A stretch of 64,000 nucleotides of DNA from Rhodospirillum centenum SW (GTDB lineage Bacteria > Pseudomonadota > Alphaproteobacteria > Azospirillales > Azospirillaceae): assembly GCF_000016185.1 (NCBI RefSeq), contig NC_011420.2, positions 2,624,501-2,688,500 on the forward strand, written 5' to 3'. Of this stretch, positions 1 to 64,000 are shown in pieces. Below the pieces are notes generated by a model. It was given only the letters and a program-made list of their open reading frames with translations, was not told the origin of the DNA and made no database searches. Positions within the stretch are counted from its first letter, which is position 1; each line of letters starts with the position of its first letter. Made by a program: the position numbers and the translations under genes.

Positions 1-100
1 CGCCGCCCTGGCCGACCCGGCCGTGCAGAAGGCGGTGGAGGGCAAGCCGCTGCGCAAGGTCGTGGTGGTGCCCAACAGGATCGTCAATGTCGTCGTCTGA
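1..100 (+). CDS. leuS: Leucyl-tRNA synthetase, C-terminal end (partial)
   Basis: Only the last 32 codons are in the window, read in the frame starting at base 2 and ending with TGA at 98-100. The tail KVVVVPNRIVNVVV is typical of the C-terminal anticodon-binding/editing-side end of bacterial LeuS, which charges tRNA-Leu in the cytoplasm. The identification rests on this short tail and on the gene order leuS-lptE-holA, which is common in alphaproteobacteria. The first possible ATG of the next frame (87) overlaps the end of this gene, but the better ribosome-binding site for lptE lies downstream. Confidence 0.8.
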   Translation, partial: AALADPAVQKAVEGKPLRKVVVVPNRIVNVVV

Positions 101-140
101 GGCCGCGGCGCCGGCCACGTCTGAGGCTGCGGCGCCGGCA

Positions 141-154
141 GGAAGGGAAGGAGG
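141..154 (+). promoter_or_regulatory. Ribosome-binding site that sets the lptE start
   Basis: The purine run GGAAGGGAAGGAGG ends 7 bases before the ATG at 162. The earlier in-frame ATG at 87 has no comparable site and would add a low-complexity Ser/Ala-rich stretch ahead of the lipoprotein signal peptide. This favours initiation at 162. Confidence 0.75.
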
Positions 155-161
155 CTCCGGG

Positions 162-761
162 ATGCGCACCGTCCGTCATGGTGTCCGCCGTGCCGCCCCG
201 CGCGGCACCGGCTCCCGGCTCGCCGCCGCCGGCCTGCTGGTCCTGGCCCTGCCGGCGCTCGCGGCCTGCGGCTTCAAGCCCGTATACGGCGCCCGGTCGG
301 CGTCCGCCGTCGGCTCGGGCGCCCCGGCCTCGGTGCAGCTCAACCAGGTCTTCATCGACCCGCTGCCCGACCGCAGCGGGCAGGTCCTGCGCAACAAGCT
401 GATCGACCGGTTCTACCATGAGGGCCGGCCGTCCGATCCGGCCTACCGGCTGGCGATCCAGCTTGCCGCGCAGGAAGAGGACCTGGGCATCCGCCAGGAC
501 GCCACGGCCACCCGCGCCCGGCTGCGGCTTGTCGCCAGCTACGAGCTGATCGACAACCGCACCGGCCAGCCGGTCTACCGCACCTTCTCGCGCGCCATCA
601 TCAGCTACAACCTGCTGGAAGCGCAGTACGCGACGCTGGTGGCGCAGCAGGACGCCTACGACCGCGGCCTGACCCAGCTTGCGGACGAGATCCAGACGCG
701 GCTGGCCCTGTTCTTCGCGCGCGAGCCGGAGCCGGCGCCGGCCGCCGCATCCCCGGGCTGA
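162..761 (+). CDS. lptE: LPS-assembly lipoprotein LptE
   Basis: LptE is the outer-membrane lipoprotein that plugs the LptD barrel and helps insert lipopolysaccharide at the cell surface. From the ATG at 162 the protein is 199 aa. It has a basic N-terminus, a hydrophobic core and the lipobox LAAC with Cys36, followed by GFKPVYG, the usual start of mature alphaproteobacterial LptE. The rest (around residues 60-185) alternates short strands and helices as in the family, and the tail is Ala/Pro-rich. It lies between leuS and holA, as in many alphaproteobacteria, and holA follows 21 bases later, so the two are probably co-transcribed. An in-frame ATG at 87 would give 224 aa but lacks a good ribosome-binding site. 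Confidence 0.9.
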   Translation: MRTVRHGVRRAAPRGTGSRLAAAGLLVLALPALAACGFKPVYGARSASAVGSGAPASVQLNQVFIDPLPDRSGQVLRNKLIDRFYHEGRPSDPAYRLAIQLAAQEEDLGIRQDATATRARLRLVASYELIDNRTGQPVYRTFSRAIISYNLLEAQYATLVAQQDAYDRGLTQLADEIQTRLALFFAREPEPAPAAASPG

Positions 762-782
762 TCCGCGCCGGCGGCCCGCGCG

Positions 783-1820
783 ATGAAAATCCAGCCGAAG
801 AACGTCGAAGGCTTCCTCAAGCGGCCCCTGCCGCAGGTCCGGGCGGTGCTGTTCTACGGGCCGGATTCCGGGCTGGTGCGGGAGCGCGCGGCCCAGCTCT
901 GCCGCACGGTGGTGGAGGATTTGTCCGATCCCTTCCGGGTGGCGGAGCTGAAGTCCGACCAGATCGCGGCCGACCCGGCCCGCCTGCATGACGAGATGGC
1001 CGCCATCGCGCTGACCGGCGGCCGCCGTCTGGTCCGCCTCCGTGATGCCGAGGACGCGCTGGCCGCCGCCCTGGGCCGGCTGCTGAAGGACCTGCCGGCG
1101 GGCGACAGCCTGCTGGTGGTGGAGGCGGGCGATCTGGGCAAGGCGTCGAAGCTGCGCGCCCTGGCGGAGGAGGCGGACAGCGCCGCCGCCATCGCCTGCT
1201 ATGTCGAGGGGGAGGAGGAACTGGCCGGCACCGTCGCCCGCATCCTGGGCGAGCACGGGCTGGCGATCGACCCCGACGCCCGCGCCTGGCTGGCCGGCAA
1301 TCTGGTCGGCGACCGGGTGATGGCGCGCAACGAGATCGACAAGCTGGCGCTCTACATGGCGTCCGCCCCCAAGGGGGCGAAGGTGACGCTGGAGGACGTG
1401 CGCGCCGTGGTGGGCGACAGCGCCGCGCTGGAGCTGGAGGAACCGGCCCTGGCCGCGGCCGACGGCGACATGGCGGCGGTGGACCGCAGCCTGCGCCGGC
1501 TGTTCGCGGAGGGCACGGCCAGCGTCGCCCTGCTGCGCACCGCGCAGCGCCACTTCCAGCGCCTGCACATCGCCGTGGCCCACGTCGCCCGCGGCCAGAC
1601 CCCGCAGCAGGCGGTGAAGTCCCTGCGCCCGCCCGTCTTCTTCAAGATGGAGGCGCAGCTCACTTCACAGGTGCGGCGCTGGACCCTGCCGCTGCTGCAA
1701 CAGGCCCTGACCCGGCTGCTGGAGGCGGAGGCCGACTGCAAGCGCACCAACATGCCCGACGAGACGATCTGCGCCCGCGCCTTCTTCCAGCTCGCCCAGC
1801 TCGCCCGCCGCGGCGGCTGA
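783..1820 (+). CDS. holA: DNA polymerase III, delta subunit
   Basis: 345 aa, the usual length for HolA, the clamp-loader subunit that opens the beta sliding clamp during DNA replication. The N-terminus MKIQPKNVEGFL followed by AVLFYGPDSGLVRERA is the degenerate AAA+ P-loop-like region of delta, which does not hydrolyse ATP. The clamp-binding segment follows, then the helical C-terminal collar domain around residues 215-340 (motif LLRTAQRHFQRLH near residue 250). It sits 21 bases downstream of lptE on the same strand. A large tandem repeat begins 26 bases after its stop. Confidence 0.95.
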   Translation: MKIQPKNVEGFLKRPLPQVRAVLFYGPDSGLVRERAAQLCRTVVEDLSDPFRVAELKSDQIAADPARLHDEMAAIALTGGRRLVRLRDAEDALAAALGRLLKDLPAGDSLLVVEAGDLGKASKLRALAEEADSAAAIACYVEGEEELAGTVARILGEHGLAIDPDARAWLAGNLVGDRVMARNEIDKLALYMASAPKGAKVTLEDVRAVVGDSAALELEEPALAAADGDMAAVDRSLRRLFAEGTASVALLRTAQRHFQRLHIAVAHVARGQTPQQAVKSLRPPVFFKMEAQLTSQVRRWTLPLLQQALTRLLEAEADCKRTNMPDETICARAFFQLAQLARRGG

Positions 1821-1846
1821 CCCCGGCGCTCTCCCGCCGCGCCGGT

Positions 1847-2068
1847 CAGGCGCGTGACGCCAGGCCGCCGGACGCGGCGCCGGCGCCTGAGGACAAGGGA
1901 AAATCCAGGGCCGCGACCGCGGCCCCGCGCCGGGCAGGCGCGTGAAGCCAAGCCGCCGGAGGCGGCGCCGGCGCCTGAGGACAGGGGAAAGCCAGGGCCG
2001 CGACCGCGGCCCCGCGCCGGGCAGGCGCGTGAAGCCAAGCCGCCGGAGGCGGCGCCGGCGCCTGAGGA
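1847..2068. repeat. Tandem repeat, 87-88 bp unit, about 2.5 copies
   Basis: Units begin with CAGGCGCGTGA at 1847, 1935 and 2022 (spacing 88 and 87). Copies 2 and 3 are nearly identical; copy 1 carries several substitutions. Each unit contains a 43-base segment (1935-1977 and 2022-2064 in the better copies) that starts CAGGCGC and ends GCGCCTG, with an inner CCGCCGGAGGCGG, so it can fold into a hairpin. The linker carries the near-palindrome GGCCGCGACCGCGGCC. No convincing protein is encoded here. It lies between convergent genes (holA and the 74-aa gene), so a termination role is possible. Confidence 0.85.
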
Positions 2069-2075
2069 ACACGAA

Positions 2076-2300
2076 CTAAGACAACAGATTCATCGTCGGG
2101 TCCGGCGGCGGCGGCGGCTCGGCCGCGGCGGCGACGCCCTTCGCAACCTCCGCCGCCGCGGCACGCAGATCCACGGTATGCCCGTCCGCGCCCAGATGCA
2201 CCCGGCAGGCGGCATCCCCCAGGGCCACGATCAGGCTGACCAGACGCGGGTTCAGCCAGACCTCGCGCCCCGCGCTGTCCTTGTAGTTCACGAACTCCAT
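2076..2300 (-). CDS. Small conserved-type protein, function unknown (74 aa)
   Basis: Starts at the ATG at 2300, preceded by GGGAGG. The sequence begins MEFVNYKDSAGREVWLNPRLV, then a hydrophobic/Ala-rich middle, and ends with a Pro-rich tail PPPPPDPTMNLLS. The pattern of an N-terminal F/Y-x-x-x-x-G-x-x-x-W-x-N-P-x-L-V strand followed by a short V-x-L-G-x-D-G-x-x-V-D-L segment resembles the small FlbD-like fold of about 60-75 residues, but that is weak and I would not assign a function. Its start lies inside the 3' end of the upstream membrane-protein gene (13-base overlap), which suggests translational coupling. Confidence 0.65.
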   Translation of the reverse strand: MEFVNYKDSAGREVWLNPRLVSLIVALGDAACRVHLGADGHTVDLRAAAAEVAKGVAAAAEPPPPPDPTMNLLS

Positions 2301-2845
2301 GCGGCCTCCCGCTGCGGGGTTCCGGTTCCGCTGGATACCGCGCGGCGGCGCGGGCGGGGCGCCGGCCGGTCCGCGACCAGGGCGGTGGCGGCCCCCCAGA
2401 CGACATGGGCCGCCAGCATCAGCGCCACCCGCCGGCCGGAATGCCGGGTCGCGGGCGGCAGGAGGCCCAGGGCCGGAATCCAGCCCAGATAGCTGCCGGC
2501 CCAGACCGCCAGCCCGAAAGCGGCGCCGGAGCCCGGCCCCGGTCCGACCGCCCGGCGCCACAGCGGATAGGCCGCTCCGGTGGCGGCCCCGTAGCCGAAA
2601 TGCGCGCCCAGGGTCAGGCTGCGCTTCACCATCCCGTCCTCCGGCCAGGGCAGGCCGCTGCGGCGCAGCACCTGCCGGGTCAGGGGCCGCGGCGGCAGCG
2701 GCGCCTGCTCCGCCGCCGGCAGGGCTGCATGCAGGGCCGTCATCGCCAGCGTCATCGGCGCCGTGGCCGCGAAGCCCGCGACCGCTCCGGCCGCCAGCAT
2801 CTCCAGGGCCGTTTCCTGGGCCGTTCCGTTCCGTGTCTCCGCCAT
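2288..2845 (-). CDS. Predicted multi-pass membrane protein (YagU/DUF1440-like)
   Basis: 185 aa from the ATG at 2845. It begins MAETRNGTAQETALEMLAAGAVAGFAATAPMTLAMTALH, a small-residue-rich helix with a Met/Thr pattern seen in YagU/DUF1440-type inner-membrane proteins. Further apolar segments follow around residues 85-110, 115-130 and 140-160; the tail is basic and Arg-rich. The function of this family is not established. It overlaps the following 74-aa gene by 13 bases. The 261 bases between this gene and the divergent Hsp70 gene must hold both promoters, but I could not pick a convincing -35/-10 pair there. Confidence 0.7.
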   Translation of the reverse strand: MAETRNGTAQETALEMLAAGAVAGFAATAPMTLAMTALHAALPAAEQAPLPPRPLTRQVLRRSGLPWPEDGMVKRSLTLGAHFGYGAATGAAYPLWRRAVGPGPGSGAAFGLAVWAGSYLGWIPALGLLPPATRHSGRRVALMLAAHVVWGAATALVADRPAPRPRRRAVSSGTGTPQREAAWSS

Positions 2846-3106
2846 GTCGTCCGCCTCCGGCTCCGTTCTCTCCTGCCATGGGGAACACCCGCACCCCGGG
2901 GTTCGTTGCAGGCCGGGCCACGCGACCTTGACCGGCGGCACGCCCGCGCGTAGAACCCGCTCCCCCGCGCCGGGTCCCCCTTTCCGCCGGGCGCCTGGTT
3001 CCGTCGCCGTCCACCAGGCCCCGCTGCCGCAACGGCATTCCCGTTGCGGTCCGCCGGCGCGCGTGCCTTGCTGGTGAAGCGACAGCGCGACCCGAGGAAG
3101 ACACCC

Positions 3107-4408
3107 ATGCGAACGGATTGCGCCGCCGGCTGCTGCGGCCTGGATTTCGGCACCTCCAACTCCACCCTGGGCACGCTGGTGGGCAACCGGATCGAGTTGG
3201 TGCCGCTGGAGAACGGGGAGCCGACCCTGCCCAGCGCGCTGTTCTTCGATTTCGAGGCGCACCGGCCCCGTTTCGGCCGCGCCGCCGTCGCGGCCTATGT
3301 CGCGGGGGTCGAGGGGCGGCTGATGCGCTCGCTGAAGTCCGTGCTGGGCACCGGGCTGATCGACGAGGACACCCAGCTCCTGAGCCGCCGCATCGGCTTC
3401 CGCGAGGTGATCGGGCTGCTGGTCGGGCACGTCAGGAGCACGGCCGAGGCCGCCGCCGGCCGCCCGCTGGACAGCGTTGTCCATGGCCGGCCGGTGCATT
3501 TCGTGGACGGCGATCCGGCGGCGGACGCGCGGGCCGAGACGGCGCTGGCGGACATCGCCCGCGCCGCCGGCTTCCGCCATGTCTCCTTCCAGTACGAGCC
3601 GATCGCCGCCGCCCTGTCCTATGAGAGCACGGTGGGGCGGGAGCAGGTGGCCCTGATCGCCGACATCGGCGGCGGCACCTCCGACGTCTCCATCGTCCGC
3701 ATCGGGCCGGACCGGGCCGGCCGCCCCGACCGGGCCGACGACATCCTGGCCAACGGCGGCGTCCGGCTGGGCGGCACCGACTTCGACCGGCTGCTGAGCC
3801 TGGAGACGCTGATGCCGGCGCTGGGCTACCGCGCACCGCTGCGGACCAAGGGCCTGCTGACGCCGAACCACTGGTACGTGGACCTCGCCACCTGGTCCAA
3901 GATCAACTTCCTCTACGTGCCCTCCGTGCTGGCCGCGGTGCGGCGGCTGGAGCCGGAGGCCGTGACGCCGGCGCTGCTGCGCCGGCTGGCGACGGTGCTG
4001 GAGCACCATCTGGGCCATGCCCTGGCGATCAAGGCGGAAGGGGCGAAGATCGAGCTGTCCGGCGGCCGGTCGGTGGAGATCGACCTGGACGCGGTGGAGG
4101 CCGGCCTGACCGTGCCGGCCTCGCGCGGGCAGCTCGTCACCGCCATCGCGGAGCCGGTGGCGCGGCTGGGGGCGCTGGTGCGCGACTGTCTGGCCCAGGC
4201 CGGGCTGCGACCGGAGCAGGTGAACGCCGTCTTCCTGACCGGCGGTTCCACCCTGCTGCCGGCCGTGCGCGGCGCCATCCTGGCCGAGCTGCCGGCGGCG
4301 GAGCCGGTGGAGGGCGATAAGTTCGGCGCCGTCGGGCACGGGCTGGCGCTGGAGGCGGCACGGCGCTACGGCGGCCTGCCGGCGGATACGGCCGGGCTGG
4401 TCGCATGA
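3107..4408 (+). CDS. yegD: YegD-type Hsp70 family protein
   Basis: 433 aa, close to the 450 aa of E. coli YegD. The actin-fold ATPase signatures are present: phosphate-1 loop GLDFGTSNSTLG (residues 11-22), phosphate-2 ADIGGGTSDVSI (around 185-196) and adenosine motif FLTGGSTLLPAV (around 376-387). The substrate-binding domain of DnaK is absent, as in the YegD branch, whose cellular job is unclear. The start at 3107 follows GAGGAAG; an in-frame ATG at 3044 lacks such a site. The stop overlaps the start of a helix-turn-helix gene (ATGA), so both are made together. An unusual CCGLDFGTSN places two Cys just before the nucleotide loop. Confidence 0.85.
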   Translation: MRTDCAAGCCGLDFGTSNSTLGTLVGNRIELVPLENGEPTLPSALFFDFEAHRPRFGRAAVAAYVAGVEGRLMRSLKSVLGTGLIDEDTQLLSRRIGFREVIGLLVGHVRSTAEAAAGRPLDSVVHGRPVHFVDGDPAADARAETALADIARAAGFRHVSFQYEPIAAALSYESTVGREQVALIADIGGGTSDVSIVRIGPDRAGRPDRADDILANGGVRLGGTDFDRLLSLETLMPALGYRAPLRTKGLLTPNHWYVDLATWSKINFLYVPSVLAAVRRLEPEAVTPALLRRLATVLEHHLGHALAIKAEGAKIELSGGRSVEIDLDAVEAGLTVPASRGQLVTAIAEPVARLGALVRDCLAQAGLRPEQVNAVFLTGGSTLLPAVRGAILAELPAAEPVEGDKFGAVGHGLALEAARRYGGLPADTAGLVA

Positions 4409-4809
4409 CCCCGTTCGGCGCCCGCATCCGCCGCCTGCGCGAGGCGCGCGGCATCCAGCTCAAGCGGATGGCCGCGGACCTGGAGATCTCCTCGGCCTAT
4501 CTCTCGGCCCTGGAGCACGGCCACAAGGGCCTGCCCTCGCCCATGCTGGTGCGCCAGATCTGCACCTATTTCGGCATCATCTGGGACGAGGCGGAGGCGC
4601 TGGAACGGCTGGCCGCCCTGTCCGACCCGCGCGTGGTGGTGGACACGGCCGGCCTGACCCCGGACCACACCCTGGCCGCCAACCTGCTGGCCCGGCGCAT
4701 CGCGCACCTGACCCCGGCCGAGCTGGAGCGGCTGCTGGCCCTGCTGGGCGGCGTGCCGCCCGAGGCCCGCCCCGACGCCCCCCTGCCGGAGCCGGACGGG
4801 CAGGCGTAG
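4405..4809 (+). CDS. XRE-family helix-turn-helix regulator
   Basis: 134 aa. The N-terminal 65 residues form an XRE/Cro-C1 HTH: MTPFGARIRRLREARGIQLKRMAADLEISSAYLSALEHGHKGLPSPMLVRQIC, with the recognition helix around SSAYLSALEHG. The C-terminal part (LTPAELERLLALLGG near residue 100) is helical and probably mediates dimerisation or ligand response. Its ATG overlaps the stop of the yegD-like gene by four bases, so the chaperone-like ATPase and the DNA-binding protein are translationally coupled. The target genes cannot be told from the sequence. Confidence 0.85.
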   Translation: MTPFGARIRRLREARGIQLKRMAADLEISSAYLSALEHGHKGLPSPMLVRQICTYFGIIWDEAEALERLAALSDPRVVVDTAGLTPDHTLAANLLARRIAHLTPAELERLLALLGGVPPEARPDAPLPEPDGQA

Positions 4810-5036
4810 GGGCTGCCCCGGCGACCATCCGGCCGCTCCCGGGCGACGCGCGGTCGCCCTCTGCCGTGCCGGCTTCCCCGACGGCGCCCGTGACGTTAGA
4901 GTTGCGCGGGCTGTGTGCCCGTCGATCAGCGGTCTTCCGTTGTGTCGGCGTTCCGCCGCCCTCCGGGCGTTTCCGTCCGGCGTGGCTTTCGTAAAGGAAC
5001 GAACCCCCTCGTCTTCGAGCAACGGATTTCCATATC

Positions 5037-5531
5037 ATGGCCTCTACGACCGACAGCGCCGGAATCGCCGACATGCCCTCCCGCCTCGAACAGCTCTGCA
5101 TCCAGAAGGGCCTGAAGATGACGGAGCAGCGCCGTGTCATCAGCCGGGTCCTCTCCGATTCGACCGACCATCCCGACGTGGAGCAGGTCTACCGCCGCGC
5201 CATCGAGATCGATCCGCACATCTCGATCGCCACCGTCTACCGCACGATGCGCCTGTTCGAAGAGGCGAACGTGATCGAGCGGCTGGATTTCGGCGACGGC
5301 CGCGCCCGCTACGAGGAGAACCGGGACGAGCACCACCACCACCTGATCGACGTGCAGTCGGGGGAGGTGGTGGAGTTCACGAACGAGGAGATGGAGCGGC
5401 TGAAGGAACGCATCGCCGATGAGCTGGGTTATGAGCTGATCGGCCATCGGCTGGAGCTGTACGGCGTCCGCAAGGACCGGGCGAAGTCGATGAAGACCTC
5501 CTTCAAGCCGCAGCTCCCCCGGACCGAGTGA
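5037..5531 (+). CDS. fur: Fur-family metalloregulator (Fur/Mur type)
   Basis: 164 aa. Fur-family repressors bind Fe2+ or Mn2+ and control metal uptake. The winged helix covers roughly residues 15-95 (MTEQRRVISRVL, HPDVEQVYRRAI, ISIATVYRTMRLFEEANVI). The metal-binding and dimerisation domain carries DEHHHHLIDVQSGEVVEF, the His-rich regulatory site, and ends GYELIGHRLELYGVRKD. There is no C-terminal CxxC zinc site, and the sequence GDGRARYEEN looks more like alphaproteobacterial Fur/Mur than Irr. An internal ATG at 5073 (MPSRLEQ) is an alternative start. A Cys-rich small gene follows 10 bases after the stop and may be co-transcribed. Confidence 0.9.
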   Translation: MASTTDSAGIADMPSRLEQLCIQKGLKMTEQRRVISRVLSDSTDHPDVEQVYRRAIEIDPHISIATVYRTMRLFEEANVIERLDFGDGRARYEENRDEHHHHLIDVQSGEVVEFTNEEMERLKERIADELGYELIGHRLELYGVRKDRAKSMKTSFKPQLPRTE

Positions 5532-5541
5532 GGCGTCTTCC

Positions 5542-5751
5542 GTGTGCTGTGAGAACAACCCGGGCGACGGTTCCTGCTGCCGCTCCGCCGTGGTCCGCGC
5601 CTTCCGCGAGATGCGGGCCTGCGGCCAGCCCGACCGTTACTGCTTCGAAGCGGCGGTGACGGTCTTCCGCTGGCACCATCCCGAGACACCCGAACCGCAG
5701 GCGACCACCATCGTCAGCACCTGGGTGGAGCCGCCGCCCCGCTGGCACTGA
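5542..5751 (+). CDS. Cys-rich small protein downstream of fur (69 aa)
   Basis: Begins with GTG at 5542, 10 bases after the fur stop. The protein starts MCCENNPGDGSCCRSAVVRAFREMRACGQ and has six Cys (two CC pairs plus two singles) in the first 35 residues, then an aromatic/His segment (VFRWHHPE) and a Thr-rich strand (QATTIVSTWVEPP). I do not recognise a named family. Paired cysteines next to a metalloregulator suggest metal or iron-sulfur handling, but that is inference from position. The clean composition and tight spacing argue that it is a real gene. Confidence 0.6.
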   Translation: MCCENNPGDGSCCRSAVVRAFREMRACGQPDRYCFEAAVTVFRWHHPETPEPQATTIVSTWVEPPPRWH

Positions 5752-5801
5752 GACGTCCGCGGGGCTGACTGACGCCCGCCACCATGCCGGCGGCTCAGGA
5801 G

Positions 5802-5840
5802 CGGTCGTCAGGGGCGATCGTCAGGGGCGATCGTCAGGGG
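5802..5840. repeat. Three tandem 13-bp units spanning the 3' end of the diguanylate cyclase gene
   Basis: The unit CG(A/G)TCGTCAGGGG occurs three times in direct succession, and a fourth partial unit continues to about 5846. The stop codon of the minus-strand gene (TCA at 5834-5836) lies inside the last full unit, so the repeat duplicates the end of the coding sequence and its stop. Confidence 0.8.
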
Positions 5841-6781
5841 CGGTCGGGGGACCCTGTCTCCGGACCGGCCAGCACCACCCGGTTGCGCCCGGCCCGCTTC
5901 GCCTCGTAGAGCGCGCGGTCCGCGATGGAGGGCAGGTCCTCCGGATGCACCGTCAGGTCCGCCTCGGCCACGCCGAAGCTGGCGGTGACGGAGATGCTGC
6001 GGCCGTCCGCGATCAGCACCTGCTGCGCCGCGATGTCGGCGCGCAGCCGCTCCAGCACCCCCGCCCCTTCGGTCAGGCTGGCGTCCTTCAGCAGGATCAG
6101 GATCTCTTCTCCGCCCAGGCGGAAGGCCTCGTCGAAGTTGCGGATGCCGCGGTTCACGGCGCCCGCCGTGGCGACCAGCACGCGGTCGCCGGCATCGTGG
6201 CCGTAGGTGTCGTTCACCGACTTGAAGCGGTCCAGGTCGCACAGCGCGATGCAGAAGGGCCGGCCGGTGCGGCGGAAGCGGTTCATCTCCCGCTCCAGTT
6301 CCTCATAGAGGCCGGTGCGGTTGCGCAGGCCGGTCAGCGGGTCGATGCTGCTGCCGGCGGCGCCGAAGGCGCGCTCGATCCGGCGGCACTGCGCCATGAA
6401 CTCCTCGAATCTCTCGGCCACGGCGGCATAGGAGTCCAGCGTCGGCGGGTCGCCCTCGGCCGCGCGCATCAGCACCAGCCGGGCCAGCCGGTGGAGTTGC
6501 TCGTGCAGCCCGACCAGCCGGTCGATGGCGGGCTGGTGGCTCAGCTCGGCATCCTTGGCCTCGCGCACCCACTGCACGAAGGCGGTCGGCATCGCCAGCG
6601 CCTCGGCCGGCAGCCGCGCCTCGCGCCAGAAGAAGGCGGCCCGGTGCCAGCGCCCGATCCAGCGCAGATGCTCGTCCACCACCGTTCCCAGGGTGGGGGC
6701 GGAAAGCTGACGCTCCGCCACCGTCGCGGACGGAGCGTGGGGGGGCGGGGGGATGGCAGACGGGGCGATGGCGGTGGGCAT
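5834..6781 (-). CDS. CZB-GGDEF diguanylate cyclase (DgcZ-like)
   Basis: 315 aa. Residues 30-105 resemble a chemoreceptor zinc-binding (CZB) domain as in E. coli DgcZ: H38-x-x-W41, TAFVQW at 66-71 and H93-x-x-x-H97. The usual zinc-ligand Cys of the C-x-F-G-x-W motif is Thr66 here. Residues 146-310 form the GGDEF domain (DPLTGLRNR; LCDLDRFKSVNDTYGHDAGD with metal-binding Asp182; signature RLGGEEI at 221-227), which makes cyclic di-GMP from two GTP. The signature is GGEEI rather than GG[D/E]EF, so activity is likely but not certain. No transmembrane segment is visible. The C-terminus LAGPETGSPDRP runs into a short tandem repeat. Confidence 0.88.
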   Translation of the reverse strand: MPTAIAPSAIPPPPHAPSATVAERQLSAPTLGTVVDEHLRWIGRWHRAAFFWREARLPAEALAMPTAFVQWVREAKDAELSHQPAIDRLVGLHEQLHRLARLVLMRAAEGDPPTLDSYAAVAERFEEFMAQCRRIERAFGAAGSSIDPLTGLRNRTGLYEELEREMNRFRRTGRPFCIALCDLDRFKSVNDTYGHDAGDRVLVATAGAVNRGIRNFDEAFRLGGEEILILLKDASLTEGAGVLERLRADIAAQQVLIADGRSISVTASFGVAEADLTVHPEDLPSIADRALYEAKRAGRNRVVLAGPETGSPDRP

Positions 6782-6855
6782 CGGAAGGGGTTCCCGCCGG
6801 GACGGCGATACCCCTTCAGATGTAGCGCACTTCGCTCACGGCTTCACCCTCCGGT

Positions 6856-8079
6856 TCAGGCTTTCACCGTCGCGGCCGGCGCAACCCAGCGTCGCCGCGC
6901 CGCGTCCAGCGTGCCGGTGCGGATCGCCTCCCGCACCTCCCGCATCAGCCGGTTCATCACGGCGATGTTGTGCAGGCTGACCAGTTGCAGCGCCAGCATC
7001 TCCCCCGCCTTCAGCAGGTGGTGGATGTAGCCGCGGCTGAAGCGGCGGCAGGCATGGCAGTCGCAGGCCGGGTCGATGGGGTCGGCATCCTCGCGGAAGC
7101 GGGCGTTGCGCAGGTTCAGCCGCTCGCCCGGCACCCCCGGCATCAGGGCCCAGCCGTGCCGGGCGATGCGGGTGGGGCTCACGCAGTCGAAGGTGTCGAT
7201 GCCCAGGGCCACCCCGGCGAAGATGTCCACGATGCCGCCGATGCCCAGCAGATGCACCGGCCGGTCGGGATGGACATGGGGCATCGCCATGGCCACCACC
7301 TCCACCATCTGGTCCTTGTGGGCGCCCAGCGAACCGCCGACGGCGGTGGCGAAGAAGGGCCGGTCGGCCGTGTATTCCGCGCTCTCCCGGCGCAGGTCGG
7401 GATACACCCCGCCCTGCACGATGCCGTACATGGCCTGCGGCAGCCCGTTGGCGGACAGCCCGCCGCCGCGGACGAACTCGGCCAGGCTGCGGTCGCCCCA
7501 GCGGTGCGACATGCGCATGGAGCGGGCGGTATAGTCCCGGTCCACATGGTAGGGGGTGCATTCGTCGAGCTGCACCACGAGGTCGGCGCCCAGCTTGCGC
7601 TGGATGTCCACCGACCGCTCGGGCGTCAGGAACAGCTTCTCCCCGTTCGTGTAGCTGCGGAACTCCGCCCCCTCCTCGCTGATGCGCAGCAGGGTCTTCT
7701 CGCGCACCTGGCTGCGGCGGCCCTTGATCTCGTCGGCCACGCTGCCGTGGCCCATGGCGAAGATCTGATAGCCGCCGCTGTCGGTCAGCATCGGCCCGTC
7801 CCAGCCCATGAAGCGGTGCAGACCGCCCAGCCGGGCCACCGTCTCCGCCCCCGGCTGGATCATCAGATGGTAGGTGTTGGACAGGATGATGTCCGTCCGC
7901 TCCTCGCGGAGCTGGGCCGGGGTGACGCCCTTCACGCTGGCCTTGGTGCCGCAGAAGATGAAGTTGGGCGTCTCGATCGTGCCGTGCGGGGTGGTCAGCC
8001 GCCCGACCCGGGCGCGGCTGGCGGGATCGCGGTGCAGGATGTCGAAGCCGAAGCCGGGATAGGGGATCGTCTGGGGCAT
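6856..8079 (-). CDS. tgt: tRNA-guanine transglycosylase (Tgt), divergent type
   Basis: 407 aa. Exchanges guanine-34 of GUN-anticodon tRNAs for a 7-deazaguanine base on the queuosine pathway. Key residues are present: Asp100 in LTDSGGYQ, DEC at 172-174, the nucleophile Asp295 in GIDTFDCVSPTR, and a zinc site C339-x-C341-x-x-C344 with a His in GYIHHLL. It differs from usual bacterial Tgt: NFIFCGTKASVKGVTP replaces the common VGTQATVK stretch, a segment AMGHGSVADEIKGRR follows the DSGGYQ loop, and the base-pocket loop reads GGSLGAHK instead of GGLAVGE. Start chosen at MPQTIPYPGFGF; the upstream site is weak. rlmN lies upstream on the same strand. Confidence 0.88.
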   Translation of the reverse strand: MPQTIPYPGFGFDILHRDPASRARVGRLTTPHGTIETPNFIFCGTKASVKGVTPAQLREERTDIILSNTYHLMIQPGAETVARLGGLHRFMGWDGPMLTDSGGYQIFAMGHGSVADEIKGRRSQVREKTLLRISEEGAEFRSYTNGEKLFLTPERSVDIQRKLGADLVVQLDECTPYHVDRDYTARSMRMSHRWGDRSLAEFVRGGGLSANGLPQAMYGIVQGGVYPDLRRESAEYTADRPFFATAVGGSLGAHKDQMVEVVAMAMPHVHPDRPVHLLGIGGIVDIFAGVALGIDTFDCVSPTRIARHGWALMPGVPGERLNLRNARFREDADPIDPACDCHACRRFSRGYIHHLLKAGEMLALQLVSLHNIAVMNRLMREVREAIRTGTLDAARRRWVAPAATVKA

Positions 8080-8201
8080 GACCGGGGGCGGATGACAGAG
8101 GACAGGGCAGACAGGACACACAGGACCGCGGCGGGGCGGGCGGCCGCGGAGGAAGAAGAAGCGGGCGGGCGGAAGACGGGCGGAAGAATGCGGCCGGGCC
8201 G

Positions 8202-9401
8202 CTACAGGCCCAGCGCGGTCTCCTTCTCGGCCACGCGGGCGGCGTACTCGGCCATCAGGGCGCGGTGCTCCTCCATGTGCGCCGCGCGCCGGGCGGAGAT
8301 GCCGCGCTGGCTCTCGCTCTTGAGCTGGCCGCAGGCCGCCATGATGTCCTTGCCGCGCGGGGCGCGGATCGGGCTGGCGTAGCCGGCGTCGTTCACGAAG
8401 TCGGAGAAGCGCACGATCTGGTCCCAGTCGCTGCACTCGAACGGCGCGCCGGGCCAGGGATTGAACGGGATCAGGTTGATCTTGCTGGGGATGCCGCGGA
8501 TCAGCCGGACCAGGGCGCGGGCATCGGCCAGACTGTCGTTGACGCCCTTCAGCATGACGTATTCCCAGGTCACGCGGCGGGCGTTGTTCAGGCCGGGATA
8601 GGTGCGCACCGCATCCATCAGCTCGGCGATCGGGTACTTCTTGTTGATCGGCACGATGCGGTTGCGCAGCTCGTCCGTGACGGCGTGCAGGCTGACGGCA
8701 AGATTGACGCCCAGCTCCGCCCCGCAGCGTCGCATCATCGGCACCACACCGGAGGTGGACAGCGTGATGCGCCGCTTGGAGATGGCGATGCCCTCGCCGT
8801 CCATGACGATCTTCAGGGCGCGGGCCACGTTCTCGTAATTGAACAGCGGCTCGCCCATGCCCATCATCACGATGTTGGACAGCATGCGGCCCTCGGCCGG
8901 GCTCGGCCACTCGCCCAGATGGTCGCGCGCCAGCATCACCTGCCCGACGATCTCCGCCGAGGTCAGGTTGCGCACCAGCCGCTGCGTGCCGGTGTGGCAG
9001 AAGCGGCAGGTCATGGTGCAGCCGACCTGGGAGGAGACGCAGAGCGTGCCGCGGTCCTCCTCCGGGATGTGGACGGTCTCGATCTCCTGCCCGTCGGCGG
9101 GCATGCGGCACAGCCATTTGCGGGTGCCGTCGTCGGACTGGAGGTCCTTCACGGCCAGCGGCCGCTCGATCACGTAATGCTCGGCCAGCCGCTCGCGCGC
9201 CGGCTTGGCCAGATTGGTCATGGCCGCGAAGTCGGTGACGCCGCGGTTGTAGATCCACTGCCAGACCTGGCGCGCGCGGAATTTCTCGAAGCCCGCGCGC
9301 GCGAACTCCGCCTCGAGATCCTCGCGGGACAGCCCGACCAGATTGACCCGGCCGTCGCTGCGCGGCGGCTCGAAATAGCTGCTGTGTGAATCGACGCTCA
9401 T
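8202..9401 (-). CDS. rlmN: Dual-specificity RNA methyltransferase RlmN
   Basis: 399 aa. A radical-SAM enzyme that makes 2-methyladenosine at position 2503 of 23S rRNA and position 37 of some tRNAs. The cluster motif is CTMTCRFC (CxxxCxxC) in [18 protein letters not shown], followed by [10 protein letters not shown], the family SAM-binding stretch [13 protein letters not shown], and LAVSLHA. The catalytic Cys near the C-terminus lies in [10 protein letters not shown]. The N-terminal accessory domain ([25 protein letters not shown]) is complete. It is transcribed toward tgt, 122 bases upstream of it. Both act on RNA modification, so co-transcription is plausible. Confidence 0.95.
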
Positions 9402-9500
9402 GGTCTGCCTAGATGGGGCAGAACCGGCCGTTAGTCAAAGCCCGAAACCGCGCCCCCCTCGCGGGGGAGCCGTGCGCGGGCGGGAGGCCGATGCGGACTT

Positions 9501-9704
9501 TCAGCGGAAGGCGACGCCGGGGGGCACGCCGAGCTTGCGGAAGATGATGGCCGCCGGGCAGAAGCCGGTGAAGGCGGCCTGGAGCATGTTGGCGCCCACG
9601 AAGGCGGTCAGGTAGAGCCAGGCCGGCGCCACCAGCACCGACAGGGCCAGACTGATCAGGACCATGGTCCCGGCAAGGGCCAGCACGGCACGATCGACGG
9701 TCAT
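9501..9704 (-). CDS. DUF2892 inner-membrane protein (YgaP C-terminal type)
   Basis: 67 aa from the ATG at 9704, preceded by GGGAGAG at good spacing; a GTG 15 bases earlier is less likely because it would sit ahead of that site. Sequence MTVDRAVLALAGTMVLISLALSVLV, then AWLYLTAFVGANMLQAAFTGFCPAAIIFRKLGV: two transmembrane helices with the FTGFCP signature of the DUF2892 region that forms the membrane tail of rhodanese YgaP. There is no rhodanese domain here. It is divergent from the RND efflux genes, with a SqrR-type operator between them, and a second DUF2892 gene lies by the regulator at 15013. This points to a sulfide/persulfide-linked role (inference). Confidence 0.85.
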   Translation of the reverse strand: MTVDRAVLALAGTMVLISLALSVLVAPAWLYLTAFVGANMLQAAFTGFCPAAIIFRKLGVPPGVAFR

Positions 9705-9756
9705 CGCATTCTCTCCCACGGCACGGGCCGGGGCGGCGGCCCCGGCGTCATCCTGC

Positions 9757-9785
9757 TTGACCTGTATCCTATACCTTCATATCTT
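9757..9785 (+). promoter_or_regulatory. Candidate promoter of the RND efflux operon
   Basis: TTGACC at 9757-9762, 17-base spacer, TATCTT at 9780-9785. The downstream gene starts at 9844. The -10 box lies inside the inverted repeat at 9771-9794, so a bound repressor would block the polymerase. Confidence 0.6.
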
Positions 9786-9794
9786 CGCAAGTAT
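9771..9794. promoter_or_regulatory. Operator-like element, first copy (ArsR/SqrR type)
   Basis: 24 bases: ATACCTTC-N8-CGCAAGTAT-like imperfect dyad with ends ATAC/GTAT. It matches 18 of 24 positions of the element at 14919-14942 in front of the ArsR-family gene; the shared core is ACCTNCATNTCTTCG. It overlaps the -10 box of the efflux promoter and lies between two divergent genes. Confidence 0.65.
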
Positions 9795-9843
9795 CAATTC
9801 ACGACCAAGCCGGGGACCCGCGGTCCCCGGCGGAGCGACACAG

Positions 9844-10935
9844 ATGGCTGTACGAGTCCGGACCCTTCTGACTGCCGCGCCCGTCCTGGCGCTGATCCTG
9901 GCCGTGGGGGCGACCGCCGCCCTTTCCGGCTGTTCCGATCCCGCCGCCGATTCCGCGCCCGGCCCCGCCTCCCCTGCCGGCGCCACCCCGGGGACGGCGC
10001 CGGCCGCCGCCGGGCGGACGCATGAGGTGACCCTGCGCCCCCTGCCCGACCGCAAGGCCGTCTTCGCCACGGTGGAGAGCGCCAACGTGGTGCCCGCCCG
10101 CGTCCGGATCGGCGGCACGCTGGCCGACCTGCGCGTCGCCTACGGCGACAAGGTGGATCTCGGCCAGCCCGTCGCCACCGTCGGCGACGACAAGCTGGTG
10201 CTCCAGATCAAGGCGCTGGATGCGCAGATCGCGGCGCTTCAGGCGCAGCGCGACCAGGCCCGCACGGATTTTGACCGTGCCGAGGACCTGTTCCGCCGCG
10301 GCACCGTCCCGAAGGCGCGGCTGGACGATGCCCGCACCGCCGTCTCCGTCGCGGAGAACGGGCTGAAGGCCCGCACGGCCGAGCGCGCCGTCGTCGAGCG
10401 CCAGCTTGCCGAGGGCGTCGTCCTGGCGCCGGTGGCCGGCCGCGTGCTCCAGGTGCCGGTCACCGTCGGCACCGTCATGCAGCCCGGCGAGACGGTGGCG
10501 CAGATCGCTGAGGGCGGCTTCAAGCTCCGCCTGCGTGTGCCCGAGCGCCATGCCTCCAGCATCCGCGCCGGCGACCCGGTGACGCTGGAGGCGCCGGACG
10601 GCGCCGGCCGGGAGGACGGCCGGGTCGTCCTGGTCTATCCGCAGATCGAGGACGGCCGTGTCGTGGCCGATGCCGAGGTGGCGGACCTGGGCGACTATTT
10701 CGTGGGCCAGCGCGTGCGCGTCTGGGTCTCGGCGGGCGACCGCCCGGCCATCGTCGTGCCGGGGGCCTTCGTCACCACCCGCAACGGCATCGACAGGGTG
10801 CGGCTGCGCCGGCCCGACGGCGGCACGGCCGAGGTGCCGGTGCAGCGCGGCGTGGCCCGGCCGCTGCCCGGCATGCCCGACGGCCTTGAGATCCTCTCCG
10901 GCCTCGCCGCCGGCGACGTGCTGGTGCAGCCATGA
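9844..10935 (+). CDS. RND efflux periplasmic adaptor (membrane fusion lipoprotein)
   Basis: 363 aa. The N-terminus is a lipoprotein signal ending LSGC (Cys30), followed by an Ala/Pro-rich linker. The HlyD-type order follows: lipoyl half (GGTLADLRVAYGDKVDLGQPVATV), alpha-helical hairpin around residues 120-180 (QIAALQAQRDQARTDFDRAEDLFRRGTVPKARLDDA), second lipoyl half (VLAPVAGRVLQVPVTVGTVMQPGE) and beta-barrel. It links the inner-membrane pump to an outer-membrane channel. Its TGA overlaps the ATG of the pump gene (ATGA). No tolC-like gene is nearby. Control by the SqrR-type regulator is inferred from the operator upstream. Confidence 0.9.
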   Translation: MAVRVRTLLTAAPVLALILAVGATAALSGCSDPAADSAPGPASPAGATPGTAPAAAGRTHEVTLRPLPDRKAVFATVESANVVPARVRIGGTLADLRVAYGDKVDLGQPVATVGDDKLVLQIKALDAQIAALQAQRDQARTDFDRAEDLFRRGTVPKARLDDARTAVSVAENGLKARTAERAVVERQLAEGVVLAPVAGRVLQVPVTVGTVMQPGETVAQIAEGGFKLRLRVPERHASSIRAGDPVTLEAPDGAGREDGRVVLVYPQIEDGRVVADAEVADLGDYFVGQRVRVWVSAGDRPAIVVPGAFVTTRNGIDRVRLRRPDGGTAEVPVQRGVARPLPGMPDGLEILSGLAAGDVLVQP

Positions 10936-13900
10936 GGGCGGACCTGTCCGGGACGCTGGCGCGCGCCACCATCCGCTCGCCGCTGACGCCCCTGTTCCTC
11001 GTCGCTGCCTTCATCATGGGGCTGATCGCCACGCTCACCATCCCGCGGGAGGAGGAGCCGCAGATCAGCGTGCCCATGGTGGACATCCTGGTCACGGCCG
11101 ACGGGCTGAAGGCGCCCGACGCGGTGGAACTGGTGACCAAGCCGCTGGAGGCTATCGTCAAGGCCATCGACGGGGTCGAGCACGTCTACAGCCAGACGCG
11201 CGACGACCGCGCCATGGTCACGGCCCGCTTCGTCGTCGGCACCGATGCCGACGCCGCCATCCTGCGCGTGCATGAGAAGCTGCGCGCCAACTACGACCGC
11301 ATCCCCATCGGCATCCCCGAGCCCCTGGTCGTCGGCCGCGGCATCAACGATGTCGCCATCGTGGTGGCGACGCTGGCGCCGACGCCCGAGGCCGCGGCGC
11401 ACTGGACCGGGCGGGAGCTGTACCGGCTGGCCGAGACCCTGCGCAGCGAGATCGCCAAGATCGAGGATGTCGGCCTGACGACCCTCGTCGGCGGCTCGCC
11501 CGAGCAGATCCGGGTCGAGCCGGACCCCGAGCGTCTGGCGCTGTACGGCGTCACCCTGGCCCAGCTCGCCGCCAAGCTGGAGGGGGCGAACCGTTCCTTC
11601 CTGGCCGGCGGCATCCGGCGCGGGGGCGGGGCGGCAGAGGTGGCGGCCGGCCAGACCCTGGCGGGCATTCCCGACATCGGCCTGCTGCTGCTGACCACCC
11701 GCGACGGCCGGCCGGTCTATGTCAAGGACGTGGCCGACGTGGTGTTCGACACCGTGCCCGCGGAGTCCCGCGCCTGGCACATCGCCATGCCGGCGTCCGG
11801 CGGGGGCGATGGCGCCGCCGCGGCGGCCGCCCCGGCGGTGCCGGCCGTCAGCCTGGCCGTGGCGAAGCGGCCGGGGGCGAACGCCGTCGTCGTCGCCGAC
11901 CACGTCCTGAAGCAGATCGAGGCGCAGCGCGGCACGCTGCTGCCCGACGACGTGCAGGTGCTGATCACCCGCAACTACGGGGAGACGGCGAACGAGAAGG
12001 CGAACGAGCTGCTGTTCCATCTCGGCCTCGCCACCGTCTCCATCGTGCTGCTGGTGGGGGTGGCGGTGGGCCGGCGCGAGGCGCTGGTCACCCTGGTGGT
12101 GATCCCGACGACCATCCTGCTGACCCTCGCCGCGGCCAATCTGATGGGCTACACGATCAACCGTGTCAGCCTGTTCGCCCTGATCTTCTCCATCGGCATC
12201 CTGGTCGATGACGCCATCGTGGTGGTGGAGAACATCGCCCGGCACTGGGCCATGCGCGACGGCCGCGGCCGGCTGGACGCCGCCGTGGACGCGGTGGCCG
12301 AGGTCGGCAATCCCACCATCGTCGCGACCCTGGCGGTGATCGCGGCCCTGCTGCCGATGCTGTTCGTGTCCGGCATGATGGGTCCCTACATGGCGCCGAT
12401 CCCGGTCAACGCCTCGGCCGCCATGCTGTTCAGCTTCTTCGTCGCCGTCATGATCGCGCCCTGGCTGATGGGCCGGCTGGCGCCGAAGGAGCAGGGAGCG
12501 CCGGGCGCGCCGGCTGCGGGCGGCCACCATGACGGGGAGGGGCGGCTGGGCCGGCTCTACCGCGCCGTGGCCGGGCCGGTCCTGGCCAGCCGCGGGCGGT
12601 CGGGCCTGTTTCTGGGCGCCGTCGGGCTCGCCACCGTGCTCTCCACGGGGCTGGTGGCGACGAAGGCGGTGACGGTGAAGCTGCTGCCCTTCGACAACAA
12701 GTCGGAGTTCCAGGTGGTGGTGGATCTGCCCGAGGGCGCCAGCCTGGAGGATACCGAGCGGACCCTGTTCGCCGCGGCGGAGCGGCTGGCCCGGCTGCCG
12801 GAGGTCGTCTCCATCCAGGCCTATGCCGGCACGGCGGCCCCCTTCAACTTCAACGGGCTGGTCCGGCACAGCTATCTGCGGGCCGATCCCGAACTGGGCG
12901 ACCTCCAGGTCAACCTGACGCCGAAGGGCGACCGCTCCCGCGACAGCCACGCCATCGCGCTGGCCGCCCGGGCGCTGCTGGCGGACCTGCCCGTGCCCGA
13001 CGGCACCGCCCTCAAGGTGGTGGAGGTGCCGCCCGGCCCGCCGGTGCTGGCGACCCTGCTGGCCGAGGTCTACGGCCCCGATGCGGAGACGCGGCGGGCG
13101 CTGGCGACGAAACTGCGCGGGCTGTTCGAATCGGTCCCCTTCATCACCGACGTGGACGATTCCTTCGGCACGCCGCGGCCGCGGCTGCGCATCGCCATCG
13201 ACCAGGACCAGCTTGAGTATTTCGGGGTGCAGGAGCAGGACGTGTACGACACGGTGCGCCTGCTGCTGCACGGCATCCCGGTGGGCTATTCCCACCGCGG
13301 CGACGGCCGCGCGCCGGTGGAGATCGCGGTGCAGCTCCCGAAATCCTCCCTCGCCTGGACGGAGGCGCTGGCCGCCACGCCGGTCGCCGCCGACACCCAG
13401 CCCGGCAGCCGCGCCGTCGTCGAACTGGGCGACGTCGTGCGGATCGTGGAGGAGCCGGGCTCGCACCAGATCTTCCGCCGCAACGGCCGCCCGGCCGAGA
13501 TGGTGACGGCCGAGCTGGCCGGCGCCTTCGAGGCGCCGATCTACGGCATGCTGGCGGTGGACCGGCTGATCGCGGAGACGGACTGGGGCGGGCTGCCCCG
13601 GCCGGAGATCCTGCTGCACGGCCAGCCCGACAGCGACGCCGGGGCGGCCGTCCTCTGGGACGGGGAGTGGGAGGTCACCTACGTCACCTTCCGCGACATG
13701 GGGGCGGCCTTCGCCGTCGCCATCCTGGGCATCTACGTGCTGGTGGTGGCGCAGTTCGGGTCGTTCCGGCTGCCGCTGGTGGTGCTGACCCCGGTGCCGC
13801 TGACCCTGGTCGGCATCATGATCGGGCACTGGATCTTCGGTGCGCCGTTCAGCGCCACCTCGATGATCGGCTTCATCGCCCTGGCCGGCATCATCGTGCG

Positions 13901-14183
13901 CAACTCCATCCTGCTGGTGGACTTCATCCGCCACGGGGCGCAGGCCGGCGGTACGCTGCGCGAGGTGCTGTTGCAGGCGGGGGCGGTGCGCTTCAAGCCG
14001 ATCCTGCTGACGGCGCTGGCCGCCATGATCGGGGCGGCGACGATCCTGTTCGACCCGATCTTCCAGGGGCTCGCCATCTCCCTGCTGTTCGGGCTGGCCT
14101 CCTCCACGCTCCTGACGGTGCTGGTGGTGCCGGCGATCTACATCGTCGTCCGCGGCCCCGACCGACCCGCCACCCCGGCCTGA
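10932..14183 (+). CDS. RND efflux transporter, inner-membrane pump
   Basis: 1083 aa, typical for AcrB/MexB-class RND pumps that use proton flow to export amphiphilic compounds. The first transmembrane helix is PLTPLFLVAAFIMGLIATLTIPREEEPQI. TM4 carries the proton-relay pair in FSIGILVDDAIVVVENIARHW, and the C-terminal half ends with the repeated set of helices (TSMIGFIALAGIIVRNSILLVDFIRHG). The conserved Asp pair argues for a hydrophobe exporter rather than a heavy-metal CzcA pump. A Gly/Ala-rich insertion near residue 290 (GGGDGAAAAAAPAVPAV) lies in the first large periplasmic loop. It is translationally coupled to the adaptor gene, and a strong hairpin follows the stop by 44 bases. Confidence 0.93.
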   Translation: MRADLSGTLARATIRSPLTPLFLVAAFIMGLIATLTIPREEEPQISVPMVDILVTADGLKAPDAVELVTKPLEAIVKAIDGVEHVYSQTRDDRAMVTARFVVGTDADAAILRVHEKLRANYDRIPIGIPEPLVVGRGINDVAIVVATLAPTPEAAAHWTGRELYRLAETLRSEIAKIEDVGLTTLVGGSPEQIRVEPDPERLALYGVTLAQLAAKLEGANRSFLAGGIRRGGGAAEVAAGQTLAGIPDIGLLLLTTRDGRPVYVKDVADVVFDTVPAESRAWHIAMPASGGGDGAAAAAAPAVPAVSLAVAKRPGANAVVVADHVLKQIEAQRGTLLPDDVQVLITRNYGETANEKANELLFHLGLATVSIVLLVGVAVGRREALVTLVVIPTTILLTLAAANLMGYTINRVSLFALIFSIGILVDDAIVVVENIARHWAMRDGRGRLDAAVDAVAEVGNPTIVATLAVIAALLPMLFVSGMMGPYMAPIPVNASAAMLFSFFVAVMIAPWLMGRLAPKEQGAPGAPAAGGHHDGEGRLGRLYRAVAGPVLASRGRSGLFLGAVGLATVLSTGLVATKAVTVKLLPFDNKSEFQVVVDLPEGASLEDTERTLFAAAERLARLPEVVSIQAYAGTAAPFNFNGLVRHSYLRADPELGDLQVNLTPKGDRSRDSHAIALAARALLADLPVPDGTALKVVEVPPGPPVLATLLAEVYGPDAETRRALATKLRGLFESVPFITDVDDSFGTPRPRLRIAIDQDQLEYFGVQEQDVYDTVRLLLHGIPVGYSHRGDGRAPVEIAVQLPKSSLAWTEALAATPVAADTQPGSRAVVELGDVVRIVEEPGSHQIFRRNGRPAEMVTAELAGAFEAPIYGMLAVDRLIAETDWGGLPRPEILLHGQPDSDAGAAVLWDGEWEVTYVTFRDMGAAFAVAILGIYVLVVAQFGSFRLPLVVLTPVPLTLVGIMIGHWIFGAPFSATSMIGFIALAGIIVRNSILLVDFIRHGAQAGGTLREVLLQAGAVRFKPILLTALAAMIGAATILFDPIFQGLAISLLFGLASSTLLTVLVVPAIYIVVRGPDRPATPA

Positions 14184-14227
14184 GCCGGGGGCGGGCCGCC
14201 GCCCGCCACGACGCTTCCGGCACGAAA

Positions 14228-14253
14228 CCCCCGCCGCGGCACCGCGGCGGGGG
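14228..14253. terminator. Strong hairpin after the RND operon
   Basis: A perfect 12-bp stem CCCCCGCCGCGG/CCGCGGCGGGGG with a 2-base loop, extended by ACGAA and TTCGT on the outside. There is no long T-run on the plus strand. It probably ends the efflux operon transcript. Confidence 0.6.
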
Positions 14254-14351
14254 CTTCGTGGCCGGCGTCGTCCAGGAGGGGCCTCGGACCGGACAGATCA
14301 TGTGCCAGCGACGGGTTGGAACCCGGGCGCCCGGCTGCTATTCTTGGGACC

Positions 14352-14669
14352 ATGACGACGCGCCCGCTCCCCCGGCCGGATGGCCCCGCCCTGCTCCCCG
14401 CCCACCTGCGGGCAGAGCTGGAGGTGGCGCGCGCCCAGGCGGCCGCGGGACTGACCGTGCCGGCGGCGGAGGTCGACGCCTGGATCGACTCCTGGGGAAC
14501 GCCGGACGAGCTGCCGATGCCCCGGCCGCGGTCGGATGGGGGCGGGTCCTTACAGGACCTGCCGACCGGACCTGCCCGACGGAACCGGCAGCAGGTCAGT
14601 CCGCATGGCCGGCCGCGTCCGGGCATTTCGGCGCGACCGGGCAGAAGATGCCGTACAGCGTCTCGATGA
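14352..14669 (+). CDS. Possible solitary antitoxin/regulator-like protein
   Basis: 105 aa from the ATG at 14352. The first 60 residues look like a real small protein: LPAHLRAELEVARAQAAAGLTVPAAEVDAWIDSWGTPDELPMP. The closing motif V-x-x-W-x-x-x-W-G-T-x-x-E-x-x-x-P resembles the C-terminus of small CopG/antitoxin-type proteins paired with RelE/ParE toxins, with the first Trp conserved. The last 40 residues are Arg/Pro/Gly-rich, look like read-through of non-coding sequence, and overlap the convergent ArsR-type gene by 74 bases. No partner toxin gene is next to it. The active form may be a remnant. Confidence 0.45.
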   Translation: MTTRPLPRPDGPALLPAHLRAELEVARAQAAAGLTVPAAEVDAWIDSWGTPDELPMPRPRSDGGGSLQDLPTGPARRNRQQVSPHGRPRPGISARPGRRCRTASR

Positions 14670-14913
14670 TCTGCCGGGCGTTGGGGTCGGCCAGCCTGTA
14701 CCACAGGGTCTGGCCGTCGCGCCGGTAGGCGACCAGCTTGTCGCGGCGCAGCAGGGACAGATGCTGCGAGACCAGCGTCTCGCGCACGCCCAGGCGGGAG
14801 GCGATCTCCCCCACCGAGCGTTCCTGTTCCACCAGGAAGCAGAGCAGCTTCAGGCGCACCGGGTTCGCCAGCGCCTTCAACAGCTCCACGGCCGCGTCTG
14901 CGGCCTGATCCAT
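14596..14913 (-). CDS. ArsR-family repressor of the SqrR/BigR/YgaV persulfide-sensor class
   Basis: 105 aa from the ATG at 14913, which has CAGGTAAT upstream at good spacing. The ATG at 14928 would lie inside the operator and lacks a site. The winged helix is complete (ALANPVRLKLLCFLVEQERSVGEIASRLGVRETLVSQHLSLLRRDKLVAYRRDGQTLWYRL). Cys25 (in LLCFL) and Cys91 (in YGIFCP) are 66 residues apart, exactly the spacing of the reactive Cys pair in SqrR and BigR, which form a polysulfide bridge with reactive sulfur species and release DNA. A third Cys (97) follows. An inverted repeat overlaps its own promoter, so autorepression is likely. It is divergent from a DUF2892 gene. Confidence 0.88.
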   Translation of the reverse strand: MDQAADAAVELLKALANPVRLKLLCFLVEQERSVGEIASRLGVRETLVSQHLSLLRRDKLVAYRRDGQTLWYRLADPNARQIIETLYGIFCPVAPKCPDAAGHAD

Positions 14914-14918
14914 GTCAA

Positions 14919-14942
14919 TTACCTGCATGTCTTCGAAGGTAA
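14919..14942. promoter_or_regulatory. Operator-like element, second copy (ArsR/SqrR type)
   Basis: Inverted repeat TTACCTGC-N8-GAAGGTAA (7 of 8 arm positions pair). It lies just upstream of the arsR-type start codon, covers the -10 box of that gene, and shares 18 of 24 bases with the element at 9771-9794. Confidence 0.7.
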
Positions 14943-14964
14943 TGATTGCGGGTCGAGCGGTCAA
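14936..14964 (-). promoter_or_regulatory. Candidate promoter of the ArsR-family gene
   Basis: Reading the minus strand: TTGACC at 14964-14959, 17-base spacer, TACCTT at 14941-14936. The -35 box and spacer length are the same as in the RND efflux promoter at 9757-9785, and the operator covers the -10 box in both. Confidence 0.55.
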
Positions 14965-15012
14965 GACCGCCGGGCGTCGGGCCGGGCGGGGCCGCACGCG
15001 GGAGAGTATGGC

Positions 15013-15219
15013 ATGAAACCGAATGTCGGAGGCATTGATCGCATCCTGCGGTTCGTCGTGGGTGTCTGCCTTTTGTCACTGCTCGTCCTGCTGGAGGGCA
15101 ATGTGCGCTGGGTCGGGCTGCTCGGTCTCGTGCCGATCGCCACTGCGACGCTGCGCTGGTGCCCGCTCTATCCCCTGCTGGGGATCAACACCTGTCCGTC
15201 CCGCTCCAGCCTCGCCTGA
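15013..15219 (+). CDS. DUF2892 inner-membrane protein, second copy
   Basis: 68 aa from the ATG at 15013, preceded by GGAGAG. Sequence MKPNVGGIDRILRFVVGVCLLSLLVLLEG, then WVGLLGLVPIATATLRWCPLYPLLGINTCPSR: the classic DUF2892 form with N-x-G-x-x-D-R at the N-terminus and CPLYxLLGINTC at the end. It has two transmembrane helices and three Cys. Members are often beside sulfur-metabolism or ArsR-type regulators. Here the SqrR-type gene is divergent, and the shared intergenic region of about 100 bases holds the operator. Function at the molecular level is not known. Confidence 0.9.
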   Translation: MKPNVGGIDRILRFVVGVCLLSLLVLLEGNVRWVGLLGLVPIATATLRWCPLYPLLGINTCPSRSSLA

Positions 15220-15423
15220 ACGGCGGGGGCGGCGGTCGCCGTCGGGGTGCCCCGGCCGGACCGTTCTGCCCCGGCCGGGGCCGGGCTCGTCCGGCCGGAC
15301 CTATCCTTATGGCGCCATGCCATGCGCGGATGGAACGGCCGGCGGGGTCGGATCGGCGGATTCGCCGCTGGCCCCGTCCCGCGGAGCCGGTGCAGGATGG
15401 GGGTGTGGCAACAGGAGTGGACC

Positions 15424-15591
15424 ATGACAGCAGAACCGAGGATCATGAGTCTTCGCGAACGTCACGCCCGGCTGGACCGGCAGATCGATGACGCGCAGTC
15501 CCGCACCTACAAGGACACCGTCACCATCCAGCGCCTGAAGTTCGAGAAACTGCGCGTGAAGGAGGAGCTGGACCGGCTCGTCCGCCAGTAA
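15424..15591 (+). CDS. YdcH/DUF465-family small coiled-coil protein
   Basis: 55 aa from the ATG at 15424, with CAGGAGTGG just upstream. Sequence MTAEPRIMSLRERHARLDRQIDDAQSRTY, then IQRLKFEKLRVKEELDRLV. This is the family pattern: an H-x-x-L-D-x-x-I helix, a short turn, then a K-K-x-x-L-K-D-E-L-like second helix forming an antiparallel hairpin. Function is unknown. Proteins of this family are common as short free-standing genes in alphaproteobacteria. No obvious operon partner; 227 gene-free bases follow. Confidence 0.85.
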   Translation: MTAEPRIMSLRERHARLDRQIDDAQSRTYKDTVTIQRLKFEKLRVKEELDRLVRQ

Positions 15592-15818
15592 CCGGCCTCC
15601 TTCGATCCCTCCACTACCGCCGGCTGGCCGGGGGCGATGCGGAGCCCCCCGCGCCGGCCGGCCTTCATCCCGGTTCCCCGTCTCCGTCCATCCTCTCCCG
15701 CCGGACCCGCGGTGCCTTCTGTCAGGCGCTAGCCGCCGGGCGCACGCCCGACCGGACCGGCACGGCCCCCGCCGCCTGCGAGGGACGCCGGCCACGAGAG
15801 ACGCCCCCCGCGAGGATC

Positions 15819-16136
15819 ATGCCGGCCGATCCCCTGTCCCAGAGCGCCCTTTCCGCGCCTGCGTTTTCCGCGGCGGGCCTGACCGAGATGATCGGCTATG
15901 GCGCCGCGACCCTGACCACGGTCGCCTTCCTGCCGCAGGCGGTGAAGATCTGGCGCACCCGCAGCGCGCGCGACGTGTCGCTGCCCACCTTCGCGCTGTT
16001 CACCCTGGGCGTCCTGCTCTGGCTCGCCTACGGGCTGCTGCTGGGGGCGTGGCCGGTGATCCTGGCGAACACGGTGACGCTCGGGCTCTCCGTCCTCATC
16101 CTGCTGATGAAGCTGCGCTTCGACCGCGAGGCCTGA
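15819..16136 (+). CDS. SemiSWEET-type sugar transporter (PQ-loop/MtN3 family)
   Basis: 105 aa with one three-helix bundle, the bacterial half-size form of SWEET transporters; two copies dimerise to carry sugars by facilitated diffusion. TM1 is IGYGAATLTTVAFLPQAVKIWRTRSARDVSLP, containing the PQ motif; TM2 is FALFTLGVLLWLAYGLLLG; TM3 is PVILANTVTLGLSVLILLMKL, with the conserved Asn of the substrate pocket in ILAN. The N-terminal 20 residues are a polar/Ala-rich extension, and the internal Met in TEMIGYG is a possible alternative start. It ends 18 bases before the convergent beta-propeller gene. Confidence 0.88.
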   Translation: MPADPLSQSALSAPAFSAAGLTEMIGYGAATLTTVAFLPQAVKIWRTRSARDVSLPTFALFTLGVLLWLAYGLLLGAWPVILANTVTLGLSVLILLMKLRFDREA

Positions 16137-16154
16137 GCCTCGCTGCCGGCCGCG

Positions 16155-17438
16155 TCAGGCGACGGCGCGGCACCCGGCCGCGGCGAAGACGGGGGCGGGG
16201 TCGAGGATCAGCACCTGGCGCACGCCGCACCCGTCGCTGTCCACGCAGACCAGGGTCGAATCCCGATTCCAGCGCGGGTGCAGGTCGCAGCGGTGGTCGT
16301 GGTCCGCGTGGTCGGGCGCCGGCAGCCGGGCGATGTCGTAGATCGGTCCGTCGCGCAGGTCGAACAGCATCAGGGTCTGCTGCCGGTCCGCATCGGGATA
16401 GGTGTCGGTCAGCATCCAGCGCCGGTCGGCGGAGAACATCTGGTGGCCGTCCTCGATCCGTTCCCCGATCAGCTCCATCGGCCGCCGGCCCAGCACGTCG
16501 ATCTTCCAGTAGCCGGCATTGTTCAGCCGCCGCTTCAGGTCGGGGCGCAGGCTCTTGGCGACCTTCACCAGCGGTCGGACCAGCGGATTCTGCAACAGGC
16601 CGCGGTTGCGCAGGGTGCCGAGCTGCTTCATGCCGGTGCGGGCCCAGACGCAGAGCGTGTCGTCGTCCAGCCAGTCGAAATGCGACACCCGATCGTCGGA
16701 GACCAGGCGCAGCCCGCCGCCGTCGGGATCGGCCACCATCAGCCGTGACAGCATCTCCCCGGCCGCGGTCCAGTAGCGGTGGATGAAGCAGAAGCGGACG
16801 CCCGACGGGCTCCAGCACGGGTGCGTCACGATGTGCGGCACCGGCGGGTCCACCGCCAGCCCGCCCAGGGTCGCGGCCTGCGCCACGGAGACGACGAGCT
16901 GCGCCGTCCCCGTCTCCAGGTCCAGGCGCCAGATCCCGTCCGTCTCCGGCATGTCCTGGTCCAGGCCGGGGCCGCTGCCGCCGGCATAGCCGTAGGATTC
17001 ATAGTGCCGGTTCAGCCGGGCGAAGCCCGGCGCCAGCGACCAGCGCCCGGCCGGGTGCAGGGCATGGACCGGGTGCGGCAGCTCCCGCTCCGTGCCGGCC
17101 GCGAGGTCGCGCAGCACCGCTCCGAAGCGGTCGCCGCGGCGGACATTCCAGACCAGCGTCCGGGCCGCTCCCGGCCGCCATTGCAGCCGGGAGCCCTGTT
17201 GCAGGTTCCAGGCCTGGGTCTCGCCCACCGGCTCCACCCGCCCGTCGCCGGGCGACCAGAGGCAGATCTCCGCCACGTCGTCGGGCCGGGGCGTGCGCTC
17301 GTATCCGGCCGGGATGCGGTGGACGGCCAGCAGGTCACCGGCAGGCGACCAGGGGCAGATGTCGTGAAAGCCGACGAAGTGGGCGGCAGACTCCGGCGTG
17401 GCGGCGACAACGGGGCAAGGCAGGTCGATATGGGGCAT
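16155..17438 (-). CDS. Beta-propeller (WD40/TolB-like) protein, function unknown
   Basis: 427 aa from MPHIDLPCPVVAATPES at 17438. The sequence is built of blades with repeats such as D-I-C-P-W-S-P-x-G-D-L-L, Q-W-R-P-G, T-H-P-C-W-S-P-S-G-V-R-F and L-H-P-R-W-N-R-D-S-T-L, the TolB/WD40-like pattern. No signal peptide is visible, so a cytoplasmic location is likely. It is divergent from the glycosyltransferase gene and next to other polysaccharide genes, so a sensing or enzyme role in that pathway is possible but unproven. An oligogalacturonate lyase-like propeller is an alternative; I see no clear catalytic set. Confidence 0.75.
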   Translation of the reverse strand: MPHIDLPCPVVAATPESAAHFVGFHDICPWSPAGDLLAVHRIPAGYERTPRPDDVAEICLWSPGDGRVEPVGETQAWNLQQGSRLQWRPGAARTLVWNVRRGDRFGAVLRDLAAGTERELPHPVHALHPAGRWSLAPGFARLNRHYESYGYAGGSGPGLDQDMPETDGIWRLDLETGTAQLVVSVAQAATLGGLAVDPPVPHIVTHPCWSPSGVRFCFIHRYWTAAGEMLSRLMVADPDGGGLRLVSDDRVSHFDWLDDDTLCVWARTGMKQLGTLRNRGLLQNPLVRPLVKVAKSLRPDLKRRLNNAGYWKIDVLGRRPMELIGERIEDGHQMFSADRRWMLTDTYPDADRQQTLMLFDLRDGPIYDIARLPAPDHADHDHRCDLHPRWNRDSTLVCVDSDGCGVRQVLILDPAPVFAAAGCRAVA

Positions 17439-17665
17439 GGCGACGGCGACAGCCTCGATCGGGAACGGAAAGGGCAGAAACGGGCGGGGGCCGCACGGGC
17501 GGGGGCGCCGGCGTGTCCGACGGGATAACGCCGCAGGACGGCGGTGGGCGCCGGACCCGGAAGCGTCAGCCCGGCGGGGACGCGGGGTAGCTCCGTCGGA
17601 CGGTGTCGCAACCCGGCCCGCCATGGGACGTTTGTGGCCCAGAGCATCCCCCTCGGAGGCAGTTC

Positions 17666-18859
17666 ATGACCCGTCCGTCGCCGGCCCGCAACCTGCCCGA
17701 TCCCGATCCGCACGACACCGGCCCGCCCGGGTCCCGCCCCCCCGAGCCGCGCACAGCGGTTGTCAGGTCCGCGGCCGCCTCCGGCCCGGTGGCGGTGTCT
17801 CCCCCGGACGCGGCGGGCCGTCCGGTCTGCGTTCTGGCTGCCCCCAAGGACCGCTTCCGGGCGACGCAGCCTTTCCATGCCCTGCTGGCCGGAAGCGTCG
17901 AGGCGCAGGGCATGGTGGTGGACGAGTTCACCCCGCGGCGCTGCCTGATGGGGCGCTACGACATCGTGCACCTGCACCATCCGGAAAAGTTCGTCACCCG
18001 CAGCCCGGGCGCCCGCGATCTGGCCCGTTTCGGCGCCTTCTTCTCCGTCCTGGGGGCGCAGCGCCGGAAGGGGGCGCGGATCGTCTGGACCGCCCACAAC
18101 GAAGGCCCGCACGAACCCGGCCACCCGCTGCTGGAGCGGCTGTACTGGCGCCTGCTGCTGCCGATGCTGGACGGGGTGATCTACCTCTCCGACTCCTCCC
18201 GGGCGCAGCTTGTCCGCTCGAAGCCCCGGCTCTCCCGCATTCCCGGCTTCGTCATCCCGCACGGGGACTTCCGCGCCGCCTACGCCAACGGGATCGACCG
18301 GGCCACGGCCCGGCAGCGGCTGGGCTATACCGGCACGGAGCGGGTGCTGGCCTTCGTCGGCAACATCCGCGCCTACAAGAACGTGGCCGCCCTGGCCCGC
18401 GCCTTCGCCGATCTGCCCGACCCGGACCTGCGGCTGCTGATCGCCGGTCATGTCCACACCGCCGAGCTGGCGGCGGAGATCGGCATGGTGACGGCGCACG
18501 ATCCGCGCATCCGGCTGATCGACGCCTTCGTGGACGGCGACGACATGCAGCTCTACCTCAACGCCGCCGATCTGGTGGTGCTGCCCTTCCGGCGCATCCT
18601 GAATTCCGGCTCCGCGATTCTCGCCCTGTCCTTCGACCGGCCGGTGCTGGTGCCCGATCTGGGCAGCCTGCGGGAGCTTCAGGGGCTGGTCGGGGCGGAG
18701 TGGGTGCAGCTTTTCCGGGGCGAGATCTCACCCGACATCCTCCGTCACGCCCTGGGCCGGTTTCTGTCCCAGCCCCGTCCACCGCGGGCGCCGTTGGAAT
18801 CCCTGGCCTGGGACCGGATAGGGGAACAGACGGCTGCCGCCTACAGAGCCGTGCTCTGA
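17666..18859 (+). CDS. Glycosyltransferase (GT4-like)
   Basis: 397 aa from the ATG at 17666, with CGGAGG upstream; an in-frame ATG at 17603 is less well placed. The N-terminal half has DIVHLHHPEKF, ARIVWTAHNEGPHEPG and DGVIYLSDSSRAQLV, the acceptor-side Rossmann domain. The C-terminal half has RVLAFVGNIRAYKNVAALARAF, the usual second-domain start, and ends with the donor-binding stretch DDMQLYLNAADLVVLPFRRILNSGSAILALSFDRPVLVPDLG. This is the GT-B/GT4 layout used to add sugars to surface polysaccharide or lipid carriers. No transmembrane segments. The sugar and acceptor cannot be told from sequence. Confidence 0.88.
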   Translation: MTRPSPARNLPDPDPHDTGPPGSRPPEPRTAVVRSAAASGPVAVSPPDAAGRPVCVLAAPKDRFRATQPFHALLAGSVEAQGMVVDEFTPRRCLMGRYDIVHLHHPEKFVTRSPGARDLARFGAFFSVLGAQRRKGARIVWTAHNEGPHEPGHPLLERLYWRLLLPMLDGVIYLSDSSRAQLVRSKPRLSRIPGFVIPHGDFRAAYANGIDRATARQRLGYTGTERVLAFVGNIRAYKNVAALARAFADLPDPDLRLLIAGHVHTAELAAEIGMVTAHDPRIRLIDAFVDGDDMQLYLNAADLVVLPFRRILNSGSAILALSFDRPVLVPDLGSLRELQGLVGAEWVQLFRGEISPDILRHALGRFLSQPRPPRAPLESLAWDRIGEQTAAAYRAVL

Positions 18860-19163
18860 CAGCAGATGTCTCAGCTCGTGACCGGGATGACATGTAAAAA
18901 GTCACAGCATTGACCGCTTTCTGCTCCGGCCTTTATTACGGGAACAGGGGCGGAAACTGCTTAAATCCGGAACCTTGGCTGCCCCTCTCCTGGCGTAATT
19001 TACATTTCATTAACCACGACCCCGGAGTTTGCCCCGGCGGTCGGCGCCTTTCCTGCGACGCATGGCGTCAGGACAGGGCCCGACCGCGGCACTCCCGGGG
19101 TTCCCCGGCCTCTCCGGCCGGGGCGCGCCGGCTCCCCCGCGATAACGGATCAGGACCGACGCA
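18860..19163. other. 304-base intergenic region with a candidate promoter
   Basis: Less GC-rich than its neighbours, with several A/T runs (around 18895, 18930, 18960 and 19000). A candidate promoter reads TTGACC at 18910-18915, a 17-base spacer and TTATTA at 18933-18938, pointing toward the beta-helix gene at 19164. No gene or hairpin terminator is obvious. Confidence 0.5.
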
Positions 19164-20753
19164 ATGGCAACGCAGGTTTCCATCACCGATTTCGGCGCCC
19201 GCGGCGACGGGCGCACCGACAACAAGGTCGCCATCCAGAAGGCGCTCGACCACGCCAAGACCACCGGCAAGACGGTCTACGTTCCCGAAGGAACCTTCCT
19301 GCACAAGGGCATGCTGCACGCCGACGGCGTGGATCTGGTGGGGGCCGGGGCGAAGTCCGTCCTCAAGGCGGTCGGCGCGTCCTCCAGCTTCGACGACCAG
19401 ACGGTGCGCCTGTCCGGCAGCGGCGGCTCGATCCGCAACCTGACGCTGGACAGCGACGCCACCAGCCGCGGCTATACCGGCGACAGCACGAAGATCTGGG
19501 TGACCGGCGCCCGCGACTGGGTGATCGACCATGTCACCATCAACAACTCCTTCGGGGCCGGCATCCTGGTCGGCTACGGCGCCTCGGACGGGCGCATCAG
19601 CAACAACACGGTGCGCAGCACCAACGCCGACTCCATCCACATCTCCCAGGCATCGCACGACATCGTGGTCAGCGGGAACCGGGTGTCGGGCGGCGGCGAC
19701 GACGGCATCGCCGTCGTCAGCTACATGAGGAACGGCGCGCCTGTGCGCGACATCACCATCACCGGCAACACCGTCACGGACAATCTCTGGGGCCGCAACA
19801 TCTCGGTGGTGGGCGGCGAGGACGTGACCATCCGGGACAACCATGTCGAGGGCAACAAGGCCGGGCGGGCCGGGATCTATCTCGCCTCCGAACCCGCCTA
19901 CGACACCTTCGGCGTCCGCAACGTCACGGTCGAGAAGAACCACGTCGAGAATGTCGGCGGCTGGAACACCGGCCAGGGGGCGATCACCCTGTTCAGCGGC
20001 ACCGGGCGGATGCTGGAGGACATCGTCATCCGCGGCAACGGGATCGTGGACGCGGTGAAGGACGGCATCCTGCTGCGCGGCCGCGCCATCGACGATGTGC
20101 GGCTGGAGAACAATCTGATCGAAAGCCCCGGCAACAAGCCCGTCGTCATCCTGGACCGCGTCGGCGACGTGGTGCAGAGCGGCACGGTCGGCAGCCGCGG
20201 CGCCTGGAAGGGCGAGGCCGGCCCGTCGGCCGGCAGTCCCCAGAACAGCAGTCCCCAGAACAGCAGACCCCTGGACAGCAGCCCTGCGGACGGGAAGCCC
20301 GCGCCCGACACCGATCCGGCGGTTCCGGCGCGGGACAAGGCCCCCGGCCCGGCCGACGGCGGTGGCACCACGGTCAAGGTCTACGCTGCCGGCAACAGCT
20401 ACAGGGGCGATGCCGAGTTCCGCCTGCTGGCGGACGGGCAGCAGGTCGGCGCGGTGCAGGACGTCACCACCCAGCGCGGCACGGGCTGGCAGGTCTTCAC
20501 CTTCGATCTGGGGGATGGCGATCTGGGGGACGGCGATCTGGGAGATGGCGGCCTGCCGGACCGGCTCTCCATCCAGTACGCCAACGATCTCTACGGCGGG
20601 CCGGGAAAGGACCGCAACCTGGAGATCGACCGGATCGAGATCGACGGCACCGTGATCGATCCGGGCAAGGCCGGCCGGATGTTCTGCAACGGCATCCTGC
20701 ATGTCGATCTGGACTCCATCGGCCTGGTCGGGGTGGACGCCGCCGCGGCCTGA
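19164..20753 (+). CDS. Right-handed beta-helix protein with C-terminal CBM60-like module
   Basis: 529 aa. Residues 1-340 follow the pectate-lyase/glycosidase beta-helix: start ITDFGARGDGRTDNKVAIQKALDHA, then VYVPEGTFLHKG and many N-x-x-x-x-x-G-I/V-x-x rungs (ISNNTVRSTNADSIHI, ITGNTVTDNLWGRNISV). A Ser/Pro-rich linker (around 350-400, including SPQNSSPQNS) leads to a module with VKVYAAGNSYRGDAEFRLLADGQQVG, and then QYANDLYGGPGKDRNLEIDRIEIDG. This is the pattern of calcium-dependent xylan-binding CBM60-type domains. No signal peptide is seen, so export, if any, would need another route (type I is possible). It is likely to trim or bind the locus polysaccharide (inference). Confidence 0.82.
   Translation: MATQVSITDFGARGDGRTDNKVAIQKALDHAKTTGKTVYVPEGTFLHKGMLHADGVDLVGAGAKSVLKAVGASSSFDDQTVRLSGSGGSIRNLTLDSDATSRGYTGDSTKIWVTGARDWVIDHVTINNSFGAGILVGYGASDGRISNNTVRSTNADSIHISQASHDIVVSGNRVSGGGDDGIAVVSYMRNGAPVRDITITGNTVTDNLWGRNISVVGGEDVTIRDNHVEGNKAGRAGIYLASEPAYDTFGVRNVTVEKNHVENVGGWNTGQGAITLFSGTGRMLEDIVIRGNGIVDAVKDGILLRGRAIDDVRLENNLIESPGNKPVVILDRVGDVVQSGTVGSRGAWKGEAGPSAGSPQNSSPQNSRPLDSSPADGKPAPDTDPAVPARDKAPGPADGGGTTVKVYAAGNSYRGDAEFRLLADGQQVGAVQDVTTQRGTGWQVFTFDLGDGDLGDGDLGDGGLPDRLSIQYANDLYGGPGKDRNLEIDRIEIDGTVIDPGKAGRMFCNGILHVDLDSIGLVGVDAAAA
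20505..20549. repeat. Three 15-bp in-frame units encoding DLGDG
   Basis: The unit GATCTGGGGGATGGC occurs three times in a row with few changes, inserting (DLGDG)3 into the CBM-like domain between FTF and GLPDRLSIQYANDLYGG. A shorter in-frame repeat (AGTCCCCAGAACAGC twice, about 20235-20264) lies in the linker of the same gene. Confidence 0.85.
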
Positions 20754-20945
20754 CCGCACACCCGCCGACGCGCCCCGCCCGGCCGGCTCCCTGGCCGGCC
20801 GGTGCCGGGCGGCGCGGTCTGGGTAGTCCCTCCGGTCCCGGGGCGGCCCTGGTGGCCGACCCCGGGAACCCGCCTTGCTGCACCCGCGTTCCGCCCCCCG
20901 GTGACCGTCCCCGCGGGCGGTGCCCGTTGCCAGCGAGCGCGAGAG

Positions 20946-22301
20946 ATGCAGGCGCCCACATTCCCCGCAGCGGCCCCCAGGGCAGCCCGCAACAGCCCGG
21001 CCGGCATCCTGCTGCCCGGTGCCGACGGCCGGCCCGTGGCGAACGTCGGCAACCCGGCCTACGCCGTGGCCGCGTTCCTGATGCTGACCCTGCTGCCCTA
21101 CCTGGTCCCCATGGAGTACATGGAGATCGTGAAGATGGTGGGGCCGCTGGAGCATCTGCTGACCTGCCTCGTCCTGGCCGGCCTGCTGCTGGGGGCCTAT
21201 GCGCTCTACACCGCGGTGCTGGACCCGCGCTTCGATCCGCGGCCGGAACGGCTGGAGGCGCCGTTCCGCGACACGCTCTACCTGTTCATGCGCATCCTGA
21301 TCTGGGTCGCGGTCGTCGCCAACGTCGGCATCCTGGCCTGGTGCATCCCGCATTACAGCGGCTCGATCTTCTCCATGAAGGCGGCCATGGCCGACCTGGG
21401 CGGGGTGAACATCCTCAGCCAGTCCTACCTGTTCGCCATCGGGCCGTTCCTCTACCTCTCGCTGGCGCGGCAGCGGCCGTACCGGCGCGAGCTGCTCTGG
21501 CTGGCGGTGGTGCTGGCCGTGCGCGCCTTCCTGCTGGCCGAACGGCTGGCGCTGATGGAGTTCGCGGTGGTGGCGCTGGTCAGCCTCGCGCTGCTGCGGC
21601 AGATGCTGATTCCGCTGACCCGTCTGGTGCTGATCGGGGTCGCGGTGCCGGTCCTGTTCGTCACGGCGGAGATCTTCCGCAGCTTCTACGCCAAGTTCGT
21701 CCGCGATACCGGCTGGGGGCACCTGGATCTGGGCTTCATCCTGCAATGGAACCTGGAGCGTCTGGCGCTCTACTACACGGACGTGACGAACAAATTCTAT
21801 TTCATGCTGAAGGAGCAGTACTTCTACACCACGGAGTTCTATCTGCGCGGCCTGCGCAGCATCGGCGCGCGCTTCGGCCTCGCGGAGGAGGAGGCCCAGA
21901 GCCAGATCAACATCCTGATCGAGCAGTACGATGTCGGCAACGAGGAGATGACCAACCCCGGCGGGCTGGCCGTGCTGCTGTCGGATTTCGGCTGGTGGGG
22001 GGCGGGTGTGCTGGCGCTGCTGGTGACGCTGCTGTTCCTGACCCATCTGCGGGCCAGCCGCGGGCATCTGGTCTCGCTGGCGGTCTATCCGGTGCTGTTC
22101 CTGACCATGGTGGAGCTGCCGCGCTTCGTCTACCTCTACTCCTCGCGCTGCATCACCCCGTTCGTGCTGTTCCTGCTCGCCTGGATCGCTGCGCGCCTGA
22201 TCTCCCAGGACGCCCGGTTCCAGCCTTCCGCGCCGCGCGCGCCAGCACCGGGCGCCCCAGTACCGGGCGCGTCTGCGGCGCCCGGCAGCCTGGGCGCCTA
22301 G
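20946..22301 (+). CDS. O-antigen/oligosaccharide polymerase-like membrane protein
   Basis: 451 aa from the ATG at 20946. About ten hydrophobic segments, with a longer central loop holding AEIFRSFYAKFVRDTGWGHLDLGFILQWNLERLALYYTDVTNKF. The late motif NPGGLAVLLSDFGWWGAGVLALL is typical of oligosaccharide-repeat-unit polymerases, which join lipid-linked units at the periplasmic face. The C-terminus (APRAPAPGAPVPGASAAPGSLGA) is a low-complexity tail. It follows the beta-helix gene and precedes the acyltransferase-like gene in the same orientation, so this looks like one surface-polysaccharide unit. Wzy proteins are poorly conserved, so the call rests on topology and context. Confidence 0.7.
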   Translation: MQAPTFPAAAPRAARNSPAGILLPGADGRPVANVGNPAYAVAAFLMLTLLPYLVPMEYMEIVKMVGPLEHLLTCLVLAGLLLGAYALYTAVLDPRFDPRPERLEAPFRDTLYLFMRILIWVAVVANVGILAWCIPHYSGSIFSMKAAMADLGGVNILSQSYLFAIGPFLYLSLARQRPYRRELLWLAVVLAVRAFLLAERLALMEFAVVALVSLALLRQMLIPLTRLVLIGVAVPVLFVTAEIFRSFYAKFVRDTGWGHLDLGFILQWNLERLALYYTDVTNKFYFMLKEQYFYTTEFYLRGLRSIGARFGLAEEEAQSQINILIEQYDVGNEEMTNPGGLAVLLSDFGWWGAGVLALLVTLLFLTHLRASRGHLVSLAVYPVLFLTMVELPRFVYLYSSRCITPFVLFLLAWIAARLISQDARFQPSAPRAPAPGAPVPGASAAPGSLGA

Positions 22302-22402
22302 CGCGCCGCCGCCCCCCGACGGGGGCACCCCCGGGGCCGCCCGCGGCGCTGTCGCGGCCCGGCAGTCCGACGCCCAACTCCGATGTCCACAAGGATGGCC
22401 GC

Positions 22403-23671
22403 ATGCCGCGCTATGTCCTGATCGACGGTTTCCGGGGCTTCTTCCTGGTCTTCATGCTGATCAACCACCTGAACGGCACGATCCCGCTGCCGTTCGCGGC
22501 GGTGAACCACGCCAAGCTGGGTTTCGTGGAGGACGCGCAGGGCTTCGTGCTGCTGTCCGGCGTCGTCTCCGGGCTGTTCTACGGCGGGCTGGCCCTGAAG
22601 AAGGGCGACGCCCTGATGCGGACGCGCATCCGTGACCGGGTGCTGACGATCCTGCGCTACCATGCCTGGGTGCTGCTGGCCGTCGCCGTGCTGATCCTGG
22701 CGACGGGCAGCGCCGCCTGGGAGACGATGGCGCCCCTGTTCTACCGCGACTTCGACGTGGCGGTGGCGTCGGCCGGGACGCTGCTCTACCAGCCGACCTT
22801 CATGGACATCCTGCCGATGTACATGATCTATCTGGCCCTGACCCCGGCCATGATCGCCCTGATGCGGTCGGGGCGGACGCTGGAACTGCTGGCCGGCAGC
22901 GTGCTGCTCTGGATGCTGGCACAGACCGGCCTGCCGGGCGCGCTCGCCTCCCTGGCCGAAGGGGCCGTCCGGCTGGCGGTGCCGGCCTTCGAGATCCGCT
23001 GGGGCTTCGACCCGCTGGGCTGGCAGGTGCTGTTCGTCTTCGGCGTCTGGGTCGGCTTCGGCATGACCTCGGGCCGGATCGACCCGGCCGCCTGGGTGCG
23101 GACCCACTGCCGCGGCCTGTTCCTGCTGCTGGCCGGGGGGGCGGTGTTCTTCCTGGCCGCCAAGCTGGTGTTCAAGCTGGAACTGCTGGGACCGGACTTC
23201 AGCGAGACCTTCGGCGGCAGCTTCGTCCGCTTCCACTTCAGCGTCCTGCATGTGGTGAACTTCCTGGTCTATCTCGGGCTCGTGCTCTGGCTGCTGATCC
23301 TGGGACCGGAGTCGCACTGGGCGCCGGTCCGCGCCCTTGCCCGGCTGATGGACCGCTTCTTCCGCCTGCCCTGGCTGGTGTTCCTGGGGCAGCACTCGCT
23401 TCAGGTCTACGCCTGGCATGTGCTGGTCGTGTATCTGGCGGCCTGGCTGGTCACCTGGACGGGGGACCCCGGTCCCGTGGCGGCCAGCGGGATCGGCCTC
23501 CTGGCGCTGGCGTCGCTGACGCTGCCGGCCTGGCTGCATGCCCGCTCGCGCGGGCCGAAACGCCCGGCGCCGGCCGCCACGACAGCCCCCAAGGTGGCTC
23601 CGGCGGGGCAGGCGGCGGCCCCGCTCCCCGCCGGCATGGTGCCGGACGGCAGGCTGGCAGACGGGGGCTGA
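22403..23671 (+). CDS. OpgC-family membrane acyltransferase-like protein
   Basis: 422 aa from the ATG at 22403, preceded by AAGGA. The start is RYVLIDGFRGFFLVFMLINHLNG, the family signature with R and the catalytic-type His in MLINHLN; then HAKLGFVEDAQGFVLLSGVVSGLFYGG, another OpgC hallmark. About ten transmembrane segments follow. OpgC-type proteins transfer succinyl or other acyl groups to periplasmic glucans. Here the likely substrate is the polymer made by the neighbouring genes (inference). The stop codon lies in a GGGGGCTGA unit that is repeated twice more downstream (23677-23685 and 23692-23700). Confidence 0.82.
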   Translation: MPRYVLIDGFRGFFLVFMLINHLNGTIPLPFAAVNHAKLGFVEDAQGFVLLSGVVSGLFYGGLALKKGDALMRTRIRDRVLTILRYHAWVLLAVAVLILATGSAAWETMAPLFYRDFDVAVASAGTLLYQPTFMDILPMYMIYLALTPAMIALMRSGRTLELLAGSVLLWMLAQTGLPGALASLAEGAVRLAVPAFEIRWGFDPLGWQVLFVFGVWVGFGMTSGRIDPAAWVRTHCRGLFLLLAGGAVFFLAAKLVFKLELLGPDFSETFGGSFVRFHFSVLHVVNFLVYLGLVLWLLILGPESHWAPVRALARLMDRFFRLPWLVFLGQHSLQVYAWHVLVVYLAAWLVTWTGDPGPVAASGIGLLALASLTLPAWLHARSRGPKRPAPAATTAPKVAPAGQAAAPLPAGMVPDGRLADGG

Positions 23672-23784
23672 GGGGCGGGGGCTGAGGGGCCGGGGGCTGA
23701 AGAACAGGCCGCGGGGCTGCTCCCACTCCCCTGCGGGCATCCAGCTCCGGCGGCTTTCATCTGCCTGCCGGTTTCTTCAGCCTT

Positions 23785-24648
23785 TCAGGGGATGATCTCG
23801 ACCGTCGCTGTCATCCCTGCCGCCAGTTCCACGTCGGAAGGCATCTGGTCGATATGGATGCGGACCGGAATGCGCTGGGCAAGACGGACCCAGGAGAATG
23901 TCGCCGCCACATCGGGCAGGCCGAGATGACCCGGCGCGTCGTTGCTGTTCTCGATACCCCGGCCGATACTTTCGACATGGCCGGTCACCGGCCGGTCAAA
24001 GCCCATCAGCATGATCCGCGCCGGGCTTCCGACGCGGATCATGTGGATCTTTGTCTCCTCGAAATAGCCGGTGATCCAGAAGCTGGATGCGGCGAGGATG
24101 GCGACCCTGGTCGTGCCCGCCGTCGCGTAGTCGCCGGGCCGAAGCCTCAGATTGGTGACATAACCGTCGACCGGCGAACGGATCGTTGAACGGGCAAGGT
24201 CGAGCCGGGCCAGATCGAGGGCGGCAACCGCTGCCTGATAAGCCGCACCGGCCACCGCTGCCGCCCCGCTGGATTGCTGCAAGGCTTCCTGTGAAACGAC
24301 GTTCCTGAGCTGGCTGCGCCGACGCGCCGTCGCCTGACTGACGATCATCTCCTGACGTCTGGCTTCGAGGTCGGCCTCCGCCAACGCCACGGCCAGCCGC
24401 AGCCGCTCGGGGTCGATCTCGTAGAGAATATCGCCCCGTCTGACATACTGATTGTCGGCCACAGGCACGGAGCGGATCGTACCGGAGACTTCCGGCGCGA
24501 TCTGTATGACATCCGCGCCGACCCGTCCGTCGCGGGTCCACGGCGTTCGCTCGTACTGGCGCCAGGCCCCGACGGCGACGAAGGCGGCGATGGCGACCAC
24601 GCCCAGAGTCAGGGCATAGCGGCCGAGCAGAAGCAGGAAAGGTTTCAC
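23785..24648 (-). CDS. aaeA: HlyD-family efflux adaptor (AaeA-like)
   Basis: 287 aa. Short cytoplasmic N-terminus and one transmembrane anchor (LLLGRYALTLGVVAIAAFVAVGAW), then RDGRVGADVIQIAPEVSGTIRSVPVADNQYVRRGDILYEID, the lipoyl half. A helical hairpin (LEARRQEMIVSQATARRRSQLRNVVSQEAL) leads to SPVDGYVTNLRLRPGDYATAG. This is the AaeA/EmrA type. GTG start at 24648 overlaps the stop of the DUF1656 gene (TGA 24645-24647). It is the last gene of a DUF1656-FUSC-adaptor set that exports aromatic carboxylates or similar compounds. Codon use is less extreme in GC third positions than in the flanking genes. Confidence 0.88.
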   Translation of the reverse strand: MKPFLLLLGRYALTLGVVAIAAFVAVGAWRQYERTPWTRDGRVGADVIQIAPEVSGTIRSVPVADNQYVRRGDILYEIDPERLRLAVALAEADLEARRQEMIVSQATARRRSQLRNVVSQEALQQSSGAAAVAGAAYQAAVAALDLARLDLARSTIRSPVDGYVTNLRLRPGDYATAGTTRVAILAASSFWITGYFEETKIHMIRVGSPARIMLMGFDRPVTGHVESIGRGIENSNDAPGHLGLPDVAATFSWVRLAQRIPVRIHIDQMPSDVELAAGMTATVEIIP

Positions 24649-24860
24649 GACATCAGTCCGGTCAGTGGCAGGTACCGCGTGAGCAGGCCGTAGAGGATGA
24701 GGAAGGTGGCGACCTCGACGAGCGGCCGAAACGCGAACAGGCGGGAGATGCCGGTGGCGGTGCAGACGCGCATCAATGCCATGGTGGTGATCAGCGCGAT
24801 GAACCCGAGCACCACCAGACCGGGGACGAAGACGCCGCCGACAGTCAGATCAACGATCAT
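24645..24860 (-). CDS. aaeX: DUF1656 small membrane protein (AaeX-like)
   Basis: 71 aa from the ATG at 24860. Two transmembrane helices (VGGVFVPGLVVLGFIALITTMALMRV and PLVEVATFLILYGLLTRYLPL), with a short loop CTATGISRLFAFR. This is the family of AaeX-type proteins found between FUSC and adaptor genes. Its start overlaps the end of the FUSC gene by 11 bases, and its stop overlaps the adaptor start, so the three genes are translationally coupled. Confidence 0.87.
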   Translation of the reverse strand: MIVDLTVGGVFVPGLVVLGFIALITTMALMRVCTATGISRLFAFRPLVEVATFLILYGLLTRYLPLTGLMS

Positions 24861-26964
24861 GAGCCGTATTCTCCTTGCTTGCCGTGCCACCGGCACCGAG
24901 GGCGAAGCGGAGGTCGATGAGCAGATCGACCGTCCGCGACCGGCTGCTGTGTGCCCCGTCGCCCATCATCGCCATGAGTGTTTCAATGCGCTGATCGAGG
25001 TCGACGAGATCGGCCGGATCTGTCGGCTTTCCGGCGCGAAAGCACGCGGCGATCGCGGACAGAAGCGCGCCGACCGCCGCGCCGGCCTCGCCCGTGGTCC
25101 GGGGGATCGTCTTGCGGAGCCGGCCGGCGGCATGCCCGATGCGGAGATGGCGCAGCGTATCGTCAAGGACGTCCGCATCGGCTTGCCCGGACGCCCGCAG
25201 CCGTGGCAGCAGCAAGGCCGTCCGGTCGATCATCAGGCTTGTCCAGTGCGCCTCGTTCGGCGCAGCGCCCCGGGCGCGGCGACCGACATCCCGTCGGCTG
25301 ACGCGAAGCAGCCGATGGATCGCCACGGGCGCCGGTACGGTCTGGAACAGGGACATGCTGACCGCCGCGAACCCGACCGCCGCAAAGAGCGCGATCACGG
25401 TGTTGAGCGAGGCGGCGAAGTCGCCTGTGTAACTGGTGCCCAGTTCCGAGAGGATCGGAATGGTGAGGGTGATGCCCATTGCCATGAATGTCGTCGGCGG
25501 TCGCGCCTGCAGCGAGCCGGCGAACAGGAAGGCCGGGGCAAGGACCGCCACAAGAACGCCGAAGTCCGTGACCTGGGGAAGGACGACGAAACTGTAGACG
25601 AGGCTGATCAGCACCCCGTAGATCGAGCCGACGATGTATTTGACGACAAAGGGCACCGGCGCGTCGAAGGTGCCGAACAGGGTGCAGCAGACGCCGAGAA
25701 TGGAGACGGCCGTTCCGCCCTCCGGCCAGGCCGATCCTATCCAGAAGGCGCAGCCGCCGAGGATGCCGACGATGCAGCCCAGCGCGGCACGGGCCGCCAT
25801 CCACGGATCGCGGTGATAGACGTATCCCCTTGCCCGCGCCGGCCCGTGCAGCGATGCCGCCCTCCGGGCGTGCCACCGGGCGGTCATGCCCTGCCCGAGC
25901 CTGTCGCAGTCATGCAGCAGCCCGATCATTTCGGCCAGGTGGCCGGCGAGATTGGCGCCGATGATCCCGCCGGGCGGTGCTGCCCCCGCGGCCAACTGTT
26001 TCTGGACCGCCCGTGCCCGCCCCATCAGCCGGGCGGCCGTCTCGCCGTCATCCGCATCCGTGGTGTCAATCCAGGCCCGGACAGCACCGACCAATGCGCT
26101 CAGGTCATCCTCGCCCGTGCCGATGCCGAGACGATGCACCCTGTCTTCGATGTCCGCCGTCAGGGGAAGCAGCCGGGCCAGCCGGTCATGGATAAGCTGC
26201 AGCGTCCTGCGCCGCGGCGTCACCGGAGCGGGATCATAGGGCAGATGCGTCGCCAGCCCCTGAAGCGTCAGAAGGTCGAGGGAAAGCTGCCGGCGGTCTG
26301 TGCGGTTGTCTTCCGGCGTTCCCGTCAGCGCGTCGCCGGCCAGCCGGCGGGCATCCCGCAGCGTCGCCGCGAGCTTGCCGGTGAACTGGCCCGTCATCGG
26401 CTTCGGCAGGACGTACCGGTGGATCAGGGCCGCGCAGAGAATCCCGATGGAAATCTCCTGGACGCGCAGGGAGGCCGTATCGAAAACCGCAGCGGGATCA
26501 AGCACGCCGGGAAAGCCGATCAGGCTTGCCGTGTAACCTGAAAGAACGAAGGCATAGGCGCGTGGGGTGCGGTCCAGCAGCGAGAAGAACAGGCACAGGC
26601 CGATCCAGCCAGCGAGGACAAGGCTGCACAGAACGGGGTCATTCACGAAATTCGGCACGATCGCCACCGTCGCGATCGCACCGATGAGCGTCCCGGCGAA
26701 GCGATACACACCCCGGCTGAGCGACGCCCCGGCCGATGTCTGGGACACGATATAGACGGTGACGATGGCCCAGAACGGCTTGGGCAGCCCGATGCGCAGC
26801 GACAGGTAATAGGCCAGCATCGCGGCGGCGAAGCTCTTGGCCGAAAAGAGGATCGCATCGGCATCGGCCCTCATGGCGGGCGTGCGCAGACGGTCCGGTC
26901 CCGCCCGCAGCACGGCTGCACAGGCCCTGGTCAGGCGGGGACAGAGGGGCGACGGCGTGTTCAT
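24850..26964 (-). CDS. aaeB: FUSC-family transporter (AaeB-like aromatic acid exporter)
   Basis: 704 aa. The N-terminal half opens with ILFSAKSFAAAMLAYYLSLRIGLPKPFWAIVTVYIVSQ, the FUSC signature of the AaeB family. Two sets of transmembrane helices (around residues 40-180 and 380-540) are separated by cytoplasmic loops, giving the duplicated FUSC fold. AaeB-type pumps export p-hydroxybenzoate and related acids and act with an AaeA adaptor. The operon is divergent from an AraC-family regulator, which probably senses the substrate. Its third codon positions use more A/T than neighbours, which could reflect transfer. Confidence 0.88.
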   Translation of the reverse strand: MNTPSPLCPRLTRACAAVLRAGPDRLRTPAMRADADAILFSAKSFAAAMLAYYLSLRIGLPKPFWAIVTVYIVSQTSAGASLSRGVYRFAGTLIGAIATVAIVPNFVNDPVLCSLVLAGWIGLCLFFSLLDRTPRAYAFVLSGYTASLIGFPGVLDPAAVFDTASLRVQEISIGILCAALIHRYVLPKPMTGQFTGKLAATLRDARRLAGDALTGTPEDNRTDRRQLSLDLLTLQGLATHLPYDPAPVTPRRRTLQLIHDRLARLLPLTADIEDRVHRLGIGTGEDDLSALVGAVRAWIDTTDADDGETAARLMGRARAVQKQLAAGAAPPGGIIGANLAGHLAEMIGLLHDCDRLGQGMTARWHARRAASLHGPARARGYVYHRDPWMAARAALGCIVGILGGCAFWIGSAWPEGGTAVSILGVCCTLFGTFDAPVPFVVKYIVGSIYGVLISLVYSFVVLPQVTDFGVLVAVLAPAFLFAGSLQARPPTTFMAMGITLTIPILSELGTSYTGDFAASLNTVIALFAAVGFAAVSMSLFQTVPAPVAIHRLLRVSRRDVGRRARGAAPNEAHWTSLMIDRTALLLPRLRASGQADADVLDDTLRHLRIGHAAGRLRKTIPRTTGEAGAAVGALLSAIAACFRAGKPTDPADLVDLDQRIETLMAMMGDGAHSSRSRTVDLLIDLRFALGAGGTASKENTAHDR

Positions 26965-27041
26965 GCCGCCGATTGTGAGTAATTTGCATGATCAATTAAA
27001 TTCGGTATTCTGACAGGAAATCCCTGAAAACGGCCAATCAC

Positions 27042-27857
27042 ATGCCCGTCCTGTCGTCTGCCGTCGCCGTCTTCGATCCCGACCTCACGCTTCTGCCGGC
27101 CGTCGCCCACAAGCTCGATTTCGCGGACCATGGGGCGGAAGTGCCGGTGCATGTGCATCGCAAGGGACAGTTGATCCTGGCCCTGCACGGCGCCGTCACC
27201 TGTACGGCGGGCAATGAGGTCTGGGTCGTGCCGCCCCGGTGCGGGGTGTGGATTCCGGGCGGCGTGCCCCACAGCGCCCGCGCGACCGCCAATGCGCGGC
27301 TCACCTATCTGTTCGTGGAACCGGGGGCGGCAAGACTGCCGGAGAGCAGTTGCACGCTGTCGATTTCATCAATGATCCAGGAAATGGTCGAGCGCCTGGC
27401 GCGCGAGCGCGCGGATTACACGGCCGACAGCCATGCCGCCCGGCTGGCCCGCGTGCTGCTGGATGAACTCGCGGAAATGCCTCAGGAGCGGCTCAATCTG
27501 CCGATTTCCGGCAATCCGAAGATCCGGGCGATTGCCGATGCCCTGACGGCCGATCCTGCGGACCGCAGCACCTTGAGAGATTGGGCGAAGCGGGTGGCGA
27601 TGAGTGAACGGTCATTGGCGCGTCTGTTCATCCGCGAGACGGGACTGACGTTCGGGCGCTGGCGGCAGCAACTTCACCTGGTTGTCGCCCTGCGGGAACT
27701 GGCGCGGGGTGAGACGGTGCAGAATGTCGCTGCCGGACTGGGGTACGAATCGGTCAACGCCTTCATCACGATGTTCAAGAAGGCCCTGGGGAGCACGCCC
27801 GCCCAGTATTTCGCGCACCGGAATTCCCCCCACCCTGCGGGCATGACCGCTGACTGA
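27042..27857 (+). CDS. AraC-family regulator with N-terminal cupin
   Basis: 271 aa. Residues 10-100 form a cupin-type sensor (VPVHVHRKGQLILALHGAVTCTAGNEVWVVPPRCGVWIPGGVPHSARA). Residues 165-265 are the double HTH: LRDWAKRVAMSERSLARLFIRETGLTFGRWRQQLHLVVALRELARGETVQNVAAGLGYESVNAFITMFKKALGSTPAQYF. It is divergent from the aaeB-like gene, with a 77-base AT-richer spacer in between (TAATTTGCATGATCAATTAAA region), so it is a good candidate for the pump regulator. The effector is unknown; an aromatic acid is likely by analogy with AaeR, although AaeR is a LysR-type protein. Confidence 0.9.
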   Translation: MPVLSSAVAVFDPDLTLLPAVAHKLDFADHGAEVPVHVHRKGQLILALHGAVTCTAGNEVWVVPPRCGVWIPGGVPHSARATANARLTYLFVEPGAARLPESSCTLSISSMIQEMVERLARERADYTADSHAARLARVLLDELAEMPQERLNLPISGNPKIRAIADALTADPADRSTLRDWAKRVAMSERSLARLFIRETGLTFGRWRQQLHLVVALRELARGETVQNVAAGLGYESVNAFITMFKKALGSTPAQYFAHRNSPHPAGMTAD

Positions 27858-28043
27858 CGGCAGAGAATCCCAGGGCGCGTGATCCGTGATCCGCTTCCCC
27901 CGTCCGCGACGGGGGCGGAGGGGGAAAATCGAATGCCGGCGGCGTTCGATCCGGGATGCCCCGGCCCCCTGACGCCGGTCTTCACACGCACCTTCCCTGC
28001 CCGCTTGTCGCAGGGCGGTTGACGCCGGGCCGGCAGCCCCCAT

Positions 28044-28074
28044 CTCTACGCCGTAGAAATTCTACGGTGTAGAG
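28044..28074. promoter_or_regulatory. TetR operator, 31-base palindrome
   Basis: Left arm CTCTACGCCGTAGAA, one central base, right arm TTCTACGGTGTAGAG: a 15-1-15 inverted repeat with one mismatch, ending 60 bases before the tetR-like ATG. CTCTA ends are typical of TetR-class operators. Two nested dyads (CTCTAC and CGTAGAA/TTCTACG) could seat two dimers. Confidence 0.85.
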
Positions 28075-28134
28075 TTCCGCGGGCGGCAGGTCGATGCGTC
28101 TCCCCCCGGACGATCCCGGACAGGAGACGGACAG

Positions 28135-28797
28135 ATGTCGGAGAAGCGGGGCGCCGAAACGCGGGCCCTGTCGCGCGAGGCCATCGTCGCGGCGGCGATC
28201 ACCCTGATGGAACGGACCGGCGAGGCCGGCTTCAGCCTGCGCAAGCTGGGGCTGCACATCGGCTGCGACGCCATGGCCGTGCTCTATCATTTCAAGTCCA
28301 AGGAGGGCCTGCTGCGGGCCATGGCGGACGCGCTGACGGCCCGGCTGCGCCCGGCCGAGCGGACGGCACCCTGGCAGGACCGGCTGCGCTGGCTGGCCCT
28401 GGAGTACCGCCGGGTCGCCCTGGAGCATCCGCGGACCTTCGCCCTGATGGGGCGGTTCTGGACGACCGGCCCGTCCGATGTGGTGCATGTGGAGATGGTC
28501 TACGGCGCGCTGGCGGAGGCGGGATTCCGCGGCCGGCAGCTTGTCGAGGCCGGGCACGGCTGGTACGCGGCCGTGATCGGGCTGGCGATCGCCGAAGCCG
28601 GGGGCTTCCTGCGCGCGCCCGGGGCGGAGGACATCGCCGAGATGGAGCGGCATCTGGATGACCGCTTCAGGCTCACCCGGCAGCTCCTGCCGGAGTTCCG
28701 CGGGCTGCGCTCGGACAGCAGCTACCGGATGACCGTGGATGCCCTCCTGGCCGGGTTGCGCCAGGCCGCGGAACCGCAGGGGAGGACCGGGGAATGA
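28135..28797 (+). CDS. TetR-family repressor (TetR_C domain type)
   Basis: 220 aa. HTH residues 12-58: LSREAIVAAAITLMERTGEAGFSLRKLGLHIGCDAMAVLYHFKSKEGLLRAMADAL, the class whose second helix-turn-helix reads A-M-A-V-L-Y-x-H. The C-terminal ligand domain runs to about residue 205 (FALMGRFWTTGPSDVVHVEMVYGALAEAGF). A near-perfect palindrome lies in front of the gene. The stop overlaps the ATG of a CDF transporter gene (ATGA), so the repressor very likely controls itself and that transporter. A metal or a small molecule may be the inducer; neither can be read from the sequence. Confidence 0.9.
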   Translation: MSEKRGAETRALSREAIVAAAITLMERTGEAGFSLRKLGLHIGCDAMAVLYHFKSKEGLLRAMADALTARLRPAERTAPWQDRLRWLALEYRRVALEHPRTFALMGRFWTTGPSDVVHVEMVYGALAEAGFRGRQLVEAGHGWYAAVIGLAIAEAGGFLRAPGAEDIAEMERHLDDRFRLTRQLLPEFRGLRSDSSYRMTVDALLAGLRQAAEPQGRTGE

Positions 28798-29720
28798 GGA
28801 CCGAACAGGGCGTCCTGCGCCTTTCCATCGCCGTCACGATCCTGCTGGCGGGCATCGGCATCCTGTTCGGGCTGATGTCGGGCTCGTTCGCCATCGTCTT
28901 CGACGGCATCCATTCGCTGACGGACGCCAGCATGACCATCGTCGCGCTGCTGGTGGCGCGGCTGATCGCGTCCTCGACCGGGACCGGCCCGGTCAACGGG
29001 CGGCTGGTCGAACGCTTCACCATGGGCTTCTGGCATCTGGAGCCCATGGTCCTGGGGCTGAACGGCATCCTGCTGATGGGGGCCGCCACCTATGCCCTGA
29101 TCACCGCCGTGAGCAGCCTGATGGAGGGCGGCCACGCGCTCGCCTTCGACCATGCGATCGCCTATGCCGCGATCACGCTGGCCATCGCCCTGGGGATGGC
29201 TGCCTATGCCACGCGGGCCAACCGGACCATCCGGTCCGCCTTCCTGGCGCTCGACGCCAAGGCCTGGCTGATGGCGGCCGGCCTCACGGCCGCGCTGCTG
29301 ATCGCCTTCGTGATCGGCTATCTGGTCCAGGGCACGGACCTGGCCTGGATCTCGCCCTACATCGACCCGGTCGTGCTGGCGCTCATCTGTCTGGTGCTGA
29401 TCCCGCTGCCGGCCGGCACGGTGAAGCAGGCCCTGGCCGACATCCTGCTGGTGACGCCGCCCGACCTGCGCCGGCAGGTCAATACGGTCGCCGAGGACAT
29501 CGTGCAGCGCCACGGCTTCGTCTCCTTCCGGTCCTATGTCGCCCGCGTCGGGCGGGGCCGGCAGATCGAGCTGTACTTCATCGTGCCGCGGGACTGGCCG
29601 GCCCGCCGGCTGGAGGACTGGGACCGCCTGCGCGACGAGATCGGACAGGCGATCGGGGGCGAGGGACCCGACCGCTGGCTGACCATCGTCTTCACCACCG
29701 ATCCGGAATGGACGGTGTGA
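28794..29720 (+). CDS. Cation diffusion facilitator (CDF) family transporter
   Basis: 308 aa, six transmembrane helices. TM2 has the family metal-site pattern SFAIVFDGIHSLTDASMTIVALL; TM5 has SAFLALDAKAWLMAAGLTAALL; the cytoplasmic tail (around residues 215-308) has the ferredoxin-like fold of CDF dimers (VAEDIVQRHGFVSFRSYVARVGRGRQIELYFIVP). CDF pumps export Zn, Co, Fe or Mn in exchange for protons. There is no His-rich loop, so the metal is uncertain. Translationally coupled to a TetR-type repressor, an unusual partner for a CDF pump. Short repeats (GGCCGCAGTCCG) follow the stop. Confidence 0.87.
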   Translation: MRTEQGVLRLSIAVTILLAGIGILFGLMSGSFAIVFDGIHSLTDASMTIVALLVARLIASSTGTGPVNGRLVERFTMGFWHLEPMVLGLNGILLMGAATYALITAVSSLMEGGHALAFDHAIAYAAITLAIALGMAAYATRANRTIRSAFLALDAKAWLMAAGLTAALLIAFVIGYLVQGTDLAWISPYIDPVVLALICLVLIPLPAGTVKQALADILLVTPPDLRRQVNTVAEDIVQRHGFVSFRSYVARVGRGRQIELYFIVPRDWPARRLEDWDRLRDEIGQAIGGEGPDRWLTIVFTTDPEWTV

Positions 29721-29781
29721 CGGGCCGCAGTCCGGGGGGCCGCAGTCCGCGGCCCGCGGTCCGGGGGGCGGGCGGAAGGGC

Positions 29782-30501
29782 TCAGCCCTCGCCCGGCCAG
29801 CCGCAGGCGGCCAGCGCCTCGCGCAGGTGGGGCGGAACCGGGGCGGTGACGGCGACGGCGGGCTTCGTCGCGTAGACGGGGACGGAGATGGCCCGGCTGT
29901 GCAGGTGCAGCGGCTCCGCCTCGTAGCGGCCGCCATAGACGGGATCGCCCAGCACCGGGCAGCCCATGGCGGCGCAGTGGGCGCGGATCTGGTGGGTGCG
30001 GCCGGTGCGCGGGTGCAGCTCCAGCCAGGCCAGATCGCCGATCTTCGGCAGGCTGCCGCGGCCCATCACCCGCCAGTCGGTGACCGCCTCCTGCGCCTCG
30101 GGCGTGCCGGGGGGCAGGGCGATCATCTTCCAGCCACGGCGGGCGTCGGTGCGCTTGAGCAGGGCCTTGTCGATGGTGCCGGCATCGCCCTCGGGGCCGC
30201 CGCGCACGACGGCCCAGTAGGTCTTGCCGATGCGCCCGTCCTGGAACAGCAGGCCCAGCTTGCGCAGCGCCTTGGGATGCCGGCCCAGCACGAGGCAGCC
30301 GGAGGTGTCGCGGTCCAGCCGGTGCGCCAGCGCCGGCGGCCGCGGCAGGCCGAAGCGCAGATGCTCGAAGTAGCGTTCCAGGTTGTCCGCCCCGTGGCGG
30401 GAGCCGGGCCCGCCATGCACGGCGATGCCGGCGGGCTTGTCCAGGATCAGCATCAGCCCGTCGCGGTAGAGCAGCCGGGCCTGGATTTCCTCGGGCGTCA
30501 T
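29782..30501 (-). CDS. RluA-family RNA pseudouridine synthase
   Basis: 239 aa from the ATG at 30501, preceded by GAGGAACC. The catalytic motif is ALAHRLDRDTSGCLVLGRH with the essential Asp in RLDRDTSG; the upstream strand is DGLMLILDKPAGIAVHGG, and the later motif is LHPRTGRTHQIRAHCAAMGCPVLGDPVYG. There is no N-terminal S4 domain, so it belongs to the short RluA/TruC-like class that modifies uridines in rRNA or tRNA. The target cannot be deduced. It is convergent with the CDF gene and divergent from the oxygenase gene. Confidence 0.9.
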   Translation of the reverse strand: MTPEEIQARLLYRDGLMLILDKPAGIAVHGGPGSRHGADNLERYFEHLRFGLPRPPALAHRLDRDTSGCLVLGRHPKALRKLGLLFQDGRIGKTYWAVVRGGPEGDAGTIDKALLKRTDARRGWKMIALPPGTPEAQEAVTDWRVMGRGSLPKIGDLAWLELHPRTGRTHQIRAHCAAMGCPVLGDPVYGGRYEAEPLHLHSRAISVPVYATKPAVAVTAPVPPHLREALAACGWPGEG

Positions 30502-30723
30502 GGTTCCTCGGGCGTCTGGCGGTCCCGGCAGGGCGGGCGCTTCCGCTGTACCCCGCCGGCCCGCCCCGCCGCAACCGGAACCGTGCCGGCCCTGCCCGTC
30601 CCGCGGCTGCTCCCCCGCGGACCCGGCGGAAACGGGGGCGGACCTATGGCCGCCCATGCCTGCCGCGTGCAGCGGCCTCGACGGTTTCGCCCGCCGCGGC
30701 TATCGTGCCGCTGGAGGTGGCCC

Positions 30724-31470
30724 ATGACAGACCCCGTCCCGACCCCCGAAGGCAGCGCGATCCGGCTGGCCGGGCGGCCCGACCTGGAGGCGCTGACCGC
30801 CGCCTTCGCCCGCGACGGGCGCGTGCGCGTGCCCGGCGTGCTGGCGGGTGACGGGGCCGACCGCCTGCACGAGACGCTGCTGACCCGGGTGCCCTGGCAC
30901 CTGTTCTTCAATGACGGGCCGCAGCTCGCCCTGCTGGACGGGGCGCAGATGCAGGCGCTGGGGCCGCAGGGGCAGCAGCAGCTCCTGGCCGGGGTGCTGG
31001 AGCGGGCGCGCGGCCGGATGCAGTTCCTCTACAGCAGCTTTCCCTATGTCGCGGCGATGCGGGCGGGCCAGCCGGTGCCGCCGCTGCTGGCCGCCGCCTT
31101 CGCCTTCCTGAACAGCCCGGCGGTGCTGGATCTGGTGCGCCGGATCAGCGGCGATCCCGCCATCCGGCAGGCGGATTCCCAGGCCGCCCTCTATGCGCCG
31201 GGGCATTTCCTGACCCGTCACAGCGACGGCAACGGCCCCGGCGAGGACCGCCGCGTCGCCTATGTCCTGAACCTGAGCCGGGACTGGCGGGCCGACTGGG
31301 GCGGCCAGCTCCAGTTCCTTTCCGAGGCGGGAGAGGTGGTGGAGTCCTGGGTGCCCGGCTTCAACCTGCTGGGCCTGTTCCGGGTGCCGGTGCCGCATCT
31401 GGTCACCCAGGTCAGCGCCTTCGCCGGCGGCCCGCGGCTGTCGCTGACCGGCTGGTTCCGGGCGGACTGA
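30724..31470 (+). CDS. 2-oxoglutarate/Fe(II)-dependent oxygenase (proline-hydroxylase-like)
   Basis: 248 aa from the ATG at 30724, with GGAGG 9 bases upstream. The cupin-fold core holds GHFLTRHSDGN (iron ligands His and Asp of the H-x-D), VPHLVTQVSAF (third His) and GPRLSLTGWFR (Arg binding 2-oxoglutarate). The layout (SSFPYVAAM before, then W-G-G-Q-L-Q-F after HxD) resembles the Ofd1/prolyl-4-hydroxylase group that hydroxylates proline or small molecules. The substrate is not known. No partner gene is adjacent. The region just upstream is shared with the divergent pseudouridine synthase. Confidence 0.85.
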   Translation: MTDPVPTPEGSAIRLAGRPDLEALTAAFARDGRVRVPGVLAGDGADRLHETLLTRVPWHLFFNDGPQLALLDGAQMQALGPQGQQQLLAGVLERARGRMQFLYSSFPYVAAMRAGQPVPPLLAAAFAFLNSPAVLDLVRRISGDPAIRQADSQAALYAPGHFLTRHSDGNGPGEDRRVAYVLNLSRDWRADWGGQLQFLSEAGEVVESWVPGFNLLGLFRVPVPHLVTQVSAFAGGPRLSLTGWFRAD

Positions 31471-31620
31471 GCGCACCCCCGGACGGTGGGGTGGGCGCCC
31501 CGTCCGGGGTAGCTCGGAACCTTTTGCCCCCGGCGGCGGTTGCAGACGGCGACATCGGGCAGCCTCCCGGCGGCGCGCGGCCGCCGTTCGAGACGGCTGC
31601 CGACCAGACCGGAGCCGCCG

Positions 31621-32154
31621 ATGACCCGTCCGCCCCTTCCCCTCTCCCCTTCCGTCTCCGCCACCCCCCGCCGGCGCGTTGCCCGTCTGGCAGGACCGCT
31701 GACGGCGGTGCTGCTGCTGGCGGCCTGCTCCTCCACCCCGGACACGCCACCGCCCAGCCTGTCGGCGGCGCAGGCGGCGATCCAGGGCGTGGACCCGCAG
31801 ACGGTGAACCGCCACGCGCCGGTGGAGATGCAGCAGGCCCGCGAACGGCTGGACCAGGCGCAGGCCGCCTGGCGCGACGAGCGCACCGAAGCCGCCTCCC
31901 GACTGGCCGAGGAGTCCCTCGCCATGGTCCGGCTGGCCCAGGCGCGCAGCAATGCGGCCGAGGCGCAGGCGGCGCGGGAAGACGTGGCCCGCACCATCCG
32001 GACGCTGGAGAGCGAGGTCGGGCTCGCCGCCGGCCGCCGCGCCCCGGCCGGGACCGGCACCATGGGGACCGGCGGCATGGGCGCCGGGGATACGGGAACC
32101 GGAAGCCCGGCCGGAAGCACGGGCGCCACCCCGGTGACGCCGCCCGGCCGCTGA
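31621..32154 (+). CDS. DUF4398-type lipoprotein
   Basis: 177 aa from the ATG at 31621. Signal peptide ends LLLAAC (Cys36). The mature part (residues 45-120) is one long helix: SAAQAAIQGVDPQTVNRHAPVEMQQARERLDQAQAAWRDERTEAASRLAEESLAMVRLAQARSNAAEAQAAREDVARTI, typical of the DUF4398 region that precedes OmpA domains. A Gly/Thr-rich tail (about 130-177) is disordered. The next gene has the same helix type plus an OmpA domain, so the two proteins probably work together at the outer membrane and peptidoglycan. Confidence 0.82.
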   Translation: MTRPPLPLSPSVSATPRRRVARLAGPLTAVLLLAACSSTPDTPPPSLSAAQAAIQGVDPQTVNRHAPVEMQQARERLDQAQAAWRDERTEAASRLAEESLAMVRLAQARSNAAEAQAAREDVARTIRTLESEVGLAAGRRAPAGTGTMGTGGMGAGDTGTGSPAGSTGATPVTPPGR

Positions 32155-32212
32155 TCCGCGCCGAGCCATCCCCGCCCCACCCAGCCCAGCCCGACGACCG
32201 GAGATCCCCGCC

Positions 32213-33058
32213 ATGACCACCCGCCCCGATCCGCGCCGCCTCTGCCGCCCGCTGCCGGCCGCCGCGGCCCTGCTGCTGCTGGCCGCCTGCGCGTCCGCGC
32301 CCGAGAACTACCCGCCGCTGGCGCGGGTGCAGCAGGAACTGGCCGATGCCCGCACCGAGAACGTCGCGGCACAGGCCCCCGTCGCCTTCCAGGAGGCCGA
32401 GCGCAGCGTGCAGCGGGCGCAGTCCCGTCTGGGCAGCGCCGGAGAGGCGGAGATGGAGCACCTGACCTATCTGGCCGAGGTGCGCCTGCAGACGGCGCGG
32501 GCCGAGGCCCAGGCCGCCCGCTTCCGGGAGGAGCGGCAGTCCCTGGTGGCACAGCGCGAATCGATCCTGCGCTCCGCCCGCGAGGACCAGCTCGCCCTCG
32601 CCCGCACGGTGGCGGAGGAGGACCGCCAGCGCATCCAGCAGCTCGAATCCCAGCTCCAGCAGTACCAGGCGCGGGAGACCGAGGCCGGCACCGTGCTGAC
32701 GCTCAGCAACATCAACTTCGACCTGGACTCGGCCACCCTCTCGCCGGGCGACCGGCAGCGGCTGCGGCCGCTCGTGGAGTATCTGCGCAGCCAGCCGGAC
32801 CGCGCCGTCCTGATCGAGGGGCATACCGATTCACAGGGCCCGGCCGCGTACAATGAGGAACTGTCGCAGCGCCGGGCCGAGGCCGTGCGCGACTTCCTGG
32901 TGGATCAGGGCATCCAGGCCGCGCGCATCACCACCCGCGGGCTGGGCGAAGGGGTGCCTGTCGCCAGCAACGAGACCCAGGCCGGCCGGTTGCAGAACCG
33001 CCGCATCGAGGTGACGGTGGAGAATCCGCCGCGGGCCGCTTCGGCAACAGGCGGCTGA
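32213..33058 (+). CDS. OmpA-family lipoprotein with DUF4398 helix
   Basis: 281 aa. Signal peptide with lipobox LLAAC (Cys26). Residues 35-165 form a long helix or coiled coil (ARVQQELADARTENVAAQAPVAFQEAERSVQRAQSRLG). The C-terminal OmpA domain (about 165-275) has NINFDLDSATLSPGDRQRL, VLIEGHTDSQGPAAYNEELSQRRAEAVRDFLVDQGIQAARITTRGLGE and ETQAGRLQNRRIEV, which binds diaminopimelate in peptidoglycan. It is 58 bases downstream of the related lipoprotein and likely in the same operon. Confidence 0.92.
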   Translation: MTTRPDPRRLCRPLPAAAALLLLAACASAPENYPPLARVQQELADARTENVAAQAPVAFQEAERSVQRAQSRLGSAGEAEMEHLTYLAEVRLQTARAEAQAARFREERQSLVAQRESILRSAREDQLALARTVAEEDRQRIQQLESQLQQYQARETEAGTVLTLSNINFDLDSATLSPGDRQRLRPLVEYLRSQPDRAVLIEGHTDSQGPAAYNEELSQRRAEAVRDFLVDQGIQAARITTRGLGEGVPVASNETQAGRLQNRRIEVTVENPPRAASATGG

Positions 33059-33130
33059 GGCAGGCCGCCATCGCAGGCGGCTGAACCCCGCCCCGGCGCG
33101 GGAAAGCGCAACGGCACTTTCCCGCGATGA

Positions 33131-33147
33131 TCTCCGCCGAGCGGAGA
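33131..33147. promoter_or_regulatory. Inverted repeat in front of the response-regulator gene
   Basis: TCTCCGC-CGA-GCGGAGA, a perfect 7-3-7 inverted repeat 85 bases before the ATG. It may be an operator or a small transcript hairpin. No T-run follows closely enough to call a terminator. Confidence 0.4.
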
Positions 33148-33232
33148 ATTTCTACCATTATTCTATCCCATTCGGCTAAGCCCTGTGGTATGAAGGAAGC
33201 GTGACCACAACCTGTCCAGCCCCTTCGGAACC

Positions 33233-33850
33233 ATGCGGCTGCTGATCGCGGACGACCACGACCTGCTCCGGGATGCGCTTCGATCGCATATCGAGCGGGC
33301 ATCACCCGGAACCGAAGTGCTGGGGGTCGGCTCCGTCGATGCGGCGGTGACCGCCCTGGCCCGCCACCGCGGCATCGAGCTGGTCCTGCTGGACCTGCGG
33401 ATGCCCGGCATGAACGGGCTGGAGGGTCTGGTGCGGCTGCGCACCAGCCACCCCGGCGTCAAGGTGGCGCTGATGTCCGGCGAGGCCTCGCCGGAGGATG
33501 TGCGCGCCGCCCTGGCCTTCGGCGCCGTCGGCTTCCTGCCCAAGACACTGCCCGGCACGGCGCTGGTGGAGGCGATCTCCCGCCTTGTCGCCGGCCAGAC
33601 CTTCGTGCCGGAGGGGGCCGCCGCCCCCGAACCCGACTCCCAGCTCGCCGGTGGCGCCAGTTTCACCCGGCGCGAGCGCGAGGTTCTGGATTTCCTCCTC
33701 AAGGGCTGCTCCAACAAGGAGATCGCCCGGGCGCTGAGCCTGGAGGAAGTGACGGTGAAGCTGCATGTGCGCGGCCTCTGCCGCAAGCTGGGTGCCAAGA
33801 ACCGCACCCAGGCCGCCATGCGAGCGGTGGAGATGGGCCTTGCCCGCTGA
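33233..33850 (+). CDS. LuxR/NarL-type response regulator
   Basis: 205 aa. Receiver domain 1-115: MRLLIADDHDLLRDAL, the phosphoacceptor Asp in LVLLDLRMPGMNG, and the conserved Lys in GFLPKTLPG. LuxR-type HTH at 140-200: FTRREREVLDFLLKGCSNKEIARALSLEEVTVKLHVRGLCRKLGAKNRTQA. The end of its coding sequence overlaps the start (TTG at 33840) of a DHp-like gene, and a hybrid histidine kinase follows at 34500; the three probably form one signalling set. Confidence 0.93.
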   Translation: MRLLIADDHDLLRDALRSHIERASPGTEVLGVGSVDAAVTALARHRGIELVLLDLRMPGMNGLEGLVRLRTSHPGVKVALMSGEASPEDVRAALAFGAVGFLPKTLPGTALVEAISRLVAGQTFVPEGAAAPEPDSQLAGGASFTRREREVLDFLLKGCSNKEIARALSLEEVTVKLHVRGLCRKLGAKNRTQAAMRAVEMGLAR

Positions 33851-34313
33851 TCGTCCCCCTTCGGTGCGGCACGACCTGCTGAACCACCTGAACGCCATCA
33901 TGGGCTATGCCCTGCTGCTGGTCGAGGATCTGCCCGAAGGGCCGGAGCGCGACTTCGCGCGCCGCATCCGGCAGGCCGCGGGGGAGGCCCTGACGCTGGC
34001 CGACGGCCTGCCGCGGGAGCGGGGCCGGACCTGCCCGCGCCTGCTGCTGGTCGATCCCGCCGGCGATGCACTGGCCACGGCGCTGGAGCAGCGCGGCTGG
34101 GAGGTCACGCCGGCCGCCACCGCGGCGGAAGCCGCGACCGCCCTGAAGGCCGCCCCCGGCGCCTGGCAGGTGGTGCTGGCCGCCCCGCGTCAGGCCCGCA
34201 GCGCCGCCCTGGCGAAGGTGCTGGGCGGCACGCCCCTGGCCGAACGCTGCGACGGCGAGGCAGAGGATGCGCTGGCTGCCCGCCTGACGGAGCTGCTCTC
34301 CCGCAAGGGCTGA
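33840..34313 (+). CDS. DHp-like protein with pseudo-receiver segment, no kinase domain
   Basis: 157 aa from the TTG at 33840, which has GGAG 7 bases upstream and overlaps the response-regulator stop. Residues 8-55 read PSVRHDLLNHLNAIMGYALLLVEDLPEGPERDFARRIRQAAGEAL, close to a HisKA dimerisation helix: RHDLLNHLNAI has a candidate phospho-His in the H-box position. No HATPase domain follows. Residues 70-125 (PRLLLVDPAGDALATALEQRGWEVTPAATAAEAATALKAA) have the layout of a receiver with VDPAGD in place of V(D/E)D, and no obvious phospho-Asp is left. It could act as a phosphotransfer protein or as a decoy, but this is not established. Confidence 0.7.
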   Translation: MPADRPPSVRHDLLNHLNAIMGYALLLVEDLPEGPERDFARRIRQAAGEALTLADGLPRERGRTCPRLLLVDPAGDALATALEQRGWEVTPAATAAEAATALKAAPGAWQVVLAAPRQARSAALAKVLGGTPLAERCDGEAEDALAARLTELLSRKG

Positions 34314-34499
34314 TCCCGCCGGACTGCCCCCGCCGGACTGCCCCCGGGCCCGGCGCCCTGAGTCGGCCTCCTCCGACCGGGCCGGCCGCTCCCGGGCCCG
34401 CCTTACCCCCTCCGTTTGCGACTCGCCCGGCGGCCGGTCCATGGCTTATCGTTCCCCTTTCCGCCCCTTGGTGTCCCGTGACGGGACAGGGTTGCCGCC

Positions 34500-37400
34500 A
34501 TGCCGAAGTCCCGTCGCCTGACCGACTGCCCGCCCGACTGCGCCCCGGCCGGTGCGGGCGGAGGCGGGACCGCCGCCCCCCCGGCCACGCCCGCCAAGTC
34601 GGGAGACCCGGCCCTGCTGGCCGCCCTGGCCGAGATGTCCACGGAGCCGCTGACGGCCCTGGTGCCCTGCCCCTGCGGCCTGACGGTGGCCGCCGGGAAC
34701 AAGGCGGCGCGGCAGCAGCTCGGCGCCCGGATCGGGCTGCCGCTGCACCGGATGCCCGTGCTGGCGCCGCAGGCCGACCGCATCACCGCCTTCTTCAGCG
34801 GGCCGCGGCTGCACAAGGAGATCGTGCTGCCCGGCGCCGCCGGCACGCTGCGTCTGCGCAAGGAGGGCGAGGTTCTGCTGGTGTCGCTGCTGCCGCCGCC
34901 CGCCTCCATGGCGCAGGAAGCCGCGACCCATCTGATCGACGGGCTGGAGCGGCTGAAGGACGGCCTGATCCTGTACGACGCCGAGGACCGGGTGATGCTG
35001 TTCAACCAGCGTTTCCTGGACTTCTTCCCCGAGCTGGCGCCCTACGTGCGGCCGGGCATCACCTTCGAGGCGGTGATGCGCAACCTGATGGCCAGCGGCA
35101 CCCTGCCGATCCCGCCGGAGAAGGCGGAGGCGTGGCTGACCGACCGGCTGCACCGGCACCGCAACCCCGGCCCGCCGTTCGAGACGGCCCTGGGCAAGGA
35201 CCGCATCATCCGCGTGGCCGAACACCGCACCGGTGCCGGCGGCCATGTCTCGCTGGTGGTGGACGTCACCGCCCTGCGCACCAGCGAGCGGCGGCTGCGC
35301 GACCTGATCGACGGGTCCTTGCAGGGCATCGTCATCCACCGCGGCTTCGACGTCCTGTACGCCAACCAGTCCTTCGCCGGCATCTTCGGCTTCGACACGG
35401 CCGAGGCGCTGCTGGAGGGAGGCTCGCTGGACTTCATCATCCCGCCGGAGAACAAGGGACTGGCCCGGCGCAGCCTGGACCGGCTGCTGCGCGAGGGCGG
35501 ATCGTTCCAGCGCAGCCGCGTCGCCGCCCTGCGCCGCGACGGCACGCGCATCTGGATCGAGGTGGCGGTGCGGTCGGTGGACTGGCTGGACGGTCCGGCC
35601 CTGCAGTCCATCGTCATGGACGTGACGGAGCGCGCCCGCGCCGAGGACGCCCTGGCCGCCAGCGAGGCGCGCTTCCGCGATCTGGTCAGCACCGTGCCGG
35701 GGCTGGTCTACCAGTGGTACGAGCGCACCGGAGGGGTTCACGGCTACAGCTATGTCAGCCCCCGCTCGCGCGAGATGTACGGGATCGCGCCGGAGGATCT
35801 GGTGCGCGACTGGTCGCTGCTGCCGATCCATCCGGAGGACCAGGACCGCTGGCGCCGGACCATCGCCGATGCGGTCCTGCGCGAAACCGACTGGTCGTTC
35901 GAGGGCCGCTTCATCCTGCCCGACGGATCGGTGCGCTGGTGGCGGGCCGTGTCGCGGCCGGTCCGGGTGGGGCCGGACGAGGTCCGCTTCAACGGCATCG
36001 TCATCGACATCGAGGAACAGAAGCGGGCCGAGGCGGAACTCCAGTCGCGCGAGGCGATGCTGCGCTATTCCGCCAGTCTGGCCGGGCTGGGCTACTGGGT
36101 CTGGGACCGGCGGCTGGCCTGGACCACCTACTGCTCGCCCGAGCTGGCCGCCATCCGCGGCGTCACCGTCGAGGAGTATCTGGAGACCCTGGGCAGCTTC
36201 GAACAGCAGCTCCGCTGGATCCAGCCGGAGGACCGCGACTACTACCGCACCCATGCGCTGGACGTGGCGCGGTCCCGCCGCACCTATGTCGTCGAGTACC
36301 GCATCCTGCGCCCCGACGGGCAGACCCGCTATGTCCGCGAGGTCGGCGGCCCCGTCTACGACGACCGCGGCGAGCTGGTGAAGTATGTCGGCGCGCTGCA
36401 GGACATCACCGACCGCAAGCAGCGCGAACTGGAACTGGAGGAGGCGCGCGACCGGCTGGAACGGCAGGCGTCGGAGATGACGGCGCTGGCGCTGGAACTC
36501 CAGACCGCGCGCGACGCGGCGGAAGCGGCCAGCCGCGCCAAGTCGCGCTTCCTGGCGGTGATGAGCCACGAGCTGCGCACGCCGATGACGGGCGTCATCG
36601 GCATGATCGACCTGCTGCTGGGCACCACCGTGACCAGCGACCAGCGCCGCTATCTGGAGACGCTGCACTCCTCCGCCGACGCGCTGCTGGTGGTGCTGAA
36701 CGACATCCTGGACTTCTCCAAGATCGAGGCCGGGCAACTGGTGATCGAGGCGATCCCGGTCCGGCTCCAGGCGCTGCTGGACGACGTGATCGACCTGTTC
36801 GCCCCCGCCGCGTCGCAGAAGGGGGTGGAGCTGCGGGTGCGTCAGCCCGAGCGGCGGCAGAAGAACCGGCTGCCGAAGGAGCTGACCGGCGACCCGACCC
36901 GGCTGCGGCAGGTGCTGATGAACCTGGTCGGCAACGCCGTGAAGTTCACCCCCGCCGGCAGCATCGAGCTGCGGGCCGAGGCGCAGCGGGAGGATGGCGG
37001 CACCTGGCTGCTGCGCTTCGAGGTCGAGGACACCGGCATCGGCATCCCGCCGGACGTGGTGCCGATGCTGTTCGAATCCTTCACCCAGGCCGACGCCTCC
37101 ACCACCCGGCGCTTCGGCGGCACCGGGCTGGGGCTGGCGATCTGCAAGCGGCTGGTCACCATGATGGGCGGCGAGATCGGCGTGCGCAGCGAGCCCCGCC
37201 GCGGCTCCGTCTTCTGGTTCACCGTCCGCATGGCCGGCCCCGCCGGGGAGACGGCGGAGGAGACGGTCGAGGCCGCCGTGGAGGAGGGTCGCGCCAACGG
37301 TGCGCGGGTGCTGCTGGCGGAGGACAACCCCGTCAACCGCCTGCTCATCACCACCATGCTGGAACGGATGGGCTTCCGCCCCGACGCCGTCGCCAACGGC

Positions 37401-37673
37401 CGCGAGGCGGTGGAGGCGGTGCAGCGCGAGCCCTATGATGTCGTCCTGATGGACATGCAGATGCCGGAGATGGACGGCGACACGGCCGCCGGCGTCATCC
37501 GCGACCTGCCCGAACCGCTCTGCCGGCTGCCGATCGTGGCGCTGACGGCGGACGCGCTGCCGGAGAACCGGGCCCGCCACCTGCGCGCCCGGCTGTTCGA
37601 CGAGTACCTGACCAAGCCGATCGACTGGCCCCGGCTGGGCGAGGTGATCGCCGCCCTGGCCGCCCGCGGCTGA
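34500..37673 (+). CDS. Hybrid sensor histidine kinase with PAS repeats and receiver
   Basis: 1057 aa, no transmembrane segments, so it is soluble. Several PAS-like units (starting around residues 140, 265, 390 and 515) include DRVMLFNQRFLDFFP, GFDVLYANQSFAGIFGF, YSYVSPRSREMYGI and YVREVGGPVYDDRGELVKYVGALQDITDRKQ. HisKA box MSHELRTPM with His690; ATPase boxes NLVGNAVKF, DTGIGIP and GGTGLGLAICKRLV; receiver with VLLAEDNPVNR, phospho-Asp985 in VVLMDMQMPEMDG and Lys in DEYLTKPIDWPRLGEV. It probably passes phosphate through its own receiver. It follows the response regulator and DHp-like genes on the same strand. Confidence 0.93.
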   Translation: MPKSRRLTDCPPDCAPAGAGGGGTAAPPATPAKSGDPALLAALAEMSTEPLTALVPCPCGLTVAAGNKAARQQLGARIGLPLHRMPVLAPQADRITAFFSGPRLHKEIVLPGAAGTLRLRKEGEVLLVSLLPPPASMAQEAATHLIDGLERLKDGLILYDAEDRVMLFNQRFLDFFPELAPYVRPGITFEAVMRNLMASGTLPIPPEKAEAWLTDRLHRHRNPGPPFETALGKDRIIRVAEHRTGAGGHVSLVVDVTALRTSERRLRDLIDGSLQGIVIHRGFDVLYANQSFAGIFGFDTAEALLEGGSLDFIIPPENKGLARRSLDRLLREGGSFQRSRVAALRRDGTRIWIEVAVRSVDWLDGPALQSIVMDVTERARAEDALAASEARFRDLVSTVPGLVYQWYERTGGVHGYSYVSPRSREMYGIAPEDLVRDWSLLPIHPEDQDRWRRTIADAVLRETDWSFEGRFILPDGSVRWWRAVSRPVRVGPDEVRFNGIVIDIEEQKRAEAELQSREAMLRYSASLAGLGYWVWDRRLAWTTYCSPELAAIRGVTVEEYLETLGSFEQQLRWIQPEDRDYYRTHALDVARSRRTYVVEYRILRPDGQTRYVREVGGPVYDDRGELVKYVGALQDITDRKQRELELEEARDRLERQASEMTALALELQTARDAAEAASRAKSRFLAVMSHELRTPMTGVIGMIDLLLGTTVTSDQRRYLETLHSSADALLVVLNDILDFSKIEAGQLVIEAIPVRLQALLDDVIDLFAPAASQKGVELRVRQPERRQKNRLPKELTGDPTRLRQVLMNLVGNAVKFTPAGSIELRAEAQREDGGTWLLRFEVEDTGIGIPPDVVPMLFESFTQADASTTRRFGGTGLGLAICKRLVTMMGGEIGVRSEPRRGSVFWFTVRMAGPAGETAEETVEAAVEEGRANGARVLLAEDNPVNRLLITTMLERMGFRPDAVANGREAVEAVQREPYDVVLMDMQMPEMDGDTAAGVIRDLPEPLCRLPIVALTADALPENRARHLRARLFDEYLTKPIDWPRLGEVIAALAARG

Positions 37674-37740
37674 ACCGCCGCGGAAAGGCCGGGCCTTCCC
37701 CCGGGCCGCCCTCAGGCGGCCCGGTTCACTCCTCGGGGCG

Positions 37741-37834
37741 CCCTCAGGCGTGCCCGACTTCGCCCCCGCGGGCCGCCCTCAGGCGTGCCCGACTTCGCCC
37801 CCGCGGGCCGCCCTCAGGCGTGCCCGACTTCGCC
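37741..37834. repeat. 35-bp tandem repeat duplicating the 3' end of secB
   Basis: The unit begins CCCTCAGGCGTGCCCGACTT at 37741, 37776 and 37811. The third copy is the true 3' end of secB (stop codon at 37814-37816). Copies 1 and 2 carry the same end-of-gene sequence and stop, plus the spacer CCCCCGCGGGCCG. A divergent partial copy (CCCTCAGGCG) lies at 37709-37718. Confidence 0.85.
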
Positions 37835-38320
37835 GTTGCTGCCGCGGTTCAGCACCTGACGGCGGTACAGGTCCACGAAGTCCAGCGGCTGGAGCATCAG
37901 CGGCGGGTAGCCGCCGTTCTGCGTCGCCTCGGCGACGATCTGGCGGGCGAACGGGAACAGCAGCCGCGGCGCCTCGATCAGCAGGATGGCGCGGGCCTGC
38001 TCCGGCTGGATCTGCGCCGGCAGGGTAAAGATGCCGGCATAGGACAGCTCGACGATGAAGGCCGTGCGGTCGTTGCGGGTCGCCTCGGCGCGCATGGACA
38101 GCACCACCTCGGACACGGTGTCGTTCAGGCCGCGGGCCTGCACGTCCACCTGGAGGTCGATCTTGGGCTGTCCCTGATCGGCCATCAGGCTCTGCGGCGC
38201 GTTCGGGTTCTCGAAGGAGAAGTCCTTGACGTACTGGGCATTGACGACCAGCGGCAGGGAGCTGGACTGGGACTGCCGGCCGGCTTCGTTCTCACCGTTG
38301 GCGGCGGTTTCGTCGGTCAT
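37814..38320 (-). CDS. secB: Protein-export chaperone SecB
   Basis: 168 aa. The SecB tetramer holds preproteins unfolded and hands them to SecA. It has the family core LPLVVNAQYVKDFSFENPNAPQSL (residues 22-45), the long-strand region EVVLSMRAEATRNDRTAFIVELSYAGIF and PEQARAILLIEAPRLLFPFARQIVAEATQNGGYPPLMLQPLDFVDLYR near the end. The N-terminal 20 residues are a polar linker. The tail NRGSNGEVGHA coincides with a 35-bp DNA unit repeated downstream. It is convergent with the hybrid kinase and divergent from the metZ control region. Confidence 0.96.
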   Translation of the reverse strand: MTDETAANGENEAGRQSQSSSLPLVVNAQYVKDFSFENPNAPQSLMADQGQPKIDLQVDVQARGLNDTVSEVVLSMRAEATRNDRTAFIVELSYAGIFTLPAQIQPEQARAILLIEAPRLLFPFARQIVAEATQNGGYPPLMLQPLDFVDLYRRQVLNRGSNGEVGHA

Positions 38321-38472
38321 GGGCCAAAGACTCCCCGGGAAGTGTCGTGTCGCGGTCAGGATCAGGCGCCCGGAAGCGGCGCGCCGGCCGGGGGACTAGC
38401 ACGGAAACCGGGTCCGGGCAACGGCGGACCCGGCCCGTTGCCGCCGCCGGCACCGGCCCTGCCGCCTGCCGC

Positions 38473-38501
38473 TTGACAGGGCAGGCCGGGCCGGCTCACC
38501 C
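38473..38501 (+). promoter_or_regulatory. Candidate promoter of metZ
   Basis: TTGACA at 38473-38478, 17-base spacer, TCACCC at 38496-38501 (weak -10). The predicted start would be close to 38508, exactly where the riboswitch stem begins. Confidence 0.5.
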
Positions 38502-38507
38502 TTCCTG

Positions 38508-38562
38508 CCGTGGCGAGTTGCGGACCGGCTTGCAGGCCACGGTAAAGAAGCTGCTAAAAGGT
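38508..38562 (+). ncRNA. SAM-II riboswitch upstream of metZ
   Basis: P1 stem CCGTGGC (38508-38514) pairs with GCCACGG (38536-38542). Between and after it lie the conserved SAM-II parts: GCTTGCAG before the right arm, TAAAGAA after it, and GCTAAAAGG at 38553-38561, which forms the pseudoknot that holds S-adenosylmethionine. The class is found mainly in alphaproteobacteria in front of metA, metC or metZ. Here it precedes metZ, and a terminator hairpin follows. Confidence 0.85.
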
Positions 38563-38603
38563 CGATGCCGTTCCTCCGCCGGGGGTGTCTCCCCCGCGGT
38601 CAG

Positions 38604-38632
38604 GGCCTCGATCCGCCGGTCGGGGCCTTTTT
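38604..38632 (+). terminator. Attenuator-type terminator between SAM-II element and metZ
   Basis: Stem GGCCTCGA/TCGGGGCC (one G-U pair) with an 8-base loop, followed by TTTTT at 38628-38632, 18 bases before the metZ ATG. A second hairpin (GGGGG/CCCCC, about 38583-38597) lies upstream and could be part of the antiterminator. The layout fits SAM-triggered premature termination. Confidence 0.75.
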
Positions 38633-38650
38633 CGTTTCCGGAGGACCGAC

Positions 38651-39907
38651 ATGGACGACACTTTCCCGAATCTCCCCGCTTCCGGGGCTCACGCCCCCCG
38701 CCCCGCGGACACGGCCGGGCCGGACGGCTGGCAGCCGCGCACGACGCTGATCCATGCGGGCACGCGGCGCAGCGGCTTCGAGGAGACGAGCGAAGCCCTG
38801 TTCATGACCTCCGGCTACGTCTACGGCTCGGCCGAGGCGGCCGAGCACGCCTTCGCCAACGACGGCAGCCGCTTCGTCTATTCCCGCTTCCGCAACCCCA
38901 CCGTCGCCATGTTCGAGGACCGCCTCGCGGCCTATGAGGGGTACGGACGCTGTTTCGCCACCGCCTCGGGCATGGCGGCCGTGTTCGCCGCGGTGATGGC
39001 GCTGATCGGGGCGGGCGGGCGCATCGTCGCCTCGCGCGCGCTGTTCGGCTCCTGCCTCTACATCGTCAAGGACCTAGCCCCCCGCTACGGCATCACGACC
39101 GAGCTGGTGGACGCCACCGACCGCGCCGGCTGGGAGCGGGCGCTGGCGCGGCCGGCGGACCTGGTGTTCCTGGAGACGCCCAGCAATCCCTGCCTGGAGG
39201 TGGTGGATCTGGCCCATGTCACGGCGCTGGCGCATGCGGCCGGGGCGAAGGTGATCGTGGACAACGTCTTCGCCACGCCGGTGCTGCAGAAGCCGCGGGC
39301 CTTCGGGGTGGACGTCGTCGTCTATTCCGCGACCAAGCACATCGACGGCCAGGGTCGCTGCCTGGGCGGCGCCATCCTGTGCGACGGCGAGGTGGCGGCG
39401 ACGCTGGCCGTTTTCCTGCGCCACACCGGCCCGGCGATGAGCCCGTTCAACGCCTGGGTGCTGCTGAAGGGGCTGGAGACGCTGGAGCTGCGGGTGCGCG
39501 CCCAGTGCGAAGGCGCGCTGGCCGTCGCCCGCTTCCTGGAGGGGCACCCGGCCGTGGCGCGGGTGGCCTATCCCGGCCTGCCCAGCCATCCGCAGCACGC
39601 CCTGGCGGCGCAACAGATGGCGGGCGGCGGACCGCTGGTCGCCTTCGACCTGCGCGGCGACGGCGAGGAGACGAAGGCCCGCGCCTTCCGCACCATGAAC
39701 GCGCTGGGGCTGATCCTGATCTCCAACAATCTGGGCGACGCCAAGAGCCTGATCACCCACCCCGCCACCACCACCCACCAGCGCCTGAGCGCGGAGGAGA
39801 AGGCGGAACTGGGCATCTCCCCCGGCACGCTGCGCCTGTCCGTGGGGCTGGAGGACCCGGCCGACCTGATCGCCGACCTGCGCCGGGCCCTGGACGCCGC
39901 CCACTGA
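38651..39907 (+). CDS. metZ: O-succinylhomoserine sulfhydrylase
   Basis: 418 aa from the ATG at 38651 (GGAGGACCGAC upstream). A PLP enzyme that makes homocysteine from O-succinylhomoserine and sulfide on the methionine pathway. Typical sequences are YVYGSAEAAEHAFANDGSRFVYSRFRNPTV, TASGMAAVFAAVMAL, FLETPSNPCLEVVDL, the PLP Lys in VVYSATKHIDGQGRCLGG, and SLITHPATTTHQRLSAEEKAELGISPGTLRLSVGLEDP near the end. Expression is probably cut when SAM is high, through the SAM-II element and terminator just upstream. In-frame upstream ATGs lie inside the riboswitch region and are not likely starts. Confidence 0.95.
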   Translation: MDDTFPNLPASGAHAPRPADTAGPDGWQPRTTLIHAGTRRSGFEETSEALFMTSGYVYGSAEAAEHAFANDGSRFVYSRFRNPTVAMFEDRLAAYEGYGRCFATASGMAAVFAAVMALIGAGGRIVASRALFGSCLYIVKDLAPRYGITTELVDATDRAGWERALARPADLVFLETPSNPCLEVVDLAHVTALAHAAGAKVIVDNVFATPVLQKPRAFGVDVVVYSATKHIDGQGRCLGGAILCDGEVAATLAVFLRHTGPAMSPFNAWVLLKGLETLELRVRAQCEGALAVARFLEGHPAVARVAYPGLPSHPQHALAAQQMAGGGPLVAFDLRGDGEETKARAFRTMNALGLILISNNLGDAKSLITHPATTTHQRLSAEEKAELGISPGTLRLSVGLEDPADLIADLRRALDAAH

Positions 39908-40103
39908 CGGGCGCACCATCCCCTGAAGCGCCGCCGCACCGGAATCCCGGGGCCGGGAACCTGAAGTCCGGACGGGGGTTACCGTGTCCAGGGCATTGTG
40001 CAGTGCAGCATGGTACGGCATGATGCCCGGCGGAAAGCGGCCCCGCAACGATGCGGGACCGCGGCGATCCGAAGGACGCGGCGACGCGGGAGAGGATGAG
40101 GCC

Positions 40104-40619
40104 ATGGGGACGACCCTGCCGATGCGGACGGCCCAGATCGCGGCCGAGCTGACGACCACGGCGATGGTGCTGGGGGAGACGGCGCTGGCGGCGCAGCAGA
40201 CCGTGGCGCTGCGGCTGACCCGGCTGGCCCAGGCCGCGGCCGAGCCGTCCCGGCTGATGGACCCGGAATTCCGCCTGATGGGCTGGGAGAAGCTGGAGGC
40301 GGCCCGTGCCGCCGGCTTCGCCATGGTCGAGGGCTGGGGCGCCGTGCACGAGGCGTTCTGGCACTGGTCGGGCCGGCAGTGCGCCGCCGCCCAGGAGGCC
40401 ACGGTCGCCGCCGCCACGGCGCGCGGGGCGCCCGAGCTGATGCAGGCGCAGCAGCGCTTCGCCGAAGCGTCGCTGGACGCGGCCGAAGCCGCCGTGGCGC
40501 GGCTGGCGCTGGCCACCGACCGCATCGCCCGGCTGGGGCTGGCCCCCTACCACAAGGCGACCCGATCCAATGCCCGGCGGCTCTCGCGGGAGGCGAAGCT
40601 GCCCGTGCTGCTGGGCTGA
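40104..40619 (+). CDS. Phasin-like helical protein
   Basis: 171 aa from the ATG at 40104, preceded by GAGGATGAGG. It is almost all alpha-helix and rich in Ala: MRTAQIAAELTTTAMVLGETALAAQQTVALRLTRLAQAAAEPS, then a W-x-x-W pattern (GWGAVHEAFWHWSG), then AQEATVAAATARGAPELMQAQQRFAEASLDAAEAAVARL. This matches the shape of phasin-type proteins that coat polyhydroxyalkanoate granules, but no diagnostic motif is certain. No phaC/phaR gene is in the window. glnD is downstream on the same strand. Confidence 0.55.
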   Translation: MGTTLPMRTAQIAAELTTTAMVLGETALAAQQTVALRLTRLAQAAAEPSRLMDPEFRLMGWEKLEAARAAGFAMVEGWGAVHEAFWHWSGRQCAAAQEATVAAATARGAPELMQAQQRFAEASLDAAEAAVARLALATDRIARLGLAPYHKATRSNARRLSREAKLPVLLG

Positions 40620-40806
40620 CCCGCGGCCGGCGCCCGCCTTCCTTGCCGGCCCCCGCCCCGGTTCCGCCGATGCTGCGGCGCTCCGGGCGGGGGAGCGGCG
40701 CGCCGGTTGCATGACTGCGGACTGGAACAGGACCGTGCGGCTCCCATTTCCGTGGCATAATCCCCACAGACCGTCCGGCCAGCCCGGCGCCGCAGATCCC
40801 GTATCC

Positions 40807-43659
40807 ATGCCCGACACGCTTCCCGCCGCCCTGGCCGACAGGCCGTCCCCGTCCGACCATGGCCCGCGTGAGCGGTCCGGCGTGCCCGGCCGGGCCGCGA
40901 TCGCCCGACGCCTGTCGGCGCTGGTCGTCACCACCGGCCGCCCGGGCGAGGACAACCGCGGCGCCGATTCCCTGCGCGGCGCCGTGCTGGACGTGCTGAA
41001 GGGAGCGCTGGAGGAGGGCCGCCGCGCCATCCGCAGCCGCTTCGAGGCCGGCGGCCGCGGCGACGACTGCGTGCGCGCCACCGCGCGGCTGGCCGACGCC
41101 ATCATCCAGGCCCTGGCCGATTTCGCCATCCACCACGCCTATCCGGTCGCGGTGGCGACGCCGGGCGAGCGCTTCGCCCTGGCCGCCACCGGCGGCTACG
41201 GCCGCAGCGAGCTGGCGCCCGCCTCCGACATCGACCTGCTGTTCCTGCTGCCCTACAAGCGCACGCCGCGGGTGGAGCAGCTTGTCGAATACATGCTCTA
41301 CATGCTGTGGGACCTGGGCTGGAAGGTCGGGCACGCCGTGCGCAGCGCGGACGACTGCATCCGCCTGTCCCGCGACGACGTCACGATCCGCACGGCACTG
41401 CTGGAATCCCGCTTCCTGTGGGGCGAGGCCGCCCTGTTCGGGGAGATGAAGAAGCGCTTCGCCCGCGAGGTGGCGGCCAACACCGCCTCCGCCTTCATCG
41501 AGGCGAAGCTGGCCGAGCGCGACGCCCGCCACCTGAAGGTCAATGACAGCCGCTACGTGCTGGAGCCGAACCTGAAGGAGGGCAAGGGCGGCCTGCGCGA
41601 CCTGCACACGCTGTTCTGGATCGCCAAGTACGCCTATCAGGTGGACGATGTGGAGGATCTGGTGGCGCAGGGCGTGCTGCTGCCGGAGGAGTCGCAGCGC
41701 TTCGCCAAGGCGCAGAACTTCCTGTGGACCGCGCGCTGCCACCTGCACTACCTGACCGGCCGGCAGGAGGACCGCCTGACCTTCGACGTGCAGGCGGAGA
41801 TCGCCCGCCGGCTGGGCTATACCGACCATGCCGGCACCTCGGGCGCCGAGCGGTTCATGAAGCACTACTTCCTGACCGCCAAGGACGTCGGCGACCTGAC
41901 CCGCATCTTCTGCGCCAACCTGGAGCAGGAGAGCCGCCGGCCGCCGCGCTTCGCCTTCCTGCGCAAGGCGTTCAGCCGCAGCGGCGGGGTGGAGGGCTTC
42001 CAGGTCGATGCCGGGCGCCTGAACATCCGGAACGAGCGGCAGTTCCGCGACCGCCCGCTGGACATGATCCGGCTGTTCCATCTGGCCCAGGCGACCGACC
42101 TGGACATCCATCCCAACGCGCTGCGCGCCATCACCCGCGCGCTCTCCGCCATCGGGCCGAAGCTGCGCGAGGACCCCGAGGCGAACCGCCTGTTCCTGGA
42201 GATCCTGACCGGGGAGAAGGACCCGGAGATCATCCTGCGGCGCATGAGCGAGGCCGGCGTGCTGGCCCGCTTCGTGCCCGATTTCGGGCGCATCGTGGCG
42301 CTGATGCAGTTCGACATGTACCACACCTTCACGGTGGACGAGCACACGCTGTTCGCGCTGGGCATCCTGCACCGGATCGAGTCGGGGGCGCTGAAGGACG
42401 AGGTGCCGCTGGCCTCGGAGGTGATCCAGACCGTCAGCTCGCGCCGCGCCCTCTATGTCGCCATGATGCTGCACGACATCGCCAAAGGCCGCGGCGGCGA
42501 CCACTCCGTGCTGGGCGCCAAGGTGGCGGAGAAGCTCTGCCCCCGCCTGGGCATGACGGAGGAGGAGACGGAGACGGTGGCCTGGCTGGTGCGCTGGCAC
42601 CTGATCATGTCCTCCACCGCCTTCAAGCGCGACCTGGATGACGAGAAGACCGTGCGCGACTTCGTCGCCCTGGTGCAGAGCCCGGAGAGGCTGAAGCTGC
42701 TGCTCTGCCTGACCGTGGCCGACATCCGCGCCGTCGGCCCCGGCCGCTGGAACGGCTGGAAGGCGACGCTGCTGCGCCAGCTCTACTGGCGGGCGAAGGA
42801 GATGATGTCCGGCAGCGTCTTCGACGACGGCCGCGAGCGCCGCGTCTCGGGCGTGCAGACCGCGCTGAGGGCCGCGCTGTCCGACTGGCCGGCGGAGGCG
42901 GTGGAGACCCATCTGGGCCATGGCTACCCGCACTACTGGCTGGCCTTCGACACGGAAACGCTGGCGCGGCACGCCCGCCTGATGCGGCAGGCCGACGCCG
43001 CACGGGCGCCGCTGACGCTGGACACCCGCGTGGACCGCGAGCGCGGCGTCACCGACCTGACGGTCTACACCGCCGACCATCCGGGCCTGTTCTCCCGTCT
43101 GGCCGGAGCGCTGGCCCTGGCCGGGGCGACCATCGTGGACGCCCGCATCTTCACCATGAGCAACGGCATGGCGCTGGACGTCTTCTCCGTCCACGCGGCG
43201 CACGGCGGCAGCTTCGAGAGCCCGGACAAGCTGGCACGGCTGGCGGTGCTGGTGGAGAAGGCGCTGGCCGGGGAGCTGCGCATGGCGGACGAGCTGGCGA
43301 AGCGCCGCTCCGCCACGCTGCCCAGCCGGGCCCGCGTCTTCAAGGTGCCGCCGCGCGTGCTGGTGGACAACACCGCCTCCACCGCCCACACGGTGGTCGA
43401 GGTGAACGGCCCCGACCGGCCCGGCCTGCTCTATGCCGTCACCCGTGCCCTGACCAGGCTGAACCTCCAGATCGCCTCGGCCAAGGTGGCGACCTACGGC
43501 AACATGGCGGTGGACGTCTTCTACGTGAAGGACGTGTTCGGCCTGAAGGTGACGCACGAGGCGAAGCTGACCCAGATCCGGCAGGCCCTGCTGGACGCCC
43601 TGGCCGATCCCGACACCGACGCCCGGACCGCGAAGCCACCCCGCCGCAAGGCGGGCTGA
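40807..43659 (+). CDS. glnD: PII uridylyltransferase/uridylyl-removing enzyme
   Basis: 950 aa from the ATG at 40807 (MPDTLPAALADRP); an in-frame ATG at 40711 would give 982 aa but with an odd N-terminus. GlnD senses glutamine and adds or removes UMP on PII proteins. Nucleotidyltransferase motif GGYGRSELAPASDIDLLFLLP (about residues 129-149), HD domain MMLHDIAKGRGGDHS (near 555) for the removing activity, and two C-terminal ACT domains (VYTADHPGLFSRLAGALALAGATIVDARIFT, about 755; VNGPDRPGLLYAVTRALTRLNLQIASAKV, about 865). The gene fits nitrogen-fixing relatives of this group but carries no proof of fixation. Confidence 0.95.
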   Translation: MPDTLPAALADRPSPSDHGPRERSGVPGRAAIARRLSALVVTTGRPGEDNRGADSLRGAVLDVLKGALEEGRRAIRSRFEAGGRGDDCVRATARLADAIIQALADFAIHHAYPVAVATPGERFALAATGGYGRSELAPASDIDLLFLLPYKRTPRVEQLVEYMLYMLWDLGWKVGHAVRSADDCIRLSRDDVTIRTALLESRFLWGEAALFGEMKKRFAREVAANTASAFIEAKLAERDARHLKVNDSRYVLEPNLKEGKGGLRDLHTLFWIAKYAYQVDDVEDLVAQGVLLPEESQRFAKAQNFLWTARCHLHYLTGRQEDRLTFDVQAEIARRLGYTDHAGTSGAERFMKHYFLTAKDVGDLTRIFCANLEQESRRPPRFAFLRKAFSRSGGVEGFQVDAGRLNIRNERQFRDRPLDMIRLFHLAQATDLDIHPNALRAITRALSAIGPKLREDPEANRLFLEILTGEKDPEIILRRMSEAGVLARFVPDFGRIVALMQFDMYHTFTVDEHTLFALGILHRIESGALKDEVPLASEVIQTVSSRRALYVAMMLHDIAKGRGGDHSVLGAKVAEKLCPRLGMTEEETETVAWLVRWHLIMSSTAFKRDLDDEKTVRDFVALVQSPERLKLLLCLTVADIRAVGPGRWNGWKATLLRQLYWRAKEMMSGSVFDDGRERRVSGVQTALRAALSDWPAEAVETHLGHGYPHYWLAFDTETLARHARLMRQADAARAPLTLDTRVDRERGVTDLTVYTADHPGLFSRLAGALALAGATIVDARIFTMSNGMALDVFSVHAAHGGSFESPDKLARLAVLVEKALAGELRMADELAKRRSATLPSRARVFKVPPRVLVDNTASTAHTVVEVNGPDRPGLLYAVTRALTRLNLQIASAKVATYGNMAVDVFYVKDVFGLKVTHEAKLTQIRQALLDALADPDTDARTAKPPRRKAG

Positions 43660-43682
43660 GGACCGGGGCCGCGCCCGGTCCT
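43659..43682. terminator. Hairpin between convergent glnD and usg
   Basis: AGGACCGGG/CCCGGTCCT, 9-bp stem with a 6-base loop, spanning the end of glnD and touching the stop of the convergent usg gene. No T-run. Probably a shared bidirectional terminator. Confidence 0.5.
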
Positions 43683-44016
43683 ACTGGAGCCGCAGATCCG
43701 CGCCCAGGTGCCGGAGGTCGCCCGCGGAGACGAGGCCCAGGCTGGCGATGCGGACGCTGTGCAGCTTTCCCTCGATCTCCCGGCTCCAGAAGTCCAGGAA
43801 GCCCTTCAGGACCGGGAATCGCGGGGCGATGTCCAGGTTCTGCCAGATGAAGCTCTGCAACAGGCCGGGATGGTCGGGCATGTGGTAGAGGATCTCCGCC
43901 GTCGTCAGCCGGTAGCCGCGGAGCTGGCGGTGCAGGTCGCCGTCCCCGGGCCCGGCGGAACTGGCCCCGGCGGGGGCGGCAAGCGGCTTCGTGGTCGGTG
44001 TGCGCGGTCCCGTCAT
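43681..44016 (-). CDS. usg: Usg family protein
   Basis: 111 aa. Residues 30-95 hold the family signature LHRQLRGYRLTTAEILYHMPDHPGLLQSFIWQNLDIAPRFPVLKGFLDFWSREIEGKLHSVRIAS. Usg is a short protein found in alphaproteobacteria; its function is not established. The N-terminal 25 residues are Ala/Pro-rich. It is convergent with glnD, which ends within the same hairpin. The name comes from a gene next to trp genes in other species, but no trp gene is here. Confidence 0.85.
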   Translation of the reverse strand: MTGPRTPTTKPLAAPAGASSAGPGDGDLHRQLRGYRLTTAEILYHMPDHPGLLQSFIWQNLDIAPRFPVLKGFLDFWSREIEGKLHSVRIASLGLVSAGDLRHLGADLRLQ

Positions 44017-44313
44017 TCAGGTTTCTCCCAGGCGTGTCCTTCTCAGGCGGTTGACCCGGTGGCGGCCCGGCCCTGCGCCATGGTCCCGGCATCGGTGCTC
44101 CCGGCATCCGTCGCTGGTCCGCAGGACGGCTCCCTGTTGGCGGCCCGGCATCTGCCGGCCGGGTCCGCATGGGCCGTGCCGATTCCCAGCATGGGCAGGG
44201 GAAAACCGTTTGGGAAGAGAAAAGTTCCTGAATTAACAAAGGGTTGGCAGCAGGGATGCGGCTCTGCTGCCAGCCCCGGCGGCGACCCGGACGGGGACCT
44301 TCCTTCGCCCCCC

Positions 44314-44342
44314 TTGACAGGGAAGGGGGGACTGATTACCTC
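44314..44342 (+). promoter_or_regulatory. Candidate groESL promoter
   Basis: TTGACA at 44314-44319, 17-base spacer, TACCTC at 44337-44342. CIRCE begins two bases later, as expected for a repressor that blocks transcription start. The C before TTGACA also fits the alphaproteobacterial sigma-32 -35 pattern. Confidence 0.6.
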
Positions 44343-44343
44343 G

Positions 44344-44370
44344 CTGGCACTCACCGCGGGTGAGTGCTAA
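44344..44370. promoter_or_regulatory. CIRCE element (HrcA operator)
   Basis: CTGGCACTC-N9-GAGTGCTAA, the canonical inverted repeat (consensus TTAGCACTC-N9-GAGTGCTAA) with two changes in the left arm. It lies 46 bases before the groES ATG, so groESL should be repressed by HrcA in the absence of heat stress. Confidence 0.93.
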
Positions 44371-44416
44371 CAGCAGGCTCATCCCGAGTCCTTTGCCTTC
44401 TGAAAGGGAGAGACAC

Positions 44417-44728
44417 ATGAGGTTCCGTCCGCTGCACGACCGCGTCGTGGTGAAGCGCGTCGAGTCCGAGCAGAAGACTGCCGGCGGCATCATCATCCCG
44501 GACACCGCGAAGGAGAAGCCGCAGGAAGGCGAGATCATCGCCGTCGGCTCCGGCGCCCGCGACGAGTCCGGCAAGCTGATCGCGCTGGACGTCAAGGTCG
44601 GCGACCGCGTCCTGTTCGGCAAGTGGTCCGGCACCGAGGTGAAGATCGACGGTGTCGAGTACCTGATCATGAAGGAAAGCGACATCATGGGCGTGCTGGA
44701 GGCTTCCTCCGCCGCCAAGGCCGCCTGA
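44417..44728 (+). CDS. groES: Co-chaperonin GroES (10 kDa)
   Basis: 103 aa from the ATG at 44417 (AAAGGGAGAG upstream). [46 protein letters not shown], with the mobile loop [12 protein letters not shown] that docks to GroEL, and [37 protein letters not shown]. Caps the GroEL ring. Followed after 57 bases by groL in the same operon, under the CIRCE element. Confidence 0.98.
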
Positions 44729-44767
44729 GCGGCCGCGCTTCCCCCGGGCAACGCTCACCAGACCTAG

Positions 44768-46426
<1,659 letters not shown>

Positions 46427-46462
46427 GGTCCGGTCCCCGGCCGACCGGCCAGAGACGGAAAA

Positions 46463-46497
46463 CCCCCGGCGGAGCGATCCGCCGGGGGTTTTCTTTT
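46463..46497 (+). terminator. Rho-independent terminator after groL
   Basis: Stem CCCCCGGCGGA/TCCGCCGGGGG (11 bp, perfect), loop GCGA, followed by TTTTCTTTT. A classic intrinsic terminator 36 bases after the groL stop. Confidence 0.95.
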
Positions 46498-46528
46498 GTC
46501 GGCCACGGCGGCAGACAGAGGAATCGCG

Positions 46529-47008
46529 TCAGATCTTCCGGGTCAGCGCCCCCAGGGCGGCGGACACGGCCTTGCCGACCGCCTGGAGGGCGCCGTCCAC
46601 CCGGGCCGATGCCGCCGCACCGGCCCGTGCCGCCGCGCCCACGGCGCCGACCGCCGGCGCGGCCGGAGGGGAAGCGGCCGGAGGGGAAGCGGCCCTGGGG
46701 CTGGCGGCACTGGGGCTGGCGGCCCTGGCCGCCCGGCGGGGTGTCGTCGCCGCTGCGGACGCGGCGGGGGGCGGTGATCCGGCGGCAAGGGCCAGAAGCT
46801 GCGCCTCGTTGCGCTGCGCCAACTGCTGCACGGCCGCATCGTTGCGCGCCGAGAGCGCCGCAATACCCGTCGGGTCAGCAGCCCCCGGCGTTGCAGCCCC
46901 CGGCGGCGTGGACCCCGGTGTCGTGGACCCCGGTGTCGTGGCCCCCGGTAGCGGGGGCCGGGCGTCCGGCCGGTCCTGCGGGGCCTCTGCTGCGGCGTTG
47001 TCCGTCAT
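46529..47008 (-). CDS. Ala/Pro-rich low-complexity protein, uncertain
   Basis: 159 aa from the ATG at 47008. The N-terminal third has Thr/Pro/Gly repeats (TTPGSTTPGSTPPGAATPGAA), the middle an ordinary stretch IAALSARNDAAVQQLAQRNEAQLLALAAG, and then Ala/Pro/Ser repeats followed by a plausible C-terminal helix (ARVDGALQAVGKAVSAALGALTRKI). The DNA holds short repeated units (GGAGGGGAAGCGGCC twice; GTGGACCCCGGTGTC twice). There is no strong ribosome-binding site. It could be a real small protein with a conserved C-terminal helix; I am not sure. Confidence 0.45.
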   Translation of the reverse strand: MTDNAAAEAPQDRPDARPPLPGATTPGSTTPGSTPPGAATPGAADPTGIAALSARNDAAVQQLAQRNEAQLLALAAGSPPPAASAAATTPRRAARAASPSAASPRAASPPAASPPAAPAVGAVGAAARAGAAASARVDGALQAVGKAVSAALGALTRKI

Positions 47009-47112
47009 CGGGTCATACTACCGGAACGGGAACGGATGCCAAGGCCCGCCGGCATGAAGACCGCGGCAAAGAGAGCGACAAAGCGAGGGAGAGCGATGCG
47101 GCCGGGCGGCCC

Positions 47113-47316
47113 TCACTCCGGCTGCATGGCGCGGAGGGACTGGCGGGCAAGGTCCTTGAGGGCGGTGCGGAGGCGGGCGATCTCGTCGGCGGCGGCCTCG
47201 TAGTCCTGCACCAGATTGCCGACCAGCGAGGCCGGGTCCGACGCCTGGTCGGGGAAGCGGTCGCGCGCCTTCGCGGCCCGGCGGCGGAGGCGCTCGACGA
47301 TGTCTTCATCCTGCAT
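47113..47316 (-). CDS. Small helical protein, function unknown (67 aa)
   Basis: Starts MQDEDIVERLRRRAAKARDRFPDQASDP, then SLVGNLVQDYEAAADEIARLRTALKDLARQSLRAMQPE. Charged, helical, with a heptad-like coiled coil in the second half. No named family recognised. The composition is that of a real protein rather than a shadow, but the ribosome-binding site is weak. A region of repeats lies just upstream. Confidence 0.55.
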   Translation of the reverse strand: MQDEDIVERLRRRAAKARDRFPDQASDPASLVGNLVQDYEAAADEIARLRTALKDLARQSLRAMQPE

Positions 47317-47481
47317 GGCGGCTGACCTGCGGGGAACCCGGCGACGGGGGACAGGACCGCGGCATCCGGGACACCTGCCCGGGCTCCGCGGCGGCGGAAC
47401 CGCCGCAATACACGACCGGCCGGCCCAGGGAAAGGGCGCGCACGGTCAGGGCGGGGCTCCGCCGGGAGCGGGCGTCCGGCC

Positions 47482-47870
47482 CGTGTGCCAGAAGAACACG
47501 GATTGCACGGATGCCGGCTGCGCCGGCCACGGATGGCCGCGGATAAGAGGCGGCCCCTCATCCGTGTTCATCCGTGGATATCCGTGTTCATCCGTGTCCT
47601 GTGCTTTCCCGCCTCCCGGCAGCCCTGCCGACCGGCCCGAGTGGCAGGGGAACACGGAGGACACGGATGCCGGCTCCGCCGGCCACGGATGGCCGCGGAT
47701 AAGAGGCGGCCCCTCATCCGTGTTCATCCGTGTCCTGTGCTCTCCCGCCTCCCGGCAGCCCTGCCGACCGGGCGTCCGGCCCGAGTGGCAGGGGAACACG
47801 GAGGACACGGATGCCGGCTGCGCCGGCCACGGACAAGAGCTGGTTCATATCCGTGTTCATCCGTGTCTTA
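47482..47870. repeat. Dispersed-type CACGGATG repeat, three units
   Basis: Three related units begin at 47482, 47641 and 47785 (spacing 159 and 144 bases). Each runs GTGGCAGGGGAACACGGAGG-like, then ACACGGATGCCGGC...GCCGGCCACGG, then CCCCTCATCCGTGTTCATCCG. GGACACGGATG (47659-47669) and CATCCGTGTCC (47725-47735) are perfect 11-base inverted arms, so each unit can fold into a large hairpin. The last unit is shortened and ends ATCCGTGTTCATCCGTGTC near 47866. No protein is encoded. Such CACGGATG/CATCCGTG blocks occur dispersed in several bacterial phyla; the role is unknown. Confidence 0.85.
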
Positions 47871-47910
47871 AGTCGCCCGGCCGCCGGGACACGGGCGTCG
47901 GGAGGCGGGA

Positions 47911-48453
47911 TCAGGACGCGGCGTCAGGGTAGGCGATGGCGACGACCTCGATCTCCTCCGGCCCCTGCGGGGTGCGCAGGGTGACGAGATCGCCCTCGCG
48001 CGCCTTCAGCAGGGCGCGGGCGATCGGGGAAATCCAGCTCACCTTGCCCTGGTCCATGTCCGCCTCGTCGATGCCGACGATGGTGACGGTGCGCTCCGTC
48101 CCGTCCTCCCGCGCATAGGTGACGGTGGCGCCGAAGAACACCTGGTCGCGCCGCGGCTGCCGGGAGGCGTCCACCACCTCGGCGTTCTCCAGCCGCTTGC
48201 TCAGGAAGCGGATGCGGCGGTCGATCTCGCGCAGCCGCTTCTTGCCGTAGATGTAGTCGCCGTTCTCCGAGCGGTCGCCGTTGCCGGCGGCCCAGGCCAC
48301 CACCTCCACCACCTTCGGCCGCTCCACCCGCAGGAGCGAGCGCAGTTCCTCCTGCATCCGGCGGAAGCCCTCCGGCGTCATGTAGTTGCGGGTGCCGGCG
48401 GGTATCCGCGGGGCGTCGTCCTCATCCTCGTCCTGGGTGCCTGCGGGGCGCAT
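47911..48453 (-). CDS. greB: Transcript-cleavage factor GreB
   Basis: 180 aa from the ATG at 48453. GreB binds the RNA polymerase secondary channel and cuts backtracked RNA. The coiled-coil domain has EGFRRMQEELRSLLRVERPKVVEVVAWAAGNGDRSENGDYIYGKKRLREIDRRIRFLSKRLENAEVV, with the catalytic acidic tip in GDRSENGDY. The C-terminal FKBP-like domain runs VFFGATVTYAREDG, IDQGKVSWISPIARALLKAREGDLVTL-like stretches. The W-A-A-x-x-G-D-R-S-E-N and KKRLREID pattern is GreB rather than GreA. The N-terminal 20 residues are an acidic extension; a later in-frame ATG (MTPEGFRRM) is an alternative start. Confidence 0.94.
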   Translation of the reverse strand: MRPAGTQDEDEDDAPRIPAGTRNYMTPEGFRRMQEELRSLLRVERPKVVEVVAWAAGNGDRSENGDYIYGKKRLREIDRRIRFLSKRLENAEVVDASRQPRRDQVFFGATVTYAREDGTERTVTIVGIDEADMDQGKVSWISPIARALLKAREGDLVTLRTPQGPEEIEVVAIAYPDAAS

Positions 48454-48683
48454 GGTCGTCGCGGGTCCGGTGCTGCGGTCTGGGGGCCGAGAGCTAACGC
48501 CGCCCGCCCGGCCCTGGCAAGGGGAACGGCTGCGCCCGGCCGGACATGTCGGGCGCGGCTGGCAGCGTGCGGCAGGGGACCACTTCCCGCCCGCCCGGCC
48601 GGTCCCCCCCTTTCCGCGGGCCGCGGGATTTGCCATGGTCGCGCCGCCGCCGGCCGTCCGCCGGCGGGACCTTCCCTTTCTGG

Positions 48684-49061
48684 ATGGCGACCGAGATGCC
48701 GACCGACCTCCGCCCCTCATCCTCCGTCCGCGGCCCCACCGTCCGCGGTCCCGTGGTTCCGGTGCCGCGCTGGATGCTGCGCCTGACCCTGGGCCTCTGC
48801 CTGTTGTTCGCGCTGATGCTGTCCGGCCATGCCCTGGCCGGGCTGGGCGGCGCGCCCGCCTGGCTGACCCCGTTCTTCTGGCTGGGTGCGGCCGGCTTCA
48901 GCGTCTGGAGCTTCGTGTTGATCGCGCTGCATCTCGGGCAGGAGCGGACGCTCGCCCGCGGCACCCGGCTGCTGCTGACGGTCCTGGCCGCCCTGGTCAT
49001 GGGCGTCACCGCCTCGCTGGCGGTCACGGCCCTGCTGACGGGTCTGGGCGCCGGCGCCTGA
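48684..49061 (+). CDS. Small membrane protein, function unknown
   Basis: 125 aa from the ATG at 48684; a second ATG at 48696 is equally possible. Three transmembrane helices: WMLRLTLGLCLLFALMLSGHALAGL, PFFWLGAAGFSVWSFVLIALHLG and GTRLLLTVLAALVMGVTASLAVTALLTGLGAG. No recognised domain. It is divergent from greB and lies 99 bases before another exported small protein on the same strand. Confidence 0.6.
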   Translation: MATEMPTDLRPSSSVRGPTVRGPVVPVPRWMLRLTLGLCLLFALMLSGHALAGLGGAPAWLTPFFWLGAAGFSVWSFVLIALHLGQERTLARGTRLLLTVLAALVMGVTASLAVTALLTGLGAGA

Positions 49062-49160
49062 CCGACCGTCACGCCCGGTCGCGCCTGCCGCGGTGCGGGA
49101 GCCGAATCCGGCGTCCGGCGTTACCTGTCCGACCGACAGGCGACGACGGAGGAAGGCGCG

Positions 49161-49637
49161 ATGCCCGGACGGCCGCGCAGAGACCCACGCGGACTGTGCT
49201 GGCCGGCGCCAGGACGGCCGCGGCGGGCTGTCCTGGCGGCGGCCCTGCTGCTGGCCGCCGCGCCCGGCCCGGTGGCGGCCCAGCAGGCCCCTGGACCTGC
49301 CCCGATCCCCGGCCCGGCCCAGGTTCCGGGCCGGTCGCTGGGACAGATCCCTGCGGATTACGAGGTGCATGGCGAGCTGATCCTCGTCTCCGGCCAGCTC
49401 GAAGGCTTCTTCGAGGCCTGCGGCTTCGGCCGCAAGCCCGACCGCGACGAGCTGATGCGCTGGTACGAGCATTACCGCCTTGCCCGCAGCATGGGACGCA
49501 TCCAGGGCATCTATGATCTCGGCGTCGCGCTGGGGCGCGAAGGTCCCTGCACGACCGACCATCACACCGCCCTGGTGCGGCAGTGGCAGACCCTGCTGAG
49601 CCGGACGCTCGCCTATGTGGACGCCTACCGGCGCTGA
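49161..49637 (+). CDS. Secreted or periplasmic protein, function unknown
   Basis: 158 aa from the ATG at 49161 (CGGAGGAAGG upstream). Basic N-terminus, then the signal peptide AVLAAALLLAAAPGPVAAQQ (cleavage likely after VAA). Mature part begins with a Pro/Ala linker (QAPGPAPIPGPAQVPG), then VHGELILVSGQLEGFFEACGFGRKPDRDELMRWYEHYRLARSMGRIQGIYDLGVALGREGPCTTDHH. Two Cys (in EACGF and GPCTT) could form a disulfide in the periplasm. No named family recognised. Confidence 0.7.
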   Translation: MPGRPRRDPRGLCWPAPGRPRRAVLAAALLLAAAPGPVAAQQAPGPAPIPGPAQVPGRSLGQIPADYEVHGELILVSGQLEGFFEACGFGRKPDRDELMRWYEHYRLARSMGRIQGIYDLGVALGREGPCTTDHHTALVRQWQTLLSRTLAYVDAYRR

Positions 49638-49702
49638 CGCTGCCGGGACGCCGGCCGGTCGTAGCGGATTCCCTCCCGTGCCGGAGCGTGTAGGATGAAG
49701 CG

Positions 49703-52700
49703 ATGAGCCTTCGCCTGCACACCCTGCCGCCCGAGCTGCCCTTCGTGGACGCGCTCGCGGCCGGCATCCTGGACCGGATCGGCGCCGACCCGCTGGCGCT
49801 GTCGCGGGTCACCGTGCTGCTGCCCACGGCGCGCGCCGTGCGTTCCCTGCGCGAGGCGTTCCTGCGCCTGTCGGACGGCCGCCCGGTGCTGCTGCCGCGG
49901 CTCTCCCCCCTGGGCGAGGTGGACGCGGACGAGGTGGCCCTGTCGCTGGAGGGGCTGGCCGGGGGGGCGGGCGGCCTCTCCGTCCCGCCCGCCGTCTCGC
50001 CGCTCCGGCGGCAGCTCCTGCTGGCGCGGCTGATCCTGAAGGCCGAAGGGCTGGCCGCGACCACGGCGCAGGCCGCCCGGCTGGCGGCCGAGCTGGCCCG
50101 GCTGCTGGACCAGGTGCAGGCCGAGCGGCTGTCCTTCGAGGGGCTGCGCGCCCTGGTTCCCGACGACTATGCCGGGCACTGGCAGGTCACCCTCACCTTC
50201 CTGGAGATCGTCACCCGCCTCTGGCCCGACGTGCTGGCGGAAGAGGGCTGCGCCGATCCCGCGGTGGAGCGCGACGCCCGTCTGCTGGCCCTGGCGCGCG
50301 CCTGGGAGCTGCGGCCGCCGCCGGGGCCGGTGATCGCCGCGGGCGTCACCGGCAGCATCCCCGCCACGGCGGATCTGCTGGCCGTGGTGGCGCGGCTGCC
50401 GCAGGGGGCGGTGGTGCTGCCCGGGCTGGACCTGGGGATGGACGACGCCACCTGGGCCGGGCTGGACGAATCGCACCCGCAGGCCGGCCTGAAGAGCCTG
50501 CTGGAGCGGCTGGGGGCGGACCGCCGCGACGTCACCCCCTGGCCGCTGCCCGCCACGGGGCCGCTGGCGGTGGCGCCGCGCTCCCCCGTGGCCCGGTCGC
50601 GGCTGCTGGCCGAGGCCCTGCGCCCGGCGGAGACGACGGAGGCATGGCGTGCCCTGCCCGCCCTGTCGCCCGACGCGCTGGCCGGCGTCAGCCGCATCGA
50701 CGCCCCCACCCCGCAGGAGGAGGCGGGGGTGATCGCCCTGATGATGCGGCAGGCGCTGGAGACGCCGGGGCGCACGGCGGCGCTGGTGACGCCGGACCGC
50801 GCCCTTGCCCGCCGGGTGGCGATGGCCCTGCGCCGCTGGGGCGTGGAGGTGGACGACAGCGCCGGCCGCCCCCTGGCCCTGACCCCGGTCGGCAGCTATC
50901 TGCGCCTGCTGGCGGACTTTGCCGCGACGCCGGCGCCGGTCGGGCTGCTGGCGCTGCTGAAGCACCCGCTGGCGGCCGGCGGGACGGACCCGGCGGAGTT
51001 CCGCGCCCTGGCCCGCGCGCTGGAACGGGCCGTGCTGCGCGGCCCGCGCCCGGCGGAGGGATTCGCCGGCCTGCGCCGGGCGCTGGAGGCGGCGGAGCCG
51101 CGCCGCTTCGACGGGCCGGAGGAGCGGTCGCGTCTGGCCGGGTTCCTGCTGGATCTCGAACGCCGCATCGGCGGGCTGTGCGCCGCCATGGCGGACGGTC
51201 CCCGGCCGTTGGCCGACTGGCTGGAGCTGCACGGGCAGGCGGCGGAGCTGCTGGCGGCCACGGCGCGGGAGCCCGGCGCCCTGCGCGTCTGGGCCGGCGA
51301 CGACGGCGAGGCCGCCGCCCGCTTCCTGCGCGAGGCCGCCGAAGCCGCGCGCGGCTTCCCCGATCTGGGCGGGGCGGACTATGCCGCGCTGGTGGAGGTG
51401 CTGATGGCCGGCCGGGCCGTGCGCCCGCGCTACGGCCTGCATCCGCGGCTGCACATCCTGGGCCTGATGGAAGCCCGGCTGCAGCAGTTCGACCTGACCA
51501 TCCTGGGCGGGCTGAACGAGGGCACCTGGCCCCCCGCCCCGCCCGCCGACCCGTGGATGAGCCGGCCCATGCGGACCGCCTTCGGCCTGCCGGCGCCGGA
51601 GCGGCGGATCGGCCAGACGGCGCACGACTTCGCCCAGGCCGCCGGTGCCGCCGAGCTGGTGCTGACCCGGTCGGAACGGGTGGACGGCACCCCCACCGTG
51701 CCGTCGCGCTGGCTGCTGCGGCTGGACACGGTGCTGGAGGCCGCCGGGCTGTCCCTTGCCGGCCCGTTGCGCCTGCCCGGCCGGGACGCGGGCCACTGGC
51801 TGGCGCTGCAGGCGGCGCTGGACTGGCCGGAACGGGTGCGCCCGTGTCCGCCGCCGGCCCCCGCCCCGCCGGTCGCGGCGCGGCCGCGGCGGCTGTCCGT
51901 CACCCAGGTCGAGACCTGGATGCGCGACCCCTACGCCATCTATGCCCGGCATGTCCTGAAGCTCCAGGCGCTGGAGCCGGTGGACGCCGACCCCGGTGCC
52001 GCCGAGCGGGGCCAGTTCATCCACAAGGCGCTGGACGCCTTCGTGCGCACATACCCCCGGACCCTGCCGCCCGACGCGCTGGAGCGGCTCCTGGATGCCG
52101 GGCGGGAGGCGTTCGGCCCGCTGCTGGAGCAGCCCGCCATCCGCGCCTTCTGGTGGCCGCGCTTCGAGCGCATCGCCGGATGGTTCCTGGCGCTGGAGGC
52201 GGAGCGGCGGGGGCAGGTCGCCGTGCTGGCGACGGAGGTCAAGGGCACGCTGCGGCTGGACGGCCCCGCCGGCCCCTTCGTCCTGAGCTGCGTCGCCGAC
52301 CGCATCGACCGGCTGCCCGACGGCGCGCTGGCGCTGGTGGACTACAAGACCGGCACGCCGCCCACGGCCCGGGACATCGAACTGGGATTCGCGCCACAGC
52401 TTCCGCTGGAGGCGCTGATCGCGCAGGAAGGCGGGTTCGAGGGGCTGGCCCCGGCGCCGGTGGGCGAGCTGGCCTTCTGGAAGCTGACCGGCGGCGAGCC
52501 GGCGGGGGAGGTGCGGCCGGTCAAGGGCGACCTTGAGGATCTGGTGGAACAGGCGCGCGCGGGGCTGTCCCGCCTGATCGCGCTGTTCGACGATCCCGCC
52601 ACCCCCTACCGCAGCCAGCCGCGCCCGGGCCGGGCCCCGCGCTTCAGCGACTACGGCCACCTGGCCCGCATCGCCGAATGGTCCGCCGGCGGCGGGGAGG

Positions 52701-52705
52701 AGTGA
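49703..52705 (+). CDS. addB: Double-strand-break repair protein AddB (alphaproteobacterial type)
   Basis: 1000 aa. Partner of AddA in the RecBCD-like enzyme that resects broken ends for RecA. The N-terminal helicase-like part has RVTVLLPTARAVRSLREAFL and LLPRLSPLGEVDADE. The central part contains LTILGGLNEGTWPPAPPADPWMSRPMR. The C-terminal nuclease has SVTQVETWMRDPYAIYARHVL, GQFIHKALDAF and LALVDYKTGTPP (the D-x-K core). No four-Cys iron-sulfur pattern is seen, as expected for alphaproteobacterial AddB. addA follows, but two small genes are inserted in between. Confidence 0.93.
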   Translation: MSLRLHTLPPELPFVDALAAGILDRIGADPLALSRVTVLLPTARAVRSLREAFLRLSDGRPVLLPRLSPLGEVDADEVALSLEGLAGGAGGLSVPPAVSPLRRQLLLARLILKAEGLAATTAQAARLAAELARLLDQVQAERLSFEGLRALVPDDYAGHWQVTLTFLEIVTRLWPDVLAEEGCADPAVERDARLLALARAWELRPPPGPVIAAGVTGSIPATADLLAVVARLPQGAVVLPGLDLGMDDATWAGLDESHPQAGLKSLLERLGADRRDVTPWPLPATGPLAVAPRSPVARSRLLAEALRPAETTEAWRALPALSPDALAGVSRIDAPTPQEEAGVIALMMRQALETPGRTAALVTPDRALARRVAMALRRWGVEVDDSAGRPLALTPVGSYLRLLADFAATPAPVGLLALLKHPLAAGGTDPAEFRALARALERAVLRGPRPAEGFAGLRRALEAAEPRRFDGPEERSRLAGFLLDLERRIGGLCAAMADGPRPLADWLELHGQAAELLAATAREPGALRVWAGDDGEAAARFLREAAEAARGFPDLGGADYAALVEVLMAGRAVRPRYGLHPRLHILGLMEARLQQFDLTILGGLNEGTWPPAPPADPWMSRPMRTAFGLPAPERRIGQTAHDFAQAAGAAELVLTRSERVDGTPTVPSRWLLRLDTVLEAAGLSLAGPLRLPGRDAGHWLALQAALDWPERVRPCPPPAPAPPVAARPRRLSVTQVETWMRDPYAIYARHVLKLQALEPVDADPGAAERGQFIHKALDAFVRTYPRTLPPDALERLLDAGREAFGPLLEQPAIRAFWWPRFERIAGWFLALEAERRGQVAVLATEVKGTLRLDGPAGPFVLSCVADRIDRLPDGALALVDYKTGTPPTARDIELGFAPQLPLEALIAQEGGFEGLAPAPVGELAFWKLTGGEPAGEVRPVKGDLEDLVEQARAGLSRLIALFDDPATPYRSQPRPGRAPRFSDYGHLARIAEWSAGGGEE

Positions 52706-52772
52706 CGGTGCGCTTGCCGGAAGCCGGATCGGAGGACATGATCGGACGGTCCCGAGGGCAGGGCATGGAGCC

Positions 52773-53147
52773 ATGAACCAGGAGCGCGTCAACGACCGGG
52801 CGAAGCTGATGATGCACCGCGTCTTCGCGCGCCGGCTGCGCGACGATCCGCGGCTGGTCGAGCGCGCCCGCGCCGTGCTGGACCGGCTGATCCTGGACGG
52901 GCGCGGCATGGACTGCTACCGCGAGTGGCAGGCGGTGCTGGGTCAGGCACCCGAGCGGGTCGCCGAGCTTCTGGTCCGCCGGTCGGAGCGGATGGACCGG
53001 CTGCGGTTGAGTTCCCCCTTCCCGCTGGTCACGGAGATCGCGATCACCGACCCCGATATCCGCCGGCGCATCTGGCGGCTGGCGAAGCGGGGGCTCGCGC
53101 TCAGGAGTGAGTCGGGTGACCGGCCGCCCGTTCCGCACGCGCCTTGA
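52773..53147 (+). CDS. Small protein inserted between addB and addA
   Basis: 124 aa. MNQERVNDRAKLMMHRVFARRLRDDPRLVERARAVLDRLILDGRGMDCYREWQAVLGQAPERVAELLVRRSERMDRLRLSSPFPLVTEIAITDPDIRRRIWRLAKRGLALR: mostly helical, Arg-rich. The last 32 bases overlap the start of a nucleotidyltransferase-like gene, so the two are coupled. That arrangement and the size fit the antitoxin or partner role in a nucleotidyltransferase toxin-antitoxin pair, but I cannot name its family, and the assignment is inference. The last residues (SESGDRPPVPHAP) lie in the overlap. Confidence 0.7.
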   Translation: MNQERVNDRAKLMMHRVFARRLRDDPRLVERARAVLDRLILDGRGMDCYREWQAVLGQAPERVAELLVRRSERMDRLRLSSPFPLVTEIAITDPDIRRRIWRLAKRGLALRSESGDRPPVPHAP

Positions 53148-53703
53148 CCTCGAACGGGCCGTGCGCGCGCTGGCCGTCCATTTCGGCACCGACCGGGTCT
53201 TCGTCATCGGCAGCCAGTCCGTCCTCTTGGGCTGGCCGGACGCTCCCTTCGCCCTGCGCAATTCGCCGGAGATCGACGCCTATCCCGCCAATGCGGGGGA
53301 ATGGCTGAAGACCTCCGGCATCGAAGCCTCTGAAGAGATCAACGCCCTGTTCGGGGAAGGGTCGCAGTTCCATATCGCCCACGGGTTTTACATCGATGGC
53401 GTCGACGAGACGACGGCCAAGCTGGCGCCCGACTGGTTGGACCGGGCGGTGGTCCTGGACGTCGATCGGCCAGGGGGCGGCCGGGTCCGGGCCATCGCGC
53501 CCTCCACCGTGGACATCATCGTGTCGAAGCTGCACCGGCTGGCGGAAAAGGACCGCACCTATATCCGGGAGTGCAACAGAGTGCGGCCGCTCGACATTCC
53601 CTGTACAAAGCGGCTGCTGTTGAGCAGCGGCCCCGATTCCGCAATCCTTGCCCGGGCCCTTGCCTTCCTGGACGGACTTACGCCGGTGGAGACGGACCGA
53701 TGA
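53116..53703 (+). CDS. Nucleotidyltransferase-like protein (DUF6036/AbiEii-like)
   Basis: 195 aa from the GTG at 53116; GTG at 53107 is in frame but AGGAG would touch it, while 53116 is 8 bases from AGGAG. Fold motifs FGTDRVFVIGSQSVLLGWPDAPF and RNSPEIDAYP match the G-S-x(9-15)-D/E-x-D core of the polymerase-beta-type nucleotidyltransferase superfamily, with Glu in place of the first Asp. The rest (VDIIVSKLHRLAEKDRTYIRECN) agrees with the usual DUF6036-type end, where a Lys/Arg helix follows. The stop overlaps the addA start (ATGA). Toxin of an AbiE-like pair is one possibility, not shown. Confidence 0.75.
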   Translation: MTGRPFRTRLDLERAVRALAVHFGTDRVFVIGSQSVLLGWPDAPFALRNSPEIDAYPANAGEWLKTSGIEASEEINALFGEGSQFHIAHGFYIDGVDETTAKLAPDWLDRAVVLDVDRPGGGRVRAIAPSTVDIIVSKLHRLAEKDRTYIRECNRVRPLDIPCTKRLLLSSGPDSAILARALAFLDGLTPVETDR

Positions 53704-56700
53704 CACTGCTTGATGACCGGCCGTCCGCCGCCGTGCCCATCGACCCCACCGTGCTGCAACGCCGGGCCGCCGATCCGGAGGCCAGCGTCTGGGTCGGGGC
53801 GTCGGCCGGCACGGGCAAGACCAAGGTGCTGACCGACCGGGTGCTGCGGCTGATGCTGGCCGGCACCGATCCCGGCCGCATCCTCTGCCTGACCTTCACC
53901 AAGGCGGCGGCGGCGGAGATGGCGAACCGCATCGCCGGGCGGCTGTCCTCCTGGGCGGTGGCGGAGGATGACGTGCTGGTGGACCGGCTGGCCGAGCTTA
54001 CCGGCGAGCGGCCGTCGCGGGACCAGGTGGTGGTGGCGCGGCGGCTGTTCGCCCGCGTGCTGGACGCGCCGGGCGGCATGAAGATCCAGACCATCCACGC
54101 CTTCTGCCAGTCGCTGCTGCGCCGCTTCCCGCTGGAGGCCGGGCTGGCCCCGAACTTCGAGGTGATGGACGACCGCACCGCCGCCGAACTGCTGGAACAG
54201 GCGAAGCAGGCGGTGCTGGCCGACGCCCAGGCGGACGCGGACGGTCCGCTGGGCAGCGCTGTCGCCTTCCTGGCCGGGGCGGTGTCGGAGGATGCCTTCG
54301 CGGAGCTGCTGGCCGAGCTGACGCGGGAGCGCGGCCGGGTCCGCCGCCTGCTGGACCGGCAGGGCGGGCTGGAGGCGACGATCGACGCGGTCCACCGCTT
54401 CCTGCGGGTGGAGCGCGGCGCCAGCATGGACGATGTCGTCGCCCGCGCCTGCCGCGACGGCAGTTTCGACGAGGCCGGCCTGCGCGCCGCCTGCCGCGCC
54501 CTGGCCGGCAGCGGCGGCAAGCAGGACGGCGCGCGCGCCATCGCGCTTCAGGCCTGGCTGGACGGGCCTGCGGGCCGGGTCGCCGGGTTCCAGGAATACG
54601 GCCTGCTGTTCCTGACCCGCGAGGGGGAGGTGCGCAAGAGCCTGCTGGGGCGCAAGGCGGCGGACGCCGACCCGGCCGCGCTGGAGGCGTTGCAGCGGGA
54701 GGCGCAGCGCATCCTGGACGTGACGGCCGAGATGAAGTGCGTCGGCGTGGCCCAGGCGACCGCGGCCCTGCTGACCCTGGCCGAGGCGATGCTGGAGACC
54801 TACGCCCGCCTGAAGCGGGCCCGCGCGCTGCTGGACTTCGACGACCTGATCCTCACCGCCTCGCGTCTGCTGGCGGGGGAGGGACGGGCCTGCGCCTGGG
54901 TGCTGTACAAGCTGGACGGCGGCCTGGACCACATCCTGGTGGACGAGGCGCAGGACACCAACCCCGAGCAGTGGGACGTGGTGAAGGCCATTGCGGAGGA
55001 GTTCTTCGCCGGCCAGGGCGCCGCCGACGACCGCCGGCGCACCCTGTTCGTCGTCGGCGACGACAAACAGTCGATCTTCAGCTTCCAGCGCGCCGACCCG
55101 GCCGAGTTCGCCCGCATGCGCCGCCACTTCGCGGACCGGGTGGCGGCGGCACAGGCCCGCTGGGAGCCGGTGAACCTCCAGACCTCCTTCCGCTCGGTCG
55201 GGGCCGTGCTGCGCTGCGTGGACGCGGTGTTCCGCCTGCCGCAGGCCCGCGACGGCGTGGCCGAGGACGGGACGGAGGTGTGCCATCGCCCCTTCCGCCG
55301 CGGCATGGCCGGCCGGGTGGAGCTGTGGCCCGTGCTGGCGCCGGAGGAGGCGGGCGATCCCGCCCCCTGGACCCCGCCGACGGAGATGGAGCGGGTGGAG
55401 GCGCCGCTGGCCCGGCTGGCCACCCTGGTGGCGGACCAGATCGCCCACTGGCTGCGCAGCGGCGAGCGGCTGGAGGCGCGCGACCGCCCCGTGCGCCCCG
55501 GCGACATCATGGTGCTGGTGCGCCGGCGCAACCGTTTCGTGCAGCATCTGGTGCGGGCGCTGAAGGACCGCGACGTGCCGGTCGCCGGCGTGGACCGCAT
55601 GGTGCTGACCGAACAGCTCGCCGTGCAGGACCTGATGGCGCTGGGCCGCTTCCTGCTGCTGCCGGAGGACGACCTGACCCTGGCCTGCGTGCTGAAGGGG
55701 CCGCTGATCGGCCTGACGGAAGAGGCGCTGTTCGATCTGGCCTGGGACCGGCCGGGGCATCTCTGGCCGGCGCTGGCGCGGGCGGCGGAGGCCGATCCCG
55801 ACGGCGGCCCCTTCCTGCGCGCCGTCGGCTGGCTGCGCGGGCTGCTGGCGGAGACGGATTTCCGCGCGCCCTTCGAGCTGTTCGCCGGGGTGCTGTCGCG
55901 CCCCTGCCCGGCCGACCCGGTGTCCGGCCGCCGCGCCCTTCTGGCCCGGCTGGGGGCGGAGGCGGTGGACCCGGTGGACGAGTTCGTCGCCGCCGCCCTG
56001 TCCTTCGAGCGCGAGCACGTCCCCTCGCTGGAGACGTTCCTCCACTGGCTGGAGGCGGGCCGGGCGGAGATCAAGCGCGAACTGGATGCCGGCGGCGGCC
56101 CGGCCGGCGGCCGCGTGCGGATCATGACGGTCCACGGTTCCAAGGGCCTGCAGGCGCCCGTCGTGATCCTGCCGGACACGATGAGCGTGCCCGAGCAGTC
56201 GCCCCGCATCCTCTGGCCCGACGGCACCGACGGCCGCGAGGTGCCGCTGTTCGCCCCGCGCCGGGCGCTGGAGGACCCCGCCTGCCAGAGCGCCCGCCGC
56301 GCCGCCGACCACCGCCGCGACCAGGAATACCGCCGCCTGCTGTATGTCGCCCTGACCCGGGCGGAGGACCGGCTGATCGTCTGCGGCTGGGAGGCCGGAC
56401 GCCGCACCGGCGGCGACGGCTGCTGGTACAGGCTGGTGGAACAGGCCCTCAAGGCGGTGGCGGAGGAACAGGACTACGACTTCACCGTCGTCTCCCCCGC
56501 CGGCTGGCAGGGGCCGGGGCTGCTGCTGCGCGAGGCGCAGAGCGCGCCCCCGAAGCCGGACTCCCTGGAAGCGGGGGAGGAGCCGGCCGGCGTGACCCTG
56601 CCGGAATGGGCGCGCGCCGGGGCGCCGGCCGAGCCCGCCCCGTCGCGCCCGCTGACGCCGTCGCGCCCCGAGGGGGTGGAGCCGCCGGTGCGCTCCCCCC

Positions 56701-57215
56701 TGGGGGCGGAGGACGGCCTGCGCTTCAAGCGGGGCAGTCTGGTCCACACCCTGCTCCAGGTGCTGCCCGACCTGCCGGCGGAGACGCGCGGCCCCGCTGC
56801 CGCGGCGTGGCTGGCCCGGCCGCTGCACGGCCTCACCCCGGAGCAGCAGGCGGAGATCGCGGCGGAGACCCTGCGGGTGCTGGAGGACCCGGACTTCGCC
56901 CCCCTGTTCGGTCCCGGCAGCCGGGCCGAGGTGCCCATCGTCGGGCTGGTCGGCGGCCGGGCGCTGTCCGGCCAGATCGACCGGCTGCTGGTGACGGATA
57001 CGGCGGTCTGGATCGTGGACTTCAAGACGAACCGCCCGCCGCCGACGGTGGAGGCCGACGTGCCGCCCGTCTATCTGGCGCAGATGGCCGCCTACCGCGA
57101 GGCACTGCGCCGGATCTATCCCGGCCTGCCGGTACGCTGCCTGCTGCTCTGGACCGACGGGCCCTTCACCATGGAACTGTCGCCCGCCGCGCTGGACCGT
57201 TTCGCGCCGGGGTGA
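53700..57215 (+). CDS. addA: Double-strand-break repair helicase-nuclease AddA
   Basis: 1171 aa from the ATG at 53700 (GGAGACGG upstream, ATGA overlap with the previous gene). UvrD-type helicase: motif I VGASAGTGKTKVLTDRVL, Ia LTFTKAAAAEMANRI, II HILVDEAQDTNPEQW, III VVGDDKQSIFSFQRA, IV NLQTSFRSVG, V IMTVHGSKGLQAPVVILPD, VI YRRLLYVALTRAEDRLIV. C-terminal nuclease: KRGSLVHTLLQVLPDLP and WIVDFKTNRPPPTVEADVPPVYLAQMAAYREAL. Works with AddB in recombinational repair. Confidence 0.96.
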   Translation: MTLLDDRPSAAVPIDPTVLQRRAADPEASVWVGASAGTGKTKVLTDRVLRLMLAGTDPGRILCLTFTKAAAAEMANRIAGRLSSWAVAEDDVLVDRLAELTGERPSRDQVVVARRLFARVLDAPGGMKIQTIHAFCQSLLRRFPLEAGLAPNFEVMDDRTAAELLEQAKQAVLADAQADADGPLGSAVAFLAGAVSEDAFAELLAELTRERGRVRRLLDRQGGLEATIDAVHRFLRVERGASMDDVVARACRDGSFDEAGLRAACRALAGSGGKQDGARAIALQAWLDGPAGRVAGFQEYGLLFLTREGEVRKSLLGRKAADADPAALEALQREAQRILDVTAEMKCVGVAQATAALLTLAEAMLETYARLKRARALLDFDDLILTASRLLAGEGRACAWVLYKLDGGLDHILVDEAQDTNPEQWDVVKAIAEEFFAGQGAADDRRRTLFVVGDDKQSIFSFQRADPAEFARMRRHFADRVAAAQARWEPVNLQTSFRSVGAVLRCVDAVFRLPQARDGVAEDGTEVCHRPFRRGMAGRVELWPVLAPEEAGDPAPWTPPTEMERVEAPLARLATLVADQIAHWLRSGERLEARDRPVRPGDIMVLVRRRNRFVQHLVRALKDRDVPVAGVDRMVLTEQLAVQDLMALGRFLLLPEDDLTLACVLKGPLIGLTEEALFDLAWDRPGHLWPALARAAEADPDGGPFLRAVGWLRGLLAETDFRAPFELFAGVLSRPCPADPVSGRRALLARLGAEAVDPVDEFVAAALSFEREHVPSLETFLHWLEAGRAEIKRELDAGGGPAGGRVRIMTVHGSKGLQAPVVILPDTMSVPEQSPRILWPDGTDGREVPLFAPRRALEDPACQSARRAADHRRDQEYRRLLYVALTRAEDRLIVCGWEAGRRTGGDGCWYRLVEQALKAVAEEQDYDFTVVSPAGWQGPGLLLREAQSAPPKPDSLEAGEEPAGVTLPEWARAGAPAEPAPSRPLTPSRPEGVEPPVRSPLGAEDGLRFKRGSLVHTLLQVLPDLPAETRGPAAAAWLARPLHGLTPEQQAEIAAETLRVLEDPDFAPLFGPGSRAEVPIVGLVGGRALSGQIDRLLVTDTAVWIVDFKTNRPPPTVEADVPPVYLAQMAAYREALRRIYPGLPVRCLLLWTDGPFTMELSPAALDRFAPG

Positions 57216-57295
57216 GCCGGCGCCCCCCGGACGGCACCGGCGTGCGCGACGCCGTTGCGCTTGACTCCCGCGGCGGAACAGCCGTCTCATCAGGC

Positions 57296-57589
57296 ATGAT
57301 CGTTCCGCCGTCCCTCACGTCGGCGCCGCAGGTTCTGCCGACACCGGCCACGCCGCAGCACACCCCGACGCTGGCGAGCGCCATCCTGTCGGCGCAGGGC
57401 AATGCCCGCCCGGTGGAGACGCAGACGGCGCGGGCCGCCGCGGCACCCGCCCGGATCGACCGCTCGCGGGAGGCGCGCGACGCCACCTCCTCCGGCCATA
57501 CCGTGGATACCGAGGCGCAGGCCGTACGCGCCCGCACGCCGCCCGGCCGTGATCCCGCCCGCGGCAACCGCCTCGATCTCTCCGTCTGA
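57296..57589 (+). CDS. Small hypothetical protein (97 aa)
   Basis: From the ATG at 57296. Pro/Thr/Ala-rich N-terminus (MIVPPSLTSAPQVLPTPATPQHTPTLASAILS), then QTARAAAAPARIDRSREARDATSSGHTVDTEAQAVRARTPPGRDPARGNRLDLSV. No recognised domain; the RGNRLDLSV end looks like a conserved tail. A TTGACT box at 57261 lies upstream. Three near-copies of the end sequence (TCCGTCTG(A/G)ACAGG) follow the stop (57581-57628), part of the stop-codon repeat pattern in this window. Confidence 0.5.
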   Translation: MIVPPSLTSAPQVLPTPATPQHTPTLASAILSAQGNARPVETQTARAAAAPARIDRSREARDATSSGHTVDTEAQAVRARTPPGRDPARGNRLDLSV

Positions 57590-57666
57590 ACAGGTTCCCC
57601 GTCTGACCGGACTCTCCGTCTGGACAGGGCTGAAAGGCCCCCCGGCCCGCCCGCCTGCGCGGGCCT

Positions 57667-58527
57667 TCAGCCCGGCTGCGGCACCGGCAGCTCGACCAGG
57701 GGAGCCTGCGGTCCGGGAACGGGGGGCAGCCGGCCGGCCACGGCCCGGTCCACCCCGCCGGCCACGGCCCGCCAGCAATGGTCGGCCAGGGCCTTGCGGC
57801 TGGACACCTGTTCCACCGTCAGGGCCGGATGGAACTCCACCACCACGCGCAGACGGCCGGCGCGGGCGAACTGCCAGAGATGCGGCGGCAGATCCATGTC
57901 GCCGTACCAGGCATAGAGCGGCCGCAGCACATGGCCCAGCGGGATGTCGTCCAGGTGCGTGGCGGTGACGGAGACGGGCTGCACCGTCAGCGCCGCCTCG
58001 CCGCCGCCGGGCTGCGGCACGCGGGTGGCGGCCACGCTGAACAGGGCCGTCTTGAAGGGCAGGGTGCGGTTGCCGTCGCTGCTGGTGCCCTCGGGGAACA
58101 GCACCAGATTGTCGCCGGCACGCAGCCGCCCGGCCATGGTGTCGCGCTGCTCGTGCGCCTTGTGGCGGGCCTGCCGCTCGACGAAGACGGTCTCCTGCAG
58201 TCTTGCCAGCAGCCCGAAGACCGGCCAAGCCCCGACCTCCCGCTTGGCGACGAAGGACGTCTCCAGCAGCGAACCGAGCACCGGAATGTCGAGATAGGAG
58301 GCGTGGTTGGAGATGAACAGCGTGGGCCGCACCGCCGACGGCGTTCCCAGCACCTGGACCTCGATCCCCAGCAGGCGCAGGCAGACGCCGTGGTAGAAGT
58401 GCGGGAACCGCCGGCGTCCGGGCAGACCGAAACGCAGGATCGCCGCCTGTACCGGAATGCACAGGGCGGTCCATCCCGCGTAACCGAGAAGGCGGAACAG
58501 CCCGCGGAAGGAGGAACCGATCGCCAA
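57667..58527 (-). CDS. olsA: OlsA-type acyltransferase (PlsC family)
   Basis: 286 aa. PlsC motifs: TLFISNHASYLDIPVLGSL (NHxxxxD catalytic pair), FVAKREVGAWPVFG, FVERQARHKAHEQ and LVLFPEGTSSDGNRTLPFKTALF. One membrane-associated N-terminal segment (LFRLLGYAGWTALCIPVQAAILRF). It follows an OlsB-like gene by 20 bases, so it is the O-acyltransferase of ornithine lipid synthesis rather than the general PlsC of phosphatidic acid synthesis (inference from the neighbour). Ornithine lipids replace phospholipids under phosphate limitation in many alphaproteobacteria. Confidence 0.85.
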   Translation of the reverse strand: MAIGSSFRGLFRLLGYAGWTALCIPVQAAILRFGLPGRRRFPHFYHGVCLRLLGIEVQVLGTPSAVRPTLFISNHASYLDIPVLGSLLETSFVAKREVGAWPVFGLLARLQETVFVERQARHKAHEQRDTMAGRLRAGDNLVLFPEGTSSDGNRTLPFKTALFSVAATRVPQPGGGEAALTVQPVSVTATHLDDIPLGHVLRPLYAWYGDMDLPPHLWQFARAGRLRVVVEFHPALTVEQVSSRKALADHCWRAVAGGVDRAVAGRLPPVPGPQAPLVELPVPQPG

Positions 58528-58547
58528 GCCGCCGCTCCGCCCGGTGG

Positions 58548-59375
58548 TCAGATCAGCGCGGTGCCGCGCCGCTCGTAATGGCGCAGATACTTGTCCGTGA
58601 TCAGGTCCGTCTTCACCACGATGGAGACATCGGTCGTGTGGAACTGGTGGTCCACAACGGCCCCCTCACCGACGAAGCCGCCCAGCCGGAGATAGCCCTT
58701 GATCAGGGGCGGCAGGTCGTTCAGGGCCTGTCGCGGGTTGATCGCCTGCTCGTCAAGCATCCGCATGTCGACATAACGGTGCGGCAGCGCCACCGGACGC
58801 AGGGCCGGCGGGGCGAGGTGGTGGTAGTACAGATAGGAGAGCGGTGCCGCCAGCGTCCGCGGATCGGTGCCGGGCAGGCTGGCGCAGCCGAACATCAGGC
58901 GGATGTCGTACATCACCGCATAGGCGGCGATCCCGCGCCAGAGGAGTTGCATCGTCGGCCGGTTGCGGAAGGCGATGTCCACGCAGGACCGGCCCAGTTC
59001 CAGCACCTCACCCGGGTATTCCTCGATCCGGGAGATGTCGTACTCATCCGACGAGTAGAAGGTCCCGACCCGCGCCGCTGCCGTGCGCCGGATCAGCCGG
59101 TAGGTTCCGACCACGCCGGCCGCCCCGTTGCCGCGGCTGTTGTCGATCACCAGCAGATGGTCGCAGAGATCGTCGAAATGGTCGAAGTCCCGCTTCAGGG
59201 CGGCCATCTCGGCCGTCGGGCAGGCGCCCATCTCCTCGTAGAAGACCCGGTAGCGGAGAGCCTGGGCCGCCTGCACCTCGGCGGTCGTTTCGGCAAGCCG
59301 GACCTCCAGGCTGCCCGAGCGCAGGTCACCGGAGGTCAGCGCAGACGTGAGCGCGTCGGTCGTGATGTCAGCCAT
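58548..59375 (-). CDS. olsB: L-ornithine N(alpha)-acyltransferase
   Basis: 275 aa from MADITTDALTS at 59375. OlsB transfers a 3-hydroxyacyl chain from acyl-ACP to ornithine. The GNAT-related fold shows RLAETTAEVQAAQALRYRVFYEEMGA, DFDHFDDLCDHLLVIDN, VGTYRLIR, YDISRIEEYPGEVLELGRSCVDIAFRNRPTMQLLWRGIAAYA and LMFGCASLPGTDP. Operon order olsB-olsA matches known alphaproteobacterial loci. The long in-frame upstream extension to 59513 is Pro/Arg-rich and unlikely to be translated. Confidence 0.9.
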   Translation of the reverse strand: MADITTDALTSALTSGDLRSGSLEVRLAETTAEVQAAQALRYRVFYEEMGACPTAEMAALKRDFDHFDDLCDHLLVIDNSRGNGAAGVVGTYRLIRRTAAARVGTFYSSDEYDISRIEEYPGEVLELGRSCVDIAFRNRPTMQLLWRGIAAYAVMYDIRLMFGCASLPGTDPRTLAAPLSYLYYHHLAPPALRPVALPHRYVDMRMLDEQAINPRQALNDLPPLIKGYLRLGGFVGEGAVVDHQFHTTDVSIVVKTDLITDKYLRHYERRGTALI

Positions 59376-59798
59376 GCTCTGGTTCGCGATCCTTGGGGCC
59401 GGTCCCGGGCCTGTCACCGGGCCCCTTCGGGGGCGGGGTGGCGGGAGCCGGGTGGCCATGGCGCCGTATCGGCCCAATGGCATACCACAATGCGCCAGAC
59501 GCCGGTCAACCAACTCCTGCGGGGAAGCCCGTCACGTAACGAAAGTTTCACGGGTATCCTTTAGTCCCCGCCGCCGCTCTCGACCCCCGATTTTCCGCCG
59601 CCGGTCAGGGCGCAAGGGGGACGATTCAAGGGGGATGATGCAAGGCACGGGGGCACGGGGGCACGGGGGGCCGGAACGCCGACGGGGCCGGCGATGCCGA
59701 CCCCGTCCGCGGAATACTGTCATGTCCGGTCGCCATGGATGCCCGGCCGGTCTGCCAGGACGACCTGTCGGGCAGGGCTGCCGTGCCCCGCGGCCGCA
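59376..59798. other. 423-base intergenic region between mucR and olsB
   Basis: No gene seen. It holds a short A/T-richer part near 59530-59570 (GTAACGAAAGTTTCACGGG) that may carry the olsB promoter, three tandem ACGGGGGC units at about 59647-59670, and a 27-base perfect hairpin GACGGGGCCGGC/GCCGACCCCGTC (59681-59707, loop GAT with one mismatch) about 90 bases after the mucR stop. That hairpin may end the mucR transcript although it has no T-run. Confidence 0.6.
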
Positions 59799-60218
59799 TC
59801 AGTCGGCGGCGCTGCGGCGGGCGCGGGTGCCCAGGCCGATCTGCTTGGCCAGACGCGAGCGTTGCTTGGCGTAATTCGGCGCCACCATCGGGTAGTCGGC
59901 CGGAAGGCCCCAGCGGTCGCGGTATTCCTCCGGCGACATGTTGTAGGCGGTCTTCAGATGCCGCTTCAGCATCTTCAGCTTCTTCCCGTCCTCAAGGCAG
60001 ACGATGTAGTCCGGGGTGACCGACTTCTTGATCGCAACGGCCGGCTGCGGCTTCTCCGCCTGCGGAACCGGCTCCTGCCCGACGGTGGACAGGGTGCGGT
60101 AGACCTGTTCGATCAACGAGGGCAGGTCCGAAATGGCGACTGTATTGTTCGATACATGGGCCGCCACAATCTCCGTGGTGAGAGACAACAGCTCGTTGGA
60201 GGGCGAGGCACTGGTCAT
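59799..60218 (-). CDS. mucR: MucR/Ros-family transcriptional regulator
   Basis: 139 aa. MucR/Ros proteins use a prokaryotic zinc-finger-like fold to bind AT-rich DNA and control exopolysaccharide, motility and cell-cycle genes. N-terminal oligomerisation part (LLSLTTEIVAAHVSNNTVAISDLPSLIEQVYRTL); C-terminal DNA-binding part from residue 65 (AIKKSVTPDYIVCLEDGKKLKMLKRHLKTAYNMSPEEYRDRWGLPADYPMVAPNYAKQRSRLAKQIGLG). The zinc site is C-x-x-D-x(9)-H-x(5)-Y/N; Cys in IVCLED and His in KRHLKT are kept. It is divergent from a TusA-like gene, with two palindromes in the AT-rich spacer, which may be its own sites. Confidence 0.94.
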   Translation of the reverse strand: MTSASPSNELLSLTTEIVAAHVSNNTVAISDLPSLIEQVYRTLSTVGQEPVPQAEKPQPAVAIKKSVTPDYIVCLEDGKKLKMLKRHLKTAYNMSPEEYRDRWGLPADYPMVAPNYAKQRSRLAKQIGLGTRARRSAAD

Positions 60219-60252
60219 CTATCTTTGCTCCGTTCAAGGAACTATGGAGGGT

Positions 60253-60292
60253 ATAAGTCTTATCGGAACGGAGTGCAATATCGATTTATTGC
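60253..60292. promoter_or_regulatory. Two palindromes in the mucR/tusA-like intergenic region
   Basis: ATAAG-T-CTTAT (60253-60263) and GCAATA-TCGATT-TATTGC (60275-60292), both perfect, in the AT-richest part of this spacer. Possible operators for MucR autoregulation; MucR targets are AT-rich, but these arms are not a known consensus. Confidence 0.5.
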
Positions 60293-60308
60293 GGAACAAG
60301 AGGAAACC

Positions 60309-60563
60309 GTGAGCGGATCAAGCACAGCAGATTACTTCATCGACATCACCGCCCTGGTATGCCCGATGACCTTCGTGCGGACGAAATTGGCCGTGGAACG
60401 CTTGTCTCCGGGACAGACGCTGGAGGTCCGGCTCAGCCCCGGCGAACCGCTGGTGAACGTACCGCGTGCGCTCGTGGAACAGGGACACGCCGTACTGGCG
60501 CTGGCGCCGGAACGGCCGGATGCGCCCGAGGGGCCGCACCGGCTGCTGGTCCGGGCGGGCTGA
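60309..60563 (+). CDS. TusA/SirA-family sulfur-carrier-like protein
   Basis: 84 aa from the GTG at 60309 (AGAGGAAACC upstream). VSGSSTADYFIDITALVCPMTFVRTKLAVERLSPGQTLEVRLSPGEPLVNVPRALVEQGHAVL: the TusA/YedF fold with the Cys of the C-P-x-P motif conserved but the second Pro changed to Thr (CPMT). TusA-type proteins carry sulfur for tRNA thiolation or other sulfur pathways. It is divergent from mucR and ends 29 bases before the convergent rimI. The role cannot be told from the sequence. Confidence 0.85.
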   Translation: MSGSSTADYFIDITALVCPMTFVRTKLAVERLSPGQTLEVRLSPGEPLVNVPRALVEQGHAVLALAPERPDAPEGPHRLLVRAG

Positions 60564-60592
60564 TCCGGTAGCCGTTGCCGGAGCCGGGGGTG

Positions 60593-61078
60593 TCAGGGCA
60601 GGGCGCGGCGCAGCACCAGCGCGTCCACGCGGCCGGCGCCCGTGTGATAGTAGCCGCGGCGCCGGCCCACCGTCTCGAAGCCGGCGCGGGCATAGAGCCG
60701 CTGTGCCGGCGCGTTGGTGGCGGCGACCTCCAGGAACATCGCCTGCGCGCCTGAGTCGCAGGCCGCGGTGGCCGCGGCGCGCAGCAGGTCCGTTCCGATG
60801 CCGCGGCCCCGTGCCGCGGGCGCCGTGCCGATGGTCAGGATCTCCGCCTCGTCGGCGGCGGTGCGCAGCAGCACCAGCCCGGCCGGTTCCTCCCCCGCCA
60901 GGGCCAGGAACGCCGCCGTGCCGGGCAGCAGCAGAAGCCGGGCGAAGGCATCCTCGTCCCAGGCCGGGCCGGAGATGTCGGGATCGGCGAAGGCCAGCGC
61001 ATGCAGCGCCGCCAGCACGGGCGCATGGGCGATACCGACCGCGACGGTCCGCGGGCCGTCCGCCGCGGCGGGGCTCAT
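60593..61078 (-). CDS. rimI: Ribosomal-protein S18-alanine N-acetyltransferase-like (RimI)
   Basis: 161 aa, GNAT fold. VAVGIAHAPVLAALHALAFADPDISGPAWDEDAFARLLLLPGTAAFLALAG, acetyl-CoA loop ILTIGTAPAARGRGIGTDLLRAAATAACDSGAQAMFLEVAATNAPAQRLYARAGFETVGRRRGYYH. The motif A-R-G-R-G-I-G and the N-x-P-A-x-x-L-Y-x-x-x-G-F ending are typical of RimI. Its start overlaps the end of tsaB by four bases, the common tsaB-rimI arrangement. Confidence 0.92.
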   Translation of the reverse strand: MSPAAADGPRTVAVGIAHAPVLAALHALAFADPDISGPAWDEDAFARLLLLPGTAAFLALAGEEPAGLVLLRTAADEAEILTIGTAPAARGRGIGTDLLRAAATAACDSGAQAMFLEVAATNAPAQRLYARAGFETVGRRRGYYHTGAGRVDALVLRRALP

Positions 61079-61842
61079 CCGCGGCCGCCCGGGAGCGTGC
61101 CCGGCAGCGCGTCCGGGGGGCCGCCCGGGGGGACAGCCGGAACGACGGCCGGGACATGGACCCCCGACGGCAGGGTCACGTCGGGCGGGCGCAGATAGAA
61201 GGGGTCGGCCGGCCGCGCGGCCAGGGCATCCGCATCCAGCCCGGCGGTCAGCCGCGCCACCGCCACCGCCTCCGCCGCCCCGGTGGAGCGATGCACGCTC
61301 AGCCCCGCCGGCCACGGCCCGAGCGCGGCGGCCGTGCGCTCCGCCGCGTCGCCGGCCAGCAGCAGCGGCCCCGGCGGCAGCGTCGCCGCGGCCCAGCCCG
61401 GCAGGTCGGCCGGCAGCACGTCCGCCGGGTCCGCCAGCGGGGCGAGGTCCGGTCCGAAGGGCTGGAGATAGAGGTCGTCGCGGCGGGACTCGATACAGCA
61501 GAGCACCGTCGTTCCGGCCCGCGCGGCCGGGTCGGTGCCGTGCAGCGCCGCCTCGAACGAGCTGAAGCCGGCCAGCGGCCGGCCGGTCGCCAGCGCCAGC
61601 CCGCGCGCCGCCGCCAGTCCGATGCGCAGGCCGGTGAAGGTGCCCGGCCCGGTCACGACGCCGATGCGGTCCAGGTCGGCATAGCCGACCCCGGCCTCCT
61701 CCAGCACGCCGCCGACCAGCGGCAGCAGCCATTCCGCCTGGCCACGCTGCAGGGCCATGGCGCGCACCGCCAGCACCGCACCGTCGCGCCAGAGGGCGGC
61801 GGCACAGGCGCTGGTCGCCGTATCGAGGCCGAGGACAAGCAT
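61075..61842 (-). CDS. tsaB: tRNA threonylcarbamoyladenosine synthesis protein TsaB
   Basis: 255 aa. With TsaD and TsaE it makes t6A37 in ANN-decoding tRNAs. N-terminal actin-like fold MLVLGLDTATSACAAALWRDGAVLA, then GQAEWLLPLVGGVLEEAGVGYADLDRIGVVTGPGTFTGLRIGLAAARGLALATGRPLAGFSSFEA, the defining TsaB stretch (G-P-G-S/T-F-T-G-x-R-x-G). The second half is degenerate, as in the family. The gene overlaps rimI by four bases at its 3' end. Confidence 0.94.
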   Translation of the reverse strand: MLVLGLDTATSACAAALWRDGAVLAVRAMALQRGQAEWLLPLVGGVLEEAGVGYADLDRIGVVTGPGTFTGLRIGLAAARGLALATGRPLAGFSSFEAALHGTDPAARAGTTVLCCIESRRDDLYLQPFGPDLAPLADPADVLPADLPGWAAATLPPGPLLLAGDAAERTAAALGPWPAGLSVHRSTGAAEAVAVARLTAGLDADALAARPADPFYLRPPDVTLPSGVHVPAVVPAVPPGGPPDALPGTLPGGRG

Positions 61843-61954
61843 GCTCTTCCGTTCTCGTCGCGCGGGTCCGGGCCGTCCAAGGCAGGGAGATCACCTCCCC
61901 GGACGGTGCGGGGCATGGTAGAGGAAAGCCCCCTCCCCTTCCGGGCCGACGCCG

Positions 61955-62506
61955 ATGCCCTTCGTCACGATCGCCCCGCCCGCCGTCGGGCTGGACCTGG
62001 ACCTCCGCTATGCCACGCCGGACAACCTGACGGGAAGCCCGATCTATGCGCGGCCGCTCTGCCTGCTGCACCCGGACGCGGCGGCGGCGCTGGGCCGTGC
62101 CGTGGCGCTGGCGGCCGCGCAGGGGCTGCGGCTGCGGGTGTTCGACGCCTACCGCCCGCCGGCGGCGCAGTGGCGGCTGTGGCGGGCCTTCCCGGACCCG
62201 GACTTCATCGCCGACCCGCGGACCGGCTCGAACCACAGCCGCGGCGTGGCGGTGGACCTGACCCTGGACACGGAAGACGGAACGCCGCTGGCCATGGGCG
62301 GCGGTTTCGACGCCATGGGGCCGCTGGCCGCGCACGGCTGCACCGCCGTGCCGGTGCAGGCCCAGCGCAACCGCTGCCTGCTGGCAGGGCTGATGGTCTC
62401 CGCCGGCTGGCAGCCCTATGACCGGGAATGGTGGCACTACCAGCTTCCCGGCGCCGCCGCCTACCCGCTGGTAGAGGACGGGGCGATGGGGCCGCGGCTG
62501 ATGTGA
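61955..62506 (+). CDS. D-alanyl-D-alanine dipeptidase (VanX/DdpX family)
   Basis: 183 aa. Zn-dependent M15 peptidase that splits D-Ala-D-Ala. Motifs: VFDAYRPPAAQWRLW (Arg of the site), TGSNHSRGVAVDLTLD (zinc ligands His and Asp in SxHxxGxAxD), MGGGFDAMG, and the end EWWHYQLPG with the Glu base and zinc His in EWWH. No signal peptide is seen, so a cytoplasmic role in recycling D-Ala-D-Ala is likely; no vanHA partner genes are present, so it is not a glycopeptide-resistance operon. It is divergent from tsaB. Confidence 0.92.
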   Translation: MPFVTIAPPAVGLDLDLRYATPDNLTGSPIYARPLCLLHPDAAAALGRAVALAAAQGLRLRVFDAYRPPAAQWRLWRAFPDPDFIADPRTGSNHSRGVAVDLTLDTEDGTPLAMGGGFDAMGPLAAHGCTAVPVQAQRNRCLLAGLMVSAGWQPYDREWWHYQLPGAAAYPLVEDGAMGPRLM

Positions 62507-62545
62507 GCCCCCCGGCGGCCCCCCGGCGGAGACAGGCCGCGATGC

Positions 62546-63169
62546 CTACAGCACCCGGCAGACCTCCTCGAAGGGCAGGCGCGGGCCGCGGGGATAGAGA
62601 CCGGCCGGATCGCCGTGGCCCAGGGTGCACAGGAAATTCGCCTTGATCCGGCCGTCCGGCCAGAACTCCGCCTCCACCTTCGCGCGGTCGAAGCCGGACA
62701 TCGGCCCGCAGTCCAGCCCGACGGCGCGCGCCGCCAGGATGAAGTAGCCGCCCTGCAGCGAGCTGTTGCGGAAGGCCGTCTCGAAGATCGCCGTCGCGTT
62801 CCCCTCGAACCAGGAGCGGGCGAGCGGATTGTGCGGAAACAGGCGGTCCAGATTCTCGTAGAAGCGGGTGTCGTACCCCAGCACGGCTGCCACCGGGGCG
62901 GCCAGCGTCTTCTTCAGATTGCCCTCGGACAGGGCCGGGGCAAGCCGCTGCTTCGCCGTCTCGGTGCACAGGAACAGGATGCGCAGGGGAGAGCAGTTGG
63001 CGCTGGTCGGCCCCCACTTCATCAGGTCGTAGAGCTGCCGCAGCGTCTCCTCCGCCACGGGGCGGTCCTGCCAGGCATTGTGCGTGCGGGCGTGGCGGAA
63101 CAACAGGTCCTGCCCCGGTTCGTCGAGGCGTCTCCCGCCGGGGGCGGCGGGGTGTACGGGCTGGCTCAC
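62546..63169 (-). CDS. Nitroreductase-family protein (RutE/HadB-like)
   Basis: 207 aa. FMN-binding nitroreductase fold: FRHARTHNAWQDRPVAEETLRQLYDLMKWGPTSANCSPLRILF, then AAVLGYDTRFYENLDRLFPHN, QGGYFILAARAVGLDCGPMSGFD and FLCTLGHGDPAGLYPRGPRLPFEEVCRVL. W-G-P-T-S-A-N-x-x-P, L-A-A-R-A-x-G-L-D-x-G-P-M-S-G-F-D and the C-terminal R-x-P-F-E-E-V mark the RutE group, the likely reductase of 3-oxoacrylate or malonic semialdehyde. No other rut gene is near. Confidence 0.9.
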   Translation of the reverse strand: MSQPVHPAAPGGRRLDEPGQDLLFRHARTHNAWQDRPVAEETLRQLYDLMKWGPTSANCSPLRILFLCTETAKQRLAPALSEGNLKKTLAAPVAAVLGYDTRFYENLDRLFPHNPLARSWFEGNATAIFETAFRNSSLQGGYFILAARAVGLDCGPMSGFDRAKVEAEFWPDGRIKANFLCTLGHGDPAGLYPRGPRLPFEEVCRVL

Positions 63170-63328
63170 GGGGGAGGATTCCTTGTGGTCGGGGGCCGGT
63201 CGGGGGAACAGGTGCGGCGCACGGCTGCAGGTCCCGACCGCTTATGTAACCGGGACGGATCGCCCGGCAAGGGCCGGAGTCCACCATCGCCGCGCACGCC
63301 CGCCCCGGACCGCCCCTCCCGCGGAAGG

Positions 63329-64000
63329 CTACTCGCCCGCCGCGGGAGCCCCCGCCGCTTCCGTACGGGTTGCTTGCGTGCTGGTTGCCTCCGCACTGGC
63401 GGTTTCCGTCCCCACCGGGGTGGCAGACGGTTTGCGCGGCGGCAGGGCGACGGTCTGCACGGCCGGCATCGGTCCGGCGGCGGTCCCGGCCACGGCGTTC
63501 CGCACCATGGCCTCGGCAGCCTCTGCCGCATCCGGAGCCGTCCAGGCGCCGTTCAGCACGGCGTTGTCGAAGTCCCGCAGCCGGCTGGACCGCATCACCG
63601 CCCGGATGGCGCGGACATAATCGGCGCCGCGCTCGGAATAGCGCTCCAGCGCCGCGGCCAGGGTATAGCCGTCCAGCGGCCGGCCCTGGCGGCGCAGCGA
63701 AGCGCGCTGGGTGCGGAAGGGCAGATAGGCCGCGTGGGTGTTCAGATTGTGGATATAGGCGTCCACGCTCGCCTGAACGTCGTCGAAACTGCGGTAGCGG
63801 TGGCTTTCCCCGGCGCGGCGGTTGCGCGGCACGATGCCCTCGTGCTCCTCCGACCAGGTGAGCTGGCCGAACAGCGCGTTGCCCTGCTGCGCGAAGCGCG
63901 AGGTGCCCCAGCCGCTCTCCTCCGCCGCCTGGGCCAGCGCCAGCGACGGCGGCACGATGTCCACCCGGCGCAGCAGCGCCCGGGTATCCACGCCGCCGTC
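63329..64000 (-). CDS. Bax-like glucosaminidase-domain protein (N-terminus outside window)
   Basis: C-terminal 223 aa of a longer protein. RVDIVPPSLALAQAAEESGWGTSRFAQQGNALFGQLTWSEEHEGIVPRNR, with the catalytic-type Glu in AAEESGWGTSRFA, then FDDVQASVDAYIHNLNTHAAY and YSERGADYVRAIRAVMRSSRLRDFDNAVL; this is the Bax/FlgJ-like mannosyl-glucosaminidase core. The last 65 residues are an Ala/Thr-rich tail (TETASAEATSTQATRTEAAG). Likely acts on peptidoglycan. A stop and short gap separate it from the nitroreductase gene. The open frame runs off the edge at 64000. Confidence 0.85.
   Translation of the reverse strand, partial: DGGVDTRALLRRVDIVPPSLALAQAAEESGWGTSRFAQQGNALFGQLTWSEEHEGIVPRNRRAGESHRYRSFDDVQASVDAYIHNLNTHAAYLPFRTQRASLRRQGRPLDGYTLAAALERYSERGADYVRAIRAVMRSSRLRDFDNAVLNGAWTAPDAAEAAEAMVRNAVAGTAAGPMPAVQTVALPPRKPSATPVGTETASAEATSTQATRTEAAGAPAAGE

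Follow-up and report, generated by a model that had tools for sequence, protein, structure and literature searches.

The three hairpin units at positions 47482–47870 of the window, by which we mean the whole 64-kb stretch of DNA analysed (part of a single contig of 4,355,543 bases), are probably non-autonomous copies of a putative mobile element carrying a gene for a GxxExxY nuclease. A complete element of this kind, as present in many bacterial phyla, consists of an array of a 7-nt word, mostly in steps of 8–12 bases, a single GxxExxY gene nearly filling the space and the same array again in inverted orientation. The nuclease would recognise the word array of its own element, probably with several protein copies about one helical turn apart, and might pair the inverted ends, or recognise the hairpin formed by them, before cutting. 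Cutting would then allow spreading of the element or of gene-less copies that share its word. In the genome studied here the gene would have been lost or would never have arrived, leaving the copies as relics, and unequal exchange or slippage may have turned one copy and its flank into the three units of the window and another copy into eight units near lepA.

The hairpin array of the window and its copies in the genome

The sequence-only reading had described a hairpin-forming array of three repeat units, and three such units are present, with CACGGAT on their left side and ATCCGTG on their right side. Their features are as follows.

47495–47598, no strand: unit 1, the most complete copy (words, fold and arm match to the gene-bearing locus L208)
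47513–47527, no strand: side mini-hairpin GCCGGCTGCGCCGGC of unit 1, between left-arm words 2 and 3
47560–47596, minus strand: right arm of unit 1, 37 bases, reading CACGGATGAACACGGATATCCACGGATGAACACGGAT
47599–47649, no strand: spacer 1, duplicated along with the unit
47650–47736, no strand: unit 2, with only two words left in the right arm and perfect outer arms of 12 bases
47669–47683, no strand: side mini-hairpin GCCGGCTCCGCCGGC of unit 2
47737–47793, no strand: spacer 2, the second copy of the duplicated spacer
47794–47867, no strand: unit 3, the most reduced copy
47813–47827, no strand: side mini-hairpin of unit 3

The whole window contains 19 exact CACGGAT/ATCCGTG words, compared with a mean of 9.1 and a maximum of 17 in 100 shuffles, and 14 of the 19 fall within 47497–47865. 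Exact words start at 47497, 47506 and 47528 in the left arm of unit 1, followed by a word with one mismatch at 47538; the steps are 9, 22 and 10 bases, with the side hairpin interrupting the array. The right arm of unit 1 has four exact words with starts spaced exactly 10 bases. The window units are built as arrays of a single 7-nt word in inverted orientation, with most steps being 8–12 bases, and they share with MITEs in general that they are short, gene-less and have inverted ends. Unit 1 (47482–47600) folds as DNA with -38.9 kcal/mol (shuffles -20.6, z -6.6, 0/200 as good) and unit 2 (47640–47737) as RNA with -54.8 (z -4.3, 0/200 shuffles as good). The perfect arms reported for the middle unit were found as well, but with 12 bases instead of 11 (47658–47669 pairs with 47725–47736), and the flank GTGGCAGGGGAACACGG, which had been called conserved, is exact upstream of units 2 and 3 only and diverged before unit 1. 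Unit 3, described earlier as truncated, is the shortest. The surroundings are gene-poor for about 0.6 kb only, as an ORF for greB (47911, minus strand; Pfam GreA_GreB) follows 43 bases beyond the end of the array and the ORFs of groEL and groES (named by eye) lie 1–3 kb to its left.

The spacers of 51 and 57 bases are common to the units, with 98% identity over a stretch of 56 bases that includes the arm end. Thus, tandem duplications of a hairpin plus its flank, and not three insertions, formed the array, and the earlier suggestion that the element amplified in place is not supported if transposition is meant. Searching the genome for the array, we found matches in 15 stretches at eight places, the window's included (40 of the 77 first-look candidates were scored), so that copies are not confined to the window. 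A two-word pattern with up to three mismatches gave 57 matches in the genome and none for the reversed control; 50 of these are located at the eight places and the other seven are isolated, with two or three mismatches each. The seven places outside the window, together with the agreement between the arm and one end of a gene-bearing element (see below), support the proposal of a small dispersed or MITE-like element. One place is a larger tandem array of eight units of ~170 bases (L046, G000:C1:2480634–2481930), which has the end of lepA on one side and an oxidoreductase ORF (named by eye) in convergent orientation on the other. We also observed a third repeated layout with CACGGATCACCACGGATGACACGGAT blocks ~175 bases apart (L048, G000:C1:1949884–1950208).

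GxxExxY genes between inverted word arrays

A family search for PF13366/GxxExxY revealed no such gene in the window's own genome, and the parent element was therefore sought in relatives. The 37-base arm of unit 1 agrees in 36 of 37 bases with the right end of the gene-bearing loci L208 (G128) and L207 (G129), both from the same family as the window's genome, and in 35 bases with an element from Kiloniellales (L194), compared with a maximum of 24 in a control of 20 shuffles that was scored on upstream flanks only. The side hairpin and the four-word arm of unit 1 recur at the same position in gene-less copies of G053 and G062, and the position of the side mini-hairpin recurs in many gene-less copies of Azospirillum. 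The window units are likely to be gene-less, MITE-like relatives of GxxExxY elements and not full members. As for a transposase with matching ends, which the sequence-only reading had asked for, the most likely candidate is the GxxExxY nuclease, which is found in relatives but is absent from the genome itself.

That similar blocks occur in unrelated phyla, as had been noted before, was confirmed by a scan of the genome collection with ATCCGTGTTCATCCGTG, which gave at least 117 stretches; the 80 of these taken as loci belong, judging by their record titles, to Acidobacteria, Planctomycetes, Verrucomicrobia, Chloroflexi, Proteobacteria, Nitrospirae, Bacteroidetes, Spirochaetes, Elusimicrobia and further groups. 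By our own arithmetic ~30 matches to a 17-mer are expected by chance in 257 Gb, so lone matches carry little weight. Beyond the words in the match itself, 60 of the 80 loci have extra exact words within 250 bases, words in both orientations are present in 40, and ACCACGGATGAACACGGATnnACACGGAT followed by a loop and the inverse of ACCACGGATGAACACGGATnnACACGGAT is a frequent layout among the matches listed.

Among the 80 repeat loci the GxxExxY gene was first sought with a regular expression, which was positive in three. In L058 and L102 the gene is bracketed by inverted CACGGAT arrays; L089 has two GxxExxY genes, one with a CACAGAG array on one side and a CTCTGTG array on the other, the other downstream of a CACGGAT array. 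At 5300–5330 of L058 the first word of the array provides the last codons and the stop of the upstream ORF (CAC GGA TGA), so that arrays can form the end of a host gene. The profile PF13366 was found in 42 of 50 repeat-bearing genomes versus 3 of 14 control genomes, the 50 being drawn from the 80 loci, of which the others belong to genomes already represented or exceeded the limit of 50.

An inverted-end score of at least 16 was reached at 49 of 55 gene loci, at 1/55 when scored ~1 kb away and at 0/55 after shuffling, and 7/55 reached this score in direct orientation; the 55 are the fully flanked loci of 60, five being dropped as cut short. In an enlarged set inverted word arrays were present at 71 of 94 distinct GxxExxY (PDDEXK_3, TIGR04256) loci and at none after shuffling. 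This set includes the 55, with 40 more loci fetched, other boundaries scored and two loci dropped as cut short; many of its own-family loci represent one site in related genomes, and 30 of the gene loci come from genomes chosen for the CACGGAT repeat. After thinning to <70% protein identity, 54 of 75 loci had inverted ends. Against the reading as a nuclease element count the 23 of 94 distinct gene loci with inverted ends below the threshold, some of which still carry words by eye, and the 19 of 94 that are at threshold in direct orientation.

The full element has a median outer span of 482 bases and, being this small, is testable in a laboratory strain. The words around GxxExxY genes are most commonly spaced by 9 bases, followed by 10, 8 and 12. 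From the stop codon to the right array the median distance is 7 bases (≤15 bases in 48/71 loci), and an in-frame start codon lies inside the left array in 31/71. The 61 of 71 loci in which three or more CNCNNAN words occur have consensus words of 22 kinds, for example CACGGAT, CACAGAT, CACAGAG, CACCAAG, CACGAAA and CGCCGAT, and the five loci of a single genome (G014) have five different words.

The gene product commonly has about 115–150 residues. The PF13366 profile, whose family is curated as PD-(D/E)XK nuclease, matched 3/3 proteins with E 2e-34 to 6e-41, and D69, E79, K81 and Q93 are invariant in 4/4 aligned GxxExxY proteins. A structure model (pLDDT 69) gave weak matches (Foldseek best E 0.048, VIA-align best Z 7.7) to restriction enzymes, Holliday-junction resolvases and a homing endonuclease (3r3p), and one query for solved structures similar by sequence returned none. 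The weakness of the fold matches counts against the nuclease-element reading. A plasmid or virus as the usual carrier was rejected, as GxxExxY is rare in both collections, with 8 of 72,556 plasmid records (one query protein) and two viral loci (search by two peptide patterns). No match to a window unit was found in the plasmid records, and a 27-base pattern searched for plasmid or virus carriers gave 0 matches. The 17-base repeat was observed in 63 stretches of viral contigs (L384–L446), some of which may be host DNA.

In order to compare words and proteins we used 46 proteins with <70% identity, for which protein identity correlates with word similarity (Mantel r 0.34, 0/2000 permutations), and the correlation is also seen for the 966 between-genome pairs when the own family is treated as one (r 0.31, 0/1000 permutations). 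The 7th base of the word agrees in 92% of 39 pairs with >55% identity, in 75% at 45–55% and in 18–24% below 45%. This covariation, which is a correlation and not binding, is in keeping with a protein that recognises its word, and common descent of the whole element would yield part of it. Repeat and gene also occur together in the own family, where 15 of 82 genomes have the repeat (≤1 mismatch), 39 have the gene (three of these matches being weak, with E about 1e-4) and 13 have both, the gene being present in 13 of 15 repeat-bearing versus 26 of 67 other genomes (Fisher p 0.0008). The arrays without a gene in the window's genome and in G127 count against the nuclease-element reading. An even sample of the class (152 genomes) contained the repeat in 4, the gene in 12 and both in 1, which is not significant (p 0.28) and counts against the nuclease-element reading. 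Repeat-bearing genomes assigned to the Alphaproteobacteria by record title have the gene in 6/8 versus 12/152 (p 2e-5), with the two sets drawn differently.

One site in Azospirillum and the alternatives

To take a closer look at a single insertion we followed a gene-bearing element that lies between two conserved genes in G069 (genus g3, taken as Azospirillum). From the 45 genomes of the genus 42 were read at this site (G052, G057 and G058 are not included) and their states were sorted by reading and by profile matches. The full-length gene-bearing element is present in 19 genomes (L339–L357), a broken gene plus arrays in two (L374, L378), a gene-less form with outer ends remaining or decayed in nine (L358–L366) and a one-sided scar in one (L369); three have no exact word (L370, L371, L373) and eight have other content (L367, L368, L372, L375, L376, L377, L379, L380). 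Element and site can thus be separated from each other, in whichever direction the change went. The site may also be an old, vertically inherited insertion, which counts against the nuclease-element reading. The gene domain is under purifying selection with a median dN/dS of 0.187 (range 0.03–0.38, 82 non-independent pairs), despite which individual full-length copies may be inactive.

Gene-less copies are most abundant in G053, with 65 pattern matches versus 2 genes. In G053, G062, G063 and G067 CACGGAT copies are abundant, yet the similarly spaced gene has CACAGAT ends, and thus the pairing of gene and copies within these four Azospirillum genomes is inexact, a further point against the nuclease-element reading. 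Exactly matching pairs of gene and gene-less copy had been considered for five Azospirillum genomes and were rejected, as the four that were read pair CACAGAT with CACGGAT (the fifth is G080:C16). In three loci (L233, L249, L268) a gene-less copy of the CACAGAT type is nested in one of the CACGGAT type, as if inserted. Several gene-less copies in G062 (L252–L262) have common longer outer flanks accaacctggaagacg / gaccggaaaatgacatt, and some ends may therefore extend further out.

Target-site duplications, proposed earlier as a check, were not clearly found in 33 related gene-less Azospirillum copies, in which the sequence ahead of the first word is about TTTTGA, and the borders of the window copies are blurred by the tandem duplication. 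Comparing L241 with G063 for an exact empty site gave presence and absence, but the intergenic DNA has diverged and offers no clean border, and plasmid records were unhelpful. The missing duplications make homing-like copying a serious rival, in which the nuclease would cut at pre-existing word arrays and the element would be copied in during repair, with no transposition to new sequence. This would agree with the homing endonuclease among the weak fold matches, with a site that alternates between gene-less and gene-bearing states and with the nested CACAGAT arrays. However, many unrelated sites hold gene-less copies, which homing into existing arrays would not produce, and we regard homing as unlikely, although it survives best among the alternatives.

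A somewhat more doubtful possibility is that a GxxExxY nuclease acting as regulator, toxin or defence enzyme uses the arrays as operators or decoys. The inverted arrays on the two sides of the gene would then serve its control, and hairpins without a gene would be remnants or binding sites recruited for other purposes instead of mobile copies. Binding alone would account for the covariation of word and protein, the arrays abut the start and stop of the gene, and the purifying selection on the protein would be expected as well. Nevertheless, autoregulation has no need of an inverted array past the stop codon, gene-less copies outnumber the genes in G053 and are dispersed, and one site exists in gene-bearing and vacant states. 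A role in defence is not suggested by PADLOC either, which assigned no family to 3/4 proteins and a marginal similarity to Cas4 (E 0.0006) to the remaining one.

Less credible again is a REP/BIME-like function of the hairpins in the transcript or in DNA topology (3'-end stabilisation, transcription stop, gyrase sites) with spreading by another enzyme. The stable hairpins of units 1 and 2 and the location close to 3' ends, as for the lepA copy between convergent ORFs and the window array after greB, would suit such a role. Against it, the Y1 transposase of REP elements (Y1_Tnp, PF01797) is absent from the genome, while the identical search was positive in 5 of 14 control genomes, and a RAYT as mobiliser was ruled out for this reason. 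Furthermore, GTAG is absent from both strands of 47482–47870, and CGTC occurs once, at 47773 within spacer 2, leaving the palindrome ends without a tag. The stems of the window array are not followed by a T run, and with Rfam 15 its best score was 28 bits versus a gathering threshold of 76, so that no family was reached; the sub-threshold matches, mostly microRNA models on stems, were rejected as an identity. Elsewhere such arrays also flank an unrelated nuclease gene. A purely local tandem repeat, made by slippage and unconnected to any mobile element, would explain the common spacers, as the last step was tandem duplication, but is hardly credible in view of the seven further places in the genome and the 36/37 arm match to a gene-bearing element.

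Relation to known systems

Extending the nuclease-element reading beyond this genome, we see evenly balanced chances that GxxExxY nucleases and their iterated-word ends represent a separate class of mobile elements that crosses phyla, with CACGGAT, CACAGAG, CACGAAG and similar arrays of many phyla being its ends and gene-less offspring. That in such a class a single PD-(D/E)XK nuclease would move the element by reading a lineage-specific 7-letter word is a proposal to which we give equal weight for and against. If true, one element class would explain repeats of many phyla, for the source of which we found no description in the literature, and the GxxExxY family would gain a role. It would also provide a natural series of protein–word pairs for deciphering the recognition code, as the 7th base already follows the protein. 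In addition, it would be a case of a mobile element that depends on one nuclease alone and not on a transposase of a type known to us.

The earlier statement that such blocks have no accepted function is consistent with our literature search. No link of GxxExxY/PDDEXK_3 to word arrays was found in the portions of the papers available to us, where GxxExxY appears in passing mentions only. CACGGAT-type two-word strings were not found in print by a search that largely left subscription literature aside, the sister-word string was found only in papers whose titles point to unrelated subjects, and none of the matches listed for the bare 7-mer concerns such repeats, as far as title and beginning of the abstract tell.

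The GxxExxY / PDDEXK_3 family (TIGR04256, PF13366) supplies the gene between the arrays, but its family models name the protein only. The nucleases of the Rpn / Transposase_31 type belong to the PD-(D/E)XK group. They have been tied to DNA transfer (PMC5350276, PMC10327210), but are a different protein family, and word arrays are unmentioned in the parts of these papers available to us. As far as the accessible part of its description goes, a minisatellite-bearing MITE from Porphyromonas has ends resembling those of ordinary insertion sequences (PMC4596501).

The MITEs of bacterial insertion sequences are likewise short, gene-less and dispersed, with inverted ends that they have in common with a gene-bearing element. 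They differ in that the gene considered here encodes a nuclease of the PD-(D/E)XK type, each end is a series of 7-nt words and not one block, and a target-site duplication was not found in the 33 related copies. To our knowledge, a PD-(D/E)XK-type nuclease is not among the transposase types known. In the REP/RAYT systems (REPtrons), according to the sections of the paper available to us, small palindromes accompany a linked gene, which has this repeat on its flanks and is believed to mobilise it (PMC3733652). Compared with that account, the window system has no Y1 transposase and no GTAG/CGTC tag at the hairpin ends, it has word arrays instead of a 20–40-base palindrome, and its proposed enzyme is unrelated. 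In summary, among the systems found in these sources, MITE/IS pairs and REP/RAYT systems resemble the elements described here most closely in layout.
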